The notes beneath the pieces are model-generated. The model ran no database searches, was not told where the DNA came from, and worked only from the letters and a program-made list of their open reading frames with translations. The position numbers and the translations under genes are program-made. Positions 1 through 64,000 of a stretch of 64,000 nucleotides of DNA are shown here, one piece after another (within the stretch, counting starts at the first letter, position 1; the number at the start of each line of letters is the position of its first letter). Source of the DNA: Armatimonadota bacterium (GTDB lineage: Bacteria > Armatimonadota > Zipacnadia > UBA1398 > JAKPQA01); NCBI GenBank assembly GCA_029547025.1, contig JAKPQA010000035.1, positions 62,001-126,000 on the forward strand, read 5' to 3'.

Positions 1-534
1 GCCCAACAGCAGCGGGCCGACCTCCACGAGATCGAGGCTCACATCGCGGCCGCCGATGCCGCTTACCGTCTGGCCGAGGCCGGGCGTCACTTCACGCTGG
101 GCCTGTACACTCGCGCGGATTTCCTCCGGACCTCACTCCTGCCTCAGACCGGCATCCTCTCGGGTGGGATCCAGTTCCGGATCCCTCTCTTTGATGGCGA
201 CCAGTCGGACGCCGGCAAGAATCGGGCCCAGGCTCAGAAGGAGAAGCTTATCGCTTTCCGTGACAGCCTCCGGGACCAGGTCAATCTCCAGGTTACTGAA
301 GCTTTCCTTGCCCAGGAGTCTGCGACCCGGCGCGTGGCTACGGCCCAGCGAGGTGTCCAGGCGGCCGAAGAAGGCTTCCAGCTCGCCGCAGTGGGCTATG
401 CCAACCAGGTCGTCCCGCTAACCGACATGCTGGATGCCCAGGCACGCCGGACTCAGTCCCAGAACGACTTGGTGAACGCCACGTACGACCGCCGCATGGC
501 CATGGCTCGGCTGGTGAACGTGCTCGGGCGCTAG
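1..534 (+). CDS. TolC-family outer-membrane efflux protein (C-terminal part, cut by window edge)
   Basis: The frame is open from base 1 to the TAG at 532-534, giving about 177 residues of the C-terminal part; the 5' end lies outside the window. A helical stretch is followed by a short beta segment with the motif IPLFDG (fragment residues 61-66), then a long Ala/Gln-rich helical hairpin. That strand plus helical-hairpin order is typical of the second repeat of TolC-type channels, the outer-membrane exit ducts of tripartite pumps. Partner pump genes would be upstream, outside the window. No terminator is obvious before thiC. Confidence 0.8.
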   Translation, partial: AQQQRADLHEIEAHIAAADAAYRLAEAGRHFTLGLYTRADFLRTSLLPQTGILSGGIQFRIPLFDGDQSDAGKNRAQAQKEKLIAFRDSLRDQVNLQVTEAFLAQESATRRVATAQRGVQAAEEGFQLAAVGYANQVVPLTDMLDAQARRTQSQNDLVNATYDRRMAMARLVNVLGR

Positions 535-721
535 GCATTTCAGCGTGGGCCTTGTGTCGCTGCCTTGAGGCACCCTCCATCTCCCGCTACACTAGGATCA
601 CTCGATCGCACTCGGCCCCTCTCGCGGGTGGGAGATCCCATCATCGAACGGGTGGTGTGGCCGGTCCGGGATCTTTCTCTGCTTTCCTCCCGTTGTTTGG
701 AGAACGAGGCTGGTGCCAACG

Positions 722-2038
722 ATGACTCAGCTGGAAGCCGTCCGGGAAGGACGGATCACCGATGTTCTGAAGGCCGCGGCGGCACGTGACGCCGTGGACG
801 TGTCGCGGCTCCGAGACCTGGTAGCCTCGGGCCGCGCCGTCGTGCCTGCTAACGTGGGGCATACGAACCTGGCACCCGTCGCCATCGGCGAAGGGCTGCC
901 GGTGAAGATCAACGCCAATATCGGAACGTCGCCGGAGCGCGCCTGCGTCGAGGAGGAGGCGGCGAAACTCCGTGCCGCCCTCGATGCCGGTGCGCATGCC
1001 GTGATGGACTTGTCGACCGGCGGCGATCTCCACGCGATTCGGCGAGAGTTGATCGCGCAGTGTCCGGCCGTCTTTGGGACTGTGCCCATCTACGAAGTGG
1101 CCGTCGAGCTGGGCCGCCAGGGCAGGCACATCACCGAGATGGAGCCCGATCATCTCTTCGGCGTCATCGAGAGGCACGCGCAGGACGGAGTGGACTTCAT
1201 CACGGTGCACTGCGGTGTGGTCCGCGACAGCGTGGCGCGGCTACAGGCAGAGGGCCGGACGTGCGATATCGTCAGTCGGGGTGGGGCCTTCCTGGCCGCG
1301 TGGGTCCTCGCCAACGAGCAAGAGAACCCATTGTACAGCCGCTATGACGACCTCCTGGAGATCTGCAGGCAGTACGACGTCACGCTGAGCCTGGGCGACG
1401 GGCTCAGGCCCGGGTGCCTGGCTGACGCGACGGATCGGGCCCAGGTGCAGGAGACCATCGTCCTGGGCGAGCTGGTCGATCGCGCCAGGGCGGCCGGCGT
1501 CCAGGCCATGGTGGAAGGTCCGGGCCACATGCCGCTCGACCAGATCGAGGCCAACGTCCGGCTCGAGAAGCGGCTGTGCCATGGCGCACCTTTTTATGTC
1601 CTCGGCCCGATCGTGACAGACCTGGCGCCCGGCTACGATCACATCTCGGGTGCCATCGGCGGCGCCCTGGCGGCGTGGGCCGGCGCAGACTTCCTGTGCT
1701 ATGTCACCCCGGCCGAGCACTTGGGCCTGCCCACTCCGGCCGATGTCAGACAGGGCGTGATTGCCTCACGCATCGCCGGCCACGCGGCCGACATCGCGCG
1801 CGGGCTGCCTGGGGCGCGGGAGCAGGATGACGCCATGGGCAAGGCCCGGCGCGCGCGCGACTGGGAACGCCAGGCAGAGCTGGCCCTGGACCCCGAGGCC
1901 GTCCGCGCGTCCAGGGCCGTAAGGGAGGCCCTCCGGCGCGACGCGGGGCAGGATCCCGAGGACGCCTGCTCCATGTGCGGGCGCTTCTGCTCCGTGCGGA
2001 TCGCGGCTCAGGCGCTTCGGGGCGAAGCCCTCGAGTAG
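722..2038 (+). CDS. thiC: Phosphomethylpyrimidine synthase ThiC
   Basis: ThiC converts aminoimidazole ribotide to HMP phosphate, the pyrimidine half of thiamine, by radical SAM chemistry in the cytosol. The 438-residue protein lacks the long N-terminal domain of enterobacterial ThiC, so it is the short form. Recognisable blocks include NANIGTS near residue 64, the VEGPGHMP block, and the C-terminal cysteine motif CSMCGRFC (residues 416-423). That motif is CX2CX3C, one residue shorter than the CX2CX4C of E. coli ThiC. ATG 722 gives the usual MTQLE-type start; GTG 713 is also in frame. No TPP riboswitch was recognised upstream. thiL lies 7 kb downstream. Confidence 0.95.
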   Translation: MTQLEAVREGRITDVLKAAAARDAVDVSRLRDLVASGRAVVPANVGHTNLAPVAIGEGLPVKINANIGTSPERACVEEEAAKLRAALDAGAHAVMDLSTGGDLHAIRRELIAQCPAVFGTVPIYEVAVELGRQGRHITEMEPDHLFGVIERHAQDGVDFITVHCGVVRDSVARLQAEGRTCDIVSRGGAFLAAWVLANEQENPLYSRYDDLLEICRQYDVTLSLGDGLRPGCLADATDRAQVQETIVLGELVDRARAAGVQAMVEGPGHMPLDQIEANVRLEKRLCHGAPFYVLGPIVTDLAPGYDHISGAIGGALAAWAGADFLCYVTPAEHLGLPTPADVRQGVIASRIAGHAADIARGLPGAREQDDAMGKARRARDWERQAELALDPEAVRASRAVREALRRDAGQDPEDACSMCGRFCSVRIAAQALRGEALE

Positions 2039-2133
2039 CCTCCCCAGCCGGCCCTTGGCGGTCGCTAAGGTTCGGCATGGGTCGAGAGGGTCTGGCACCC
2101 GACTACCCCGTCTTGTACAGTGGTCACGCGGAG

Positions 2134-2154
2134 GCGCGTCCGCTGGGGACGCGT
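2134..2154. terminator. Candidate bidirectional hairpin between convergent thiC and SMP-30-like gene
   Basis: Arms 2136-2141 and 2147-2152 are perfectly complementary around a 5-base loop, with one further G-C pair (2135/2153). An alternative outer pairing uses TCACGCG (2124-2130) with its complement at 2150-2156. There is no T-tract, so factor-independent termination is not assured. Confidence 0.3.
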
Positions 2155-2208
2155 GATTCCCCAACCAGGCCGAACGGCGGCCGCGGGGCCTGCGTTACGG
2201 CCAATGCC

Positions 2209-3123
2209 CTAACCGGCCCTCCCTCGGAAACCGATCTCGTTGGGAATCTGCTGTGCCGCCCGGCAGCCCACATCGAACCGATGGATGCTGTGTCGTGCGG
2301 CCACGGTCACGAAGAGCTGGTCGCGCCACCAGCAGAGGTTCGTAACCTGGCTTCCTCCGGCGTCGAGGCTCCCGAGGAGCTCCCCGTCTTGGGAGAGCAC
2401 ATCGACCGTGCCATGCGTCCACCGACAGACCCACAGGCGGCCGAACTCGTCGAACATGAGCCCATCGGCCGTGTCATCTGGAAACTGATGGACGACTCGA
2501 GGGTTGGCCCCAGTCCCGTCGGGCTGCAGGTCATACACGAGGATCCGGTTCGCCGCCGATTCGGCGACGAAGATCCGAGTCTGATCCGGGGACACCGCCA
2601 GGCCATTGGGGTATGCAATCCGGTCGGCGACGCGGTTCACCTCGCCGCTGGGAGCGATGCGGTAGACGGCGCCAATGGGGTTCTCGATGGTGGCCGTCCC
2701 GCAGTCGGAGAAGTATATGTTCCCCGCCAGGTCGAGGCAGACGTCATTGGGGCCAATGTATGGCCGGTCTTCGAATCGCTGAGTCAGCACACGGATATCG
2801 GCCCCGGCTGGATCGACCCGAAGGATGCGTTTGCCCTCGTAGTCGGCCGCGATCAGGAAGCCTTCGGCGTCCACCTTGAGACCGTTGGCTCGGCCTCCCG
2901 TCTGGCAGAGCACCCGAACCTCGCCTTCGGGTGTCTTGACGCCGATGCTCCCATTCCGGATGTAGTCGACAAAGTAAAGATTCCCGTAGGCGTCAAAGAT
3001 GGGCCCTTCAGCGAAATCGATGTCGGCCACAACCGGATACGGCTCGACGTCCTGTGGCACCGGAGGTACATCCGCGGCCACCGCGATCATCCCCCAGCAG
3101 GTGAGTGCGAGTGCGCTCTGCAT
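2209..3123 (-). CDS. Secreted SMP-30/gluconolactonase-like beta-propeller protein
   Basis: A 304-residue protein with a short hydrophobic N-terminus ending near AVAA, likely a signal peptide. The rest is a six-bladed propeller of the SMP-30/gluconolactonase/LRE family: FAEGPIFD near residue 39, GPNDVCLD in the middle, YPNGLAVSPD, then a DGLMFDEFG block. The Glu, Asn and Asp of these blocks match the family's divalent-metal ligands. Members hydrolyse sugar lactones or related esters; the substrate here is not evident. It sits 24 bases beyond the stop of a URO-D-family gene on the same strand and converges on thiC. Confidence 0.82.
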   Translation of the reverse strand: MQSALALTCWGMIAVAADVPPVPQDVEPYPVVADIDFAEGPIFDAYGNLYFVDYIRNGSIGVKTPEGEVRVLCQTGGRANGLKVDAEGFLIAADYEGKRILRVDPAGADIRVLTQRFEDRPYIGPNDVCLDLAGNIYFSDCGTATIENPIGAVYRIAPSGEVNRVADRIAYPNGLAVSPDQTRIFVAESAANRILVYDLQPDGTGANPRVVHQFPDDTADGLMFDEFGRLWVCRWTHGTVDVLSQDGELLGSLDAGGSQVTNLCWWRDQLFVTVAARHSIHRFDVGCRAAQQIPNEIGFRGRAG

Positions 3124-3147
3124 GGTCCCTCCCGCGCGGCGGCCCCA

Positions 3148-4218
3148 TCAGCCGCCGATAAGCTCGTGCACGAGCTCCATGTAGTAGGAGAAGTTATCGA
3201 ATGGCACATCCGGGGGCACCGCATGGTCGACGAAGGGCACATAGCCCCCGTCGGCCAAGAGGGGCGGAATCCGCGCCATCACCTCGTCATACACCGCCTG
3301 CCTGTTCTTGGCCAGCGCCCGTTTGTCGATGCCACCGACGAGGATGAGGTCCCTTCCGTACTGCCGACGGTAACCCACGGGGTCGCAGCCCGCCGCGATC
3401 TCCAGTGGGTAGATGCCGTTGACGCCGCTCTCCAGGAACAGGGGGATCAGCTCATCCACATTGCCGTCGGAGTCGACCAGGTGGATGTCGATGCCGCGCT
3501 GGGCGAGGAAGCTCGTCACGCGACGATAGCAGGGCGTCATGAACTCGCGGAACAGCCTCGGTGAGATCAGACTGCCTGACTTCATGGCCATGTCTTCCCA
3601 ATACAGCGCGAAGTCGAGGTCGAGCTCATCGGCAGCGCGAGTGATCGTCTCGATCACAAAGTCGGCGATGGTGTGGGTCATCTCCCGCACCAGCTCGGGG
3701 TCGTCGTAGTAGAGGATGGCCAGATGCTCCATGCCCACCCAGTTGCGGAGCCATCCGTAGTAGGAGCCGCCACTGATGCCCAGAGGATAGTCACGGCCGG
3801 CCCAGCACCGGCGCAAGTCATCCCAGTATTGCGGGTAGCGGGCGGGCGATGCGGGATTGAGGCGCTCTTTGAAGATCTCCCACTGTTCCCGCCCGCGGAT
3901 CGGGTACACGAGCCACTGGCTCATTCCGATCTCCCGATCGGACCACGCCTTGGTCCGCCCACCCAGTTCGTCTTCGACGATGCGCCAGTGCTCGGTCTGC
4001 TCAACCACCTGAGTCTCGAGAGGGGGGACGGACCCCAGGTCGATCGGAACGGTCTCGTAGCGGTCGAATCCGAAGTAGGCATTCAGGTGGACGTCGGCCG
4101 GCATGCCCTCTCGCCGCCAGCGCGACAGCGTCTCGCCGAAGAACCAGTGGGGCATCAGAAAGGGGCGGTCCGGCTTGCCAAAGTGCATGGTCTCGAGGAA
4201 CCGTTCGCGTGCCGTCAT
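3148..4218 (-). CDS. Uroporphyrinogen decarboxylase (URO-D)-family protein, methyltransferase-like branch
   Basis: A 356-residue protein beginning MTARERFL, a common opening of URO-D-fold proteins; ATG 4218 is preceded by GGGGAG. The C-terminal half has DIHLVDSDGN, then GVNGIYPLEI and LILVGGIDKR, in the order seen in URO-D-fold methylcobamide:CoM methyltransferase relatives (MtaA type). It is unlikely to be true HemE: it lacks the HemE N-terminal RQAGR-type motif, and no haem genes are nearby. Neighbours on the same strand are sugar-related (mannitol-phosphate dehydrogenase-like upstream, SMP-30-like downstream), as is often seen for uncharacterised URO-D proteins in carbohydrate clusters. 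The substrate is unknown. Confidence 0.78.
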   Translation of the reverse strand: MTARERFLETMHFGKPDRPFLMPHWFFGETLSRWRREGMPADVHLNAYFGFDRYETVPIDLGSVPPLETQVVEQTEHWRIVEDELGGRTKAWSDREIGMSQWLVYPIRGREQWEIFKERLNPASPARYPQYWDDLRRCWAGRDYPLGISGGSYYGWLRNWVGMEHLAILYYDDPELVREMTHTIADFVIETITRAADELDLDFALYWEDMAMKSGSLISPRLFREFMTPCYRRVTSFLAQRGIDIHLVDSDGNVDELIPLFLESGVNGIYPLEIAAGCDPVGYRRQYGRDLILVGGIDKRALAKNRQAVYDEVMARIPPLLADGGYVPFVDHAVPPDVPFDNFSYYMELVHELIGG

Positions 4219-4297
4219 GATGGCAGCACTCCCCAGGGCGGCCCGCATTGCCTGGATTGGGGCCGGCGGGAATAGGGTTTCCCGCCGCCGGGCACCG

Positions 4298-5428
4298 CTA
4301 CCTGCGGCACTCCAGTGCTTCGAAAGCCGCGATGCACTCGGCGAAGCACGGCTCGATGGCGGCAATCCCGCACACCGACTCGAGTACCGCCCCCGGTCCG
4401 CCGCGTCGCACACGTCTGGCGAGCTCTGCGGCGGAGGGGTCTTTCGGGTCGCGGTAGCGCAGTGCGGCGCCGATGACACGCGTCACGGGCAGGGTGCTCA
4501 GATGGGCGGCCTGCAGGAGACGTAGCAGCCCTACCAGCCGCTCGCCGGGGCCCAGCTTCCGAAGCGGATCGCGTGCCAGCCGCGCGATCGTATCCCCGAG
4601 CTCCGCGTTGGGGTACCGCTCGTCCTGCAACTGGACCAAGTGGTCCCGAGTCGCCTCGGGGTTGAGTCCGAACTCATGCACGAGAACCGCACCGGCCGCA
4701 TGGAGCAGATCCTCGAGATGACGCCGTATCGGCGCCCGCTGGACGGCTTCGGCTACCGTGGTGCAGCCCAGGTAGGCCCCCATGTAGGCGATGAGCGCGT
4801 GGCCCGCATTGTTGGTGTAGAGCTTCCGCCAGTAGAAGGGAGTGATGTCCTGCCAGTAGTCGAAACCGGGGATATCCGGCGCCGGACCCAACCAATGGGC
4901 AGCCTCGACATAGGTGGTTCGGATACGCTCCGCCACCAGGTCCAGGCTCCTATCGAGGGAGCGCACCATCGGCTCGGGCGATGACCGGACGCACGAGAAA
5001 CGTTCGCGCGAGGCACCCCGCGCCGCCAGGGCCTGCGCGAGCACCTCGCCGCCTTGCGGGGCATTCTCACATAGCAGAATGTTCAGCGGCTCCGCCCGAT
5101 CCGCCAGTCCGTCGACCAATAGGGGTGCGATGGCCGGCAGGTTCTGCGAGCCAACCGCCGTTGCGGCGAACTGGCACGAAGCGATGGCGGCGCGGAGGCG
5201 CCTCCGGTCGTCGGTGGTGATGACGTCGTAGTCTGATACGGTGCGCACCAAGCTCTGGCCGCCACCAACGAGGCGAATGCAGTAATGGCCGGCCTGACGA
5301 AGTGCCTTCCCCTTAGCCTGCCGAGCCACGAACACGGGACGGAGGCCTGCCGCAGACACGACGTCGGCCACCAGCCCCCGGCCGATGCTACCGGCCCCGA
5401 TGATGACCACACTCTCGCCCGGCGCCAC
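4298..5428 (-). CDS. Mannitol-1-phosphate 5-dehydrogenase-like oxidoreductase
   Basis: NAD(P)-dependent sugar-alcohol-phosphate dehydrogenase of the mannitol dehydrogenase family. A Rossmann motif GAGSIGRG lies near the N-terminus. The catalytic region includes the block YTNNAGHALIAYMG, matching the K-x4-N-x2-H arrangement of the family (Lys in WRKLYTNN). I chose GTG 5428 because GGAGG precedes it by six bases and the resulting 376 residues fit the MtlD length (about 380); the reading frame stays open upstream to 5632 without a better start. It lies 79 bases before the URO-D gene and probably shares its transcript. The sugar phosphate used is inferred from family only. Confidence 0.8.
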   Translation of the reverse strand: MAPGESVVIIGAGSIGRGLVADVVSAAGLRPVFVARQAKGKALRQAGHYCIRLVGGGQSLVRTVSDYDVITTDDRRRLRAAIASCQFAATAVGSQNLPAIAPLLVDGLADRAEPLNILLCENAPQGGEVLAQALAARGASRERFSCVRSSPEPMVRSLDRSLDLVAERIRTTYVEAAHWLGPAPDIPGFDYWQDITPFYWRKLYTNNAGHALIAYMGAYLGCTTVAEAVQRAPIRRHLEDLLHAAGAVLVHEFGLNPEATRDHLVQLQDERYPNAELGDTIARLARDPLRKLGPGERLVGLLRLLQAAHLSTLPVTRVIGAALRYRDPKDPSAAELARRVRRGGPGAVLESVCGIAAIEPCFAECIAAFEALECRR

Positions 5429-6376
5429 ACCCAGCCTCCACCCGTGCCCAACGGCCACAAGAGTAAGAACGTTGAAGGTTCGCCGACGTTTCGTCCGAGC
5501 CCTCCCAGGGCTGGCCCATCCACCAATGACCTGACCGTCGCTAGATTGGTGGCACGGGACGGGTCTGTCTGCTAGATGCATGGCCGGGTTGCTGAGAGAC
5601 GCACAGGATGTGGCGGCAACGTGGTGGGGCATTGGACCGCCGGTACGCTCGCTTCGGGCGCTGAAGGGCTACGGATCCTGAGGGAGGAGCTGCTGTGGGG
5701 TTCCCGAGCCCATCCATACCGCACCGATCGGTGGGCCTTGGCTGACATCGCCCAGCTCACCAGGAACCGGTCCGGTGTGCGGCGGTCCGTGACTGGGGAG
5801 TGGCGCATACCGTAGGGCATGGGCGTTGGCTGCCGGAAGCCCGCGCAGCGGTCAGTGCGGAGTGGCTGACGGCGGAGCACCTCCCGCCGCACGCGCCCGG
5901 ACCCAACCTGGTGGCGCAGGTGTGGGCGGACTCGCGGGGGAGGAAACTGGCTCCGCACGCCTCTGATAGCCCGGGCGAGCTTTCCGGACATTCCGCCCGC
6001 GATGGACGCCGCGTCGGCTGGGTCAAGCGCCGCTCAGGCTTCATCCAGCATTCCAGACTCCTGGACCTCGGCATCACCAGACAAGAGTGGCAAGATCATC
6101 GGCAGGGCCATGCATATCCCCCACGAGGCCGTGGGCCTCCTCAGACACGAGTCGGCTCGGGCCGTATGCAGTCCCACCAGCCGCTCGCCTTGGCATTCGG
6201 GCGCGTTTGGGCGATAATGTGGCCCGCGTCGGCGACTCGCTTGCCCCTGCCGGCGCGACTTCGGAGGGCTCGGCGCCACACTCGGAGGGTGCTGAGCGAA
6301 TCTGACACTCCCGTGAACGCCGGCCCGGGCTCGTGCGCCCGCCGGTGACCGTCACACAGAAAGGGATCGTGCTGCT
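5429..6376. other. About 950 bp without a convincing gene
   Basis: Several open frames cross this stretch on both strands, but their translations are Arg/Pro/Ser-rich, match no family I recognise and lack good ribosome-binding sites. It holds the divergent control region of the dehydrogenase (minus) and aldolase (plus) genes. A strong sigma-70-type promoter lies at 6190-6218, and there is a 12-bp perfect palindrome CACCGATCGGTG at 5722-5733. It may be decayed coding DNA. Confidence 0.5.
6190..6218 (+). promoter_or_regulatory. Sigma-70-type promoter for class II aldolase
   Basis: TTGGCA (6190-6195), a 17-base spacer, then GATAAT (6213-6218). It is the best promoter match upstream of the aldolase and would give a leader of roughly 150 bases. 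Confidence 0.6.
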
Positions 6377-7399
6377 ATGGCTCTTGTGCCGATGCGTGTC
6401 CTCTTGGACGAGGCCGCCAAGGGCGGCTATGGCGTGGGCGCCTTCAACGTGAACAACATGGAGCAGATTCAGGCCATCATGATGGCCGCCCAGAAGACCC
6501 AGTCGCCGGTCATCGTCCAGGCCAGCCGGGGAGCCCGCAAGTACTCGAACGACGCCTACCTCCGGCATCTCATGCTCGCCGCCGTTGAGCTGAACCCCGA
6601 CATCCCCATCGTCATGCACCTGGACCACGGCAACTCAGTGGAGACCTGCCGTTCGGCCATCGAGCAAGGCTTCACGTCGGTCATGATGGATGGTTCGCTC
6701 CTGGAGGATGGCAAGACGCCTTCGGACCTCGAGTACAACGTCAAGGTGACCTCTGAGGTCGTGAAGATGGCGCACGATCGTGGAGTCACCGTCGAGGGCG
6801 AGCTCGGCTGCCTGGGCGGCATCGAGGACGGCCACGGCGCCAACCTCGATCCCCGGGCTCACCTGACCAACCCCGATCAGGCGGTCGAGTTTGTCGAGCG
6901 TACCGGAGTAGACGCCCTGGCCGTGGCCATCGGCACTTCCCATGGCGCCTACAAGTTCACCCGTAAGCCCGATGCCGAGATCCTGGCCATGGACATCATC
7001 CAGGAGATCCACCGCCGTCTGCCCAAGTGCCACCTGGTCATGCACGGCTCCTCGTCCGTGCCCAAAGAGCTGATCGACAAGATCAACCAGTACGGCGGTG
7101 ACATCAAGCCGACCTTCGGCGTGCCGATCGAAGAGATCCAGCTTGGCATCAAGAATGGCGTCCGCAAGATCAATGTCGATACCGATAACCGGTTGGCAAT
7201 CACGGGCGCGATTCGCCAGGTCTTCGTCGAGACGCCGGCCGAGTTCGACCTGCGCAAGTACCTGGATCCAGCGCGGTCGGCCATGGCTGAGGTCGTCGCC
7301 GCGAGGATGACTGCCTTTGGACAGGCGGGCCACGCCAAGGACGTGCCCATGGTCAGCCTGGACGAGATGGCCGAGCGCTATCGGTCGGGCAGTGTCTAG
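6377..7399 (+). CDS. fba: Class II fructose-1,6-bisphosphate aldolase
   Basis: Zinc-dependent aldolase cleaving fructose-1,6-bisphosphate to DHAP and glyceraldehyde-3-phosphate in glycolysis/gluconeogenesis. At 340 residues it fits the family. Visible motifs: HLDHG at residues 81-85 (zinc His and catalytic Asp), [10 protein letters not shown] with a metal-binding Glu, [16 protein letters not shown] (zinc His) and the phosphate-binding [10 protein letters not shown]. The insert [22 protein letters not shown] resembles the longer CbbA/FbaA-type class II subtype. The gene stands alone between its own promoter and terminator. Its codon use reads like that of a well-expressed gene. Confidence 0.97.
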
Positions 7400-7426
7400 C
7401 AGGGATGGCCAAGCTGACACGGATGG

Positions 7427-7461
7427 ACGGGGGCGCCTTCGAGCGCCCCCGTTGGCGTTTT
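7427..7461 (+). terminator. Rho-independent terminator after fba
   Basis: A perfect 10-bp GC stem (7427-7436 with 7443-7452) around a six-base CTTCGA loop is followed by TGGCGTTTT. It lies 28 bases beyond the aldolase stop. Confidence 0.85.
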
Positions 7462-7614
7462 GGGGGCCGTTGATCCAAGTAACAACCCCGCAACGGCCGC
7501 AGGAGCGTTCAGGGAATTGGGCCTCGGGCCACGAATAGGCATATGCAGTGAGCTGGCGGCGCCCGCCGGGCCGCCGCGCGGCGGGCCATCTCGGCATGGA
7601 CGGAGGCTGGTGGC

Positions 7615-8031
7615 GTGAACCGGTTGGCTCTCAGGCTCGGGCTGTACGGCGGCTTCATGGCGTTCACCACCAGTGCGCTGGTCATGTTCACGGCCGATCC
7701 GCAGTTCGCGCAGCGGACGCCCGCACAACTCCTGCAGATCTCACTCATATGGTTCGGTTTCGCGGCACTGCTTGGGAGCGTCATCGGATGGGGCGTCTTC
7801 GCCGCGTGGAGCCACCGCCCAACCGAGGCAGGTGAGGCCCAAGCGATCCCTGCCACAGGGCCGCCGTCGGTCAGCGCCAATCAGGCATCCCGGGCCTATG
7901 CCGCTTCGGCACAGGGGCCTATCGCCGAGGAGCAACCAGAGTTCGAGGAAGGGACTGCGGGCATCTTCGAAACGATCCCGCCCGAGTCGACGGCCCAGGT
8001 CATCCGGGGAACCTTCCAGAACGAACAGTGA
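7615..8031 (+). CDS. Small two-helix membrane protein of unknown function
   Basis: A 138-residue protein starting at GTG 7615. Two hydrophobic helices (about residues 8-27 and 41-64) form a hairpin, followed by a roughly 70-residue acidic, disordered-looking tail rich in Ala, Pro, Glu and Ser. I do not recognise the family. It lies 85 bases upstream of the FliA/WhiG-type sigma factor gene on the same strand. Small membrane proteins next to such sigma factors could act in their regulation, but nothing in the sequence proves that. Confidence 0.6.
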   Translation: MNRLALRLGLYGGFMAFTTSALVMFTADPQFAQRTPAQLLQISLIWFGFAALLGSVIGWGVFAAWSHRPTEAGEAQAIPATGPPSVSANQASRAYAASAQGPIAEEQPEFEEGTAGIFETIPPESTAQVIRGTFQNEQ

Positions 8032-8116
8032 TGGGGGCCACGGCCGTTGGTGGAGTAGAGTGAGCCCGGGGCTCCTGGTTTCCGTGTGACAGACATCCGT
8101 ATAGGAACGTGGTTTC

Positions 8117-8863
8117 GTGCTAAGGCAGTACCGGCAGAACATGTCTCCCGAAGAGCGGGAGGCCCTGATCCTGCAGTATGCCCACTTGGTGCGCTATGTG
8201 GTCGGGCGCATCATGGTGGAGTTGCCTCGTCACGTGGACCGCGATGACTTGATCGGGCACGGGACCATCGGCCTGATCCGGGCTGTGGATAAGTTCGACC
8301 CTCGCCGAGGTGTCAAGTTCGAAACCTATGCTATCTCGGTGATCCGCGGCGCTGTCCTCGAAGCCCTGCGTCAGGAGGACTGGGTTCCGCGGTCCGTTCG
8401 CGACAAGTCGCGGCGGGTGGCCCAGGCCATCCGCCAGATCGAACTTGAACTGGGCCGGCCGCCCGAGGATGCCGAGATTGCCGAAGCCCTGGAGATGACG
8501 CTCGACGAGTACCAGGCGCTGTTGGCCAGCATCGCCAAAATCAGTGTGGTCTCTCTCGAGACAGGCTTCGAGGCCGACCCAGACTCCAGTGGATCACCGG
8601 TAGACGAGATCGCCGACCAGGCACCGGGGCCTGACGCCGTCTACGGCCGAGCCGAGCGCAAACAGATCCTCGCGCAGGCGATCGACTCATTGCCAGAAAG
8701 AGAGAAGCTCGTGATTGCCTTGTACTATCAGGAGGGCTTGACACTCAAGGAGATTGGCCTCGTACTCGAAGTCACCGAGTCGCGCGTATGCCAACTCCAT
8801 ACCCAGGCTCTGCTGCGACTCCGCGGCAGGCTGGAGCAGCTGCGGCCCTCCCTGATGGGCTAG
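8117..8863 (+). CDS. fliA: RNA polymerase sigma factor, FliA/WhiG (sigma-28) family
   Basis: A 248-residue group 3 sigma factor. Region 2 spans about residues 18-90, with DLIGHGTIGLIRAVDKFDPRR and KFETYAISVIRGAVLEALR. Region 3 follows (SRRVAQAIRQIELELGRPP). Region 4 ends the protein, with LTLKEIGLVLEVTESRVCQLH as its helix-turn-helix. The order and length match FliA/WhiG. The start is GTG 8117. No flagellar or chemotaxis gene lies within the window, so whether it drives motility or a developmental regulon is open. ThiL starts 48 bases downstream. Confidence 0.93.
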   Translation: MLRQYRQNMSPEEREALILQYAHLVRYVVGRIMVELPRHVDRDDLIGHGTIGLIRAVDKFDPRRGVKFETYAISVIRGAVLEALRQEDWVPRSVRDKSRRVAQAIRQIELELGRPPEDAEIAEALEMTLDEYQALLASIAKISVVSLETGFEADPDSSGSPVDEIADQAPGPDAVYGRAERKQILAQAIDSLPEREKLVIALYYQEGLTLKEIGLVLEVTESRVCQLHTQALLRLRGRLEQLRPSLMG

Positions 8864-8911
8864 CGCACGGGTGGGCCTCGTCATGGCCCAATGGAGCCCC
8901 AGGAGTCTCCC

Positions 8912-10018
8912 ATGCGCCTCAACGATCTAGGCGAGTTCGGCCTGATCGATCGGCTGGCAGCGCTGCTGCCGCCGGTGCCCCGCCACGTGCTCACTGGCGT
9001 CGGCGATGACTGTGCCGTGCTCGATCTGCCCGGCGATCGTGCCCTGCTGTTCGCGGCCGATGCCTGCATCGAGGGGACGCACTTCTTCATCGAGACCCCC
9101 CAGATCGGCTGGAAGGCGCTCGTCGCGAATCTCAGTGACATCGCGGCCATGGGAGGGCGGCCCGTCGCCGCCCTGGCCGTTCTCGCGGCCCGCCCCGATG
9201 TGGACGTGCGGGTGGCGGATCTGATCTATGAGGACCTGGCGCGCGCTTCCGCGCACTACGATGTTCCCGTCGTGGGTGGTGATACCGTCTCAACCAGCGG
9301 ACCACTCACCCTCGCCGTCAGTGTCCTGGGCGAGGTGCCCAAGAATCAGGTGCTCCGCCGTTGTGGGGCGGAGCCGGGGCATGTGCTGATGGTCACCGGT
9401 TGGCTCGGGTGTGCTCTCGGGGGCCTCGAGGTCTACCGGGCCCGGCGCGAGATGTGGTCGTTGGCGGGCACCATTGCCTCCCAGAAGCCGCCCATGGAGT
9501 ACCAGCACCGGTTGGCCTTCGTCACGGCGACGCTGCTCCGCACCCACCGCCAACGCCCGCAGCTGGGCGACGCCGTGGCCTCGCACCGGCTCGAACTCGA
9601 GTTCCATGAGCCGCTGGCACACGTGGCGGCGGGTCGCGCTCTGGCCGAGTCCGGCGTCGTCAGTGCCATGATGGACGTCAGCGACGGGCTGGCGGGCGAT
9701 GCAACCAAGCTGGCCTCGGCGTCGGGCGTGGGTGTCTGTGTGGACGCGCGGAAGATCCCTCTCTCCCCTGACCTGGTGGCCTGTTACGGCACACCCGGTG
9801 CCCTCTCGCTCGCTCTGCAGGGCGGTGAGGACTACGCCCTGATCTTCACCGTTCCGCCCGAGCGCGTGGCGCAGGCCGAAGAGGCCCTGGCCCGTGTTCA
9901 CTACACCGCCGCGGCGATCGGCACCGTCGTGTCGCAGGACCAGGGATGCACCTTCCTGGACCGCTCGGGGCATAGTCACCCGCTGGCTACAGCGGACTCG
10001 TGGGACCACTTCCGGTAG
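8912..10018 (+). CDS. thiL: Thiamine-monophosphate kinase ThiL
   Basis: Phosphorylates thiamine monophosphate to the active cofactor thiamine diphosphate. ATG 8912 has AGGAG seven bases upstream. The 368-residue protein has the AIR-synthase/ThiL fold: GVGDDCAVLDLP, the DACIEGTHF block, NLSDIAAMGG, VVGGDTVS, and C-terminal DVSDGLAGDATKLA and GGEDYALIF. The Asp-rich loops bind Mg-ATP and substrate. Compared with E. coli ThiL (about 325 residues) there is an extra segment of roughly 40-45 residues in the middle, after GGLEVYRA. Together with thiC, it shows that the organism makes TPP. Confidence 0.94.
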   Translation: MRLNDLGEFGLIDRLAALLPPVPRHVLTGVGDDCAVLDLPGDRALLFAADACIEGTHFFIETPQIGWKALVANLSDIAAMGGRPVAALAVLAARPDVDVRVADLIYEDLARASAHYDVPVVGGDTVSTSGPLTLAVSVLGEVPKNQVLRRCGAEPGHVLMVTGWLGCALGGLEVYRARREMWSLAGTIASQKPPMEYQHRLAFVTATLLRTHRQRPQLGDAVASHRLELEFHEPLAHVAAGRALAESGVVSAMMDVSDGLAGDATKLASASGVGVCVDARKIPLSPDLVACYGTPGALSLALQGGEDYALIFTVPPERVAQAEEALARVHYTAAAIGTVVSQDQGCTFLDRSGHSHPLATADSWDHFR

Positions 10019-10024
10019 GCTCCC

Positions 10025-11179
10025 ATGGGGAAGATCCGCGTACTCCACATCATCACCCGGCTTATCGTGGGCGGCGCCCAGGAGATGGTGCTTCTGGCAG
10101 CTCGCGGCGTGGATTCCCACCGTTTCGAGTGCCACGTCGTCGCCGGTCCCGAGACCGGACCCGAGGGCTCCATGCAGGACGAGTTCCACGCCGCCGGCGT
10201 CCGGGTCACCATCGAACCCGATCTGTGCCGCGAGATGTCGCCGCTGCGCGACTGGCGAGCCACGCGTGCCCTGTCCCGCCTCATCGGCGACGGCGGCTAC
10301 TCGCTGGTGCACACGCACACCGCCAAGGCGGGGATCCTCGGGCGCGAGGCCGCTCGCCGGGCGGGCGTTCCCGCGGTCCATCACGTGCATGGCTGGAGCT
10401 TCAGTGGCTTCCGGGGCTGGCGGAGGCGGGTCTTCGCGGCACTCGAGCGGCGCGCCGCACGCAGTTCGGCCGCGCTCGCCGTCGTCACGGACCGCGACAT
10501 CCGCAAAGGACTCGATGCCGGAATTGGCCACATCGAGCAGTACCGCCTCATCCGGGCCGGTGTGGACCTGTCCCGCTTCCCCCTCGCCGGCCCCGAGGAG
10601 CGCCGAGCTGCGCGCGCTCGGCTTGGCATCGCACCCGACGAGTTCTGCGTGGGCTATGTGGGCCGTCTGGCGCCCCAGAAGGCGCCCCTGGACCTGGTCC
10701 GTGCCGTGGCCGCCGCGCGTCAGCATGGGCAGCTTCGCTTCCTGCTGGTCGGCGATGGCCCCATGCGTGCAGAGACCGAACGAGCTCTGCATGCCGCTCG
10801 GCTGACGGACTCAACCATCCAACTGGGCCTGCGTCGCGACATCGAGGCGGTGCTTCCGGCCTGCGACGTCTTCGCCTCCGCTTCGCTGTGGGAGGGACTC
10901 CCTCGGGCGCTGATCGAGGCCATGGCCGTCGGGGTCCCCGTGGCCGCCACGGCCGTGGATGGTGTCGCGGAACTGATCGTGAATCGAGAGACCGGGCTGC
11001 TGGTCCCGCCAGGCGACCCGGAGGCTCTCGGCCGGGCGATCACCGAGCTCCGCGAGGACCCCGGGCTGCGGGACATGGTGGTGGCCGGCGCGCGGGTCGC
11101 TTGCGAGGAGTACTCGGCGATCGAAATGGTACGCCGACTCGAAGCGCTGTACGACGATGTGGTCGGCGGCACGGGTTGA
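10025..11179 (+). CDS. Family GT4 glycosyltransferase
   Basis: A 384-residue retaining glycosyltransferase with a GT-B fold. The N-terminal domain opens with HIITRLIVGGAQEMVLLAARG, the acceptor-side glycine loop. The C-terminal domain has VGRLAPQKAPLDLVRA, then DVFASASLWEGLPRALIEAM, where the Glu of the E-x7-E motif binds the nucleotide sugar. No membrane segment is seen. It begins seven bases after thiL. Substrate is unknown; polysaccharide or glycolipid assembly is the usual role. Confidence 0.92.
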   Translation: MGKIRVLHIITRLIVGGAQEMVLLAARGVDSHRFECHVVAGPETGPEGSMQDEFHAAGVRVTIEPDLCREMSPLRDWRATRALSRLIGDGGYSLVHTHTAKAGILGREAARRAGVPAVHHVHGWSFSGFRGWRRRVFAALERRAARSSAALAVVTDRDIRKGLDAGIGHIEQYRLIRAGVDLSRFPLAGPEERRAARARLGIAPDEFCVGYVGRLAPQKAPLDLVRAVAAARQHGQLRFLLVGDGPMRAETERALHAARLTDSTIQLGLRRDIEAVLPACDVFASASLWEGLPRALIEAMAVGVPVAATAVDGVAELIVNRETGLLVPPGDPEALGRAITELREDPGLRDMVVAGARVACEEYSAIEMVRRLEALYDDVVGGTG

Positions 11180-11318
11180 GCGGGCCAACAGCAAGGTGTG
11201 GTCCGTCGCTGTCTGGGGCCTCGGGATCGGGTATTCTGGGGGCCGAGGGCGGGTGTCCACTCCAAGTGCTGGCGGTCACGGCGGCGCCACCGGATGTCGA
11301 CGGGGAGGCTGTGTTGCA

Positions 11319-12803
11319 TTGCGCGGGCGCGCGTTACTCAGGGGTCTGGTGTGGGATGCTGTGTGGTTCCTGCTCGCCGCCAACGCGGTAGTGGCCGGGC
11401 CGGCGCGCCTCAAGTGCACGAGCGAGCCGGACGGCGCCACCGTCTGGCTCCGACGCGAGGGCCAGCCCCGTGAGGCCGCACGCAAGATGGGGCAGACGCC
11501 CGTCGAGTTCCTTGTGACAACCGTGACGAGCGAGGAACGCCCGTTCGTTCTCACCTATGAGCTCGAGGGCTTTCATCGCATTGATACCACGGTGCTGCTA
11601 CAGGTCGATGCCGAGGACGAAGTCCATATCAGGCTGACCCCCTCGGACCAGGAGCCGCCGGAGCCTGAGCCGGGGCCACGAGCCCGTCGCGGCGCGCCCG
11701 ATGAGGAGACCTCGCCCGATGAGGTCGGCGGTGTGCCGCCCGAGGATGGCGGGGCTGGGGGCGAGCTCCCCCCTGGCGAACTGGTTCCGCTGGCAGAGGC
11801 CGAGGTCGCCTTCATCCGCGGATCGGGGTTGTTCGTGGCGCGCGCGGACGGTAGTGGTGCCCGCGAGATCACCAAAGTCGCCCGCGACGCCACGCGCTCC
11901 GCACCCGCATGGTCTCCCGACGGCACGCGGCTGGCCTATGTGAGCGGCGGCGACCTCTGGCTGACTTGCCTCGACGGCTCGCCAAACCGCCTGGTTCAGG
12001 CGAGTGCTCTCCGGGCCTCCACCGGCTTCTGGGCGCGGAAGACACCCCTCTGCCTCGACCCCACCTGGACGCCGGACGGTCAGGCCATTCTGTTCCTGCA
12101 CTCGACGTTCGACGGCTTCCTGAATCTCTACCGAGTGAACGCCGACGGCACTGGCATCATGCTCCTCGGCGAGACGGTGGCGGGCCCACCCGCGCCCCAC
12201 CCCACTCTGCCGCGGCTGGCCATCCCCTATCCGGGCGGCGTGCGGCTGTTGGATCTCTCATCGCTCCCGGAGAAGCGCTCGATCGTGGCGGTGCTGCCCA
12301 AAGCGGCGGAGCCCTGCTGGTCGCCTGATGGGTCCCGCCTCGTCGTCGTGTGCGACGGCGAGCTCTGGCAAACCAACCCCGACGGAGAGCAGGCTCGCAA
12401 GCTGTTCTGGAACGACCGCTGCCCCGTGCGTCAGCCCGTGTGGCTCCCCGATGGCCAAACCCTACTCGTGATCGCCAGCGTGCGACGGACGGCCGGCCCG
12501 CGCTACGACGAGATCTGGCTGGTGCCTGGCCGGCCCGGCGGGGGCCCGAGGGTCCTCGCCAGCGGGGGCGACCAGGGCGGCGGCCAGAGGGCAATAGGCT
12601 TCCTGGCGTGGTGGGCTCCCGGCCGTCAGGCCATCTACGGGTTCGGGTACCGGCCCACCACCTTCCGTTGGGTGCGCGAGGACGGGACGGCCGGCGACCG
12701 GGCGTCAGGCCTCATTCAGCCGTCTTGGCGCCCCACGGCGTCGGTAGTCCCAGCGTCGGCCGCTGATTCCGAAACACCTCAGGAAAAGCAGCCTGGCACC
12801 TGA
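11319..12803 (+). CDS. Secreted PEGA/TolB-like beta-propeller protein
   Basis: The start is uncertain. TTG 11319 follows GGGGAGG by about ten bases and gives a hydrophobic signal sequence (LVWDAVWFLLAANAVVAG); GTG 11349 is an alternative. About 70 residues resembling a PEGA domain (ARLKCTSEPDGATVWL) come first, then a Pro/Glu-rich linker. After that comes a propeller of repeated WSPDGTRL-type blades (APAWSPDGTRLAYV, DPTWTPDGQAILFL, EPCWSPDGSRLVVV, QPVWLPDGQTLLVI) as in TolB/PD40 proteins. It probably acts in the periplasm or on the envelope as a binding scaffold. No tol-pal genes are adjacent, so it is not assigned as TolB itself. Confidence 0.75.
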   Translation: MRGRALLRGLVWDAVWFLLAANAVVAGPARLKCTSEPDGATVWLRREGQPREAARKMGQTPVEFLVTTVTSEERPFVLTYELEGFHRIDTTVLLQVDAEDEVHIRLTPSDQEPPEPEPGPRARRGAPDEETSPDEVGGVPPEDGGAGGELPPGELVPLAEAEVAFIRGSGLFVARADGSGAREITKVARDATRSAPAWSPDGTRLAYVSGGDLWLTCLDGSPNRLVQASALRASTGFWARKTPLCLDPTWTPDGQAILFLHSTFDGFLNLYRVNADGTGIMLLGETVAGPPAPHPTLPRLAIPYPGGVRLLDLSSLPEKRSIVAVLPKAAEPCWSPDGSRLVVVCDGELWQTNPDGEQARKLFWNDRCPVRQPVWLPDGQTLLVIASVRRTAGPRYDEIWLVPGRPGGGPRVLASGGDQGGGQRAIGFLAWWAPGRQAIYGFGYRPTTFRWVREDGTAGDRASGLIQPSWRPTASVVPASAADSETPQEKQPGT

Positions 12804-12846
12804 TGCTCAGCGGCACCGACTCAGGCCCCAGATGACGCTGCAGGAG

Positions 12847-12869
12847 CACCCAGACGGCACATCTGGGTG
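12847..12869. terminator. Hairpin between convergent propeller and MFS genes
   Basis: CACCCAGA (12847-12854) and TCTGGGTG (12862-12869) form a perfect 8-bp stem with a seven-base loop, 43 bases past the stop of the plus-strand gene. It has no T-run on either side. The rest of the 283-bp gap shows nothing else I can name. Confidence 0.4.
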
Positions 12870-13086
12870 TGACGGAGGCGAGGCCGGGAGCCCCAGGTTG
12901 CCGCGAAGCCTCCCATCGGGTGTTCGCGCAGGACCAGGCAACGTGTTCAGAGTGACCCTCGCGAGATCCGATCGCCCGGCCCAAGGGGCCCCATGTCTGT
13001 GCCAACGCGCCTGGTGCGCCGGGGGGCGGCACGCGGACACCCGCGTGGCCAACCATGCCCTCGCTCCTCGCCGCGGCGCGGGTGGC

Positions 13087-14448
13087 TCAGTCGGACGAGT
13101 CGCCGGGAGCTCGTGCCGTGCTCTGCCCGGCCTGCTGCTCGAGGGCGTGGATGGTCGCCACATCGTCCCCTGCAGTCCGGCTGGCGAAGAGGAACAGCCC
13201 GCTGCAGAGCAGCATGGCGGCCGGTGCCAACAGCAGGGCGGCCTCCATGGAGCCTCCCTGGGCATCGGACACTGCGCCCGCCGCCCAAGCCCCCGAGGCT
13301 TCACCCACCAGGTTGTTCGACAGGGCCAGGAACCCCAGCGTCGTCGCCGTCAGGTGCACCGGCGCCAATGCCTGAGTGGCCACCACGGCCAGTCCGCCCT
13401 GCCAGGCCATGAAAAACGCGGTGGGGGCCAGCAGGAGAAGGCCGGCAGCCTTGGACGTGCCCAGAATCAGCAACAGGAGCAGGGGCGCGAGAACCGCTCC
13501 GCCCGCGGCCCCACACACGGTCGACACGTTGGGGCGCCGAGGCTGAGTGCGGTCGACGATCCACGTGGCACACCAGAATCCAAGTCCCCCACTGGCCACG
13601 CTGATGACGCCGGCCGCGACGAGCTCCCACACCGGTGTGGCCCCGACGGCGTAGCCCCTGTGCTGCTGCAGGAACGCGGGCCCAAACACCTGCAGCACGG
13701 CCATCCCGAAGCAGAATGATGTGTCGGCGCCTACCACGCACAGCAGACTCCTCCGGCGGACGACCTCGGAGAGCTCGATCCAGCCCTGGCGCGAGAGCAG
13801 AGACGCGGGGCCCCGGTACGATGGCCCTCGTCCGCTGTCTCGCACCGTCGCCAGCAGGACCGCCAGCGGGATGCCCGGCAGCCCGATCAGGACCAGCGCA
13901 GTGCGCCACGGCGCCCACGGGAGCACCGTCCGTGCGACCTCGTGAGAAGCGAAGTAGCCTCCCACAAAGTAACCCACGCCGGCCCCGGCGACCATGGCCG
14001 CCGAGAACGCACCGATGGCCCGGGCGCGACGCCCCCGCTCGAACCACTCCATCAACAGTGCGACGCCGGCCGTTGGGCCCACGGCCTGGGCGAGCCCTAC
14101 CAGACCCCGAGCCCACAGGAGTGTGGTAAACTGCGGAGCGGCAGCTGAAGCGAAGCATCCGAGCCCCCAGAGGAACATCCCGATCGCCAGGATCCTCCGG
14201 CGGGCGCAGCGGTCGGCGATGACGGCCCAGAACACGGCCGCGAGCGCGAAAGTCCACACGAACACGGAATGCATCAGGCCGAAATCGCGCTCGCCGATGC
14301 CGAACTCGGCCACCAGCGGGTCGTGCAGTGCGTACACCACGGAGCGCGTCGCGAAGGCGCACATGTTTGCGAGTACGACGAGGCCAAGCACATAGTAGGG
14401 GTATCGCCTCGAAACCAACTGCGCCTCCTCGTGTGACCGCGGCGCCAT
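13087..14448 (-). CDS. Major facilitator superfamily transporter, Spinster-like
   Basis: A 453-residue inner-membrane protein with about 12 hydrophobic helices. The loop between helices 2 and 3 carries DRCARRR, the MFS signature (D-R-x-G-R-R type). The N-terminal domain has the GLVGLAQAVGPTAGVALLMEWF block seen in Spinster-like and hexuronate-type MFS proteins. I chose ATG 14448 because AAAGG lies about eight bases upstream; the frame extends further to 14529. It is transcribed divergently from the SDR gene across an 80-bp shared control region. The substrate cannot be read from the sequence. Confidence 0.88.
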   Translation of the reverse strand: MAPRSHEEAQLVSRRYPYYVLGLVVLANMCAFATRSVVYALHDPLVAEFGIGERDFGLMHSVFVWTFALAAVFWAVIADRCARRRILAIGMFLWGLGCFASAAAPQFTTLLWARGLVGLAQAVGPTAGVALLMEWFERGRRARAIGAFSAAMVAGAGVGYFVGGYFASHEVARTVLPWAPWRTALVLIGLPGIPLAVLLATVRDSGRGPSYRGPASLLSRQGWIELSEVVRRRSLLCVVGADTSFCFGMAVLQVFGPAFLQQHRGYAVGATPVWELVAAGVISVASGGLGFWCATWIVDRTQPRRPNVSTVCGAAGGAVLAPLLLLLILGTSKAAGLLLLAPTAFFMAWQGGLAVVATQALAPVHLTATTLGFLALSNNLVGEASGAWAAGAVSDAQGGSMEAALLLAPAAMLLCSGLFLFASRTAGDDVATIHALEQQAGQSTARAPGDSSD

Positions 14449-14528
14449 TCTCGCGCCTTTCAGCGGCCTACGCAAGGCGGACGGCGCTCGATCGGACGCG
14501 AGTTGTGGGAGAGGAACTGGGAACACCA

Positions 14529-15278
14529 ATGAGCAGTGATCCGCGCGGGAACAAGCTGGCAGGCATGGTGGCCCTCGTCACGGGCGGAGGCCGGGGCATA
14601 GGGCGCGCCATCGCCATCGCCTACGCCAATGAAGGGGCCGATGTGGCGGTCTGCGCGCGTTCGGCCGGTGAGCTCGACCGTGTGGTCGAGCAGATCGAGG
14701 CCCGCGGCCGGCGCGGCGCGGCGTTGGTCGGCGACCTCGCTAATCCGCGCGACGCCGAGAGGATCGCCTCGTGCGCTGCAGCGGCTCTGGGGCCCATCGA
14801 CGTGCTCGTCAACAACGCCGGCGTGTTCTGGACTCGCCCGTTCATCGAGTCGACCGCCGACGAGCTGGACCGGATGCTGGCCGTCAACGTGCGCGGCCCC
14901 TTCGCCATGATGAAGGCCGTTCTCCCGGCAATGCTCGAGCGGGACAGCGGGATCATCATCAACGTGGCGTCTCTCGCCGGACAGAAGGGCTACGAGGAAC
15001 AGTCCGCCTACTGCGCGTCCAAGCATGCACTACTCGGGATGACTAAGGCCCTCGCCCTCGAACTGGCGGGAACGGGCGTTCGCGTGTCGGCCCTCTCGCC
15101 CGGTGGCGTGGACACGACCCTAATCGCCCAGGCTCGGCCCGAGCTGGACCGAACCACATGGATGGACGCCGACGATGTGGCACAGCTCGCCGTGCTACTG
15201 GCCTCGCTTCCGCCCAAGATGGCTATCGACGAGATCACCGTGCGCCGCAGAGCCGCGGCGCCCACTTCCTTCCGCTAG
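14529..15278 (+). CDS. Short-chain dehydrogenase/reductase (SDR)
   Basis: A 249-residue classical SDR. The cofactor-binding TGGGRGIGRA motif is near residue 18 and NNAG near residue 95. Catalytic Ser lies in VASLAGQ and the Y-x3-K pair in SAYCASKHALLG. The N-terminal pattern resembles FabG-type 3-oxoacyl-ACP reductases, but the C-terminus (ITVRRRAAAPTSFR) is atypical, so substrate assignment would be guesswork. ATG 14529 gives the expected FabG-like length. It is divergent from the MFS gene and faces the end of the third PilT gene. Confidence 0.9.
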   Translation: MSSDPRGNKLAGMVALVTGGGRGIGRAIAIAYANEGADVAVCARSAGELDRVVEQIEARGRRGAALVGDLANPRDAERIASCAAAALGPIDVLVNNAGVFWTRPFIESTADELDRMLAVNVRGPFAMMKAVLPAMLERDSGIIINVASLAGQKGYEEQSAYCASKHALLGMTKALALELAGTGVRVSALSPGGVDTTLIAQARPELDRTTWMDADDVAQLAVLLASLPPKMAIDEITVRRRAAAPTSFR

Positions 15279-15467
15279 CCCGCGACGCCCTGGGCCCGGC
15301 CGATGCTTGCCGGGTCTCGCGAATCGCGCTGGAGCTGCAGAGCCGTGCCCAGGCTGGTGTCGGCCTGCCGGAGGATGCGCGGGGAGGGACCGGCGGCCGA
15401 CCGGCCGGCCAAGCGGTCCCGGGGCAGCTGCGCACCGCTCTCTCTCAGGCGCACTGGAGCAGACCCA

Positions 15468-16979
15468 CTAGAGCCGTGGCGGACCCTCAGCCGTCGGCTC
15501 CTCGTCCGGCAGCTGGGGTCTGGGCTGCGGCCTGGGGCGAGCAGGTTGCGGCGGCGGTTGCGGCGGTCGTGCCGGTTGGGGAGCCGCCTGCGGCTGCGGC
15601 GGCTGCTGAGGCCGTGGCTGCGGCGGCTGCCCGCCCAGTTGTGGCGGCCCCTCGGCCGTCGCCCGCTGCGGTGGCTGAGGCTGTGGTTGCGATGGCCCGC
15701 CCAGCCTCGGTGGTCCCTCGGCCGTGGCGCGCTGCGGCGCGGCACCCGCCGGTCCTCCCGGCCTCGGCGCGGGCGCCACGCCAGGGCGCTGCTGCTGGGG
15801 GCCTGCCCCACGGTGAAACTGCACCGGCACCACCTGACGCGTCTGCTGCTGGACCGCCGACGTCGCGGCACCGGTGGTCTGCTGCTCGCCGGCCTCCTCT
15901 TCCTCTCCGCCGCGGAGGATCTCCTCAAGTTCCTGCGGCCGTGAGCTCTTCTCGAGGGCCGTCTCCAGAGTGATCATGTTCGCCTTGACCAGCGCCGCAA
16001 GGTGCTGGTCTAGGAGCATCATGCCCTGCTTTGAGCCGGTCTCTATCGTCCCCGGGATCTGGTGTGTCTTGGCCTCACGAATCAGATTTCGGATCGGCGG
16101 CGTGGCCACCATGATCTCCCATGCGGCCAGGCGGCCCACGCCGTCCTTGCGCTTCACCAGGACCTGTGAGATCACCCCAACCAGGTTAACCGAGAGCTGC
16201 ATGCGGACCTGTTGCTGCTGGTACGTGGGGAACACGTCGATGATGCGGTCCACCGTCTGGACCGCGTCGGTCGTGTGCAGTGTGGCGAACACCAGGTGGC
16301 CCGTCTCTGCGGCGGTGATGGCTGCCGAGATGGTCTCCAGGTCGCGCATCTCACCCACCAGGATGACGTCCGGGTCCTCACGCAGTACGCGCTTCAGGGC
16401 TTCGGGGAACGACAGGGTGTCGATCCCGAGCATGCGCTGGTTCACGATGGCCTTGTGATCCTCGTGGACGAACTCGATCGGATCCTCCATCGTCATGATG
16501 TGGACCGGATATGTATGGTTGATGTAGTTGATCATGGCCGCCAACGTGGTGGACTTGCCGCACCCGGTGGGGCCGGTCACCAGCACCAGGCCGCGGGGCC
16601 GGTCGCACATGTGCTGCACGATCGGGGGCATCCGCAGCTCTTCCATCGTGGGAATCGTGAAGGGGATCGCGCGGAACGTGCACGCCGTCGACATGCGCTG
16701 GCGCATGAAGTTGACACGGAACCGCGCGATCCCTGGGATCTCGTATGCGAAGTCAAGCTCCCAGTCCCTGTGGAACCGTTCGAGCTGCGCCGGGTCGCAA
16801 GCCGCGAAGGCGATATCCTCGACATCCTTGGTGTTCTCGAGCTTGGGCAGTTCCGTCCGGCGCACCAGCTCGCCATGGATCCGCATCATGGGGGGAGCGC
16901 CCTCATGCAACAGCAGGTCGGAGCCCTCTCTCTTCACCAGATCGGTTAGGAGTTCATCGATGTAAGCCAAGTCCGTCAC
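15468..16979 (-). CDS. pilT: PilT-type retraction ATPase with long Pro/Gln-rich C-terminal tail
   Basis: Hexameric secretion-superfamily ATPase that powers type IV pilus retraction. Residues 1-350 are a full PilT: Walker A GPTGCGKST, Asp box MTMEDPIEFVH, Walker B VILVGEMRD, His box TLHTTDAVQT, and NLIREAKTHQIP, matching the AIRNLIRE retraction motif. Residues about 370-503 form a low-complexity tail of Pro, Gln, Ala and Arg. It contains three copies of TAEGPPRL or TAEGPPQL, the last at the extreme C-terminus. Typical PilT is about 345-370 residues, so the tail is an addition. Starts at GTG 16979; third of three tandem paralogues on this strand. Confidence 0.92.
   Translation of the reverse strand: MTDLAYIDELLTDLVKREGSDLLLHEGAPPMMRIHGELVRRTELPKLENTKDVEDIAFAACDPAQLERFHRDWELDFAYEIPGIARFRVNFMRQRMSTACTFRAIPFTIPTMEELRMPPIVQHMCDRPRGLVLVTGPTGCGKSTTLAAMINYINHTYPVHIMTMEDPIEFVHEDHKAIVNQRMLGIDTLSFPEALKRVLREDPDVILVGEMRDLETISAAITAAETGHLVFATLHTTDAVQTVDRIIDVFPTYQQQQVRMQLSVNLVGVISQVLVKRKDGVGRLAAWEIMVATPPIRNLIREAKTHQIPGTIETGSKQGMMLLDQHLAALVKANMITLETALEKSSRPQELEEILRGGEEEEAGEQQTTGAATSAVQQQTRQVVPVQFHRGAGPQQQRPGVAPAPRPGGPAGAAPQRATAEGPPRLGGPSQPQPQPPQRATAEGPPQLGGQPPQPRPQQPPQPQAAPQPARPPQPPPQPARPRPQPRPQLPDEEPTAEGPPRL
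15471..15725 (-). repeat. Region with three TAEGPP(R/Q)L repeats in the PilT tail
   Basis: Copies are encoded at 15702-15725, 15636-15659 and 15471-15494, within a Pro/Gln-rich low-complexity stretch. Two copies are preceded by QRA and followed by GG; the last abuts the stop codon. They are in-frame protein repeats; spacing is uneven, so this is not a CRISPR or intergenic array. Confidence 0.8.
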
Positions 16980-17020
16980 ACCCTCTCAGGCCGCCGGCGA
17001 CACGCGCGCGGTGCGATGGG

Positions 17021-18118
17021 CTAAGTCGCCAGAGTCGCGCCGCCCAGGTGCGAACCCAGAACACGCTGCGCACGCTGCTGGAAATCCCGTGGGTTGCTGC
17101 ACTTCTGCAGGGCCTGTTCGTAGTCGACGACCTGATCCTTCACCAGGCCGATCAGGTACTGGTCGAGAGGCACCATTCCCAGTTCGAGGCCGGTCTGGAT
17201 GATAGTGGGAACCTGGTGGGTCTTCGCCTCACGGATCAGTGTCTTCACCGCTGGAGTGCCCAGCATGATCTCGAAGGCGGGCACGCGCCCCTTCCCGCCC
17301 TTGCGCTGCAGAAGCTGCTGGCAGACGATCCCCTCGATCGTCGCCGCCAGCTGTGCGCGGATCTGCTCTTGCTGTTCCGGTGGGAACACGTCGATGATAC
17401 GGTCGATGGTCTGGGCCGCGTCGGTCGTGTGCAATGTGGCGAACACCAGGTGCCCGGTCTCGGCCGCGGTGATCGCTAGCTGAATGGTCTCCAGATCGCG
17501 CATCTCCCCGACCAGAATGACATCCGGGTTCTGGCGCAGGCAGTGCTTCAGCGCCTCGGCAAAACTGTGTGTATCCTCACCAAGCTCCCTCTGGTTCAGG
17601 CACGACAACTTGTCAAAGTGCAGGAACTCCAGCGGGTCCTCGATGGTGATGATGTGCGCCGCCTTGTTCTCGTTGATGTAGTCCACCATGGCCGCCAGTG
17701 TGGTCGACTTGCCGCTCCCGGTGGGACCCGTCACCAGCATCAGGCCTCGCGGGCGCATGGCGAGGTACTTGAGAACCTGGGGAAGTCCCATCTCATCGAT
17801 GGTCTTCACCTGGATGGGAATCAGCCGCAACACGCCTCCGACGTAGCCCTTTTGCTGGAATACGTTGACCCGGAAGCGCGCCACATCGGGAAGATAGTAG
17901 GAGACGTCCATCTCATGCGTCTCCTCGAACACTCGCTGGCGCTCCGGGCTCAAGAGACCATACATGATGCGCTTGGTGTCCTCAGGCCGCAGGACCGGCA
18001 GATCCAGGCGGGTCAGGTCGCCATCCACGCGGATGATCGGTGGATTACCCACCTTCAAGTGGAGGTCGGATCCACCCCGGTCCCGCAACGTGCGCAAGAG
18101 CGGATCAATCTCGGCCAC
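17021..18118 (-). CDS. pilT: PilT-type twitching-motility ATPase
   Basis: A 365-residue PilT-family ATPase that matches the family's usual length. It has Walker A GPTGSGKST, ITIEDPLEFLH, Walker B VILVGEMRD, TLHTTDAAQT and the C-terminal TLIREAKTHQVP motif that marks retraction ATPases. GTG 18118 is preceded by GAGGTG at six bases. It lies 87 bases after the PilU-like gene and 41 bases before the tailed PilT gene. Of the three paralogues this is the most ordinary PilT. Confidence 0.94.
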   Translation of the reverse strand: MAEIDPLLRTLRDRGGSDLHLKVGNPPIIRVDGDLTRLDLPVLRPEDTKRIMYGLLSPERQRVFEETHEMDVSYYLPDVARFRVNVFQQKGYVGGVLRLIPIQVKTIDEMGLPQVLKYLAMRPRGLMLVTGPTGSGKSTTLAAMVDYINENKAAHIITIEDPLEFLHFDKLSCLNQRELGEDTHSFAEALKHCLRQNPDVILVGEMRDLETIQLAITAAETGHLVFATLHTTDAAQTIDRIIDVFPPEQQEQIRAQLAATIEGIVCQQLLQRKGGKGRVPAFEIMLGTPAVKTLIREAKTHQVPTIIQTGLELGMVPLDQYLIGLVKDQVVDYEQALQKCSNPRDFQQRAQRVLGSHLGGATLAT

Positions 18119-18205
18119 GTGTCACACCTCGCTGGTCGATGAATGTGGCGGGACCCGGGACCCGGGCGCCAGCTGCGGCGCCGGCCAAGGGTTGGGGGTG
18201 CCGCC

Positions 18206-19279
18206 CTACTCGGGCTTGTGCCGACGCACCATCTGCCGAAGCTCCGTGAGATTGCCGGCATTGGCCAACGCCACTTCCTCGGTGATCAGGCCCTCCTGGA
18301 AGTAGCGGCAGAGGCACTGGTTCATGGTCTGCATGCCCCAGAACCCGCCCTCGTCGATCGCCGAGTACATCTCCGCCACCCGGCCCTCTTCGATGTACTT
18401 GGCCACCGTGGGCGTCACGATCATGATCTCGATAGCGCCCACCCGCCGGGACATGTCGGCCGTCGGCACCAGTTTCTGCGAGATGACGCCCTGCAGGGAC
18501 TGCGACAGGCGCATACAGATCTGGTCCTTCGCATGGGGCGGAAACATGTTCAGAATGCGTTCGAGGGTCTCGGCCGCTGACCTCGTGTGTACCGTCGAGA
18601 ACACCAAGTGGCCCGTCTCCGCGGCCGCCAGGGCCACCTCGAATGTCTCCACGTCGCGCATCTCGCCGATGAGGATCACATCCGGGGCCTGGCGCAACAC
18701 GGTGCGCAGGGCCGCACTGAAGTTCTCGGTGTCGATGTGCACCTCGCGCTGGCTGATGATGCTCTTCTTGTCGCGGTGAATGAACTCCAGCGGGTCCTCG
18801 ATGGTGACGATGTGGCAGTAACGGGCCTCGTTGATCTCGTTGAGCATGGCCGCGATGGTCGTCGACTTCCCGCAGCCCGTCGGGCCCGTCACCAGAATCA
18901 GACCCTGGCGCCGGCGTGACAGGTCCTTCAGGACCTCTGGTAACCCGAGCTGGTCCACCGACTTGACCTCGAGGGGGATGAGGCGCAACACCAGCGCAAT
19001 GCTGCCGCGTTGCTGGTAGATGTTGACGCGGAACCGCACCAGATTGGGCACCGTGATGCCCAGGTCCATCTCGTGGCACCGCTCGAAGATCTTGATCTGC
19101 TCCGGCGACATCATCTCGTAGGCCAGAGCCTTGGTGTCCTCGGCGGAGAGCACGGGCAGATCCATCTGGCGAACCTGTCCGCGGACCTTGATACAGGGGC
19201 GGTTGGCCTCTTTGAGGAAGATGTCGGAGGCGTTCTGATCCACCGCCGTCCTCACCACAAGGCCGAAATCCAGTCCCAT
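18206..19279 (-). CDS. PilT/PilU-like ATPase lacking the AIRNLIRE motif
   Basis: A 357-residue secretion ATPase of the PilT family. It has Walker A GPTGCGKST, VTIEDPLEFIH, Walker B VILIGEMRD and STVHTRSAAET as the His box. Where PilT carries AIRNLIRE, this protein reads TVAKYIEEGRVAEMYSAI and then EGGFWGMQTMNQ, a pattern closer to PilU and PilU-like paralogues that assist retraction. It ends in a basic RRHKPE tail. It is first in the three-gene unit; no pilin or PilB gene is present in the window. Confidence 0.88.
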   Translation of the reverse strand: MGLDFGLVVRTAVDQNASDIFLKEANRPCIKVRGQVRQMDLPVLSAEDTKALAYEMMSPEQIKIFERCHEMDLGITVPNLVRFRVNIYQQRGSIALVLRLIPLEVKSVDQLGLPEVLKDLSRRRQGLILVTGPTGCGKSTTIAAMLNEINEARYCHIVTIEDPLEFIHRDKKSIISQREVHIDTENFSAALRTVLRQAPDVILIGEMRDVETFEVALAAAETGHLVFSTVHTRSAAETLERILNMFPPHAKDQICMRLSQSLQGVISQKLVPTADMSRRVGAIEIMIVTPTVAKYIEEGRVAEMYSAIDEGGFWGMQTMNQCLCRYFQEGLITEEVALANAGNLTELRQMVRRHKPE

Positions 19280-19419
19280 AGCGATGCTTCACCCCAGGAG
19301 CGGACGGGCGACACGCACACCGCACCATGAGTCTGGCCGCGTCGCCATTCGCCCATCTCTAGTTCCGACCGAACCCCGCAACCCCTCCGGCACGCCGGAA
19401 AAGGGCCCGCGAGGCATCG

Positions 19420-20157
19420 CTACCTCTGGTGCCGCCGGCGCACCAGGGCCATGGTGACCATCGTCAGCGACCCGGCCGCCAGCACCGCACACAACACCAG
19501 CGCGACCCAGACCACTGCAGGGCGCCCCGAACGCTCAGGCCGGGCCGCGGCTGCGCCCGCCGCCACGGCCTCGGGTGGCGTGGCGGACTCGTCCTCCGAG
19601 ACCAGGCCCCGCGATAGCTCCGCCGGCCGCGTCGCCGATCGGCCCATCATCTCCACGTAGATGCCATACGAGTGTTCCGACGGCACGCTCAGGAAGGTCG
19701 CGCTGACGAGGTCGTTCCGCCATCGTCCCGTGGGTCCCTTGTAGTAGAAAGGGTCTCGCGGAAGAAAAGTCAAATGCACGGCATCATAACGCCGGAAAAC
19801 GAAACAAAAGACCTCCCAGGGCAGTGAGCCCCGTCCGCTCTGGATGGCACCGTCGCACACGCAACGGAACGTGGCGCATCCATGCAACACGTCGCTCGGA
19901 CCGGCCTCCACGGGAGGGGAGTACGGCCACCCGCCCTCGTTCGCGAGCTGGCGGAAGTCACGAGTGGCCTGGCTGGGTCCCACGGGAGAAGGATAGGTAA
20001 CGACGATCTCGTCCTTCCCCCCCTCACCGCCCACCACCTCGATCCAGACGCACTCGGTAGCGGGAAAGGCGGTGGTTGACACGGCTAGCCACGAGGAGAG
20101 CGCGAGTGCGCTGACGACGGATCGGCGCGCCAGACCCACGGTCTGCATCCAGTCCAT
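19420..20157 (-). CDS. Secreted protein with C-terminal membrane anchor, unknown function
   Basis: A 245-residue protein from ATG 20157. An N-terminal signal peptide (about residues 8-32, ending near TTAFPA) and a single helix near the C-terminus followed by RRRHQR suggest an extracytoplasmic domain anchored in the inner membrane. Four cysteines lie in the ectodomain near CATFRCVCDG and EVFCFVFRR, so disulfides are possible. An Ala/Glu-rich linker precedes the anchor. I recognise no family. The frame is open further upstream, through the tRNA gene, but that part is not credible coding. It is upstream of the pil genes on the same strand. Confidence 0.6.
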   Translation of the reverse strand: MDWMQTVGLARRSVVSALALSSWLAVSTTAFPATECVWIEVVGGEGGKDEIVVTYPSPVGPSQATRDFRQLANEGGWPYSPPVEAGPSDVLHGCATFRCVCDGAIQSGRGSLPWEVFCFVFRRYDAVHLTFLPRDPFYYKGPTGRWRNDLVSATFLSVPSEHSYGIYVEMMGRSATRPAELSRGLVSEDESATPPEAVAAGAAAARPERSGRPAVVWVALVLCAVLAAGSLTMVTMALVRRRHQR

Positions 20158-20316
20158 ACCGACCAACGCTCGCGGATCAGTGAAGTACCCCACGCAGTCC
20201 CTCGCCCTGACGGCGATCCGGCGCGTGAGGATTTCCGAGGGGAGCCCTAGGCGCCAGGTGCCTCTGACACGCAACACCCGGTGACACGCACCGGGCGGAT
20301 AGGGCTCTTCGAACAA

Positions 20317-20391
20317 TGGTGGAGCCGGTGGGATTTGAACCCACGGCCTCTTCCATGCCAAGGAAGCGCGCTCCCCCTGCGCCACGGCCCC
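20317..20391 (-). tRNA. tRNA-Ala (anticodon GGC)
   Basis: A 75-base cloverleaf reads on the minus strand. Acceptor stem GGGGCCG pairs with CGGCTCC (one G-T). The D arm has GCGC/GCGC and the anticodon stem CTTCC/GGAAG. The loop is TTGGCAT with GGC at 34-36. The T arm has GTGGG/CCCAC and the loop TTCAAAT. The 3' CCA is encoded. Confidence 0.96.
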
Positions 20392-20552
20392 ACAGGAATC
20401 ACAAGCGGATTATACGGGCCGTGTCACGACCGCGTCAAGGCGACCTGGACGTCATACACCCGGCGCCGCGTCCCCGACCGCCGTGCTAGAATGGGCTGGG
20501 GCGCGGGCCCCCGACGGCCCGATCTCTCAGCTTGTCGCCCAGGGCGGTGCCT

Positions 20553-21059
20553 ATGAGTGAGACGCAAGGCAGCGGGAGCGCGGGACCGACCGTGATGATT
20601 CGCAAAGCTCGACGGAGCGATGCCGCGGAGCTCGAACCCATCATCCAGCACTTCGCCGCCCGAAACGCCGTCCTGCCTCGAACCACGGCCAGCATCGTGT
20701 GCGCCATCCGCGACTTCTGGGTCGCCGAGGTCGACGGCCGCGTGGCCGGCTGCTGCGCCCTCACCGTCATCGACGAGGACCTGGTCGAGGTGCGCACTCT
20801 GGTCGTCGACGAAGCCATCCAGGGGCTGGGGCTCGGCCGCAAGCTCGTCGAGGCCTGCATCGCCGAAGCCGAATCGTTGGGCTTCAGCACCGTGTTTGCG
20901 CTCACACGCGTCGTGGGCTTCTTCGAGCGCATGGGGTTCACCCCGGTCCCCATGAGCTCCCTACCCCAGAAGGTCTGGCTCGACTGTGTACACTGCCCGA
21001 GCTTCCCCAACTGCGACGAGGTCGCCATGGCTCGTCCGCTTCACTCGGCCGGACGCTGA
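20553..21059 (+). CDS. ArgA-like N-acetyltransferase (N-acetylglutamate synthase type)
   Basis: A GNAT-fold acetyltransferase of 168 residues. VRTLVVDEAIQGLGLGRKLVEA is the acetyl-CoA pyrophosphate-binding loop (Q/R-x-x-G-x-G/A). The C-terminal block VFALTRVVGFFERMGF followed by LPQKVWLDCVHCPSFPNCDE is typical of the short ArgA-like N-acetyltransferases that acetylate glutamate for arginine synthesis. The three cysteines in CVHCPSFPNC may bind metal. ATG 20553 was preferred over TTG 20532. Its 3' end overlaps the convergent sfsA gene by 19 bases. No other arg gene is nearby. Confidence 0.85.
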   Translation: MSETQGSGSAGPTVMIRKARRSDAAELEPIIQHFAARNAVLPRTTASIVCAIRDFWVAEVDGRVAGCCALTVIDEDLVEVRTLVVDEAIQGLGLGRKLVEACIAEAESLGFSTVFALTRVVGFFERMGFTPVPMSSLPQKVWLDCVHCPSFPNCDEVAMARPLHSAGR

Positions 21060-21745
21060 AGCCGGACCGGGATCTCGTGGGTGATGGCAATGCCGGCCGC
21101 ACCCACTCGGCAACGGCAGGCGCTCACCTCGACGCCGCTCCGGGCCGCCTCGAGGAGCGCCTCGCCCAGTGCCGGGTCGCGCTCCCAGTAGGGCGCGCAC
21201 AGCCGCGCATCGGAGCGCTGCACCACGAACCAGACGGCCAGTTCCTGGCCGCCCCGGGCTGCCTCCGCCATCTCGACGAGGTGGCGGACGCCTCGCTCTG
21301 TGGGGGCGTCGGGGAACAGCGCCACGCCGTCGACCACACAGTTCACCGACTTGGTCTCGACCAGCACCGGGCGGCCACGCCTCTCCACCACCAGGTCCAG
21401 CCGCCCATGGCCGAACGCCGGCTCGGACGCCACGACACGCGAGGAGGCCCAATTGGAGAGGCGCCCCGCTTCAATGGCCTCGCGTAGCAGACTTGGTGGC
21501 GTCCGGGAGTCCACGCCCACCCAGCGTCTGCGGTGCCACACCAGCGACAGGCAGTACCGCGTCCGCCGATCGGCGCCAGGCGTGGGCGTCAGCAACACCG
21601 GAGCGCCCGGCACCAGCAGCTCCCACATCCGGCCTGAGTTAGGAACATGAACGTATTCAGATTGTCCGTCAAGGCGAACCAACGCTGCAAACCGGTTGCA
21701 TCGCCGGTCGAACTGCGCTGGAACGAGGGGATGTGGGTGCTTCAC
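21041..21745 (-). CDS. sfsA: SfsA-family protein (sugar fermentation stimulation protein homologue)
   Basis: A 234-residue protein matching SfsA. An N-terminal OB-like domain (RFAALVRLDGQSEYVHVPNSGRM) is followed by a nuclease-like fold with GRLDLVVE, VLVETKSVN and the block FPDAPTERGVRHL. Asp, Glu and Lys of these blocks match the PD-(D/E)xK core of the family. Its biochemical role is unsettled; nucleic-acid binding is known for E. coli SfsA. It converges on and overlaps the ArgA-like gene. It is divergent from the serpin cluster across 117 bases. Confidence 0.93.
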   Translation of the reverse strand: MKHPHPLVPAQFDRRCNRFAALVRLDGQSEYVHVPNSGRMWELLVPGAPVLLTPTPGADRRTRYCLSLVWHRRRWVGVDSRTPPSLLREAIEAGRLSNWASSRVVASEPAFGHGRLDLVVERRGRPVLVETKSVNCVVDGVALFPDAPTERGVRHLVEMAEAARGGQELAVWFVVQRSDARLCAPYWERDPALGEALLEAARSGVEVSACRCRVGAAGIAITHEIPVRLQRPAE

Positions 21746-21862
21746 GGTCCCTCCATGATGCCATAGGTGGGGCCACGCTGCGGAATCCGGAGCCGTCGAT
21801 GGCGCCAGAGGAGTCTAGAATCGGGGGGGCGCGGGCCTCTGCCCCCGCTGGAGGGCTCGACG

Positions 21863-23164
21863 ATGGGCACATGCCGTTCCCTGCTGCTTCCGGCCGCCGT
21901 GGCCGCACTGCTCATCCTCCATGGCTGTGGTGGCACGAACCGGACCACCAACCCGTTCCCCGAGGTGGCCCCTCCCGGCACTGTCGTGCGCTCGGCCAAG
22001 GCGCGCAATACGGCGCCCGTGGTCTCCGCGGCGGACATGGCGGCGCTGGCAGCGGGGAACCGGGAGTTCGCCTGTGCCCTCTATCAGCGGCTGGCCCGCG
22101 GCGACGGCAACCTTGTGTTCTCGCCGCTGAGCATCTCGACCGCGCTGGCGATGGCATACGCCGGCGCCCGGGGCGACACCGCGACCCAGCTCGCCGATGC
22201 CCTTCACTTCAGGCTGCCGGCCGAACGACTCCACGCGGCATTCAACAGGCTCGATCTGTCGCTCGAGCCCACGGGAGCGGATGGGGGCAAGCAACTCACT
22301 CTCAACGTCCTCAATGCCCTATGGACCCAGCAGGGCTGGTCCTACCTCGACAGCTTCCTCGACACCCTCTCGGTGAACTACGACGCGGGGATGCACGAGA
22401 TGGACTTCGCGAACGATCGCGAGTCGGCCCGCCAGGCCATCAACCAGTGGGTCAGTGAGGCGACCGAGGGGCGCATCCCCGAGCTCATCCCCGCCGGCGC
22501 CCTCGATGAGAGCGTCAGGATGATCCTCACCAACGCCATCTACTTCCGCGCGTACTGGGCCTCGCAGTTCGACGAGGCAGCAACGCGGGACCAGGCCTTC
22601 CATCGGCTGGATGGGACGCAGGTTACCGTGAAGATGATGCACCAGACCCAGTCCTTGGGCTACCGACGCGGGGACGGCTACCGCGCGGTGAGCCTCCCCT
22701 ACTTCGCCGACAAGCAGTCGATGGTCGTGGTCCTGCCCGACGAGGGTGCCTTCGGCCGTGTCTCCGACGCCGTCGATGGCGACTGGGTGGCAGCACTGCG
22801 GGCAGGTCTGGAGGCCACGCCGGTCGATCTCGGGTTCCCGCGGTTCGAGTTCGCCGCGTCGGCGAGCCTGGCCGACGTGCTCCAGGCGCTTGGGGCGACC
22901 GATGCCTTCTCGGCCGAGCGGGCGGACTTCTCGGGCATCACCGGCCACCGCGATCTCTACATCCAGCAGGTACGGCACAAGGCGTTCATCTCGGTGAACG
23001 AGAAGTGGACCGAGGCCGCCGGCGCCACCGATGTAGAGTTCGGCGAGACGTCGGTGCCCATGGCGGAGCCGGTCACCGTCGACCGGCCGTTCATCTTCTT
23101 CATCGTGGACAACGGCACCGGGGCGGTCCTGTTCGTGGGCCGGGTGCTGGACCCGACAGCGTAG
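21863..23164 (+). CDS. Serpin 1, secreted lipoprotein protease inhibitor
   Basis: A 433-residue serpin with an N-terminal signal and lipobox LILHGC, so it is probably lipid-anchored. GGAGGG precedes ATG 21863 by seven bases. Serpin landmarks include NLVFSPLSISTALAMAYAGARG, ILTNAIYFRAYWASQFD, and the C-terminal block DRPFIFFIVDNGTGAVLFVGRV. The reactive loop starts NEKWTEAAGATDVEF. Aligned by length to alpha-1-antitrypsin, Trp takes the P15 position where Gly is usual, and P1 is near the Thr-Ser of GETSVP. Serpins trap proteases by a suicide mechanism. First of three tandem paralogues. Confidence 0.93.
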   Translation: MGTCRSLLLPAAVAALLILHGCGGTNRTTNPFPEVAPPGTVVRSAKARNTAPVVSAADMAALAAGNREFACALYQRLARGDGNLVFSPLSISTALAMAYAGARGDTATQLADALHFRLPAERLHAAFNRLDLSLEPTGADGGKQLTLNVLNALWTQQGWSYLDSFLDTLSVNYDAGMHEMDFANDRESARQAINQWVSEATEGRIPELIPAGALDESVRMILTNAIYFRAYWASQFDEAATRDQAFHRLDGTQVTVKMMHQTQSLGYRRGDGYRAVSLPYFADKQSMVVVLPDEGAFGRVSDAVDGDWVAALRAGLEATPVDLGFPRFEFAASASLADVLQALGATDAFSAERADFSGITGHRDLYIQQVRHKAFISVNEKWTEAAGATDVEFGETSVPMAEPVTVDRPFIFFIVDNGTGAVLFVGRVLDPTA

Positions 23165-23238
23165 GCGAAGGTAGAGAACTAAGCCCTCTCGAACAACCTG
23201 GTGCGCCGCACCCCGCACCGCTCCCGGGAGGGTCTACT

Positions 23239-24549
23239 GTGCGCCGACTGCTTCAGCTCGTACTCGTCGTCCTCGTCGCCGCCAACTGCTCCTCCGGCTG
23301 CAAGGCGCCGGGCCCCGAGGGCGGCGAGCGGCACTTCGCGGCACCGCTCGACATCGAGGCGCCGGGCGCGCTGGTGCGGTCGAACAAGCCCCACGACCCG
23401 GCGCCTAAGGTTCCGGACGCCGATCTGAAGGCTCTGGCCGACGGCAACCGCGAGTTCGCGTGCGCGCTCTACCACGAGCTGGCCGGCGGCGAGGGCAACC
23501 TGGTCTTCTCGCCCATGAGCATCTCGACGGCCATGGCCATGGCCTATGCGGGGGCGAGAGGCCGGACGGCTGAGCAGCTCGCCGATGTGCTCCACTTCGA
23601 CCTGCCTTCGGAACGGCTGCACCCCGCATTCAACAGCATCTGCCTCGCGCTCCAGCCACCCCAGGGCGCCGACGACAAGACGGTCAAGCTCACCATGCTC
23701 AACGCGCTCTGGGCCCAGAAGGGCGGGCACTACCTCGACAGCTTCCTCGATACCCTCGCCGCCAACTATGACGCGGGTATGCACGAGCTGGACATTGCCG
23801 GCGATCCCGCAGGGGCGTGCAAGGCCATCAACCGCTGGATCAAGGAAGCCACGGGCGGGCGGATCGCAGAGCTCGCGCCCGCCGGCGGGATGAACGGCGT
23901 CGCTCTGGCGGTCACCAATGCAGTCTACTTCCGCGGCTACTGGAACTATCAGTTCGATGAAAAGGACACACATGATGAGCCCTTTCATCGCTTGGACGGC
24001 GACCGGGTGACGGTCAAGATGATGCACCAGACGCACTCGTTCGACTACTGCGAGGGCGACGGGTACCAGGCCGTGAGCCTGCCCTACTACTTCGAGCGCC
24101 AGTCGATGGTGGTGGTGCTGCCACAGGCCGGCCAGTTTGAACATGTCGAGGCGGCACTCGATGGGGACTTCGTCTCCGGACTGCAGGGCCATCTCCGGGG
24201 AACACGGGTCGAACTCGGCCTCCCGCGCCTCGGCTTCTCGGGCACTGCCGAACTGGCCCAGGTCCTGGCCCGCATGGGCGCCCCCGATGCATTTTCCGAT
24301 GGTGCCGACTTCTCGGGCATCACGGGGTCGCCCGGCCTGTTCATCTCCAACGTGTGCCATGGGGCCTTCCTCTCTGTGAACGAGAAGTGGACCGAGGCCG
24401 CGGCGGCAACGGAGGTCGCGTGGAAGTCGATGGAGGAGCCGAGCCAACCCGTGCGGCTCATTGCCGACCGGCCGTTCATGTTCCTCATCGTCGACAGGCC
24501 CAGCGGCGCCATCCTGTTCATGGGGCGCGTGATGGACCCAACGGCGTGA
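23239..24549 (+). CDS. Serpin 2, secreted protease inhibitor
   Basis: A 436-residue paralogue of serpin 1 beginning at GTG 23239, with GGGAGGG six bases upstream. The signal region is hydrophobic and has two possible lipidation cysteines (AANC and SSGC), neither a perfect lipobox. It carries the same NLVFSPMSISTAMAMAYAGARG, AVTNAVYFRGYW and GAILFMGRVMDPTA blocks. The loop reads NEKWTEAAAATEVAWKSMEEP, placing P1 near Met-Glu; P15 is again Trp. It starts 74 bases after serpin 1. The loop differs from both neighbours, which points to a different target protease. Confidence 0.92.
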   Translation: MRRLLQLVLVVLVAANCSSGCKAPGPEGGERHFAAPLDIEAPGALVRSNKPHDPAPKVPDADLKALADGNREFACALYHELAGGEGNLVFSPMSISTAMAMAYAGARGRTAEQLADVLHFDLPSERLHPAFNSICLALQPPQGADDKTVKLTMLNALWAQKGGHYLDSFLDTLAANYDAGMHELDIAGDPAGACKAINRWIKEATGGRIAELAPAGGMNGVALAVTNAVYFRGYWNYQFDEKDTHDEPFHRLDGDRVTVKMMHQTHSFDYCEGDGYQAVSLPYYFERQSMVVVLPQAGQFEHVEAALDGDFVSGLQGHLRGTRVELGLPRLGFSGTAELAQVLARMGAPDAFSDGADFSGITGSPGLFISNVCHGAFLSVNEKWTEAAAATEVAWKSMEEPSQPVRLIADRPFMFLIVDRPSGAILFMGRVMDPTA

Positions 24550-24620
24550 GTGTCGACAACCACTGGGTAGGTGATGCACGTCGCGGCAGTTGGCCCGTCG
24601 GCTCGGAGAGGAGCGGGAGT

Positions 24621-25910
24621 ATGGTTCGAGTGGCTCGTCTGGCCGCTACCTTTGCGGCGCTCACGGCACTTATGTTGGTGCCCGCGTGCCGGAGCGGGGA
24701 ACCCGGCCCGTTCCCCGTCGCCGCCATGCCTGGCACGCTGCTCCGGTCGGCCAAGGCCTTTGATCCGGCACCCCAGGCCACCGAGGATGACCGGAAGGCC
24801 CTTGCCGACGGCAACCGCAAGTTCGCGTGCGCGCTCTACCACGAGCTGGCCCAGGGCGAAGGCAACGTCGTCTTCTCGCCGCTCAGCATCTCGACGGCGA
24901 TGGCCATGGTCTACGCCGGGGCGCGTGGGGAGACCGAGAAGCAGTTGGCTGACGTCCTGCATTTCACGCTGCCCCCCAGAGCGGCTCCATCCGGCTTTCA
25001 GCCAGATGGATCTGGCGCTCCGGCGCCCCGGGCAGGAGCCCGATCAGCGGCTCCTGCTCAACGAACTGAACGCCATCTGGACCGGTAAAGGCTGGACGTT
25101 CCTCGAGCCGTTCCTCGACACGCTGTCGGTGAACTACGACACCGGCATGCGCGAGTTGGACTTCGCGGGCGACCCCGAAGGGTGCCGCAAGGCGATCAAC
25201 CAGTGGGTAAGGAAGGCCACCGAGGGGCGTATCGATGAGCTGGTCGCGAAGGGTGATTTCACTGACCTGACGGCCCTGGTGCTCACCAATGCCGTCTACT
25301 TCCGCGCGCATTGGGCCGAGGAGTTCGAGAAGCGCGAGACCAGGAAGCAGCCGTTCCATCGGCTGTCTGGTGGCGATGTGAGGTGCGAGATGATGCACCA
25401 GTCGACGCATCTCGCCAGCTTCCGCGGCGAGGCGTTCGACGCCGTGAGGCTGCCCTACTTCGGCCGGCGCCAGTCGATGGTGGCCGTGCTGCCTGATGAA
25501 GGTGCGTTCGCCGCCGTGGAGGCCGCTTTGGATGCCGAGGCGCTCTCCGACATCCTTGAGGGCCTGCAGGAAGGCTCCGTGGAAGTGGGCGTGCCGAAGT
25601 TCCGCTTCGAGCGCGGTGCGGACTTGGCCGGCACACTGGCCGCCCTCGGCGCTCCCGACGCGTTCACCGACGCAGCCGACTTCTCGGGCATGACTGGGAA
25701 GCCTGAGCTCTTCATCTCTCACGTGCGGCACAAGGCGTTCATCTCGGTCAACGAGAAGTGGACCGAGGCCGGCGCCGTGACGGCGGCGCAGATGGACGGA
25801 GCGGCGGCCCCGTCAAGGTGATCCTCGATCGGCCATTCCTGTTCTTCATCGTCGACGAGGACTCAGGCGCCATCCTGTTCATGGGGCGCGTGATGGACCC
25901 GACGGCTTGA
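24621..25910 (+). pseudogene. Serpin 3, frameshifted copy (two compensating shifts)
   Basis: It starts at ATG 24621 with an AGGAG site and lipobox LVPAC. The frame holds through ADVLHFTLPP, then shifts at a six-C run near 24970-24977; its paralogues read L-P-x-E-R-L-H at this place, so one extra C explains it. The second frame runs from PERLHPAF to the reactive loop NEKWTEAGAVTAAQMDGAA. It then shifts again at GGCCCCGTC near 25806-25814, where one missing C restores VILDRPFLFFIV and ends at TGA 25910. The repaired protein is 429 residues, with P1 near Ala-Ala. Both shifts sit in C runs, so sequencing error or a young pseudogene are equally possible. Confidence 0.8.
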
Positions 25911-26034
25911 GGCGCCGCGCAACTGGGGGGAGGCACCAGAGCTGGACTCACCATCGCCGCCCCCAGCCATTGCCGCCGTCCGGCCCTCCGCAGCCGACTA
26001 CGCGCGCACCCATGCAAGCCTCCTCGGCCTGACA

Positions 26035-26679
26035 GTGGCCGTTCTGGCGCTGGCGGCCTACCTGCGAATCGCGCCCGATGGCAGTGGCATCATCGTCCCC
26101 GGCCTCAGCCGGCACCCGGCGCCGCCACTGTGTGCCATGAGGTTGCTGACGGGTATCGATTGCCCCGGCTGCGGGCTCACGCGCAGCATCGTCGCGCTGA
26201 CGCACGGCCAACTCGCCCTCGGGTTCCGGTGCCACCATCTGGGCCCGGCCGTGTTCGTGCTGCTGGCCGCCCAGATACCCTACCGGCTGTACTACCTGCG
26301 CACCAAGAAGCCGGGGCCGTCGCGGCGAACCGCGCGTTTGCTGTGCATCGTTGGGGCCGTGCTGGCCGCGGCCATCCTGCTCGACTGGGCGATACGCCTG
26401 CCCGGCCAGATCGCGCACCCGCGCCCATCGGTGCTGTTCAGGCGGAGCAAGACGGACGGGATCGGCCGACCGGTACCGGAGTCTGCGGCCCCATTGAGCA
26501 GGCCGCACCGGGGCCGTGCGCACCGATCCAGCCCCCCGCAGACGTGGCCCTCTACTTCGCCTTGGCCTTCTGGCCCGCCACAAACGGCCCGGTGTGTAGC
26601 CCACGCTGCTCGGCCAGTTCGGCGAGGTCGTAGCCGTCGATCGACGGTTCGAGGCCCGTCTCCTCGAGCGGGACGTTGA
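26035..26679 (+). CDS. DUF2752 membrane protein
   Basis: The DUF2752 hallmark CPGCGLTRS follows LLTGID, and three hydrophobic helices are visible. GTG 26035 starts inside the first helix. The frame continues upstream without ATG/GTG/TTG to a CTG at 25942 that has GGGGGAGG about nine bases before it, so the true start may be that CTG. The domain ends near LPGQIAHP. The last 70 residues are Arg/Ser/Pro-rich and run antisense across the start of the next gene's coding region, so a frameshift or an unreal tail is likely. Function of DUF2752 is unknown. Confidence 0.6.
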   Translation: MAVLALAAYLRIAPDGSGIIVPGLSRHPAPPLCAMRLLTGIDCPGCGLTRSIVALTHGQLALGFRCHHLGPAVFVLLAAQIPYRLYYLRTKKPGPSRRTARLLCIVGAVLAAAILLDWAIRLPGQIAHPRPSVLFRRSKTDGIGRPVPESAAPLSRPHRGRAHRSSPPQTWPSTSPWPSGPPQTARCVAHAARPVRRGRSRRSTVRGPSPRAGR

Positions 26680-27073
26680 GGCGCATGCCGGTCTCCTCGG
26701 AGTACACGCCGAGCCCCAGCGTCTCGACCGTGTCGATGATGCGCTGCTTCTTGAACACGAAGGCCAGCGTCTCCAGACCCTCGCGGCAGACCAGCGGGAT
26801 GATGACCGTCGCATCCTGGTAGATCGGCTTCGTGGCCGGATGCGTCTGGCGGTTGCGCACGAGGCCGCGGTTGCACGAGATGCCGCAGAGCTCCCGGTGG
26901 ATGACGTTGTAACCATCAGCCTCGAGCCGGTCGGCCAGGGCGTCGAGCGGATCGCGGCCACCCAGGCCGCAGTAGCGGACGCAGTCGTTGCAGGTCCAGA
27001 CGACGATCCGGTCGTCATCGTTGAGCTGCTCGACCAGCTCGTTGTAGGTCAGTTTGAGTAGAGAGACGACCAC
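26552..27073 (-). CDS. MetV-like zinc/iron-sulfur protein, second copy
   Basis: A 173-residue protein from GTG 27073, with AGGAG upstream. The N-terminus has WTCNDCVRYCGLGG, then a further Cys pair region LCGISCNRG. This pattern (CxxCxxxC-x2-GG followed by a distal Cys) resembles the N-terminal cysteine cluster of MetV, the partner of methylenetetrahydrofolate reductase MetF in acetogens (MTHFR C-terminal family). The C-terminal 60 residues (GLGVYSEETGMRLNVP onward) are unlike MetV. It is last in the redox operon. No metF is in the window, so a methylene-THF role is inference only. Confidence 0.6.
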   Translation of the reverse strand: MVVSLLKLTYNELVEQLNDDDRIVVWTCNDCVRYCGLGGRDPLDALADRLEADGYNVIHRELCGISCNRGLVRNRQTHPATKPIYQDATVIIPLVCREGLETLAFVFKKQRIIDTVETLGLGVYSEETGMRLNVPLEETGLEPSIDGYDLAELAEQRGLHTGPFVAGQKAKAK

Positions 27074-27094
27074 CCGGACTCCTCCAACCCGCCG

Positions 27095-27487
27095 CTACGA
27101 GGCCGCGGCGCCGGCCTTGGGCCGGGACTTGGGGACACTCGACATCAGGCCCGTGGTCTTGCAGGCCTTGACGCACTTCCGGTCGCGGAAGCGCTGGACG
27201 ACGGCCATCCAGCCCACGTCGCAGGCGAGGACGATCGTCGCGGTCTGACGGCCGCTCATGGGGGCATCGAAGACGTAGTCGCGGTTGCAGGCGGTGATGG
27301 TGACCACTTCGTCGGTGACCTCGAATCCGTCGGCGCGGAGGCGGCGGGCCATCTCCTCCATGAACGCCTCGCCGCCGGTCTCGCATACGCGCACGCACGT
27401 GTTGCACGTCACCAGCGCGACCTTCTCGTCCGGCTCGAGCTGGGCCACGATCTCCTCATAGGGGACGGCCTCGGTCTGGGCTCCCAT
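27095..27487 (-). CDS. MetV-like zinc/iron-sulfur protein, first copy
   Basis: A 130-residue protein with VTCNTCVRVCETGGEAFMEE near residue 27, then ITACNRDYV and VLACDVGW. CxxCxxxC-x2-GG and the distal Cys match the cofactor-binding N-terminus of MetV-type proteins. Two more cysteines (RKCVKAC) come near the C-terminus. It is paralogous to the next gene, which lies 21 bases downstream, and starts 3 bases after the ferredoxin stop. Tight spacing suggests co-translation as part of one complex. Confidence 0.62.
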   Translation of the reverse strand: MGAQTEAVPYEEIVAQLEPDEKVALVTCNTCVRVCETGGEAFMEEMARRLRADGFEVTDEVVTITACNRDYVFDAPMSGRQTATIVLACDVGWMAVVQRFRDRKCVKACKTTGLMSSVPKSRPKAGAAAS

Positions 27488-27490
27488 CGC

Positions 27491-28033
27491 CTAGCTCTCC
27501 TTCTTCGCAACGAACCGTCGCAGGCAGGTGCCCACCTCAAGAATCCGCCGGGCCGTGCGCTCGCGGCGCTCGGCCTCGTAGTCCTCGACCTCGGCGAAGG
27601 TCAGGGCCTTCATGGGGCACGCCTCGACACATGCCGGTTCCTTGCCCGCGGCCACACGCTCGGCGCACTGGTCGCACTTGATCGCGTGCCGGTCTTCCTC
27701 ACTGAACTTGGGGATACCGAAAGGGCACACGATGTTGCACAGCGTGCAGCCGATGCACTTGTCGTCCTCGACCACAACGGCGCCGGTCTCGGTGCGATGG
27801 ATGGCGCCCGCCGGGCAGATCAGCTCGCAGGGCGCCTCGGCGCAGTGATTACACACCATCTGCACGGGGTAGATGCGGTTCACCCACTCAATGTAGTTGC
27901 AGGCAACCCAGTCATGCTCCCGCTTGCAGGCCTCGATGCACTCCTCGCACCCGAGGCATCGGTTCGGCACCAGGTAGACTCGCTTCAACTCGGGTCCCTC
28001 ATTCGAGCTCCGCTCCAGGGGGCGGAGCAGCAT
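27491..28033 (-). CDS. Four-cluster 4Fe-4S ferredoxin-like electron-transfer subunit
   Basis: A 180-residue HycB/CooF-type protein with 16 cysteines in four sets: CLGCEECIEAC, CNHCAEAPCELIC, CIGCTLCNIVC, and CDQC with a distal CVEAC. Four [4Fe-4S] clusters are therefore expected. Such subunits wire catalytic partners in hydrogenases, formate dehydrogenases and heterodisulfide-reductase-like enzymes. The ATG at 28033 lacks a clear ribosome site; TTG 27988, with GAGGGA six bases upstream, would give the typical MKRVYL opening. It lies seven bases after the NuoG/HoxU-like gene. Confidence 0.88.
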   Translation of the reverse strand: MLLRPLERSSNEGPELKRVYLVPNRCLGCEECIEACKREHDWVACNYIEWVNRIYPVQMVCNHCAEAPCELICPAGAIHRTETGAVVVEDDKCIGCTLCNIVCPFGIPKFSEEDRHAIKCDQCAERVAAGKEPACVEACPMKALTFAEVEDYEAERRERTARRILEVGTCLRRFVAKKES

Positions 28034-28039
28034 GGCGCA

Positions 28040-28789
28040 CTACCTCATGGCCTGTCGGAGAACCGCGCCGATCGCCTGTCGCCGGCAGGCTGGGCACCGG
28101 GTCAACAGGCCTTCGGTGACCTCCGTCTCTGTCTTGAGCCGGTCGATCATCCGCTGGGGGGCGAAGTAGGCCCCACATTCGGAGCAGGCCTGTAGCTCGA
28201 GCTCGGTGTTGAAGACGCGCAGGACGCGCTTGTTCCCCATGTCCTCGATGGCGATGCAGCCCGTTGGGCACACGCGGGCGCACGCGCCGCAACCGATGCA
28301 CACATCGGACTGGATCTCGAAGGGCGTGGCCACTTTCCGGTCCACTCCCCGATGGATGAAGCTGATGGCCGGTGTGCCGATCTTCTGCTGGCAAGCCCGC
28401 GTGCAGAGTCCGCAGAGGATGCACTCCATCCCGCGGCCCTCGAAGCGCACGTTCTGGACCCCCAGACGCTCGGCCAGCTCGCGGATGGGCTTCGAGTCCG
28501 GGCACTGGGCCACGAGCAACTCGGCCGTGGTCCGACGGTACTCGCGCAGGTCGTCGGTATCGGTGCGCACGACCATGTCCGGCTCCACGGGACGCGTGCA
28601 GGAGCTCTCGATGCGCTTCCGGCCCCGCTGTTCGACCTCGACCACGCACAGCCGGCACGCGCCATAGGGCGTCAGCCCGGCATGATGGCACAGGGTCGGG
28701 ATGTCGATGCCGAGCTTTCGAGCGGCCTCCAGCACCGTGGAGCCCTCGGCCACTTCCACTGCATTTCCGTCGATCTCGATACGGATCAT
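28040..28789 (-). CDS. NuoG/HoxU-like 2Fe-2S and 4Fe-4S subunit, without catalytic domain
   Basis: A 249-residue protein starting at ATG 28789, with GGAGG eight bases upstream. The N-terminus is a plant-type [2Fe-2S] domain (CHHAGLTPYGACRLC, then SSCTRP). Two [4Fe-4S] sites follow, CILCGLCTRAC and CIGCGACARVC. The His-Cys3 cluster motif usual in NuoG and HydA is missing, and so is the hydrogenase H-cluster domain. The C-terminus instead has CSEC and CPAC pairs that look like a zinc ribbon. It probably relays electrons between the NuoF-like subunit and the downstream ferredoxin or MetV-like proteins. Confidence 0.85.
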   Translation of the reverse strand: MIRIEIDGNAVEVAEGSTVLEAARKLGIDIPTLCHHAGLTPYGACRLCVVEVEQRGRKRIESSCTRPVEPDMVVRTDTDDLREYRRTTAELLVAQCPDSKPIRELAERLGVQNVRFEGRGMECILCGLCTRACQQKIGTPAISFIHRGVDRKVATPFEIQSDVCIGCGACARVCPTGCIAIEDMGNKRVLRVFNTELELQACSECGAYFAPQRMIDRLKTETEVTEGLLTRCPACRRQAIGAVLRQAMR

Positions 28790-28811
28790 CGCCAGGGCCT
28801 CCACCAGAGGC

Positions 28812-30665
28812 CTACTCCTTCACTACCGCGTCGAAGCGGCACGCGTCGAGGCACGCGCCGCACTTGATGCACCGCTCCGGGTCGATCACATGGGGCTGCT
28901 TGCGCTCCCCCGTAATGCACTGCTGTGGGCACGCCCGGGCGCATGCGGTACAGCCCGTGCACTTCTCGGCGTCGATGTGGAACGTGATGAGTGCCGTGCA
29001 CACCGCCGCCGGGCAGCGCTTCTCATGTATGTGAGCATCGAACTCGTGGCGGAAGTGCCGGATGCTGCTCAGTACCGGGTTGGCGGCCGTCTGGCCGAGC
29101 CCACACAGTGATGCGCCTTTGACCGTGCGGCCGAGTTGGCCGAGCAGGTCGATGTCGGCGTCGGAGCCCTCGCCGGACGCGATGCGGTCGAGCACCTCCA
29201 GCATCCGGGGCACGCCTTCACGGCACGGCGTGCACTTGCCGCACGACTCGGACTTCAGGAAACGGAGGTAGTAGCGGGCCACATCCACGATGCAGGTGCG
29301 GTCATCCATCACGATCAGGCCGCCCGAGCCCATGATGGAGCCCACCTGCGCCAGGCTCTCGTAGTCGACACGCACATCGAAGAGCGATGCGGGGATGCAG
29401 CCGCCCGAGGGGCCGCCCGTCTGCACCGCCTTGATCGTTCGGCCCGGCTTCGGGCCGCCACCCACTTCGAAGACGATCTCGTTCAGCGTCATGCCTACGG
29501 GCACCTCAACCAGGCCCGTGTTCTGGACCTCGCCGACGAGAGAGAAGATCTTGGTCCCGCGACTGCGCTCGTAGCCGATCTCGCTGAACCAGGCCGCGCC
29601 GTGGCGAATGATGAGCGGTATGTTGGCCCAAGTCTCGACGTTGTTGATGTTGGTGGGTTTCCCGAACAGGCCGCGCTGCGCCGGAAACGGTGGCCGGGGC
29701 CGCGGTTCGCCGGCGAAGCCCTCGATGGATGCGATGAGAGCGGTCTCCTCGCCGCAGACGAAGGCACCCGCGCCGGTGACGATGTCCAGATCGAACGAGA
29801 ACCCCGTGCCGAGGATGTCCTCACCGAGTAAGCCCATCTCGCGAGCGACCTCGATGGCCAGCGCCGCGTTGCGCACAGCCAAAGGGTACTCGGCCCGGAT
29901 GTACATGATCCCTCGGCTGGCTCCTATGGCGTACCCGCCAATGGCCATACCCTCGATGACCGAGTGAGGATTACCCTCGAGCAGCGCTCGGTCCATGAAC
30001 GCGCCGGGGTCGCCCTCGTCGGCATTGCAGATGACGTACTTCTGGTCGCCCTCGGCCCTGCGGCACAGCTCCCACTTCATGCCCGTCGGGAAACCCGCAC
30101 CGCCACGGCCGCGAAGCGCGGACTGCTTCACTTCCTCCAGCACCGCCTCGGGCGTCATCTCGGTCAGCGCGCGCGCCAGAGCCGCATAGCCGTCCACGGC
30201 GAGGTAGTCGGCGACCTGCAGGGGGTCGATATGGCTCGCGTGCTTCAGCAGGCGCCGTTCCTGATGGGCGTAGAACGGGATGTCTCTCTCGAGCGCGATG
30301 GGCTCGTTGGTGGCGGGATGGCGGTACAGCACCGATTCGGGGATCGGCTGGCCATTCACGGCGGCTTCCACGATGGCGGGTGCCTGATCCGGCGTGGCGC
30401 CCCTGAAGAACAGCCCGTCACCGTAGGCGACCACCACGGGGGCGCACTGGCAGAAGCCATGGCAGCCTGTCGTCTTGATCTGCACCGAGCCCTCAAGGCC
30501 CGCATCGGCCACGGCTCGGCGCAATGCGGCGGCCACCTTGGCGCTGCCGGCGGCGTTGCAGCCCGGCCCATCGCAGACCGCGATCACGGTGGCCGCAGCC
30601 TCGTGGGCCTCGAGCGCCTGCTTCCGGCGGGCGTCGAGATCCGTCACTCCGGCGAGACGACTCAT
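28812..30665 (-). CDS. nuoF: NuoF/HydB-type NADH dehydrogenase subunit
   Basis: A 617-residue flavoprotein oxidising or reducing NAD(H). Order: a thioredoxin-like [2Fe-2S] domain (CDGPGC, GCHGFC), then the NuoF core with FMN/NADH loops GRGGAGFPTGMKW and GAGAFVCGEETALI. Next is the [4Fe-4S] motif SCGKCTPCREG, and finally two ferredoxin clusters (CTGCTACARAC, CIKCGACLDAC). This layout equals HydB of electron-bifurcating hydrogenases and HndC, not the shorter respiratory NuoF. It overlaps nuoE by four bases. With no HydA present, the electron acceptor must be another protein. Confidence 0.95.
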   Translation of the reverse strand: MSRLAGVTDLDARRKQALEAHEAAATVIAVCDGPGCNAAGSAKVAAALRRAVADAGLEGSVQIKTTGCHGFCQCAPVVVAYGDGLFFRGATPDQAPAIVEAAVNGQPIPESVLYRHPATNEPIALERDIPFYAHQERRLLKHASHIDPLQVADYLAVDGYAALARALTEMTPEAVLEEVKQSALRGRGGAGFPTGMKWELCRRAEGDQKYVICNADEGDPGAFMDRALLEGNPHSVIEGMAIGGYAIGASRGIMYIRAEYPLAVRNAALAIEVAREMGLLGEDILGTGFSFDLDIVTGAGAFVCGEETALIASIEGFAGEPRPRPPFPAQRGLFGKPTNINNVETWANIPLIIRHGAAWFSEIGYERSRGTKIFSLVGEVQNTGLVEVPVGMTLNEIVFEVGGGPKPGRTIKAVQTGGPSGGCIPASLFDVRVDYESLAQVGSIMGSGGLIVMDDRTCIVDVARYYLRFLKSESCGKCTPCREGVPRMLEVLDRIASGEGSDADIDLLGQLGRTVKGASLCGLGQTAANPVLSSIRHFRHEFDAHIHEKRCPAAVCTALITFHIDAEKCTGCTACARACPQQCITGERKQPHVIDPERCIKCGACLDACRFDAVVKE

Positions 30666-31132
30666 TCGTCGGCCTCCTCGCCGCGGCGCACCTGGCCCAC
30701 CAAACGCTTGACCTTCTGGGGCGTCATGCGCGCGTGGTACTCGCCGTCCACCATCACGAGAGGCGCGAGCGCGCAGGCGCCCAGGCAGGCGGCCGTCTCG
30801 AGGGTGATCTCGCCATCCTCGGTGGTCTCGCCGGGTCTCACGCCGAGCTGGCGCGAGAACTCCTCGGCAACACGCTCACCTCCCCGCACATGGCAGGCGG
30901 TGCCGAGGCAGACCAGGCACGTGTGCTTCCCTTTGGGCTTGAGGCGGAACGAATGGTAGAAGGTCGCCACGCTGTAGACCTGGCTCAGGGGCACGCCGGT
31001 GGTGTCGGCGATTGTGCGAAGGGCCTCCGGCGGCAGGTACTCGCACTCGGCCTGAACGGCCTGGATCAGGGGCACGAGGCCCTTGCCCTCCTCGATGCAG
31101 CGTTGCGCAACCGCGCGAACCTTCTCCACCAT
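30662..31132 (-). CDS. nuoE: NuoE/HydC-type [2Fe-2S] subunit
   Basis: A 156-residue thioredoxin-fold ferredoxin. The cluster ligands are CLGTAC and CLGAC, the Cx4C plus Cx3C pattern of NuoE. A helical N-terminal part (LPPEALRTIADTTGVPLSQVYSVATFY) is typical of the family. ATG 31132 gives the usual length; the open frame extends upstream to 31327 without support. It is first gene of the redox operon and is divergent from rpsB. It probably partners the NuoF/HydB protein in an NAD(H)-linked complex. Confidence 0.94.
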   Translation of the reverse strand: MVEKVRAVAQRCIEEGKGLVPLIQAVQAECEYLPPEALRTIADTTGVPLSQVYSVATFYHSFRLKPKGKHTCLVCLGTACHVRGGERVAEEFSRQLGVRPGETTEDGEITLETAACLGACALAPLVMVDGEYHARMTPQKVKRLVGQVRRGEEADE

Positions 31133-31394
31133 CGATCCGGCCTTTCCCGTGACCAGCCCGCCCGGGCGCAGGCATGCGTGCACGGCCAGTGACTGTGCTC
31201 TGGATGCGTGGCGTAAACCCAGCGGGAACCCGGACTTCCGCGCGCGGGAAGCCCGGGAGAGACAACGGTAGTCAGCCAAACGCGTTGACGAGCCCGGGGG
31301 CATTCCGGCGCCCCACGCCCCTTGCACTGTTCGTCTCTAGAATACCCTGCGGGCAGGTTCCGGGGCAACCACGGCGATGGGCCGGGAGTCGGCC

Positions 31395-31424
31395 TTGCCC
31401 CGCGCGATGCGGCCGTGGTAGACT
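31395..31424 (+). promoter_or_regulatory. Probable sigma-70-type promoter of rpsB
   Basis: TTGCCC (31395-31400), 18 bases, TAGACT (31419-31424). It would give a leader of about 215 bases before the rpsB start, as is common for autoregulated ribosomal-protein genes. Confidence 0.45.
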
Positions 31425-31606
31425 CTGGGGGCCGCTTCGCGGGGCCGTGCCTCGTCGGAGCCTGGTATGTGGTCGCGTTTCACCACCGGATGTCCCCCAT
31501 GGCTTTCCCTGGGCTCCGGCTTGCTGCCGGTGCGTCCCCGGTGTGGGGACTGCGTCCGCGGTGGCGACCCATCAGATCTCACGTCGCCCCTGTCGACGTG
31601 GTTGCG

Positions 31607-31638
31607 GCAACCGATGCTGGAATCGGTTGCAGGAGGTG
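31607..31638 (+). promoter_or_regulatory. Hairpin adjoining the rpsB Shine-Dalgarno
   Basis: GCAACCGAT (31607-31615) and ATCGGTTGC (31622-31630) form a perfect 9-bp stem with a six-base loop. The next base begins AGGAGGTG (31631-31638), the ribosome-binding site. A stem touching the site fits translational control, for example by S2 itself. This placement is seen; the mechanism is inferred. Confidence 0.6.
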
Positions 31639-31645
31639 CGTCTGT

Positions 31646-32488
31646 TTGGCCCTCGTTTCGATGAAGGAACTCCTGGAGGCCGGTGTGCACTTCGGCCACC
31701 AGACCCGCCGCTGGAATCCCAAGATGAAACCCTACATCTACGGCGGGCGCAACGGGATCTACATTATCGACCTGCACCAGACCCTCAAGAAGATCGACGA
31801 AGCCTACGACTTCGTGCGCCGCGTGGCCCTCGAGGGCAAGCCCGTCCTCTTCATCGGTACCAAGAAGCAGGGGCAGGAGACCATCCAGCGCGCGGCGGAA
31901 CGTTGTGGGCAGTATTACGTGAATCATCGCTGGCTGGGTGGCATGCTGACCAACTTCGTGACCATCCGTGGCCGCATCAACCGCCTCAAGGAGCTAACCC
32001 AGATGGAGCAAGATGGCTCCCTGGAGCTCCGCCCCAAGAAAGAGGCGGCCCGCTTGATGCTCGAGCGCGAGAAGCTGGCCAAGAACCTCGGGGGCATTAT
32101 GGACATGCCCAGCTTGCCGGGGGCCGTGTTTGTGGTGGATCTGAAGAAGGAGCACATCGCGCTGCGCGAGTGCCGCCGGCTGGAGATCCCGACGGTGGGC
32201 ATCGTAGACACGAACTGCGATCCCGACGAAGTGGACTACATCATCCCGGCCAACGATGATGCGATTCGCGCGATTCGCCTGCTGACGAACCTGATGGCCG
32301 ATGCGGTCATCGAGGGCCAGCGGGAGCGCGAGGCACGCGCGGCTGACGAGGCCGGCGAGGAGTCCGAGGGCGCCGCCGCGGATTCCGACGAAGCCTATGA
32401 CTACCCGCACGCGCCCGAAGAAGTGGGTGCCGAGGCCGAGTATGCCTATGAGCCCGAGGACGAGGAAGAAGACGCCTCGGCCGTCTAG
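31646..32488 (+). CDS. rpsB: 30S ribosomal protein S2
   Basis: A 280-residue ribosomal protein of the small subunit, at the platform and head junction. The protein reads [19 protein letters not shown] from TTG 31646, which has AGGAGGTG seven bases upstream; ATG 31661 would lose the conserved leader residues. S2 blocks present: [74 protein letters not shown]-terminal extension of about 50 residues is highly acidic (Glu, Asp, Ala, Tyr). The tsf gene follows after 131 bases, as in most bacteria. Confidence 0.98.
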
Positions 32489-32619
32489 GACACGTTCGCC
32501 TGCTCTCGGGCCCGCGATGAGGACGCGCACTGGCGCCGTGTGGTGGGCGTGGGCCCGCGGGGTGGGATCATGGGTTCCGCGGGTCGGCGGGCCCACTTGT
32601 GCAAGGAGCTGACTCCCCG

Positions 32620-33243
32620 ATGGCGATTACCGCTTCCCAGGTCAAGGAACTCCGCGAGCGCACTGGCGCGGGGATGATGGACTGCAAACAGGCACTGACC
32701 GAGGCCGATGGCGACATGGACGCGGCCATCGAGTGGTTGCGGAAGAAGGGCCTCTCGGCTGCCGCCAAGCGTGCGACGCGCCAGGCCAGCGAAGGTGCGG
32801 TGTTTGCATACGTTCACACGAACCAGAAGATCGGGGTCCTGGTCGAGCTCAACTGCGAGACCGACTTCGTCGCGCGCACCGAGGGCTTCAGGAACCTGGG
32901 TGCCGAGTTGGCCCTTCAGGTGGCGGCCATGGCGCCCGAGTACGTGAGCCAGCAGGACATCCCGGCCGAGCGCATCGAGCGGGAAACCCAGATTCTGACG
33001 GAACTCACGCGCAATGAGGGCAAGCCCGAGCAGGCGATCCCCAAGATCGTTGAGGGCCGCGTCAAGAAGCTCCTCTCCGAGATCTGCCTCATGGATCAGG
33101 TCTATGTGCGCGACGAGAAGCGCAAGCAGACCATCCGCGACCTGGTCAACGAAGCGGCGGCCAACTTGGGTGAGAACATCCAGGTCCGGCGCTTCGCACG
33201 GTTCAACGTGGCCGAGGTGGAGGGGACCGCAGAGGCGGAGTAG
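32620..33243 (+). CDS. tsf: Elongation factor Ts
   Basis: A 207-residue nucleotide-exchange factor for EF-Tu. The N-terminal UBA-like domain reads [19 protein letters not shown]. The core has the conserved [10 protein letters not shown] and the later [16 protein letters not shown] block. The length matches the short EF-Ts form (about 200 residues) rather than the 283-residue E. coli form. ATG 32620 has AAGGAG about 11 bases upstream. It lies between rpsB and pyrH. Confidence 0.98.
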
Positions 33244-33261
33244 CCGGCCAGACCGAGCGCG

Positions 33262-33296
33262 GGCCCGGCCCCACCACACCCGACGGGGGCCGGGCC
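33262..33296 (+). terminator. GC-rich hairpin between tsf and pyrH
   Basis: Arms 33262-33272 and 33286-33296 form a perfect 11-bp stem around a 13-base loop, followed by TTGT. It is strong enough to act as a partial terminator or attenuator separating rpsB-tsf from the pyrH group. The T-run is poor. Confidence 0.45.
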
Positions 33297-33339
33297 TTGT
33301 CGTGCCGTGGATCCGCGGTGGAAAGTGGGGCGCGCGAGC

Positions 33340-34092
33340 ATGGGGGGACCAGCCGACGGGCCGCAGTACAGACGGATCCTCCTCAAACTGTCCGGGGAGG
33401 CATTCAAAGGGCCGCGCGGTTACGGCATCCACCGTGAGACCGTCGATTCCTTTGCCGAGGCCATCGCCGAGATACACCAGGCGGGTGTTGACATCGGCGT
33501 CGTCTGCGGGGCGGGGAACATTTTCCGAGGCGCCAAAGAGGGCCAGGGAATGGACCGCAACACCGCCGACTACATGGGGATGCTCGCCACCGTTCTCAAC
33601 GCCATGGCGCTGCAGGAGGCCGTGGAGCGACTCGGCGTGGTGACGCGGGTCCAGAGCGCGATCGAGGTTCGCCAGGTGGCAGAGCCCTTCATCCTGAGAC
33701 GGGCGCTGCGGCATCTCGAGAAGGAACGCGTGGTGATATTCGCCGGCGGAACGGGTAATCCCCACTTCACGACCGACACGGCGGCCGTCTTGCGCGCCGT
33801 CGAGATCCGGGCCGATGTCATTCTCAAAGCCACGAACGTGGACGGCGTCTACGATAAGGATCCGCGTAAGTACCCCGACGCCCGGCTCCTCACCGAGGTC
33901 GACTACGGCTACGCGCTCCAGCACGAACTTGCCGTGATGGACGCCACGGCTCTCTCCTTGAGTCGCGACAAGAATGTGCCTATCATCGTGTTCAACCTTT
34001 CGGATACCGGCAACATCCGCCGCGTGGTCTGGGGCCAGAAGATCGGGACGGTCGTGAGGAGAATGCCTGATGGTGAAGGATGTCATTCATGA
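33340..34092 (+). CDS. pyrH: Uridylate kinase
   Basis: Hexameric amino-acid-kinase-fold enzyme that phosphorylates UMP to UDP. Motifs: [12 protein letters not shown] near the N-terminus, [10 protein letters not shown] (phosphate-binding), [16 protein letters not shown], and [20 protein letters not shown] 33340 gives 250 residues, close to the usual 240; GTG 33307 is an in-frame alternative. Its last 23 bases overlap the start of frr, so translation of the two is probably coupled. Confidence 0.97.
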
Positions 34093-34627
34093 CGCCGAGA
34101 CGCGGATGAAGCGGTCCATCGAGGCCACGCGCGAGGCCTTGTCCACCATCCGCACCGGAGTCGCTCACGCCGCTCTCCTCTCGCCCATTACCGTGGACGT
34201 GTACGGCTCGAAGATGCGCATTAGTGAGGTCGCGACTATCAGCGTCCCCGAGCCGCGTACGCTGATGATCACACCGTGGGACAAGGGGATCGTCCCCGAC
34301 ATCGAGCGCGCGATTCTCACTTCGGAGCTCGGACTGACGCCCAGCAGCGACGGAGCAATCATCCGCCTCCACATTCCCCCGCTGACCGAGGAGCGCCGCA
34401 AGGAGCTGGTCAAGGGAGTCGGCAAACGGGTCGAAGAGGGCAAGGTTGCCGTCCGCAACATCCGCCGCGACGCCAACGAGATGCTCAAGGAGCTCGAGAA
34501 GGCCAAGGAGATCAGCGAGGACGACACCCATCGCGGCCAAGAGGAGATTCAGAAGGCGACCGATGCGGCGATCAAGGAACTGGACGCCTTGCGCGCCGCC
34601 AAGGAGAAGGAACTGATGCAGGTCTAG
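34070..34627 (+). CDS. frr: Ribosome recycling factor
   Basis: A 185-residue protein that, with EF-G, splits post-termination ribosomes. It has the full RRF length and order: a helical start ([15 protein letters not shown]), the beta domain ([32 protein letters not shown]), then the long three-helix bundle ([32 protein letters not shown]). ATG 34070 sits inside pyrH, with AGGAG eight bases before it. Confidence 0.98.
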
Positions 34628-34643
34628 GCTGGGCCTCCACTCT

Positions 34644-35420
34644 ATGCCGCGAAAGAAGACCCCCCCAAAGAGCGCGGTTCCTCACCATATTGCCATCGTT
34701 ATGGATGGCAACGGCCGGTGGGCGCGTCAGCGCGGCATGCCTCGTCCCATGGGGCATCGGTATGGCGTGGCGGCCCTGCGTCGCACGTGTGAGGCGTGCG
34801 ATGCGCGAGGCGTGCGCGTGCTCACGGCCTATGCCTTCTCGTCGGAGAACTGGAAACGGCCGCGCACCGAGGTGGGGGCGCTCATGACCCTCTTCGAGCG
34901 GTCAATCCGGAAGGAGATCGACGAGCTCGACGCGCGGGGCGTGCGGTTCATGATCTCCGGCCGGCTCCACGAGCTGCCCGAGCCCGTCCTGCGGGCGTTC
35001 ACCGAGGCCATCGAACGCACCGCACCCAACTCGGGGCTCACGCTGAATCTGGCCCTCAACTACGGCGGGCGGCGTGAGATCGCCGATGCTGCCCGGGCCA
35101 TTGCCGAGCGGGTGGCTCGCGGCGAGATCATGCCCGAAGCCATCGACGAGGCCCTGTTCGCGGAACACCTCTACACGGCGGGCCTGCCCGACCCGGACCT
35201 GGTCATCCGGACGGGCGGCGACATGCGCGTGTCGAACTTCCTCCTCTGGCAGGCCGCCTACGCCGAGTACTGGGTCACGCCGGCGCTGTGGCCCGACTTC
35301 GACGAGACGCTGCTGGACCAGGCGCTGGCGGATTTCGCGGCCCGGGAGCGCCGTTTCGGCGGCGTGGTGGGCCGCAAGGGAGCCGCCGCGTCCGCGGCGA
35401 GCCCGGCCGAGGGATCTTGA
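34644..35420 (+). CDS. uppS: Undecaprenyl diphosphate synthase (cis-prenyltransferase)
   Basis: Makes the C55 lipid carrier for peptidoglycan and other envelope glycans from farnesyl diphosphate and IPP. At 258 residues it is normal length. Motifs: HIAIVMDGNGRWARQRG (catalytic Asp in MDGNGR), RGVRVLTAYAFSSENWKRP, LNLALNYGGRREI, and the C-terminal PDPDLVIRTGGDMRVSNFLLWQ with the Mg-binding Asp/Glu region. The final base of its TGA is the A of the dxr start ATG. A cdsA gene usually separates these two; here it is absent. Confidence 0.97.
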   Translation: MPRKKTPPKSAVPHHIAIVMDGNGRWARQRGMPRPMGHRYGVAALRRTCEACDARGVRVLTAYAFSSENWKRPRTEVGALMTLFERSIRKEIDELDARGVRFMISGRLHELPEPVLRAFTEAIERTAPNSGLTLNLALNYGGRREIADAARAIAERVARGEIMPEAIDEALFAEHLYTAGLPDPDLVIRTGGDMRVSNFLLWQAAYAEYWVTPALWPDFDETLLDQALADFAARERRFGGVVGRKGAAASAASPAEGS

Positions 35421-36586
35421 TGCGGGCCCTGAGCGTGCTCGGGTCGACGGGCTCCATCGGCACGCAGACACTCGATGTGGTTCGGGCCCATCCCCAGCGT
35501 CTGCGCGTGGCCGTGCTCTCGGCTGGCCGCAATCTGGAACTGGTGGCCAGGCAGGCGGCGGAGTTCGCGCCCGAGGCAGTGGCGCTGGCCGATCCGGATC
35601 TGGCCCGCGAGCTTGTCCCGCGCCTCCCCGCCGGCACGCGGCTGCTCGCGGGACCCGATGGCCTCAGCGAGGCAGCGGCGTGGCCCTCTGCCGACACCAC
35701 GGTGATCGGCATCTCGGGCGTGGCCGCCCTGGCGCCAACGCTGTCGGCGATCCGCGCCGGGAAGCGAGTCGCCTTCGCCGCCAAGGAGCCCCTGGTGGCC
35801 GCGGGCGATCTGCTGGTCGACGAGGCCCGCCGGCGTGGTGTGCCGCTACTGCCCATCGACAGCGAGATCTCCGCGCTGTTCCAGTGCCTTCAGGGTGAGC
35901 GCGTGGACGAGGTTCGGCGGCTGGTGCTGACGGCTTCGGGGGGACCCTTCCGCACCTGGGCACCGGAAGCCCTGGCGGGGGTGACACCCGAGGCCGCCCT
36001 CTCGCATCCCACCTGGACCATGGGCGCCAAAATCACCATCGACTCGGCGACGCTCATGAACAAGGGGCTCGAGGTCATCGAGGCATGGCGGCTGTTCGGC
36101 GTGCCGCTCGAGTCTATCGACGTGGTGGTGCACCCGCAGAGCGTGATCCACTCGGCCGTCGAGTTCCGCGATGGGTCGGTGAAGGCGCAGCTGGCCCGAC
36201 CCGACATGAGGTTGCCTATTCAGTATGCAGTCTTCTTTCCCGAACGACCCGCGAACCCGTTCGACCGGCTCGACCTCGTGGCCGCGTCCCGACTGGACTT
36301 CGAAAGCCCGGATCCGGTACGATTCCCTTGCCTGCGGCTGGCCTATGAGGCCGCTCGGTGCGGTGGGACGATGACGGCAGTGCTCAACGCTGCCAATGAG
36401 GTAGCGGTCGCCGCGTTCCTGCGCCGTGGGATCGGCTTTACGCGGATCCCTGCCCTCATCGAGGGTGCCATGGCGAACCACACGGTCGTTCCAAACCCGG
36501 ACCTGGCCACCGTCTTGGCGGCCGATGAGGATGCTCGGCAGTGGGTCCGTGGCGTGGCTGAGTCCGAAGGGTCAGGGGTCCAGTAG
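35420..36586 (+). CDS. dxr: 1-deoxy-D-xylulose 5-phosphate reductoisomerase
   Basis: Second step of the MEP isoprenoid pathway, giving MEP with NADPH. The start is ATG 35420 in a TGATG overlap with uppS; the protein has 388 residues. Visible: LGSTGSIGTQTLDVV (NADPH), LPIDSEISALFQC (metal Asp and Glu), TASGGPF, and STLMNKGLEVIEA (metal Glu, Lys). The loop usually reading ANKESLV reads AAKEPLV here, changing Asn and Ser but keeping Lys-Glu. It is followed by rseP after three bases. It feeds ispG, three genes on. Confidence 0.96.
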   Translation: MRALSVLGSTGSIGTQTLDVVRAHPQRLRVAVLSAGRNLELVARQAAEFAPEAVALADPDLARELVPRLPAGTRLLAGPDGLSEAAAWPSADTTVIGISGVAALAPTLSAIRAGKRVAFAAKEPLVAAGDLLVDEARRRGVPLLPIDSEISALFQCLQGERVDEVRRLVLTASGGPFRTWAPEALAGVTPEAALSHPTWTMGAKITIDSATLMNKGLEVIEAWRLFGVPLESIDVVVHPQSVIHSAVEFRDGSVKAQLARPDMRLPIQYAVFFPERPANPFDRLDLVAASRLDFESPDPVRFPCLRLAYEAARCGGTMTAVLNAANEVAVAAFLRRGIGFTRIPALIEGAMANHTVVPNPDLATVLAADEDARQWVRGVAESEGSGVQ

Positions 36587-36589
36587 ACA

Positions 36590-37879
36590 ATGTCCGATGT
36601 CCTGAGCGGCGCGGCGGGTACGGTCATCGCCACGGTGGTGTGCCTCGGAACGGCTATGCTGTTCCACGAGGCGGGCCATTTCATCGTCGCGCGGTTGTTC
36701 GGATGCCGTGTCACCAGGTTCTCCCTCGGCATCGGTCCGGCCATCCGACAATGGCAGCGGGGAGACACCACGTACTCCCTTCGGATGATCCCCTTCGCTG
36801 CCTACGTCAAGATCGTCGGCATGGAGCCCGGCGAGGAGTATGAAGAGGGCAGTATCTACACGCGGCCTCTCTTCGGCCGGCTAGCGACCATTGTGGCGGG
36901 CGCGATGATGAACATCGTTCTGGCCTTCCTGTTCCTCACCGCCGCCGGCGTGATCTTCGGCCTGGGGGAGCGCGAATCCGACCGGATTGCCATGGTGGCC
37001 AAGGACTCGCCGGCGGCCGCGGCTGGAGTCAAGGAAGGCGATCGCGTCATCACGCTAGATGGCGCAACTCCATCGGGTGGCGTCCCCGGCATGATCGCCT
37101 ATCTCGCTCGGCGCCCCGGCAAGCCCGTGCGCGTGGGCCTGCTTCGGGGCGGTCAGCGGATGGAACTGGTGATGACTCCCGTCGAGACCGCCGTCGCCCC
37201 GGACGAGGCCCGGAAGCTCGGCCTCCCGGCGGGCACCACCAAACGCGGCATGCTCGGTATCACCTTCGGGTCCGAGTCATACCGCACCGACGCCTCGCCG
37301 ATCGACTATGTGGTCGCGGGCGCCACGGACACCTGGGTGCAGATCGTGGGCACCGTCGCCTTCGTCAAGCGCTTGGTGACACGCACGACCGAGAAGGGCG
37401 ATGGCCTGGTGGGCCCCATCGGCGTAGTCCGAGTCGTTTCCGCGGTCGTGAAGCGCGGCCTTCAGCCGCTGCTCTATCTGTTCGCGGTACTCAATGTGAG
37501 TATTGGCCTGCTGAACCTGTTCCCCATCCCCATGCTCGATGGTGGCCGGTTTGTCATCATGCTGGTTGAGGGCCTCCGCCAGCGGTTCTTCGGGCGGGGG
37601 CTGTTCGATAAGCAGAAGGAGGCCGCCGTCCACGCCGTCGGCCTGATCCTGATCCTGATGTTCGTGGTCACCGTCTCTGCGGGCGACATTCGGCGGCTGG
37701 CGCGCCGTGAGGACCCATTCGAGTCGGCGATTCAGGAGGAGCGAGCCAAGGCGCAGCAGGAACTCGACCGGCGGCTGAAGGCGACTCCCCAGGGTGCCAA
37801 GGGGCAGACGAGCGGGCCGCTGACCGGCAGCCGGGCCCGCGGCGAACACGGAGCGCCCGATGCCGCTGCCTCCCGCTGA
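36590..37879 (+). CDS. rseP: Site-2 (M50) intramembrane metalloprotease RseP
   Basis: Zinc protease cutting anti-sigma factors or signal-peptide remnants within the inner membrane. HEAGH at residues 26-30 is the HExxH zinc motif. A PDZ domain occupies about residues 115-200. The distal motif NLFPIPMLDGGRF supplies the third zinc ligand. Four hydrophobic helices are visible. A roughly 60-residue charged, low-complexity tail (EERAKAQQELDRRLKATP...) is an addition to the 450-residue E. coli type. It overlaps ispG by 20 bases. Confidence 0.96.
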   Translation: MSDVLSGAAGTVIATVVCLGTAMLFHEAGHFIVARLFGCRVTRFSLGIGPAIRQWQRGDTTYSLRMIPFAAYVKIVGMEPGEEYEEGSIYTRPLFGRLATIVAGAMMNIVLAFLFLTAAGVIFGLGERESDRIAMVAKDSPAAAAGVKEGDRVITLDGATPSGGVPGMIAYLARRPGKPVRVGLLRGGQRMELVMTPVETAVAPDEARKLGLPAGTTKRGMLGITFGSESYRTDASPIDYVVAGATDTWVQIVGTVAFVKRLVTRTTEKGDGLVGPIGVVRVVSAVVKRGLQPLLYLFAVLNVSIGLLNLFPIPMLDGGRFVIMLVEGLRQRFFGRGLFDKQKEAAVHAVGLILILMFVVTVSAGDIRRLARREDPFESAIQEERAKAQQELDRRLKATPQGAKGQTSGPLTGSRARGEHGAPDAAASR

Positions 37880-38987
37880 TCCGGCCGTGGGCGCGCTTCC
37901 TGAGCCCCGCCGGCCGACCCGAGGCGTGAATGTCGGTCGGGTGCGCGTGGGCGATGGGGCTCCCATCGCGGTCCAGTCCATGTGCAAGACCGACACCCGC
38001 GACGTCGACGCCACGCTCCGGCAGATCCGTGACGCTCATTCGGCCGGTGCCGAGATCATGCGTGTCGCCGTGCCCGACGAGGCGGCGGCGCGGGCTCTCC
38101 GGCGAATCGTGGCCCAGTCCCCCGTGCCGATTGTGGGCGATATCCACTTCAACCACCGGCTGGCGCTGGCTGCCGTCGACGCCGGTGTCGCGAAGATCCG
38201 CATCAACCCGGGCAACATCGGCTCGCCCGAGAAGGCCAGGGCTGTCGTGGACCGAGCCGGCGAAGCGGGCATTCCGATCCGTGTCGGCGTCAACAGCGGG
38301 TCGCTCGAACGCGATCTGCTCGACTCCAGCGGCCACGTCACGGCGCGGGCCCTGGTCGAGAGCGCACTCCGGCACGTGGACCGTCTGGAGTCGTGGGGTT
38401 TCCGCGACATTGTGGTCTCGCTCAAAGCCTCGGACGTGTGGCGGACCATCCAGGCTTGTCGTCTGTTCTCGGCGGCATCTGATGTTCCCCAGCACATTGG
38501 GGTGACCGAAGCGGGTCTGGTCCTCGAGGGCACCGCGAAGTCGGCGGCCGCGCTGGCGGTGATCCTGGGTATGGGGATCGGCGACACCGTCCGGGTCTCA
38601 CTGACCGGGGATCCCGTCGACGAGGTGCGCGTCGCCTGGGCGATTCTGTCGGCCCTGGACCTGCGCCGTCGAGGTCCGATCGTCATCTCCTGCCCGACCT
38701 GTGGGCGGACCGAGATCAACCTGCGCGACCTGGCTGAGCGTGTGGCCGATGCCGTTCGCGACTGCCGAATCCCCATCACGATCGCAGTGATGGGGTGCGT
38801 CGTGAACGGTCCGGGCGAAGCCCGCGAGGCCGATGTCGGTATCTGTGGCGGCCGCGGTAGTGGAATCGTGTTCCGCCGCGGCGAGGTCGTTCGCAAGGTC
38901 CCCGAGTCCGAGCTGCTCGATGCCCTCCTCGATGAGGTCCGCGCGCTCGAGGCGGAGCATGGGGGAGTGAGCCAAGCACCCACGTAG
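37860..38987 (+). CDS. ispG: (E)-4-hydroxy-3-methylbut-2-enyl-diphosphate synthase IspG (GcpE)
   Basis: [4Fe-4S] enzyme converting MEcPP to HMBPP near the end of the MEP pathway. The 375-residue protein has the short two-domain form. Landmarks are RGVNVGRVRVGDGAPIAVQSM, GDIHFNHRLAL, KIRINPGNIG, and cluster motifs SCPTCGRTEINL and MGCVVNGPGEAREADVGICGG. It begins inside the 3' end of rseP and ends the block that starts with rpsB. Confidence 0.97.
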   Translation: MPLPPADPAVGALPEPRRPTRGVNVGRVRVGDGAPIAVQSMCKTDTRDVDATLRQIRDAHSAGAEIMRVAVPDEAAARALRRIVAQSPVPIVGDIHFNHRLALAAVDAGVAKIRINPGNIGSPEKARAVVDRAGEAGIPIRVGVNSGSLERDLLDSSGHVTARALVESALRHVDRLESWGFRDIVVSLKASDVWRTIQACRLFSAASDVPQHIGVTEAGLVLEGTAKSAAALAVILGMGIGDTVRVSLTGDPVDEVRVAWAILSALDLRRRGPIVISCPTCGRTEINLRDLAERVADAVRDCRIPITIAVMGCVVNGPGEAREADVGICGGRGSGIVFRRGEVVRKVPESELLDALLDEVRALEAEHGGVSQAPT

Positions 38988-39017
38988 CCTCTCGCGCGAC
39001 CCACGCGAGCGTGAGGC
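38987..39017. terminator. Hairpin between convergent ispG and hybrid kinase genes
   Basis: CTCGCG (38991-38996) pairs with CGCGAG (39004-39009), and an outer GCCTC/GAGGC pair (38987-38991, 39013-39017) can extend or compete with it. It immediately follows the ispG stop. No T-run. Confidence 0.35.
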
Positions 39018-39110
39018 ATGCGCCACCCGACCATGGGCTGCGCCGTCACCACGATTCCCGGAACCGCTCTGGATTCGCACGCCGGCAGCCAGGCGGCTGT
39101 GGCCCCGGCT

Positions 39111-42047
39111 CTACGGCGCGATGACGGAACGAATCTTGGCGATCAGGTCGGGGGCGCCATAGGGCTTCTGGATGAACCCGGTGGGCGGCACATGACCGAG
39201 GCGCTCCAGCGTCTCATCTTCACCATAGCCGGTCGAGATGACCACGCGAGCATCGGGCCGCACGCGGCGCAACTCGGGGAGCGTCTCCGCGCCTCCCATC
39301 TCGGGCATGGTCAGGTCCAGTAGCACGGCGCAGATCCGGTCGGATTGCTCACGGAAGATGGCCAGTCCCTCGCGGCCGTTGTTGGCTGTGAGCACGGTGA
39401 AGCCGGCAAACTCGAGGGCAGCCCGCGCCACCAGACGGACATCCTCCTCGTCATCGACGACGAGCACGCATCCGGTCGCCGCCGGTTCAGCCAGGGCGGG
39501 AGCCGTCGTGGGGGCCGGACTCGCCTCCCGCGGCTCGCGCCTTGAGGCCGGCAGGAGCACCTCGAAGGTGGTCCCCTCCCCGGGTCGGCTGGTCAGGCCG
39601 ATCGCGCCCCCGTGTCCTCGGACAATGCCCAGCACGGCCGCGAGTCCCAAGCCGCGCCCGGTAAACTTGGTCGTGAAGAAGGGCTCGAAGACGCGCCGCT
39701 GGGTCGCCTCATCCATCCCATGGCCCGTGTCGGTCACTCTCAGGAACACGCACGGGGTCGTTGGCAACCCATCGCCCAGCAGGTCTTCCGTGAGCTCGCC
39801 GGCGGCTACTGACCGGGTTCCGGTCTCGATGGTCACAAGTCCCGAGCCCCGATCGATGGCGTCGGATGCGTTCTTCACCAGGTTGAGCACGATCTGCCGG
39901 AGCTGCGTCGGGTCGCCGTCCACGGGCGGGAGGCCGCACGCGAGGTCGCCACGCAGCACACACTTGTGCGACACGGAGGCTTCCAGCAGCGGCATCATGT
40001 CAGAGACGAGCTCGGAGAGGTCTATGGGCTGGAGCTGGAAGCGTCCGCGGCCCGAATAGGCCAGCATCTGGTTGGCCAGCTCCGCCGCCCGCGTTGCGGC
40101 CGCCTCGATCTGTTCGATGTACGGCCGGACCGCCGCATCGGCGTCGAGGCTGATGAGCGCCAGAGACGCGTGACCCAGAACGCCGACCAGCAGGTTGTTG
40201 AAATCGTGAGCGACTCCGCCCGCGAGAACGGCCAGGCTCTCGTTCTTCTCGGCGTCCTGCAAGCGCGTCTCGAGCCGCCGCCGCTCCTGTTCGGCCTCGA
40301 CCCGGTCGGTGATGTCGGCCGTTGTGAGGAAGTCCGCCGGGCGGCCGCTGAGCATGATCGCTTGCGAATACTGCTCGACCCATCGCACGCGGCCATCGCG
40401 CACGATGCGATAGGTGAAGTGGGGAGCGGCACAGGGATCACCGGACGTCTTCCGCCGGTACTGGCGGGCCACGGACTCGCGGTCGTCGGGGTGGACCATG
40501 GCGACGAGATCAGAGACCGTAAGCGTCCGCAGCGCCTCCGGCGAGCAGCCCGCCAGATCGGCGAAAGCCCGGTTGGCGAACGACACACGGTCGTCCTGGA
40601 CGATACAGATGCCAAGGAATGACTGCTCGGCCAGTACCCGGTGGCGCTGTTCACTCTCCTGGAGCCGCTCCTGCACGCGCAGTCGGGTGGTGTGGTGGCC
40701 GATGGCGGCGGCCAGCAGTGCCAGCACCTCGCAGTCGGTATCCTGCAGGGCGCGTGACGAGAACAGCGTGTCCGTGCAGACCACGCCGATGGTGTCTTGG
40801 CCGTCCCACATGGGCGCCGCGCCCCACGATCCACGGCCCACGACCGTGCCCGTGGCATCGTGCAGTTCGCGATCCAGGGCACGGACCCAAGGTTCGTGTG
40901 CCTCGAGCGCCATCCGCGTGTCGCTCGGCTCATGCAGCTCGCGCCGGGTGCCGCGCTCATCGCGAACGCGCCCATCCTCGTCGGTCCCGAACGTGCCCAC
41001 AAGCGTCTGGCTCTCACGATCCCACAGCCAGATGCCAACGCGCTCGAAGCCCAGCACCGAGGTGGCCGCTGTGACGGCCTCGCGACACATGTCGTCGACC
41101 GACGCGCACAGCGAGAGCCGGTTCGACACCTGGTGAAGGGCTCGGAGCCGGTCGAGGAGCCGCCGGTCCTCTTCGACCCGGCTCCGCAGTTGCTCCTCGG
41201 CCACCCGTAGCTCAGTGATGTCCCGGCTGATTCCCACCAGGCCCGTGATGGTGCCACCACTGTCGCGGAGGGGCACTTTGGTGGTGGACACCCATTTGGC
41301 CCGGCCGTCGTGCGTCCGTACCGGCTCGGCCTTCGCGACCAGTGGTCGCCCCGTACCGAGCACGTGCCGCTCGTCCCGTAGGCTCTCGGCCGCGATCTCG
41401 GGCACCTGGTAGTCCATGTCCGTGCGCCCAACGGCCTCCTCGGGCGAAGAGGCTCCCAGCGTCCGTGCCTGCGCTGCGTTGATGCGCACGAAGCGGGACT
41501 CGACGTCCTTGAAGTAGATGGCGTCGGGGATGTTGTCCATGAGTGCGTGGAGAAGGAAGCGCTCGTGAGCCAGCTCCGTCTCCGCCTGCTTGCGCGCGGT
41601 CACGTCGACGTCCATACGGATGACCTCGACGACCCGGCCACCTTCCACCACCGGGAACATGGTGGTCAGTACCCAGAGCGGCCCCGACCGCGCGGCCACC
41701 GGCCACTCGCACGGAGGTTCCCCCCTCTGGACCGACCAGATGGCGGCCAGCAGTGCTTCGAAGCGGTCCCACTGGTCCTCAGGCAGCAGAAGCTCCTGCA
41801 AGCGCCGCCCCATGGCTGCTTCGGCCGGCATGCCGTATAGACGCGCCGACGACTCGCTCCAGAGGTGAACGACGCCGTTGCGGTCCAGGCCCTGCATGGC
41901 CACGGGAAGGGTGCTTCCCGCCAGCGCCTGAAAGCGCGCGGCGGCACGCTGGAGCTCCGGGTGCTCCTCGGCCCACTCCGGGAGGAGCTGTAGCCCCCGA
42001 GGCGAATCCCAACACAGCGGCGGGTTCGCCAGTAGCTTCTCCGCCAT
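39111..42047 (-). CDS. Hybrid sensor histidine kinase with PAS, GAF and receiver domains
   Basis: A cytosolic-looking sensor of 978 residues from ATG 42047, with no transmembrane helix. Order: a PAS domain, a second PAS (FLLHALMDNIPDAIYFKD), a GAF domain (HQVSNRLSLCASVDDMC onward), and a third PAS (FLGICIVQDDRVSFANRAFADLAG). Then comes the kinase core, with VAHDFNNLLVGVLGH (phosphoacceptor His), NLVKNASDAI (N box), DTGHGMD, GRGLGLA and GEGTTFEVLLP. A C-terminal receiver follows (VLVVDDEED, LLDLTMPEMGG). The open frame extends to 42215 but meets the divergent larA start. The signal sensed is unknown. Confidence 0.93.
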   Translation of the reverse strand: MAEKLLANPPLCWDSPRGLQLLPEWAEEHPELQRAAARFQALAGSTLPVAMQGLDRNGVVHLWSESSARLYGMPAEAAMGRRLQELLLPEDQWDRFEALLAAIWSVQRGEPPCEWPVAARSGPLWVLTTMFPVVEGGRVVEVIRMDVDVTARKQAETELAHERFLLHALMDNIPDAIYFKDVESRFVRINAAQARTLGASSPEEAVGRTDMDYQVPEIAAESLRDERHVLGTGRPLVAKAEPVRTHDGRAKWVSTTKVPLRDSGGTITGLVGISRDITELRVAEEQLRSRVEEDRRLLDRLRALHQVSNRLSLCASVDDMCREAVTAATSVLGFERVGIWLWDRESQTLVGTFGTDEDGRVRDERGTRRELHEPSDTRMALEAHEPWVRALDRELHDATGTVVGRGSWGAAPMWDGQDTIGVVCTDTLFSSRALQDTDCEVLALLAAAIGHHTTRLRVQERLQESEQRHRVLAEQSFLGICIVQDDRVSFANRAFADLAGCSPEALRTLTVSDLVAMVHPDDRESVARQYRRKTSGDPCAAPHFTYRIVRDGRVRWVEQYSQAIMLSGRPADFLTTADITDRVEAEQERRRLETRLQDAEKNESLAVLAGGVAHDFNNLLVGVLGHASLALISLDADAAVRPYIEQIEAAATRAAELANQMLAYSGRGRFQLQPIDLSELVSDMMPLLEASVSHKCVLRGDLACGLPPVDGDPTQLRQIVLNLVKNASDAIDRGSGLVTIETGTRSVAAGELTEDLLGDGLPTTPCVFLRVTDTGHGMDEATQRRVFEPFFTTKFTGRGLGLAAVLGIVRGHGGAIGLTSRPGEGTTFEVLLPASRREPREASPAPTTAPALAEPAATGCVLVVDDEEDVRLVARAALEFAGFTVLTANNGREGLAIFREQSDRICAVLLDLTMPEMGGAETLPELRRVRPDARVVISTGYGEDETLERLGHVPPTGFIQKPYGAPDLIAKIRSVIAP

Positions 42048-42216
42048 GGCTCCCCCCGTTTTGAGCCGCGCTCCGCGGCTAGCCCCCCGGGCACCGTGCA
42101 CGGACCGGGGTGTTGTCTCCATTGGGCATCGTTCCACAAGAGGCCCTCCGTGCGGAGCATCGTTCTCCATCAGGGCTGGCCGATCTCCGCCGTGTGGATG
42201 AGAGGACAGGTCCACG

Positions 42217-43503
42217 GTGTTGACCGGTGTGCGGTATGGGCGGGGTTATGCGTCCGTCGAGGTGCCCGACGGGCGCCTCGTCTCGGTGTTGCGGGGGGCT
42301 GCGGCGCCGGCACTGGCGGATGCCCATGCGGCGGTCCAACATGCCATCGGGTCACCGATCGAGGGTGAGGATCTCGCCGCCATGGCCGTGGGCCGACGCC
42401 ATGCGGTTGTGGTGGTCTCGGACATCACGCGCCCGGCACCCAACGCGCTCATGCTGCCCCCGGTCCTCGATGCGCTTCGGCGGGGCGGCATCGACCACCA
42501 CCGCGTCACGGTCCTCATCGCCACTGGAGCCCACCGGCGCACCTCGCCGCAGGAGCTTGGCGAGCTCCTGGGGCCTGACTTGCCCGCCGCCTGCCGCATA
42601 GCGGACCATGTCGCCACGGACCACGAGGCTCACACGTACCTGGGTACCACCCCTCAGGATGTGCCGCTGCACATGGACCGCCGGTATGTGGACGCGGATC
42701 TGAAGGTGCTCACGGGTCTCATTGAGCCTCATTACATGGCCGGCTTCTCCGGCGGCCGCAAGGCCGTCTGCCCGGGCCTCGCCTCAGTGGAGACCATCGG
42801 CCGTTTCCATCGGCATGAGTTGCTCATGCACGAGAGATCCACGACCGGTGTGCTGGCCGGGAACCCGGTGCACGAAGCGGCACTGGCGGCCGCCCGGGCC
42901 GCGGGCGCCGACTTCATCGTCAACGCCGCGCTCGACGACCGCCGCCAGGTCACGGGCGTGTGGGCGGGCGAGCTCGAGGCCGCCCACCTTGCCGGGTGCC
43001 ATGAGGTCGCCCGAAGCGCTTCGGCCGCGTGCCCCGAGCCCGTGGACATCGTCGTCACATCCAACGCGGGCTACCCGCTCGACTGCTCGGTCTACCAGGC
43101 GACCAAAGGCATGGTGGGGGCTTTGGAGATCCTCAAGCCCGGGGGCACCGTGGTGATTGCGGCCGAGTGCTCTGAAGGACTGGGGAGCCCGGCTTTCGCC
43201 TCAGTACTCCGGGCCGACTCTCGCATCGAGGACTCCCTGGCGCGCCTCGCCGACCCGTCCAGTACCGCCATGGACCAGTGGGGTGTCACCATGCTCGCCA
43301 AGGCCGTGACTCGTGCCCGAGTGCTGATCTACGCCGACGGTCTGTCCGAAGCGGATGCACGGTCGGCCTACCTTACACGGGTGCCGTCGCTCCAGAGTGG
43401 CCTCGATCAAGCCCTAAGGTGGCATGGACCCGAGGCCACGGTCGCGGTGATTCCCGATGGCCCCTACACCATGGCGACCCTCGCGCCGGACGGGCTGGGC
43501 TGA
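42217..43503 (+). CDS. larA: Lactate racemase (LarA)-family protein
   Basis: A 428-residue LarA-fold protein. LarA enzymes interconvert D/L-2-hydroxy acids with a nickel-pincer nucleotide. The motifs VVVSDITRPAPN, ATGAHRRTSPQELGELLG and EPHYMAGFSGGRKAVCPG carry the conserved His residues and the Lys that tethers the cofactor. GTG 42217, or TTG 42220 next to it, is the start. The maturation genes larB, larC and larE are not in the window. LarA homologues act on several substrates, so lactate is not certain. It is divergent from the hybrid kinase. Confidence 0.87.
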   Translation: MLTGVRYGRGYASVEVPDGRLVSVLRGAAAPALADAHAAVQHAIGSPIEGEDLAAMAVGRRHAVVVVSDITRPAPNALMLPPVLDALRRGGIDHHRVTVLIATGAHRRTSPQELGELLGPDLPAACRIADHVATDHEAHTYLGTTPQDVPLHMDRRYVDADLKVLTGLIEPHYMAGFSGGRKAVCPGLASVETIGRFHRHELLMHERSTTGVLAGNPVHEAALAAARAAGADFIVNAALDDRRQVTGVWAGELEAAHLAGCHEVARSASAACPEPVDIVVTSNAGYPLDCSVYQATKGMVGALEILKPGGTVVIAAECSEGLGSPAFASVLRADSRIEDSLARLADPSSTAMDQWGVTMLAKAVTRARVLIYADGLSEADARSAYLTRVPSLQSGLDQALRWHGPEATVAVIPDGPYTMATLAPDGLG

Positions 43504-43573
43504 CGCGATGGGCCCGCGCACGGGGCGGACGGCGCGGAGCGCCGCACGGCCCATCCTGGGCCGCGCCCGGGAC

Positions 43574-43603
43574 TTGACATGCCCTTGGCAACGTGTGTCT
43601 ACT
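43574..43603 (+). promoter_or_regulatory. Probable promoter upstream of the carbon-nitrogen hydrolase
   Basis: A perfect TTGACA (43574-43579) is followed after 18 bases by TCTACT (43598-43603), four of six matches to TATAAT. It lies 68 bases before ATG 43671. Confidence 0.5.
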
Positions 43604-43670
43604 TCTACATCGGGTGCGGCGAGTCCCGTTGCCCCAACGAGTTGGGTCTCACCGAGGATGTGGCCGATCG

Positions 43671-44624
43671 ATGAGCACGTCCGCTGCGCCCGGCCCGAAC
43701 GAGGGTGTGGGACTCGCAGCCATCCAGATGCCGCTCCGGTGGTTCCCTAGTGCCCTCGAGTTCTGTGAGACCGTCGACCGGCTTGCCGCACGGGCCAGAA
43801 GTCTTGGCGCCGATGTGGTGGTCTACCCCGAGGACGTGGGCCTCCTCATCGCCTTCGGCGACGAGGCGGCGGGCCTTCAGCTTGTCACGGATGTCCGCAC
43901 GGCAGTCCGCGCCTTGTTCTCCAAACACCAGGCCCAGGCCATGGAGATCATGCAGCGGCATCCTGTTGGGCCGGCCCGGGCCCTGCTGCTGTTGCGGGCG
44001 CAGACCACGCGCGAGCGCTATGTCTCGATGTTCTCTGACGTCGCCCGTAGGCACTCGCTCTATGTGGTCGCGGGTAGTGCGCCGTTGACTCGTGTCGAGG
44101 ATGGCGACGATCCCTCAGCGGTGTACAACATGGCATGCACCTTCGGACCGGATGGGGCGCTGCTTGGGGTTCAGTGCAAGGTGAACCTGATCGACATCGA
44201 ACGGCTCGTCGGTCTTGACCTGACGGCCGGCCGTCCCGAAGACTACCGTGCCATCCGGACGCCCTGGGGCGGCATTGGGGTCTCGATCTGCGCCGACACT
44301 TTTGACCGAGAGCTCATCGACAGGTTGGTTGCCGACGGGGCAAAGGTCATCGCGGATCCCAGGGCGAATCCCAAGCCATGGACCGCCGATGAGGCGGCGG
44401 AGAACCGCAAGTCCGCCTGGAGCCGTTGCCAGGAGCGATCGCTCTATGCCGTTCAGGCATTTGGTGTCGGTCAGCTGGTCGGCATCCCGTTCCAGGGGCG
44501 TTCGGCGATTTGTGCGCCATGCCATCTGACTCCGGACGGATCGGGCGTTCTCGCTCAGGCACGGACCCATAGTGCCGAGGATGTGGTCGTGGCTCGGGTG
44601 CGGCTCGAGGACCTGGGCCAGTAG
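43671..44624 (+). CDS. Carbon-nitrogen hydrolase (nitrilase superfamily)
   Basis: A 317-residue nitrilase-superfamily protein. The catalytic triad is visible as Glu in VVVYPEDVG, Lys in GVQCKVNLIDIE and Cys in VSICADTFD. The family cleaves non-peptide C-N bonds in amides, nitriles or carbamoyl groups. Compared with typical members (270-300 residues) there is an inserted helical segment after YPEDVG (LVTDVRTAVRALFSKHQAQA). The specific substrate is unknown. It follows larA but has its own likely promoter. Confidence 0.87.
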   Translation: MSTSAAPGPNEGVGLAAIQMPLRWFPSALEFCETVDRLAARARSLGADVVVYPEDVGLLIAFGDEAAGLQLVTDVRTAVRALFSKHQAQAMEIMQRHPVGPARALLLLRAQTTRERYVSMFSDVARRHSLYVVAGSAPLTRVEDGDDPSAVYNMACTFGPDGALLGVQCKVNLIDIERLVGLDLTAGRPEDYRAIRTPWGGIGVSICADTFDRELIDRLVADGAKVIADPRANPKPWTADEAAENRKSAWSRCQERSLYAVQAFGVGQLVGIPFQGRSAICAPCHLTPDGSGVLAQARTHSAEDVVVARVRLEDLGQ

Positions 44625-44647
44625 ACTACGGGAACGGGGGGATCACG

Positions 44648-45289
44648 GTGAGACTGCTCTGCCTAGGGTTGGTTGTGGGGCTAGCCGTGGGACTGACGGC
44701 GGACACCGTGGGTGCGGTCACGCTGGACTTCGAGGACCTGTGGGACGGGACCAAGGACAACGACCCCATACCCGACGGCTACGCGGGGTTCGACTGGTCG
44801 GACTATGCCTACTGGGAGTCGGTCGAGTACATCAGCTCGTGGCTGCCCAATGGCTTTGTGAATACGTGGGAAGGCGACGTGGGAATCTTCACCGCGTACT
44901 CGAACCCGATCTCCATGAGTGGCCCCGTGTTCGATTTCAATGGCGCCCGTGTGGGCGCCGCGTGGAACCTGGGGCAGGAGGTCACTTTCGAGGGCTGGCT
45001 CGATGCAGACTTGCTGTATTCACAGACCCTCACCCTCGGAACTCAGGGTCAGGAGTACGTCTTTGACTTCATCGGGATCAACACGCTGTGGATCCGGCCC
45101 GATGTGACCACCGGCACCAAGGATCCGGCGATGCATTCGGCCGGCGCGGGCCACCACATTGCCATGGACAACTTCGTCATCAATGAGACGCGGGTGCCAA
45201 CGCCCGAACCGGGGACGTTGGCGCTTCTGGGTCTGGTCGGCATTCCGGCGGCTGCCAAGTCGCTTCGCCGCCGGTGGTGCCGGAACTAG
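44648..45289 (+). CDS. PEP-CTERM sorting-domain protein
   Basis: A 213-residue exported protein starting at GTG 44648 (GGGGGG upstream). Signal peptide residues are about 1-23. The mature part is rich in Asp, Trp, Tyr and Gly and resembles a beta-sandwich carbohydrate-binding type, without a firm family match. The C-terminus reads TPEPGTLALLGLVGIPAAA followed by SLRRRW: the PEP-CTERM motif, one hydrophobic helix and an Arg cluster, the substrate signal for exosortase. It starts 23 bases after the hydrolase stop. No exosortase gene is in the window. Confidence 0.9.
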   Translation: MRLLCLGLVVGLAVGLTADTVGAVTLDFEDLWDGTKDNDPIPDGYAGFDWSDYAYWESVEYISSWLPNGFVNTWEGDVGIFTAYSNPISMSGPVFDFNGARVGAAWNLGQEVTFEGWLDADLLYSQTLTLGTQGQEYVFDFIGINTLWIRPDVTTGTKDPAMHSAGAGHHIAMDNFVINETRVPTPEPGTLALLGLVGIPAAAKSLRRRWCRN

Positions 45290-45547
45290 ACCGGTGGAGT
45301 CTGGCTGAGCACCAGGTCCGCCGCACATCGTGGTGCGAGGCGTCCGTACAGCGCTCGACAACACGACGATCGGCCGGGTCACCGCGTGCGTCCTGGCCTT
45401 GTCGCCGAAGGGTGCCGCCGGGTATCATGGGGCGCACGGGGGCACTGTGGGCCTGCCTGCCGCCGGTCCTTCCCTCTCCTTCCCGCCGCCGCGCGCAGAC
45501 GCAGCCGAGCGCCATGTCGTGCTCACGGACCTGGAGGGCACATCCGA

Positions 45548-46615
45548 GTGAACCGCTTCGCGTTCGTTATCCATCCGCTAGACGCGTCAGATGTGGCGCG
45601 TAAGTATGCTCTTGCGCGGTACCTACCAGCCCGTCTGGTCGAGCGGATGGCGCAGGGCATCCAGCCCAAGGTGGTCTCCCACATCACGGGCATACGGTCC
45701 GCGACGGGGGCCGAGGCGGAGGGCTGGTTCATTGGTTGCCCCCTCACGGCCCGGGTCATCATGAATGGCAAGCCCGAACTCGTTGAGCGTCGGCTTATTG
45801 AGTCGGTTCAGGTGGCCGAGCAGGTCGGGGCCCGCATCGTGGGCCTGGGGGCTTTCACGTCCATCTTCGGTGACGCGGGCATCACCTTGGCCAAGCACGT
45901 GGGGATTGCCGTCACGACCGGCAACAGCCTCACGGTCGCCACGGCCATCGAGGGCGCCTTCCGCGCTTGTGAGCTCATGAAGATGGACCCCAAGCAGGCC
46001 GCGGCGGGCGTCGTGGGCGCGGCTGGGTCCATCGGCCGCGTCTGCTGCCATCTCCTGAAGGACCACGTCGGGTCACTGACCCTCATCGGCCTGCAACAGG
46101 ATGACCTCGAGGCCCTGAAGCAGGAGCTCGAGCAGGCCGGAAGCTGCCCCATCACCATCCGCCGTGATCCCAAGGTCGTCTTGCCCGAGCTCGACCTGCT
46201 GGTGTCGGTCACCAGCGCGGTGGACACCGTTATCCATGCCGAGGACCTCAAGCGCGGCGCCGTGGTGTGCGATGTGGCGCGGCCGCGCGATGTCTCGAAG
46301 GACGTCGCGCGGAAGCGGAACGACGTGCTGGTCATCGAAGGCGGCGTGGTCGAGGTACCGGGGAACGTGGACTTCGGGTTCGACTTCGGGTTTCCACCGC
46401 GAACCGCCTACGCGTGCATGTCCGAGACCATGGTCTTGGCCCTCGAGGGGCGCTACGAGAGCTTCACCCTTGGTCGCGGGCTGACGCTTGAGGGTGTGCT
46501 CGAGATCCAGGCCCTGGCGAAGAAGCACGGCTTCCGGCTGGCAGGCTTCCGCAGCTTCGAGCGGGCCGTCACCACCGAGCACATTGCCGCCATCCGTAAG
46601 GCCGCCGGGCGCTAG
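45548..46615 (+). CDS. Acyl-ACP reductase (AAR)-like / shikimate-dehydrogenase-like oxidoreductase
   Basis: A 355-residue protein from GTG 45548, with GGAGGG ten bases upstream. An N-terminal domain has FVIHPLDASDVARKY and GLGAFTSIFGDAGITLAK. A Rossmann domain has VVGAAGSIGRVCCHLL, and the C-terminus VLVIEGGVVEVPGNVDFGFDFG precedes TAYACMSETMVLALEGRYE. This order matches cyanobacterial long-chain acyl-ACP reductase, which makes fatty aldehydes. The equivalent of its catalytic Cys may lie in FIGCPLTARV; I could not verify this. No aldehyde-deformylating oxygenase is nearby. A related dehydrogenase with another substrate is possible. Confidence 0.72.
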   Translation: MNRFAFVIHPLDASDVARKYALARYLPARLVERMAQGIQPKVVSHITGIRSATGAEAEGWFIGCPLTARVIMNGKPELVERRLIESVQVAEQVGARIVGLGAFTSIFGDAGITLAKHVGIAVTTGNSLTVATAIEGAFRACELMKMDPKQAAAGVVGAAGSIGRVCCHLLKDHVGSLTLIGLQQDDLEALKQELEQAGSCPITIRRDPKVVLPELDLLVSVTSAVDTVIHAEDLKRGAVVCDVARPRDVSKDVARKRNDVLVIEGGVVEVPGNVDFGFDFGFPPRTAYACMSETMVLALEGRYESFTLGRGLTLEGVLEIQALAKKHGFRLAGFRSFERAVTTEHIAAIRKAAGR

Positions 46616-46932
46616 GCAGGCGGCCTGTATTGGTTGTGAGAGGCCGATGGTAACAACTGGTCATATAGGCGGATGAGCATACCAGTTGTCTGCGTCTGCG
46701 GGGGCGGTGTGATCATGGCGTGCAGGGTCATCTGGCTCTGGCCCCCGGTCGTGGGTTCCTCCAGGCCCGGATGGCCTCGGGCCGGATAGGGTTCCACCAG
46801 CCTGCGGCTGGTTCCCCCCATGCGTCCCGTCCGAAGACCCTTGAAACTACTGAGGAGCGGCCGCGTGGAAGGGGCCCGCGGAGCGGGAGAGGCGCCATCC
46901 GGGGGGCGCCGGTGGAGTGCGAGGAGCCTGCT
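46616..46932 (+). other. Control region upstream of the two-component regulator
   Basis: This 317-bp gap has no supported gene. It contains a 9-bp inverted repeat (46653-46689) and no clear sigma-70 promoter. The stretch from about 46800 to the start codon is very GC-rich. Confidence 0.5.
46653..46689. repeat. Inverted repeat ACAACTGGT-N19-ACCAGTTGT
   Basis: Perfect 9-bp arms at 46653-46661 and 46681-46689 separated by 19 bases, about 245 bases upstream of the response-regulator gene. Arm-centre spacing is 28 bases. It may be an operator for the adjacent OmpR-type regulator or a transcript-end hairpin for the AAR-like gene 38 bases before it. Confidence 0.55.
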
Positions 46933-47628
46933 GTGCGCGTTCTGGTTGTCGAGGACCATGAGAAGGTTCGGGGGTTTCTCCAACGGGGGCTGACGGAGCA
47001 CGGGTATGCCGTGGACGTGGCATCCGACGGAGACGCGGGCTTCGCGCTCACCCGCACCGAGTCATATGACGCGATCATACTGGATGTGATGCTGCCGGGG
47101 TTGGGCGGGCTCGAGCTGCTCGGCGCGTTGCGGGAGCGGGGCGATGACACGCCGGTGTTGCTGCTGACGGCACGCGACGCGGTGGAGGATCGAGTCAGCG
47201 GGCTGGATCTCGGCGCAGACGACTACCTGACGAAGCCATTCGCGTTCGAGGAGTTGCTGGCACGTCTGCGGGCACTGCTCCGGAGGGGCCGCTCGGGATC
47301 GCCGGGTCTGATCGAGTTCGCCGGGGTGACTCTGGACCCCGTCTCGCACCGCGTGTGGTCGCTCGGTGAGCCCGTGGAACTGACGAACCGCGAGTATGCC
47401 CTTCTGGAGTTCTTCATCCGCCGTCCGCGCCGCCTGCTGAGCCGTGCAGAGATTGCGGACCACGTGTGGGGGATGGATTTCGAGTCGGGGACGAATGTCA
47501 TTGATGTCTACGTCAGCCATCTACGCCGCAAGCTTGATGCTGGAAGGCCGGGCTCGCTGTTCCGGGCGGTGAAGGGTGCCGGGTACATGATGGTGGACCC
47601 GGCCACGGACAATGCCACGCACGCTTAG
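46933..47628 (+). CDS. OmpR-family response regulator
   Basis: A 231-residue transcription factor. The receiver domain has VLVVEDHE, DAIILDVMLPGLGG (phospho-Asp), LLLTARD and the Lys of YLTKPF. The winged-helix DNA-binding domain has LTNREYALLEFFIRRPRRLLSRAEI and NVIDVYVSHLRRKLD. GTG 46933 follows GAGGAG by six bases. The kinase gene overlaps its end by 17 bases. The pair stands just upstream of the RND pump genes in the same orientation, like CzcRS, CusRS or CopRS, so metal response is the natural guess. Confidence 0.93.
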   Translation: MRVLVVEDHEKVRGFLQRGLTEHGYAVDVASDGDAGFALTRTESYDAIILDVMLPGLGGLELLGALRERGDDTPVLLLTARDAVEDRVSGLDLGADDYLTKPFAFEELLARLRALLRRGRSGSPGLIEFAGVTLDPVSHRVWSLGEPVELTNREYALLEFFIRRPRRLLSRAEIADHVWGMDFESGTNVIDVYVSHLRRKLDAGRPGSLFRAVKGAGYMMVDPATDNATHA

Positions 47629-49042
47629 GGGGCGCATCGCCCTCCTGTATGCCTCTGTCGCCGGCGCCACAGTCCTGGCGGTGTGCGGAGTTGTCTTCGC
47701 CATGGTGGGGCGGAGCCTGCAGCAGACGATCGACGCGGCACTCGCGGCCGAAGTCAGTGAGCTGGCCGCTTTCGTGCAGGACTATGGTGAAGCCGTTCTC
47801 CACCGGTCGTCTTCGCCACCGGTACGTTTCCGCTTCGCGGCCGGCTACTTCGAGGTGACTCGGCCCTCGGGCGAGATCGTCATGGCCTCTGAGGCGCTTG
47901 GTGGGGTCCGGCTCCCGGCAACCCCCACTGCCGCGTCTGAGGGGCCCAACCAGAAGACGGCTCTCCGGACCCAGCAGGTGGGCCCGCTGGGGCGCTTGCG
48001 CATCGCGGCTCGCACTGTGGATGCCCCCGGCCTGGGTGTGGTGACCATCCAGACGGCGATGCCCATGCATCAGACCGAGACGACGGTTCGCCGCCTGGCT
48101 CCCGTGCTGGCGCTGTGCGCAGTTCTGGCGTGTTGCGGGACCACGGCCGCCGGGTGGCTCGTGGCCGCTTGGGTTGTCGCCCCCGTCCGTCACGTCGCCC
48201 GGACGGCCCGCCGCGTGTCGGGGGAGGACCTCGGCGCGCGTGTGGTTCTGGGCCGGTCTGAAGAGGAGATCCGGGAACTCGTTGACACGTTCAACGGCAT
48301 GCTGGATCGCTTGCAGGCAGCTCTTGAGCAGGCGCGCCGGTTCTCGGCCGACGCATCGCACGAACTGCGTACTCCTCTGGCGGTGATCCGGGGCGAGGTC
48401 GAGGTGGCGCTGGAGAGGGACCGCAGCGAGAGCGAATACCGGGCCTTATTGCGCAGCGTGTTGGAGGAAGTCGAGGCATTGTCTCGCTTGGTCAGCGACC
48501 TCTTGGACCTGTCTCGCGCAGATGCCGGGGCCACTGGGCTGAGCTGCGAGCTGGTGGATCTGGCGGAGATTGCCGAGAGCACCTGCGACCGTTTCGAAAC
48601 GCGGTTCGCTGAGGCGGGCGGATCCCTCATCCGGCGCTGGAGCGGTTCGTTCCCGATCGTTGCAGATCCCGTACGGGTTCGCCAGCTGTTGGGGAACCTG
48701 CTCGACAACGCGGCCAAGTACGCTGCTCATGCGGGGCCTGTCTCTGTGGAAGTAGACGCAGCCGGCCAGGGCATCGAGTGCCGTGTCACGGACTGTGGTC
48801 CAGGCATCACGCCCGATCACCTGTCGCGTGTGTTCGATCGTTTCTACCGGGTCGACAAGGCGCGATCCCGTGACCTCGGAGGGGCGGGCCTTGGTCTGAG
48901 TATCTGCCAGTGGATCGCGCAAGCGCATGGGGGCTGGATCCGCGCCGAGAGCGAACCCGGTGTACGCACATGCTTCGCCGTCTGGCTCCCAACAGAGCCC
49001 CCCGGCCAGTCGAGGGGCCCGGCCGAGTTCCCTGGCCGTTAG
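47612..49042 (+). CDS. Membrane sensor histidine kinase (HAMP/HisKA)
   Basis: A 476-residue partner of the preceding regulator. Helix 1 spans about residues 7-30. A periplasmic domain of about 120 residues follows, then helix 2 (LALCAVLACCGTTAAGWLVAAWVV), HAMP, and HisKA with FSADASHELRTPLAVIRGE. The ATPase boxes are LLGNLLDNAAKYA, VTDCGPGI and GGAGLGLSICQWI. No metal-binding Cys/His/Met cluster stands out in the periplasmic part. Confidence 0.93.
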   Translation: MPRTLRGRIALLYASVAGATVLAVCGVVFAMVGRSLQQTIDAALAAEVSELAAFVQDYGEAVLHRSSSPPVRFRFAAGYFEVTRPSGEIVMASEALGGVRLPATPTAASEGPNQKTALRTQQVGPLGRLRIAARTVDAPGLGVVTIQTAMPMHQTETTVRRLAPVLALCAVLACCGTTAAGWLVAAWVVAPVRHVARTARRVSGEDLGARVVLGRSEEEIRELVDTFNGMLDRLQAALEQARRFSADASHELRTPLAVIRGEVEVALERDRSESEYRALLRSVLEEVEALSRLVSDLLDLSRADAGATGLSCELVDLAEIAESTCDRFETRFAEAGGSLIRRWSGSFPIVADPVRVRQLLGNLLDNAAKYAAHAGPVSVEVDAAGQGIECRVTDCGPGITPDHLSRVFDRFYRVDKARSRDLGGAGLGLSICQWIAQAHGGWIRAESEPGVRTCFAVWLPTEPPGQSRGPAEFPGR

Positions 49043-49160
49043 CGCTTTTTCATCCTCACCCCATCGAAGGTTCACTCACGGTCACCATACTCCACCTCAG
49101 TTGCGAACGCTCGTGCTTCAGCGCGTGAGCCGTGAGCAGTCGGATCGTGGAGGATGGACT

Positions 49161-49805
49161 ATGACAAGTGAGCCGCGTGGCTTCGCGGGCATCAGGACAT
49201 TGGGCGAACGGGGCTGGATGGTGCGGGCCGGCGCGGTGCTGCAGCTGTGGCGCGGCCGCCTCCACGCCCTGGCCGCCCTTCTGGGTGTGATGGCGGCGCG
49301 ACCTTCGCCCGGCTGGTTGCCGTGGGAACTGCTATCCATCGGCGGCGGCCTCCTTCTGCGTTCGTGGGCCCTGGGCCACCTACGCAAGAACGAGGAGCTG
49401 TGCACGTCCGGCCCCTACGCGTTCACACGGAACCCCCTCTATCTCGGCAACGGCCTGATTCTGTGTGGGTTCTGCATTGCGGCCGGGAGCGTGTGGTTCG
49501 CCCTGGCGGCCTGGGTTGGCGGGGTGCTGGTGTGCCGCGCGGTGGTGCTGCACGAGGAGGAGCTGCTACTCCGGAAGTTCGGAGAGCGCTACGGGGCCTA
49601 CCGGTGTCATGTGCCGGCACTGATTCCTCGCATCACACGGTGCCCGGGCAGTGTCCGGGCGCCGTTCTCGTGGCGCCAGGCGTCGCGGAACCACATCGCT
49701 GCCGGATGGATAGCTGTCATCCTCGTTCTGGTGGCGATGCACGTTGCCGGGCCGGTCGCCGCCGCGTGGCACCCCTCGCTCCACCTGCTCGCTCGGCTGC
49801 CTTAG
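49161..49805 (+). CDS. Isoprenylcysteine carboxyl methyltransferase-family membrane protein (CzcN-like)
   Basis: A 214-residue integral membrane protein from ATG 49161, with GGAGG seven bases upstream. The signature LCTSGPYAFTRNPLYLGNGLILCGF (GPY-x4-R-HP/NPxY) and the later EEELLLRKFGERYGAYRCHVP are those of the ICMT/PEMT family. CzcN and NccN, encoded in heavy-metal RND loci of Cupriavidus, belong to this family. Here it likewise stands between a two-component system and TolC/HlyD/RND genes. Its reaction in such loci is not established. Confidence 0.82.
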   Translation: MTSEPRGFAGIRTLGERGWMVRAGAVLQLWRGRLHALAALLGVMAARPSPGWLPWELLSIGGGLLLRSWALGHLRKNEELCTSGPYAFTRNPLYLGNGLILCGFCIAAGSVWFALAAWVGGVLVCRAVVLHEEELLLRKFGERYGAYRCHVPALIPRITRCPGSVRAPFSWRQASRNHIAAGWIAVILVLVAMHVAGPVAAAWHPSLHLLARLP

Positions 49806-49992
49806 AGCCCGAGTGGGGTGAGGGCAGGCGTCTGAGCTCCGCCACTCATGAAGGATTCTTAACCCTTGGCCCATCGTGCTTTCACATGTCCCGAGCACAC
49901 TGCCCCAGTGTGGTAGGTCCGCTGCGCCGCGGCCAGGCGATTGGGCCGCTTCGGGGATCGGGCCTCCGCAGCCCAGAGGAGTGGGTACCTGG

Positions 49993-51345
49993 TTGTCGTT
50001 CCCGCGGTTACTTCCCTGTGTCTGGATGGCATGTGCCCTCGGAACCGCCCGTGCGCCGGCGGTCTCTGCAGCCGAAGGGGGCGCCCCCAAGCCGTGCGGC
50101 ATCGAGGAGGCCATCGGCGAGGCGCTGGCCCACAACGCATCGCTCCAGGCTGCCGCAGCTCGAGTCGATGAGGCCCAAGCCGCCGCTCGGGTCGCGGACG
50201 CCATCCGTCACTTCGCCTGGCGCTACGAAGGGGCGGCCTCGGGGATCGTGGAGCAGAATATCGACCCCGAGTACTGGTTCGCCCACGCCGAGCTGCTGAC
50301 TTCGGTGACCACCACCCTCTCCGATGGCGGGAAGTCGAAGGCCGATTGGCTTCGAGCCATCGCTGAAGTGGTCGTGGCCCGGGCCGAGTATGAGAAACAA
50401 GCTTCGAGCCTGGCTTTGGCAGTCGTGTCCGCCTTTTTCGGCGTGGTCGGAGCCGAGGCCGAGCTGGGTGCCGCGCGTGAGGGCTGCGAGCTCGTGGGCG
50501 AGCATCTCCGCATGGCGCGAGCCCGCTTCGCCGAAGGTCAGGGTCCGGAGCTTGATGTGCTGAGGGCTGAGGCTGCCCTGTCCCAGGCCCAGGCGGCGCA
50601 GGTGGGGGCGGCGGCGGAGTCGGACAGCGCGCGGCGCGCACTGGCCGTGCTTCTCGGCCGCCCCCCTTCGGAACTGGTTGAGGTCGCCGAGGCTCCCGTC
50701 GGTGCCGACGAGACGGTAGCCGACGCGGAGCTCGCCTCGGCCCAGGCTCGCGAGCGGGCACCCGAGGTGCGCATCGGCCAGGCCGAGCTGGCGCTCGCCC
50801 AGGCCGGCGTCGAGGTTGCGCGCAAGACCAACAAGCCCGATGTGGGCATCGTGCTCAGTCACACCCTTGGCAACGACGCGACCGACTCACGGCACGTGCT
50901 TCAGGCTGGACTGCGGTGGGGGCTCCCCTTGGGCGATCACGGGGAGCGGAGTGCGCGCGTGGATGAGGGAGCCGCCAGGGTGAGGGCGGCCGTCGCGCTT
51001 CTGGAGGAGGCCAGTCGCCAGGCCGAGGTGGCCGCCCGGGATGCTCTGGGCGCTCTGGCCGCCGCCCGGTTACGGCTGGAGGGGCTGACGCGTGCGGCCG
51101 AGGTGGCGCGGACGGTTCACGAGCGGGCCACCCGGGGGTACGCCGACCGGGCCATTGCCATGCGAGATCTGCTGGACGCCCGCGAGGACCTCACCGCCGC
51201 CGAGCGCGACCGCGTGCGGGCCCAGTGCGATGTGGCCGTCCAGGAGGCACGGTTGCGACAGGTCCTCGGAACGCTGGTCTCAAGTTCGTCCGTGGCGACG
51301 TCGACCGCCCACGAAGCGACCGATCGGAGAGGGAGAGCCTATTGA
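49993..51345 (+). CDS. TolC-family outer-membrane channel of RND pump
   Basis: A protein of about 450 residues with a signal peptide ending near APAVSA. Two repeats of Ala/Glu/Arg-rich coiled-coil hairpins follow, with the strand RWGLPLGDHGE before the last hairpin, as in CzcC/TolC proteins. TTG 49993 has AGAGGAG about 11 bases upstream; GTG 49981 overlaps that site, so it is less likely. It forms the outer-membrane exit of the tripartite system. Its stop overlaps the start of the adaptor gene by four bases. Confidence 0.85.
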   Translation: MSFPRLLPCVWMACALGTARAPAVSAAEGGAPKPCGIEEAIGEALAHNASLQAAAARVDEAQAAARVADAIRHFAWRYEGAASGIVEQNIDPEYWFAHAELLTSVTTTLSDGGKSKADWLRAIAEVVVARAEYEKQASSLALAVVSAFFGVVGAEAELGAAREGCELVGEHLRMARARFAEGQGPELDVLRAEAALSQAQAAQVGAAAESDSARRALAVLLGRPPSELVEVAEAPVGADETVADAELASAQARERAPEVRIGQAELALAQAGVEVARKTNKPDVGIVLSHTLGNDATDSRHVLQAGLRWGLPLGDHGERSARVDEGAARVRAAVALLEEASRQAEVAARDALGALAAARLRLEGLTRAAEVARTVHERATRGYADRAIAMRDLLDAREDLTAAERDRVRAQCDVAVQEARLRQVLGTLVSSSSVATSTAHEATDRRGRAY

Positions 51346-53261
51346 GCCGCCCACGTCTCGTCGGCCTCGGCCTCTTCATCGCCCTGTTTGTGCCCCTCGC
51401 TTGGCTGGCGTTCAGGCCCCGGGGCTCCGGAGCGGCCGATGAGGAGGAACCAGAGGTCGAGCCACTGGTCCGCGTGCATGTGGAGGTGGCCCGGTCCGCC
51501 CTGGTGACCTCCGAGGTAACCATCGACGGCCGCCTGGAGGCCCTGCCCGACCAGGAGGCCCGTCTCGCTGCGCCGGTCGAGGGACGGCTCGTGCGTGTGG
51601 CTGTTCGCGAGGGGCAGACCGTGAAGGCCGGTCAGCTCCTGGCCGAGATCCGCAGTCCGTCGCTATCCGGGGCCGTGACGGCGGCGCGTGGTGCGGTGGC
51701 GGCATCCGAAGCGGCGGTGGAGCGCGCCCGCCGCACCTCAGATAGCCGTTCGGCCGAGGAGAGGACCGACATCGCCCAGGCGGAAGCCGCACTGGAGGCC
51801 GCCCAGGCCAAGCTGAGGCTTACCCAGGCCGGGCCGCGCCCGGAGGAGGTGCGCCAGGCCCAGGCGGAGCTGGACCGCGAGGTGGCCAAACTGCAGGAGC
51901 TCGAACGTGGCGAGCGGCCTGAGGACATCGCCGCGGCCCGTCAGGCCGTGGCCGCCGAACAAGCCGCGCTCGACGCCCTGAGGCACGGCCCCTTGCCCCA
52001 GGAGATTGCCGCCCAGGAAGCGGTAGTGGCCGCCGAGAGAGCGGAGTTGAGGAAGCTCGAGGCCGGGCCTCGCCGGCAGGAGCTGATCCAGGCCCAGAGC
52101 GCCGCGAAGAGCGCGCAGACGGCTCTCGATGCGGCTCGGTCCGAGGTGCAGCGTCAGGCACGGTTGTTCGCGGATGGCATTTCGTCTCTCGCCGAGAAGC
52201 AGGCCGCCGAGGTGGCCTACGCGTCGGCGGAGAGCGCGTACGAGGCCGCCGCTCAGAACCTGGCCATGCTCCGGGAGGGCACTCGTGCTGAGGATGTGGA
52301 GGCACAGCGGGCGCGCGTGCGCCGCGAGGAGGCCGAGCTGGATCGGCTCCGCTCGGGCACGCGCGCCGAGGCCGTGGCGGGGCAAGAGGCCAGGCTTCGC
52401 GCGGCCCAGGAGGCGTTGCGGAAGGCGGAGGCGGGGCCAAGGCCCGAGACGGTGACGGGGCAGCGCGCCGAAGTCGAGAGGGCCCGCCAGGCTCTCGCGG
52501 TGCTCCGGGCGGGGCCAAGGCCCGAGGAGGTGCAGGCGGCCCAGGCCGCTGTCGCCGATGCTCGGGCCGCCCTGGATAGAGCCAAAGCCGGACATTTCCA
52601 GACGCAGGCGGTCTTGGCCGATGTCCGCGCCGCCCAGGCGCAACGAGAGCAGAGCGTGGGTGCTTTGGAGACGGCCGAAGGGCTCCTGGCCTTCACTCGC
52701 GTCTCGGCCCCCGTATCCGGCGTGGTCGGCCGCATTATGGCCAACACGGGTGAGATGGTGAGCGCCGGGGCACCGCTTCTTGAGGTGCTGAACCTCAACA
52801 GCCTCCAGCTTCGCGGCCGCACGCCTCTCTCCGAGCTCGGCTCCCTGGCCATCGGCGATACGGCTCGGGTCAAGGTGGACGGGCTGGCCGAGCGGATCTT
52901 CGAGGGACGCGTCGCCGTGGTCGGCGCCGATGTCGACACCGAGACCAATACCGGCGAAGTGGTGGTTTGGCTGGAGAACGCCCAGTACGTGCTCAAGGAG
53001 GGCGCATTCGCCACGGCCACCATCGCGACGGCGGGGGTGGAACGCGTTACGGTGCCGGCTCAGGCCCTGGTCTCCGAGGAGGCTGAGCAGTTCGTGTTCG
53101 TCGCGGACGCCGATGACGTGGCGCGCAAGGTGGCGGTGACGGTGGGGCGCCGGCAGGGGGATATGGCCGAGATCGTCTCGGGGCTGAAGGCCGGAGAGCG
53201 CGTGGTTACAGTGGGGGCATTTGGTCTTGAGGATGGCGTCAAGCTTCGGGTGGAGTCATGA
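51342..53261 (+). CDS. HlyD/RND periplasmic adaptor with expanded coiled-coil repeats
   Basis: A 639-residue membrane-fusion protein from TTG 51342. One N-terminal helix is followed by a lipoyl half (APVEGRLVRVAVREGQTVKAGQLLAEI). Next is a coiled-coil of about 320 residues, then the second lipoyl half (APVSGVVGRIMANTGEMVSAGAPLLEV), beta-barrel and membrane-proximal domains. The coil contains roughly eight copies of a 26-residue unit with the core LRAGPRPEEV followed by a heptad stretch. Most RND adaptors have 350-450 residues. The pump gene begins in its last four bases. Confidence 0.93.
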   Translation: MSRPRLVGLGLFIALFVPLAWLAFRPRGSGAADEEEPEVEPLVRVHVEVARSALVTSEVTIDGRLEALPDQEARLAAPVEGRLVRVAVREGQTVKAGQLLAEIRSPSLSGAVTAARGAVAASEAAVERARRTSDSRSAEERTDIAQAEAALEAAQAKLRLTQAGPRPEEVRQAQAELDREVAKLQELERGERPEDIAAARQAVAAEQAALDALRHGPLPQEIAAQEAVVAAERAELRKLEAGPRRQELIQAQSAAKSAQTALDAARSEVQRQARLFADGISSLAEKQAAEVAYASAESAYEAAAQNLAMLREGTRAEDVEAQRARVRREEAELDRLRSGTRAEAVAGQEARLRAAQEALRKAEAGPRPETVTGQRAEVERARQALAVLRAGPRPEEVQAAQAAVADARAALDRAKAGHFQTQAVLADVRAAQAQREQSVGALETAEGLLAFTRVSAPVSGVVGRIMANTGEMVSAGAPLLEVLNLNSLQLRGRTPLSELGSLAIGDTARVKVDGLAERIFEGRVAVVGADVDTETNTGEVVVWLENAQYVLKEGAFATATIATAGVERVTVPAQALVSEEAEQFVFVADADDVARKVAVTVGRRQGDMAEIVSGLKAGERVVTVGAFGLEDGVKLRVES

Positions 53262-56200
53262 GCGTCGGCCGGTTCGCCCTGACCCACTCGCGTGGGGTTC
53301 TCGCCATTGCAGTCCTGTTGGCCGCTCTGGGCCTCCAGACCCTGTGGCACGTGCCGCTGGCCATCCTGCCCGACTTCCCGTACCCGCGCATTGCGGTCAT
53401 CGCTGACGCCGGTGATGTGGCCATCGAGACCATGGTGCAGCGGGTGACGCGGCCCCTCGAGTCGGCGGCGGCCGTGGTGCCGGGGGTCACCCGTGTGCGC
53501 TCGCGCACCGCCCGCGGGTCGGTGGAGATGTCGGTCGACTTCGACTGGAACGAGGACATGTTCCAGGCCCTGACCTACCTCCGCGGCAGCATTGACTCCA
53601 TCCGCGACGATCTCCCGTCGGGCGTCAGTCTCATTGTGGAGCGGCAGGACCCGTCGTCCTTCCCCGTTATCGGCTACAGCCTGACCTCGCAGACGGTGGA
53701 CCAGGCAACGCTTCGCGAGTTGGCGGACCTGCAGGTCGCCCCGACCCTGAGCCGGCTTCGTGGCGTGTACCGGGTGTTGGTGCAGGGCGGGGACGTGCGA
53801 GAGTTCACGGTGGCGGCGAGGCCCGAAGCGCTGGCGGCGGCGGGTGTCTCGATCGCCGACGTGACCGCCGCGATCCAGGACACCAATCAGGTGTCGTCCG
53901 TGGGGCGCTTCGACAAGGACCACATGAAGTACCTGGTCGTCGGGACAGCCGAGATGCGCGGCGTCGACGATGTGAAGTCCGCGGTGGTGGCGACCAAGGG
54001 TGACGTTCCGATCCGTGTCCGGGACGTGGCTGACGTCTTCGAGTCCAGCGAGGAGCGTACCACCGCCGTGACCGCCAACGGTCAGCCGGCCGTGCTGGTG
54101 AGTGTTCTCAAGCAGCCCGGGGCCAGCGTCGTCGCGGTGTCTGACGAGCTAAGGGAGTCATTCGCCGATCTGGTCCACTCGCTTCCCGCCGGAATCGAGA
54201 TCCGGCCTTTCTACGACGAGTCCGACCTGGTGCGGGAGGCCATCGGGAGTGTCCGTGATGCCGTCATACTGGGCGCCGTGCTGGCCGCCATCGTGCTCGT
54301 GGCGTTCCTCGGAAGCGGGCGGGCGTCGGCCGCAGTGTTGCTCACCCTCCCCATCACCGTACTCATCACGCTCTTGTTGCTGCGTGTCCTGGGCGAGACG
54401 CTGAACCTGATGACACTGGGCGGCCTGGCGGTGGGGTTGGGTCTCATCATTGACGACGTGGTGGTGACCGTTGAGAACATTCATCGGCACGTTCAGGAGG
54501 GGAAGGGCAGCCGCCAGGCGGCCGTGGACGGGACGAGTGAGATCACGCGGCCGATGATCGGGTCGTCGTTGACGACCATCTGCGTGTTTCTTCCGCTCCT
54601 GGCCGTGGGAGGCATCACGGGCGCGTTCTTTGCTCCCTTGGCTCTGACGTTGACGGTCATGCTGCTGGCTTCGATGGTGTTGGCGATCACCGTCGCTCCG
54701 GCGCTGTGTGCCCGGCTGCTGCGCGTCGAGGCGGGGCACGACGCGGCCTCGGGGCGGATGTACTGGCTCGTCCGCCTGGTCCGTAGGGGCTACGCGCCGG
54801 TATTGCGCCAGGTGCTCAGGCATCGGTGGGAGACGGTCGGGGCGAGTATCCTGCTGGCGCTCGCGACCGTCGCCATCTACCGCGGTCTGCCGACTGGTTT
54901 CATGCCCGAGATGGACGAGGGGGCCTTCATCCTGGACTACTGGACACCGGACGGCACCTCGCTGGCCGAGACCGACCGGCAGCTTCGGATCGTCGAACAG
55001 ATCCTCTTGAGCCAGCCCGAGATTGAGGCCTACTCGCGCCGAACGGGCTTGGAGCTTGGTTTCTTCGCCACCGAGCAGAACACGGGTGACTTCGCCGTGA
55101 AGCTGAGGCCTCGATCTCAGCGCCAGCGAAGTATCCAGGAGGTCATCGAGGACACCCGCGCGCGGGTCGCCCGGGAGGTGCCGGGGCTTCTCACCGAGTT
55201 CGTGCTCATCATCCAGGACCGCGTGGCCGACATGGCAGGCGTTCCCGAGCCCGTCGAGGTCAAGGTCTTCGGCAGCGATCCGGTCCTTCTTCAGGAGCTC
55301 GCCCCAAGGGTCTCCGAAGTGGTTCGTGAGGTCCCCGGCGTTGTCGATGTGTCTCCCGGCATCACGAGGAGCGGCCCCGAGCTCGTCGTGCGGATCGATC
55401 CGGCTCGAGCGAGCCGGGCCGGCTTCACGACCAACGATGTCATCGATCAGCTCTCGACGTCCATGTTCGGCCGGTGTGAGACGTTCGTGCGGCGCGGCGA
55501 GCGCACCATTCCCATCCGGGTGACCTACCCTCCGGGCCGGCGGCGCACCGAGGACCAGGTGAGGCGTATCGAGCTGGTCTCGCACACGGGGAAGCTGGTT
55601 CCGCTGTCGGCCATCGCGGATGTGTCCGAGGGCGCCGGATCGGCCGAGCAGGAGCGTGAGGACCAGAAGCCGCTCATCGCCGTGACGGCATCCCTGGAGG
55701 GCGTGGATCTGGGCACTGGTGTGCGCCGCGTCCAGCAAGCTGTCGCTGAGAACATCGATCTGCCGCCCGGCTACTCGGTGCACTATGGTGGGCTGTTTGA
55801 GACGCAGCAGCAGTCGTTCCGCCGCTTGCTCCTCGTGTTCCTGTTCGGCATGGCCCTCGTGTTCGTGGTCGCCGTTTGCCAATATGAAGCCTTCGCGGAG
55901 CCCATGGCGTTGTTCTTCGCCGCCGCGTTCTCCGAGGTCGGGGTTGTGCTTGCCCTGCGCCTGACGCACACCCCGTTCAACGCGTCCTCTTTCACCGGTG
56001 CCATCATGGTCTTCGGAATGGTCCTGACCAACGGCATCGTGCTGATGGACTACATCCGGCAGCGGACGCGCCTGGGCATGCCCCTGGCCGAGGCCGCGGC
56101 CGAGGCGGGCAGGATCCGCGTCCGGCCCGTCCTGATGACCTCGACCATCGCCATACTCGCTCTCCTGCCGCTGGCACTGGGCATCGGCGCCGGGGCGGAG

Positions 56201-56329
56201 ATGCAGAAACCGCTGGCGATCGCGGTGATTGGGGGTCTGACGGTGTCTCCCTTCTTTGCCCTCCTGCTGGCGCCGGCACTGCTGACGGTGTTCCGCTGGA
56301 GGCAGTTCGCTCGGGGTCCGCAGCCGTAG
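53258..56329 (+). CDS. RND efflux pump inner-membrane transporter
   Basis: A 1023-residue AcrB/CzcA-superfamily proton antiporter. Twelve helices and two large periplasmic loops are visible. Helix 4 carries GLGLIIDDVVVTVENIHRH, with the Asp-Asp proton relay. The block PEMDEGAFILDYWTPDGTSLAETD and the C-terminal MVLTNGIVLMDYIRQ and RPVLMTSTIAIL are usual. The regulator/kinase and CzcN-like gene upstream resemble metal-efflux loci, but I do not see a diagnostic metal-binding motif, so the substrate stays open. The last gene of the unit. Confidence 0.95.
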   Translation: MSVGRFALTHSRGVLAIAVLLAALGLQTLWHVPLAILPDFPYPRIAVIADAGDVAIETMVQRVTRPLESAAAVVPGVTRVRSRTARGSVEMSVDFDWNEDMFQALTYLRGSIDSIRDDLPSGVSLIVERQDPSSFPVIGYSLTSQTVDQATLRELADLQVAPTLSRLRGVYRVLVQGGDVREFTVAARPEALAAAGVSIADVTAAIQDTNQVSSVGRFDKDHMKYLVVGTAEMRGVDDVKSAVVATKGDVPIRVRDVADVFESSEERTTAVTANGQPAVLVSVLKQPGASVVAVSDELRESFADLVHSLPAGIEIRPFYDESDLVREAIGSVRDAVILGAVLAAIVLVAFLGSGRASAAVLLTLPITVLITLLLLRVLGETLNLMTLGGLAVGLGLIIDDVVVTVENIHRHVQEGKGSRQAAVDGTSEITRPMIGSSLTTICVFLPLLAVGGITGAFFAPLALTLTVMLLASMVLAITVAPALCARLLRVEAGHDAASGRMYWLVRLVRRGYAPVLRQVLRHRWETVGASILLALATVAIYRGLPTGFMPEMDEGAFILDYWTPDGTSLAETDRQLRIVEQILLSQPEIEAYSRRTGLELGFFATEQNTGDFAVKLRPRSQRQRSIQEVIEDTRARVAREVPGLLTEFVLIIQDRVADMAGVPEPVEVKVFGSDPVLLQELAPRVSEVVREVPGVVDVSPGITRSGPELVVRIDPARASRAGFTTNDVIDQLSTSMFGRCETFVRRGERTIPIRVTYPPGRRRTEDQVRRIELVSHTGKLVPLSAIADVSEGAGSAEQEREDQKPLIAVTASLEGVDLGTGVRRVQQAVAENIDLPPGYSVHYGGLFETQQQSFRRLLLVFLFGMALVFVVAVCQYEAFAEPMALFFAAAFSEVGVVLALRLTHTPFNASSFTGAIMVFGMVLTNGIVLMDYIRQRTRLGMPLAEAAAEAGRIRVRPVLMTSTIAILALLPLALGIGAGAEMQKPLAIAVIGGLTVSPFFALLLAPALLTVFRWRQFARGPQP

Positions 56330-56384
56330 GTCGGCCCCGTGACGCGCGGGACGCGGGCCGCGAGGGGGGCAAGCTTCGGCGGCT

Positions 56385-56402
56385 GCGGACCTGCCGGTCC
56401 GC
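56385..56402. terminator. Hairpin between convergent RND and DppA genes
   Basis: GCGGACC (56385-56391), TGCC loop, GGTCCGC (56396-56402): a perfect 7-bp stem 56 bases past the RND stop and 27 bases past the DppA stop. There is no T-run; it may serve both genes. Confidence 0.45.
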
Positions 56403-56428
56403 GCCGCGACCCAGTGCGGTCGCCTACC

Positions 56429-57214
56429 CTACCGCGGATAGCCGTAGAAGCGCATGAACAGCTCGACGGGGTCGGGGGCCTCGACCACCCGCCGGTGAAG
56501 GACGACGGGGCCGTCGCCCGTGCTGGTGTCGGCCATGTGCTCCTCGATCATGGTCAGGGGCGATCCGAGCGAGTAGGGTCTCACATCACCCAAGTGGCAG
56601 AGGGACTCGGACGTCCGGTTGCGGATGAGCTCGCGGGCGGCTTCGGGCGCGAGGGTGACTGCGCTCAGCGTCGAGAGTCCCTCCTTGACGGGGGCCGTGG
56701 TCACTCCGGGAATGAGTTCCTCGACCTCCCGGCATGCGTGCGCGTCGCCTGAGAGGAACACAAAGGGGACACCAAAGTGACCGGCGATGAGGGCCTGCAT
56801 TCCGATCTCGCCCATCTCGACGCCATTGACCGTGTAGCGCAGGTTGTGCGACATCGAGTGACGGAGGTTGCCGCGAGGAGTGCCGTAGCGCGGGTGGGCG
56901 CCGACGAGCGCTGTGGCCGCGCAGGTCTCATCCAGCAGGGGGAGCCAGAAGGGCCGGTCGTGGCCATGGATGACCCGGGCGCGGGGGTGCACGCGCTCGA
57001 TGTCGATGGTGTAGCCCGCGCCGTGGCCGTCGTTGACGATGACCTCAGTGGCGCCGCCGGCGAGGAAGCCCTCGACGGCAGCATTGACCTCGCCGGTGAG
57101 TAGGCGTCGCCCGCGCTGGCGCTCATCCCAGGCGGCGGGGCTGACGTCGTCACGGGGCTCCCAGTTCCAGACGCCTGCAACACCCTCGTAGTCGGTCATC
57201 AGGTAGACCTTCAT
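56429..57214 (-). CDS. dppA: M55 D-aminopeptidase, DppA family
   Basis: Zinc peptidase family that releases D-amino acids from small D-peptides, acting in peptidoglycan-peptide use. The 261-residue protein reads MKVYLMTDYEGVAGV, with the Asp/Glu metal ligands. It continues with VIVNDGHGAG (Asp, His) and LVGAHPRYGTPRGNLRHSMSH. ATG 57214 has GGAGG eight bases upstream. Family members form decamers. No dipeptide transporter gene is adjacent. It is downstream of, and on the same strand as, the sigma-54-like operon, 195 bases beyond its last stop. Confidence 0.92.
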   Translation of the reverse strand: MKVYLMTDYEGVAGVWNWEPRDDVSPAAWDERQRGRRLLTGEVNAAVEGFLAGGATEVIVNDGHGAGYTIDIERVHPRARVIHGHDRPFWLPLLDETCAATALVGAHPRYGTPRGNLRHSMSHNLRYTVNGVEMGEIGMQALIAGHFGVPFVFLSGDAHACREVEELIPGVTTAPVKEGLSTLSAVTLAPEAARELIRNRTSESLCHLGDVRPYSLGSPLTMIEEHMADTSTGDGPVVLHRRVVEAPDPVELFMRFYGYPR

Positions 57215-57409
57215 CGATCGACCTCCAGGTTCGCGACGTGGCGAGAGCGAAGCGCACGGACCGGCGACGACGTCATCCCGAGCATGGTGAGCCATCTCGG
57301 CGTGTGGTGGAACGCCGTGCACGCCCCTACCAGGCGCCAAGGTCCCCCGTCGCTATGCGGTTCGGAGTGACGCCTCCGCCGGGGCGGGCCCCATGGGCGC
57401 CGGACCTCG

Positions 57410-58885
57410 CTATTCCTGTGCCCCCGGTCGCTCTCGGCCGAGATCGTACTTGCGGTACAGGTGCCGGAACTGGTCGTAGTTCAGACCGAGGCGGCTGGCG
57501 GCCTTACGCTGGTTCCACCCGCAGCGTTCGAGTGCCTCCAAAGCCGCCTGGCGCTCGAATGCGGCGATGCGGTCGGGCAGCGGTCCCTCGGTCAGGAGCG
57601 GCGCGTGTGTGGTGGCGGTGGCCGCCTCGGTGGCCAGCCGCGGCGATGGAATCAGGTCGAGGTCCTCGGGCCCGATGGTTTCACGATCGCAGCGGTAGGC
57701 AGCCCGCTCGACCACATTCTTGAGCTCGCGGACGTTCCCCGGCCAGTTGTGGTCGGCCAGGCGCGCCAGGGCGGCCGGGGAGAGCCGGTGGGCCACGAGT
57801 CCGGCGACCTCGGCGCGAAACCGCTGGATGAAGTGGTCCGCCAGTTCGGGGATGTCATCGATTCGCTCACGGAGCGGCGGCAAGGTGATGGTCTCGAAGG
57901 CCAGCCGGTCGTGGAGATCCGCGCGGAAGGTGCCCGCGGCCATGGCGGCCTCCAGATCCGTGTTGGTGGCCGCGACGATGCGGACATCGGCGGTGAGTGT
58001 CTGGTTGCCCTGGACGCGCTCGAAGGTGCGGTACTCGATGACTCGTAGGATCTTCTGTTGGAACTCGGGGCCCATGTTGCCGATCTCGTCGAGGAACAAG
58101 GTACCCCGTTCGGCGAGGTCGAAGCGGCCGAGTTTGAAGGGCGCGTTGTTGAAGGCATCCTCCTCCTGGCCGAACAGCTCGCATTCGAGGAGGCCCTCGG
58201 GGATGGCGGCGCAGTTGACGGTGACGAAGGGTCCCTCGCTGCGCGGGCTGGCGCGGTGAATGGCGGCGGCGAAGAGCTCCTTACCGGTTCCCCTTTCGCC
58301 GCGGATGAGCACGGGCCTCGGGACCTTGGCGACGCGCTCGACGCGGGCCAGCGCGGCGCGGATGGCCTCGCTGGACCCCACGATGTCGTACCGTCGGCCG
58401 ACCTGCTCTTCGAGGTACTGTGTCTGGCGCTTGAGGCGCTTGTACTCCTCGGCGAGCCGGCGGTTCTCCTCGATGGCACGCACCAGCCGCTCGATCTTGT
58501 CCATGCTCAGCTCGATGGTGTCCTCGAGGTAGGCATCTTTCTCGAGGTAGTCGGAGGCGCCGCACTTGATGGCCTCGACGGCTGAGCCAACGCTGCCCTG
58601 GCCCGTCAGCACGATAACCGGCATATCGTTGCCGTCGGCGCGGATCCGCCGGAGGACATCCATGCCGCTCATGCGCCCGGCGCCGAAGTCGAGGTCGAGG
58701 ATGACGACAGAGAAGGGGCGTTGGCCGCGGAGGTGTTCCAGGGCCTCCTCACCCGAGGGGGCCTGGACGACACGATGGCCACGATCGGACAGGATCGTAG
58801 TTAGCAGGTCGCGCACGGCCGCCTGGTCGTCGACGACGAGAATGGGGTCGCCTATCGCGCGGGCTGCGACGAGTCTTTCGCTCAT
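57410..58885 (-). CDS. NtrC-type response regulator with degenerate GAFTGA loop (DAFNNA)
   Basis: A 491-residue protein. Receiver residues 1-125 have Asp19-Asp20, phospho-Asp64, Thr94 and Lys116. The AAA+ domain has Walker A GERGTGKE (196-203) and Walker B GTLFLDEIG (261-269). The Fis-type helix-turn-helix near 450-485 reads WNQRKAASRLGLNYDQFRHL. In the L1 loop, where activators carry GAFTGA, it reads DAFNNA (243-248). That loop normally contacts sigma-54 region I. ATP-binding and hydrolysis motifs look intact, so the protein may remodel a different surface. Its ATG overlaps the upstream kinase stop (ATGA). Confidence 0.92.
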   Translation of the reverse strand: MSERLVAARAIGDPILVVDDQAAVRDLLTTILSDRGHRVVQAPSGEEALEHLRGQRPFSVVILDLDFGAGRMSGMDVLRRIRADGNDMPVIVLTGQGSVGSAVEAIKCGASDYLEKDAYLEDTIELSMDKIERLVRAIEENRRLAEEYKRLKRQTQYLEEQVGRRYDIVGSSEAIRAALARVERVAKVPRPVLIRGERGTGKELFAAAIHRASPRSEGPFVTVNCAAIPEGLLECELFGQEEDAFNNAPFKLGRFDLAERGTLFLDEIGNMGPEFQQKILRVIEYRTFERVQGNQTLTADVRIVAATNTDLEAAMAAGTFRADLHDRLAFETITLPPLRERIDDIPELADHFIQRFRAEVAGLVAHRLSPAALARLADHNWPGNVRELKNVVERAAYRCDRETIGPEDLDLIPSPRLATEAATATTHAPLLTEGPLPDRIAAFERQAALEALERCGWNQRKAASRLGLNYDQFRHLYRKYDLGRERPGAQE

Positions 58886-60834
58886 TGGAGGATCTCCGGT
58901 TCGCGGTCATCGGCGGCCTCGGCATCGATGACTTCGGTACGGATCATGCCGCGGAAGTCTTCGAAGATGACGGGACGCAGGCGCAAGCGGGCGGCTTCGG
59001 GGTGGAGTTCGACGGCCGCGGGCAGCTCGATGCAGACGGTCGTGCCTTCTCCCTCGGTGCTATCCACATGGAGCCTCCCGAGGTGTTCGCGGGCGATCTG
59101 GGCGGCGATGGTGAGTCCGAACCCGCTGCCTCCCTCTTTGGTGGTGAAGCCAGGCCGGAGCACATCGCGCAGGTGCGACTCGGGGATCCCGGGGCCGGAA
59201 TCCGACACGATGAGGCGCACCACTTCGGCGCGCGATCCATGTCCGGAGGGGCCGAGGACTAGATCGGTGGACACCTGCACCGGCTTTCCGGCCGATGCCT
59301 GGGCGGCGTTCTGGACCACGTTGACGACCATTTCACGCAGCCGGCGGGCGTCGCCGCGGATCCGTGGCAGCGCCAGGGACGGGTTCAGCTCGACGCGGGC
59401 CTGGGGATACTGCACCTGCACTGTGAGGACGGCACGGCGCACCGTCTCGTTGACATCGACCATGCTCGTGTCCATGGGGGGCGGCCGGAGCACACGGAGG
59501 AACTCCACGATACCGTCGTAGGCTTGCGACTGGACGTCGGCCAGGCCAGCGACCTCACTGGCAACGACGTCAGGCGGCTCGCCATCGATGGCCCGCTTGG
59601 CCAGCGCCCGGATCGAGCTACCCAGTACACCCAGAAGGTTCTTGGTGGCGTGGAGATGGTCGTAGACACTGGCCAGCGCATCAGCCCGGGCCACATCGAC
59701 CAGGGTCGGCAGGAGCTGGACCATCACGCGTTCGCAGGCTCCCCTGCCCTGGGCGGCCTGCACCAGGTCAAGCAGGTGCCCCACCATGGTCGCGGCATCC
59801 TGGTCGTAGTAGAGCGCCGACAGGTTGTGGTAGGCCGGTGCGTAGTCGGGGTCGGCGAGGATGGCGCGGCTGTAGTAGTCCAGGGCCTGGCGCACCTCGC
59901 CGCGCTTCTGGAGGAGGATGGCGAGGTTGTTCAGGGCGGGCGCGAACTCCGGGGCGAGTTCGAGACAGCGCTGGTAGCGGTCGATGGCCAGGTCAGCGTC
60001 GGCGTCGACATCGTCGTAGCAGGTGCCGACGGCGAAGTAGACGCGATGGGGGCTGGAGAACTCGGTGTGCAGGGTGGGGCGGGACAGCAGGGCCTCGAAC
60101 TCGCTGATGGCTCGTAGGCGCAGGTCGGGATGAGCATACTTGTCGCGAGCGTAGAGCAAGCCCAGCCGGTATCGGGCTTCGAGATGGCCGGGATCGGCCT
60201 CGAGTGCTTGCTCGAAGTAGCGGACGGCAGCCGTGTCGGGCACGTCGGGGTCGTCGCTGCAGGCGAGGCCAAGGTTCACATAGAGGTCGGACCGGTGGGC
60301 GGCGAGTAGGGGCTCGCCCTCGATGAGCTTCTCGGCCCGGTCATAGGCGCGGCTGGCGGCCAGAGCGACGGCCAGGTTGTAGTAGGCGTCGCGGGCGTTG
60401 GGGTCGAGTTCGACAACGCGGCGGAAATCGGCGGCGGCGGCGCCCGCATCCCCCCGCGCGTAGCGGCACCGCCCGCGGTGGTAGTAGGCCTGCAAGTGCT
60501 CGGGAGCGGCCGCGACGGCACGTGAGAAGGCCACTTCGGCTTGTTCGTACTCCTGCTCGTCCTTGTGGACGAGGCCCAAGGTGAACCATGATTCGGCCAG
60601 GGTCGGGTCGAGGCGAAGGGCTTCCTCAAGCACGGTGATGGCCTCATCGAACTGGCCGCTTCGATAGAGGGCGGCTCCGAGGCCTCCATAGGCAGCGGCC
60701 CAGCCCGGGTCGGCCTCGCAGGCCGCCCGGTATCGTTCGACGGCGACGGAGAGGTCGCCCCGGGTCATGGCCTCGTGGCCCTGGCGAACGAGGTGTTCCG
60801 CGCTGGCTGCACCGCGCCGGTGGCTCGACTTCAT
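58882..60834 (-). CDS. TPR-repeat soluble sensor histidine kinase
   Basis: A 650-residue cytosolic protein. About eight or nine TPR repeats fill residues 10-360 (for example AAYGGLGAALYRSGQFDEAITVLEEAL and PALNNLAILLQKRGEVRQALDYYSRAI). A kinase core follows: the probable phosphoacceptor His in YDHLHATKNLLGVLG, then VVQNAAQAS, SDSGPGI, GGSGFGLTIA and GEGTTVCIELP. ATG 60834 overlaps the stop of the lipoprotein gene by four bases. The NtrC-type regulator follows by the same overlap and is the obvious phosphorylation partner. TPRs suggest a protein or peptide ligand. Confidence 0.9.
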   Translation of the reverse strand: MKSSHRRGAASAEHLVRQGHEAMTRGDLSVAVERYRAACEADPGWAAAYGGLGAALYRSGQFDEAITVLEEALRLDPTLAESWFTLGLVHKDEQEYEQAEVAFSRAVAAAPEHLQAYYHRGRCRYARGDAGAAAADFRRVVELDPNARDAYYNLAVALAASRAYDRAEKLIEGEPLLAAHRSDLYVNLGLACSDDPDVPDTAAVRYFEQALEADPGHLEARYRLGLLYARDKYAHPDLRLRAISEFEALLSRPTLHTEFSSPHRVYFAVGTCYDDVDADADLAIDRYQRCLELAPEFAPALNNLAILLQKRGEVRQALDYYSRAILADPDYAPAYHNLSALYYDQDAATMVGHLLDLVQAAQGRGACERVMVQLLPTLVDVARADALASVYDHLHATKNLLGVLGSSIRALAKRAIDGEPPDVVASEVAGLADVQSQAYDGIVEFLRVLRPPPMDTSMVDVNETVRRAVLTVQVQYPQARVELNPSLALPRIRGDARRLREMVVNVVQNAAQASAGKPVQVSTDLVLGPSGHGSRAEVVRLIVSDSGPGIPESHLRDVLRPGFTTKEGGSGFGLTIAAQIAREHLGRLHVDSTEGEGTTVCIELPAAVELHPEAARLRLRPVIFEDFRGMIRTEVIDAEAADDREPEILQ

Positions 60835-61259
60835 CCGCCCGCGGCCTCCGCGGCCGCGCTCACCGTCACTCTCTTGGCGGTGATCACACCGGCTTTCACG
60901 ATGACCGTGTCGGACGCGTCCTCGATCGTCGAGCCGGTGAGGTTCAGCGTGAACGTGGCCGGAGGAACGTTGCCGAACCGGAACAGCCCGGCTCGGTCCG
61001 TGGTCGTCGTGACCGGGGCGTCGACGTTGTCGGCGGTGAGCTCGACCGTCACGCCGGGGGCGAACGTGCCGTCGCCGAACAGAACCTCGCCACTGATGGC
61101 GCCCGCCGAGGATGAGGTGGCCAGGTCGTTGGTCACACCGGCGAGGCTGATGGTTCCCGAGATGATGGAACCGCCTCCACAACCGGCGAGCGAGGCGAGA
61201 GCAACCAGCGCCCCCACGCATTTCCACAATGTCGTGCGACACACGGACAGACTACGCAT
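60831..61259 (-). CDS. Small lipoprotein with transthyretin-like (carboxypeptidase-regulatory-type) domain
   Basis: A 142-residue protein. The signal peptide ends in lipobox LASLAGC, so Cys27 is the probable lipidated residue. The mature part contains a beta-sandwich of the carboxypeptidase-regulatory/SpaA kind: GEVLFGDGTFAPGVTVELT, then TTTDRAGLFRFGNVPPATFTLNLTG. Such domains bind or brace proteins at the surface. It overlaps the sigma-54-like gene by eight bases and the TPR-kinase gene by four, so it is an operon member. A role in presenting an envelope signal is speculation. Confidence 0.8.
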   Translation of the reverse strand: MRSLSVCRTTLWKCVGALVALASLAGCGGGSIISGTISLAGVTNDLATSSSAGAISGEVLFGDGTFAPGVTVELTADNVDAPVTTTTDRAGLFRFGNVPPATFTLNLTGSTIEDASDTVIVKAGVITAKRVTVSAAAEAAGG

Positions 61260-62541
61260 TCCGCATCGTCCCCTTGGTCCGAGACCGGTGGTAGTTGACG
61301 GTTCGCCGGCTCACCCGGCAGTCGTAGCGGTCACGGAGCACAGCCGCCACCTCACGATCCGAGAGGTCGGGCCAACGCTCGACCACTCGAGCCACGACAT
61401 CGCGCTTCGGCTGGCAGTACCATGCCAGCGGCCGATCCTCACCCCGGAACCCCAGTAGCTTGCGCTGCAGGATGCGCGAGATGGTCGATTGGTGTTCGCC
61501 GACCGCACGAGCGAGGTCGGCCTGCGTGAATGGTACTAGCGAGAGCGGATCGCCATCGACGAAGTAGCGCATCTGACGAGCTACCAAGACGCCCAAGACC
61601 CGGTGAAGTAGCGACTTGCGTTGGTTGATCAGACGGAGTCGCGCGAGCAACTGCTCGGCTTCGCGTTCGTCACCGGCCAGCTCAAAGAGAGCCTGGTGAC
61701 CTTGCGCGCTCAGCCGGTAGGCCTCGGCATACGCGCTGTCGTCGTCGATGCGCAGACGAGGCACGCCGGTGACCGGATCGGGTTCGACCGATGCCACGCG
61801 GACCGCGCAGGGCTCGCCGACCGGGGCGCCCTCGGCCGGCGTCGTGGCCGGCTGGGTGCTACCGGCGTAGACATCGAGGATGCGAAGGCTGTCGATGGCC
61901 TGGAGGACGCGTCGGACCTCTGCCAGCGGGGCGTTGAACCTCCGGGCCAGCGCAGCGGCATCGGCGTCACCGCTGAGGAAGCCCTCGGTGAACTCCTCGG
62001 GTCCGAGTCCGTAGCGCTCGACGAATGCCGCGCATAGGGCCGTGGTGTCCTCGGGCGCCGACTCGGCCGGTGCGGCTGCCGTGTCGGCCACCTCCAGGAC
62101 CTCTGGCGCGCCGACCCCACGTGAGGCGGTGGCACCGTCTTGCGCCATCAGCCGGTGGCAGTACCGGGCGACACGGCGCACCATGGGAGCATCGATCCGG
62201 TACTTGGCGGCGTAGCGCTGGGGCTGCTCATAGGCTTGGGGCTGCGCCAACTCCTCCAACCACCCGGGCACGTCGCAGATCCCGTGCTCGCGGATGATGC
62301 GGACCATCTCGACATCGAGGTACTCGTCGTACCGCTCGCGCGGAATGCGGCCGCGGAGGCCGATCTTCGCGAGGTACCCTCGCTCGCGCAGGGCACGGAA
62401 GAGAGGCAGGTTCTCGAACTCGGCAATGGCGGCGCGGAACTGCTGTTCGGTCTGCTCGGACAGCTCAACGGCCTCGGGTATGCGTCGCCTGCGGGTGGTT
62501 ATGGTGGTCTCGGGGCGGACTCGAGGCTCGGGTCTGAGCAT
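61252..62541 (-). CDS. Divergent sigma-54 (RpoN)-like factor without recognisable region I
   Basis: A 429-residue protein from ATG 62541, with GGAG seven bases upstream. The C-terminal half aligns with sigma-54: INQRKSLLHRVLGVLVARQMRYF, then FTQADLARAVGEHQSTISRIL (helix-turn-helix, 339-357), LSDREVAAVL and an RpoN-box-like RVSRRTVNYHR (409-419; canonical ARRTVAKYR). The N-terminal region does not show the Gln/Leu-rich region I (QxQxLxMTPQL). Instead there is a basic start and a helical domain (residues 22-130) I do not recognise. A core-binding-like segment lies around 170-225. It is the second gene of the regulatory operon. Confidence 0.83.
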   Translation of the reverse strand: MLRPEPRVRPETTITTRRRRIPEAVELSEQTEQQFRAAIAEFENLPLFRALRERGYLAKIGLRGRIPRERYDEYLDVEMVRIIREHGICDVPGWLEELAQPQAYEQPQRYAAKYRIDAPMVRRVARYCHRLMAQDGATASRGVGAPEVLEVADTAAAPAESAPEDTTALCAAFVERYGLGPEEFTEGFLSGDADAAALARRFNAPLAEVRRVLQAIDSLRILDVYAGSTQPATTPAEGAPVGEPCAVRVASVEPDPVTGVPRLRIDDDSAYAEAYRLSAQGHQALFELAGDEREAEQLLARLRLINQRKSLLHRVLGVLVARQMRYFVDGDPLSLVPFTQADLARAVGEHQSTISRILQRKLLGFRGEDRPLAWYCQPKRDVVARVVERWPDLSDREVAAVLRDRYDCRVSRRTVNYHRSRTKGTMRNA

Positions 62542-62552
62542 GGCGAGCTCCG

Positions 62553-62568
62553 TGCAACGAATTTGCCA
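62553..62568 (-). promoter_or_regulatory. Candidate sigma-54 -24/-12 promoter in front of the sigma-54-like gene
   Basis: On the minus strand TGGCA (62568-62564), six bases, TTGCA (62557-62553), with GG and GC ten bases apart, is an exact match to the sigma-54 consensus. A start about 12 bases on would fall at or next to ATG 62541, making a leaderless transcript. That is unusual and weakens the case. Confidence 0.4.
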
Positions 62569-62628
62569 GCGGCAGTGTAGCAGCGGGCGCGCGGCGAGGC
62601 AACTGCAGAGGGACAAGGGCTGGGGGAC

Positions 62629-63807
62629 CTACGGCATTGCAGGCTGTGGGCGGGTCTTGGGGAGACAGATGGTGAACACGGTGCCGTCGGGTTCCTGGCT
62701 GGTGAACGAGATGCTCCCGCCCAGGTAGCGCTCGGTGAGTAGCTTGGCGCTGTGGGTACCGATGCCTCGGCCGGCGGGACTCTTGGTCGAGAACGACCGG
62801 AGGAAGACTTGAGACCGGACCTCCGGCGGCATGACCTCGGCGTTGTGGACGGACAGCGCCACCTGGTCGCCCCGGTCCTCACCGGAGAGGTCAACGGCGC
62901 CCCCGCGTGGCGTGGCCTCGAGCGCGTTCTTGAGCAGGTTCCCGAGGACCCGCCGGGCCAGGGCGGGATCGGTCTCGAAAGCAATCTGCGGGCAGCACCC
63001 CAGGCCTATGGTCTTGTCGCGCGCGACCGTGTGGTTCCGATAGAGGCTGGCAACCGAAGACAGGAGCTGGTCCGCGAGTACGGGAGCGAGCTGCACCTTC
63101 AGGTCCCCCCGCTCCGCCGAGAGGAGCTCGCGCTGAGCCACGATCTCCTCGGTGATCTGCTCCGTGAGCTGGACCAAGTCGCGTCTGAGCTCATCGGCCT
63201 GAGCGGGATCCTCGGCATCGGTCTTGAGCAGCTCGGCGATGGCGATGATGCCCGTAACGGTGTTGAGGACGTCGTGGAAGAACACGCGTTCGAGCACATC
63301 GCGACGCTTCTCGGAGCTGATGTCGCGCATGGCTACGATGGTGAGGCCGCTTCCGCCAACGAGCACGAACGTGGCGCGGACTTCGAGGTCGAAAGCGCCG
63401 CCATCTCGGTACCGGCGCGTGCGGATCCGGCACTCACGCGTGCACGCGCGCTGGGTGGCCAAGCACTCGAGGATCGCGTTGACGGCGCCACACGGCTCGC
63501 AGCAGGCGCTGGTCCCGCACCCATCGGGGGCCCCTTCGGCGTTGACGCATTCGATGAGCTCGCCCGGGCGCAGGCCGACTAGCGACTCGGGATCCTCCAC
63601 TCCCATGGCCTCAAGGAGCACTGAGTTGACCGCGATGATCTGCCTCTGGGAGTTGAGCACGAGGGCGAGGTCGGGGATCGCCTCGAGGAGAGTGACTGCG
63701 AGCCGGTTCGAGATGAACTCCCGCCGCGCCGCGTGGAGTTCGTCCGGATCGGCCCGGCCCGCCGGCGCGTAGTACGTACGAGCCGGTCCCACATGGTGCC
63801 GGTACAT
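62629..63807 (-). CDS. Cys-rich PAS sensor histidine kinase
   Basis: A 392-residue cytosolic kinase from ATG 63807, with GGAGGGG eight bases upstream. A PAS domain spans about residues 35-165 and holds eight cysteines between 87 and 126 (GCGTSACCEPCG is the core), a pattern that suits a redox cofactor or zinc. The phosphoacceptor is probably His178 in VFFHDVLNTVTGIIA. ATPase boxes include LGNLLKNALEATP and AGRGIGTHSAKLL. It is first of the intact genes in the operon, 87 bases before the sigma-54-like gene, and could feed the downstream NtrC-type regulator. Confidence 0.9.
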   Translation of the reverse strand: MYRHHVGPARTYYAPAGRADPDELHAARREFISNRLAVTLLEAIPDLALVLNSQRQIIAVNSVLLEAMGVEDPESLVGLRPGELIECVNAEGAPDGCGTSACCEPCGAVNAILECLATQRACTRECRIRTRRYRDGGAFDLEVRATFVLVGGSGLTIVAMRDISSEKRRDVLERVFFHDVLNTVTGIIAIAELLKTDAEDPAQADELRRDLVQLTEQITEEIVAQRELLSAERGDLKVQLAPVLADQLLSSVASLYRNHTVARDKTIGLGCCPQIAFETDPALARRVLGNLLKNALEATPRGGAVDLSGEDRGDQVALSVHNAEVMPPEVRSQVFLRSFSTKSPAGRGIGTHSAKLLTERYLGGSISFTSQEPDGTVFTICLPKTRPQPAMP

Positions 63808-63838
63808 GCCGTCATCCCCTCCGTCGCCGATGGCCGGT

Positions 63839-64000
63839 CTAGGCGCCCGAGAGCTCCTCGATGGCCCGCGCCACGCGATCACGGTGCGCCAGTAGAACGG
63901 CGGGATCCTTCGTGAACTCCGTCAGGCTGCGCGTCACCTCAGGCGACACCTCGAGCAGTGCTTCGGCCCGCGCGAGGGTCTCGGCATCGGCGCCACGGGC
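63839..64000 (-). CDS. C-terminal end of an unidentified protein (cut by window edge)
   Basis: Reading from the window edge, 53 codons stay open to a TAG at 63841-63839. The peptide is helical and charged (TLARAEALLEVSPEVTRSL, then HRDRVARAIEELSGA) and its codon use looks coding. It ends 31 bases before the PAS-kinase start, so it probably belongs to the same operon. Too little is visible to name a family. Confidence 0.55.
   Translation of the reverse strand, partial: ARGADAETLARAEALLEVSPEVTRSLTEFTKDPAVLLAHRDRVARAIEELSGA

Follow-up and report, generated by a model that had tools for sequence, protein, structure and literature searches.

Three PilT-family ATPase genes in a row in an Armatimonadota genome and the pili that they may serve

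Why would a bacterium carry three PilT-family ATPase genes in a row with no other pilus gene beside them? Such a run lies in the window, a stretch of 64,000 nucleotides of DNA from an Armatimonadota bacterium. The original prediction described three consecutive PilT-family ATPases and no other pilus gene. All three open reading frames are present, on the minus strand and in the order of transcription U (18206..19279, 357 residues), T2 (17021..18118, 365 residues) and T3 (15468..16979, 503 residues). They are the only PF00437 matches on the 208-kb contig, and the 10 other window proteins picked for a Pfam scan did not match pilus families. The isolation of the trio thus holds for the portion scanned.

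Family, motifs and age of the three ATPases

All three proteins score above the curated cut-off of TIGR01420 (319.1 bits), with 454.9 bits for U, 479.3 for T2 and 467.3 for T3, and their Walker A, Asp box, Walker B and His box are intact. The AIRNLIRE region reads PIRNLIRE in T3, AVKTLIRE, with a degenerate middle, in T2, and TVAKYIEE in U, in which IEE stands for IRE. The first protein had been described as being without AIRNLIRE, and U indeed has IEEGRVAEMY where T2 and T3 have LIREAKTHQ. The Arg of LIRE is found in 100% of 24 T2 rows and 100% of 24 T3 rows; Glu replaces it in 93% of 28 U rows.

The three proteins are 41-51% identical to each other and 56-58% identical to their own orthologues (medians). 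They fall into three separate clades, the Armatimonadota subfamilies U, T2 and T3, each of which spans several families of the phylum. In a careful unrooted tree of 56 rows picked from 99, with some long branches omitted, the support is 100/99 for U, 100/99 for T2 and 99/96 for T3. In the same tree, T2 and T3 join proteobacterial PilT and three relatives in a 27-row clade (98/95), and U lies outside. Two other trees were quick ones without bootstrap, and T2 stands at 94 in one of them. The low mutual identity and the three distinct clades rule out recent duplication, and the possibility, raised with the original prediction, that the three are recent near-identical duplicates is thereby excluded.

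A check for conserved triads in relatives had been proposed, and triads are present there. Three adjacent PilT-family genes occur in 14 of the 41 genomes of the relatives search, the source genome counted (a tally read from a table by hand, which excludes G031, with two genes at a contig end). They also occur in 13 of 32 further genomes, one per family, as counted from the matches listed with 11 rows at ≤403 bits omitted; G106, in which a contig end cuts off the third gene (L262), is entered there as a pair. In 10 of these families the genome shows no triad and no pair either. The order U, T2, T3 is kept in 19 of the 20 triads that were treed, a selection from those available. As the triad recurs across families, it is not due to chance. 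Judged by sequence, the three genes are an old ordered set and not recent copies.

It is quite unlikely that the trio represents plain redundancy, in which extra PilT copies of overlapping function are maintained by dosage. Multiple PilT genes are known from published accounts of Geobacter sulfurreducens, Neisseria and Fimbriimonas ginsengisoli, and T2 differs from T3 at only one of eight group-fixed columns, so that a division of labor between these two rests on the tree. Against redundancy, seven of the eight columns set U apart from the other two proteins, and the three clades are distinct.

PilU is described as a PilT-dependent ATPase without AIRNLIRE (PMC6762196). U and proteobacterial PilU do not form one clade in any of the three free trees. 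Forcing them into one clade is not rejected (AU p 0.706 and 0.633), and the forced tree lies 7-10 lnL above the quick free tree. When compared with solved structures, U scores higher on PilT 3jvu (331.9 bits) than on PilU 9n32 (276.3 bits); a beta-proteobacterial PilU, used as a control, scores 492.8 on 9n32. These comparisons neither show nor reject that U is a PilU orthologue.

The third protein had been credited with a Pro/Gln-rich tail, and Pro and Gln make up 47% of its last 143 residues. The 130-residue tail (15471..15860, minus strand) is private to the source genome among 24 T3 proteins. As the 23 orthologues have 355-425 residues and none a tail this long, the tail was rejected as a conserved T3 feature. 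A tail of at least 70 residues past the alignment anchor is carried by 16 of 28 U proteins, by 1 of 24 T2 and by 5 of 24 T3, which indicates that such extensions are frequent in U and shift from one paralogue to another. The idea of a tail in every triad fails, since one triad (L052) is without any. The motif TAEGPP[RQ]L is repeated three times in the T3 tail, at 15702..15725, at 15636..15659 and, at the extreme C terminus, at 15471..15494 (all minus strand). One further copy lies elsewhere in the genome (C295), and as the backward control also gives 1 match, the motif is at chance level outside the tail.

Conserved neighbors of the ATPase genes

A fourth gene, UP, absent from the original prediction, lies upstream of U on the minus strand (19420..20148); it is conserved and unannotated, and encodes a putative envelope protein of 242 residues. 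The gaps between successive genes UP, U, T2 and T3 are 140, 87 and 41 bp, and they count in favor of a gene set; the 140 bp between UP and U would count against a shared operon transcript. The next neighbor upstream is a tRNA-Ala (ggc) gene predicted by ARAGORN (20317..20391, minus strand), preceded by a promoter-like site at 20438-20409.

With the start codon picked by a scripted rule and the topology inferred, UP consists of an N-terminal signal-like segment, a predicted periplasmic α/β domain of about 150 residues, a Pro/Ala linker and a C-terminal membrane helix. An HMM of 11 homologues, from which the window protein was excluded, recovers UP at an E-value of 2.2e-13. No family was found in Pfam, where the best match has an E-value of 0.18 and 11.4 bits (cut-off 30), and NCBIfam returned no row. 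The AF2 model of UP (pLDDT 79) has no confident match to the fold of the periplasmic metal-binding PA4063/ZrgA proteins: the best Foldseek E-value is 1.8e-3 with TM-scores of 0.26/0.42, and the VIA Z of 6.6 against ZrgA is equalled by an unrelated chain.

UP was found in 131 of 201 Armatimonadota genomes and 1 of 100 Actinomycetota genomes, the lone match in the latter being 46 C-terminal residues; 14 or 29 of the first-look candidates were scored per genome, so that misses are possible. Thirty of 51 loci have UP just ahead of U; the 51 include near-identical ones (L095/L096, L063/L099) and two with scores of 22 and 37 bits (L249 and L250). Among the 32 genomes that represent one family each, 23 bear UP, and in 20 of these a PilT-family gene begins no more than 600 bp downstream of it. 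Both ratios are partly circular, because the UP models were seeded from ORFs noticed beside these genes. Eleven of the 20 linked genomes contributed rows to the UP model; among genomes that contributed none, the linkage is found in 9 of 12 by hand count. UP was not found upstream of U at the other 21 of the 51 loci, and the two genomes of the same taxonomic order as the source genome (G001, G002) have no UP match, so that U can do without UP. At the 16 of these 21 loci that were checked for another signal-bearing or membrane-protein ORF upstream of U, there was no consistent candidate.

Together with UP, the main conserved neighbor of the ATPase genes is C8, an unannotated membrane protein with eight Cys residues that is encoded downstream of the ATPases in the same class. 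It has Cys and His residues that are invariant in 20 rows. Of 46 loci, those with C8 downstream are 13 with the arrangement T2-T3-C8, 13 with D-C8 and 3 others. C8 was found in 186 of 201 Armatimonadota genomes, with 9 of the first-look candidates scored per genome and misses possible. Its AF2 model (pLDDT 81) had no Foldseek match at E < 1. C8 was rejected as a member of the set in the window, as it lies on another contig here and, outside the class, is beside PilT-family genes in just 4 of 40 loci fetched around C8.

These neighbors bear on the proposal that UP-U-T2-T3 drives a machine other than a type IV pilus, with PilT-type rings acting on UP (C8 in relatives) in place of PilC. The proposal would account for two unannotated membrane proteins being the main conserved neighbors, and for the 13 same-class triad loci without a PilB-like ORF, none of which is in a PilC-like cluster. 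It is nevertheless quite unlikely. By motif and by clade, T2 and T3 remain with pilus PilT; other C8 loci are mostly beside genes that resemble, by eye, efp and acc (an Efp-like cluster in 25 of 41); and in one same-class relative (L057) a PilB-like ORF lies 84 bp beyond the U-D-C8 genes, next to C8 and on the opposite strand.

Pilus machines encoded elsewhere

The source genome, a draft with an estimated contamination of 4.8%, encodes pilus machinery away from the trio, as a search for pilB, pilC and pilin genes confirmed. At least two PilB-PilT-PilC clusters are present, together with PilM, a secretin, a prepilin peptidase and a pilin. Two further PilTs adjoin PilB and PilC, and since both PilB-PilC clusters examined thus hold a PilT of their own, nothing ties the trio to a given machine. 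The presence of at least two clusters also means that a single machine is not established. That the trio may provide one pilus machine with several retraction modes or ATPase partners, as had been suggested, would be in keeping with the differences conserved between the sequences.

Alternatively, the three ATPases might be divided among separate filament systems, with one ATPase for each PilC platform or pseudopilus, for example. The multiple clusters and the further T2SSE proteins on other contigs would be consistent with this, as would the finding that T2-T3 and UP-U can lie apart in a genome (L257, L258 and L261 versus L264). However, the adjacency and order of the trio recur across families, and the examined PilB clusters already have their own PilT, so that separate systems seem unlikely.

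We consider it somewhat more likely than not that UP-U-T2-T3 is an ancient Armatimonadota set that provides type IVa pilus machines, whose genes lie elsewhere in the genome, with several specialized ATPases for retraction. Its likely role, judged by sequence, would be that of a multi-motor retraction set for those pili. T2 and T3 share a clade with proteobacterial PilT and have retained the LIRE region; they would form PilT-type hexamers acting on PilC platforms. U would be active, judging by its ATPase motifs, and with its altered LIRE region it might work with T2 and T3 as a PilT-dependent accessory ring, as PilU does with PilT. UP would be held in the inner membrane with its domain outside the cytoplasm, and might connect U with those components of the machine that lie in the envelope. 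A more elaborate, and doubtful, possibility is a dedicated four-part retraction unit shared by Armatimonadota, in which UP, an inner-membrane protein of a new family, recruits the AIRNLIRE-less U ring, which stacks with two different PilT rings, T2 and T3. Ring exchange would then change force or speed, and disordered tails peculiar to single lineages, for instance that of T3 here with its TAEGPP[RQ]L motifs, would act as docking arms.

Comparison with known systems

The proteobacterial pilT-pilU tandem, seen in 8 beta-proteobacterial loci (L265-L272), likewise places PilT-family ATPases with and without the AIRNLIRE region next to each other. The present set differs in having three genes, with U first rather than last, a U clade of its own and a linked UP. 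Neisseria is described as having three PilT-family paralogues, PilT, PilU and PilT2, for one pilus (PMC10790696, PMC6762196), a likeness in gene count. The four paralogues PilT1-4 of Geobacter sulfurreducens, whose functions are reported as not all alike, lie at four separate loci by locus tag, unlike the single run here (PMC5065972). For Fimbriimonas ginsengisoli, of the same phylum, six pilT genes are reported (PMC4072686); the portion of that report considered here gives the bare count and mentions no triad, gene order, subfamily or gene upstream.

In Armatimonadota, several of the numerous pilT copies form an old ordered set and are not scattered duplicates. UP, which is often upstream, is a candidate envelope anchor. 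As an AIRNLIRE-less ATPase is often kept beside two PilT-type ATPases in one phylum, these loci provide a comparison set for ring pairing, which bears on how PilU-type ATPases work only via PilT. The trio suggests that in these bacteria pili may be retracted by several specialized motors.

The ATPase genes and their motifs

The three PilT-family ATPase genes lie in a row on the minus strand of the window, on contig C55 of a draft genome of 6.3 Mb (96% complete, 4.8% contamination). In the direction of transcription they are U (18206-19279), T2 (17021-18118) and T3 (15468-16979), with gaps of 87 bp and 41 bp between them, and they score 455, 479 and 467 bits, respectively, on TIGR01420 (cut-off 319 bits). 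The ORF of UP, a protein with a signal-like segment and a C-terminal membrane-like helix (19420-20148, minus strand), is found 140 bp upstream of U, and a tRNA-Ala is also located upstream. T3 is the last gene of the run, because an opposite-strand short-chain dehydrogenase ORF stops beyond it, at 15278. Elsewhere, the window encodes a bacterial serpin (21767-23164; PF00079, E = 1.4e-106). The region 26552-30665, which contains a Complex1_51K (NuoF-like) protein, a 4Fe-4S protein and more small Cys-containing ORFs, is perhaps an electron-bifurcating or hydrogenase-type module.

U, T2 and T3 all have an intact Walker A motif (GPTG[CS]GKST), Asp box, Walker B motif (GEMRD) and His box. Their C-terminal motifs are TVAKYIEE, AVKTLIRE and PIRNLIRE, respectively. 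Across 28 U, 24 T2 and 24 T3 sequences, there are eight columns that are fixed (at least 85%) within each group yet differ between groups: seven separate U from T2 and T3, and one separates T3. One of the seven is the Arg of LIRE, which is present in 100% of T2 and T3 proteins and is occupied by Glu in 93% of U proteins. One study states that AIRNLIRE is absent from PilU (PMC6762196).

The name "PilU-like", which the original prediction gave to U, is fair for the motif, but orthology with PilU is not proven. Forcing U and proteobacterial PilU into one clade was not rejected (p = 0.706 with 94 rows and 0.633 with 99 rows), and the constrained tree was 7-10 lnL above the quick free tree. Evidence against such a clade is that U scores 331.9 bits on Pseudomonas aeruginosa PilT (3jvu) versus 276.3 bits on PilU (9n32); a beta-proteobacterial PilU used for comparison scores 492.8 bits on 9n32.

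The tail of T3, originally put at 130 residues, makes the window protein 503 residues long, compared with 355-425 residues in 23 orthologues. Its final 143 residues are 47% Pro and Gln. The peptide TAEGPP[RQ]L occurs three times in the tail, the third copy forming the C terminus. Comparing copies 1 and 2 across 12 codons reveals five silent changes and a single amino acid substitution; copies 1 and 3 differ by six silent changes, and nothing else, over their eight shared codons. These mostly silent differences suggest that the peptide may be under selection.

Age of the paralogues

Rather than being recent, near-identical duplicates, U, T2 and T3 are, judging from their sequences, ancient paralogues. 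The identity between the window proteins is 46% (U-T2), 41% (U-T3) and 51% (T2-T3), and their median identity to orthologues is 56%, 58% and 56% for U, T2 and T3, respectively. A quick tree of 104 rows contained clades U (26 rows, SH-aLRT 98), T2 (19 rows, 99) and T3 (19 rows, 99), and a second one of 99 rows, including 20 complete triads, gave supports of 99, 94 and 96. Gene 1 was U and gene 2 was T2 in all 20 treed triads, and gene 3 was T3 in 19, the exception being the third gene of L253, which fell within T2. In a careful tree of 56 rows, the supports were 100/99 for U, 100/99 for T2 and 99/96 for T3; a 27-row clade (98/95) united T2 and T3 with six proteobacterial PilT proteins and three relatives. 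The two PilB-adjacent PilTs of the same genome were placed in other clades in the 104-row and careful trees.

Conservation of the run and of UP

The relatives are Armatimonadota, and their loci include Armatimonadetes, Armatimonadia, Zipacnadia and Fimbriimonadaceae. Three neighboring PilT-family genes occur in 14 of the 41 genomes from the relatives search, own genome counted (hand count). Outside the class, with one genome per family, 13 of 32 genomes have the triad, nine a pair and ten neither. Titles and abstract openings of the open-licence literature, among the matches listed, hold no description of such a run in Armatimonadota. Six pilT genes are reported for Fimbriimonas ginsengisoli (PMC4072686).

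Many class members carry U with a divergent PilT, D, instead of the triad; D forms a long branch (support 100). In the 46 U loci with at least 4.6 kb of downstream sequence, U is followed by T2-T3 (14), T2-T3-C8 (13), D-C8 (13), C8 alone (3), D (1) or none of these (2). T2-T3 pairs occur without an adjoining U in L257, L258 and L261, and UP-U occurs without T2-T3 in L264; the two halves are thus separable. D replaces T2-T3 beside U in class relatives L057, L059-L061, L075, L076 and L079-L089, and has a four-residue insert after EIM within its C-terminal domain.

C8 is a membrane protein without annotation found in 186 of 201 Armatimonadota genomes (own copy L165:7694-8872, contig C277). It has eight nearly invariant Cys residues (CW-x4-C-x7-C-x8-CW-x5-C-x-C ... 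C-x2-C) and a conserved His-Gln-Arg (alignment rows A1/A4). In a large part of the window's class it lies downstream of the PilT-family genes, and elsewhere it adjoins genes resembling, by eye, efp and acc. At 16 loci (e.g., L212:7258-7650), a small protein whose N terminus resembles, by eye, that of a prepilin (RGNWSLIGLLVSVAII) is encoded 0.3-0.5 kb downstream of C8.

UP matched no family in Pfam or NCBIfam, and a fold comparison gave no confident match. An HMM built from 11 homologues, window UP excluded, recovered window UP at E = 2.2e-13. Its relatives have a common layout: a hydrophobic segment at the N terminus, a ~150-residue domain, a linker and a membrane-like C-terminal helix, with an often Arg-rich end. 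The AF2 model has a pLDDT of 79, and eight of the ten 10-residue blocks of residues 31-130 are at 92 or above. UP was found in 131 of 201 Armatimonadota genomes versus one of 100 Actinomycetota, where the sole match is confined to 46 residues at the membrane end.

Of 51 loci with at least 900 bp of sequence upstream of U, 30 carry UP there and 21 had no match, including same-order L052; a search of both same-order genomes gave no UP match in either. In the 32-family set, UP lies 0-600 bp upstream of a PilT-family gene on the same strand in 20 of 23 UP-bearing genomes, a placement expected by chance about 4 times in 10,000 for a single UP. Eleven of these 20 supplied rows to the UP model; nine of the 12 UP-bearing genomes that supplied none are also linked (hand count).

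Pilus genes and a possible mechanism

Contig C115 (L073) of the same genome encodes PilM_2, a 1195-residue secretin, PilB (T2SSE and MshEN), PilT and PilC (T2SSF). The two proteins encoded between PilM_2 and the secretin gave no Pfam match; their position is the one expected of PilN and PilO. Contig C262 (L072) encodes PilB, PilT, PilC, a prepilin peptidase and an N_methyl pilin. In L057, a PilB-like ORF follows U-D-C8 on the opposite strand.

According to published work, PilT and PilU are separate homohexamers that work together, both bind PilC in a two-hybrid assay (PMC6821130), and PilU depends on PilT (PMC6762196). By analogy with this pair, T2 and T3 would act as motors of the PilT type, with U as their accessory. 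UP, to judge from its linkage and topology, might be a membrane link for U.
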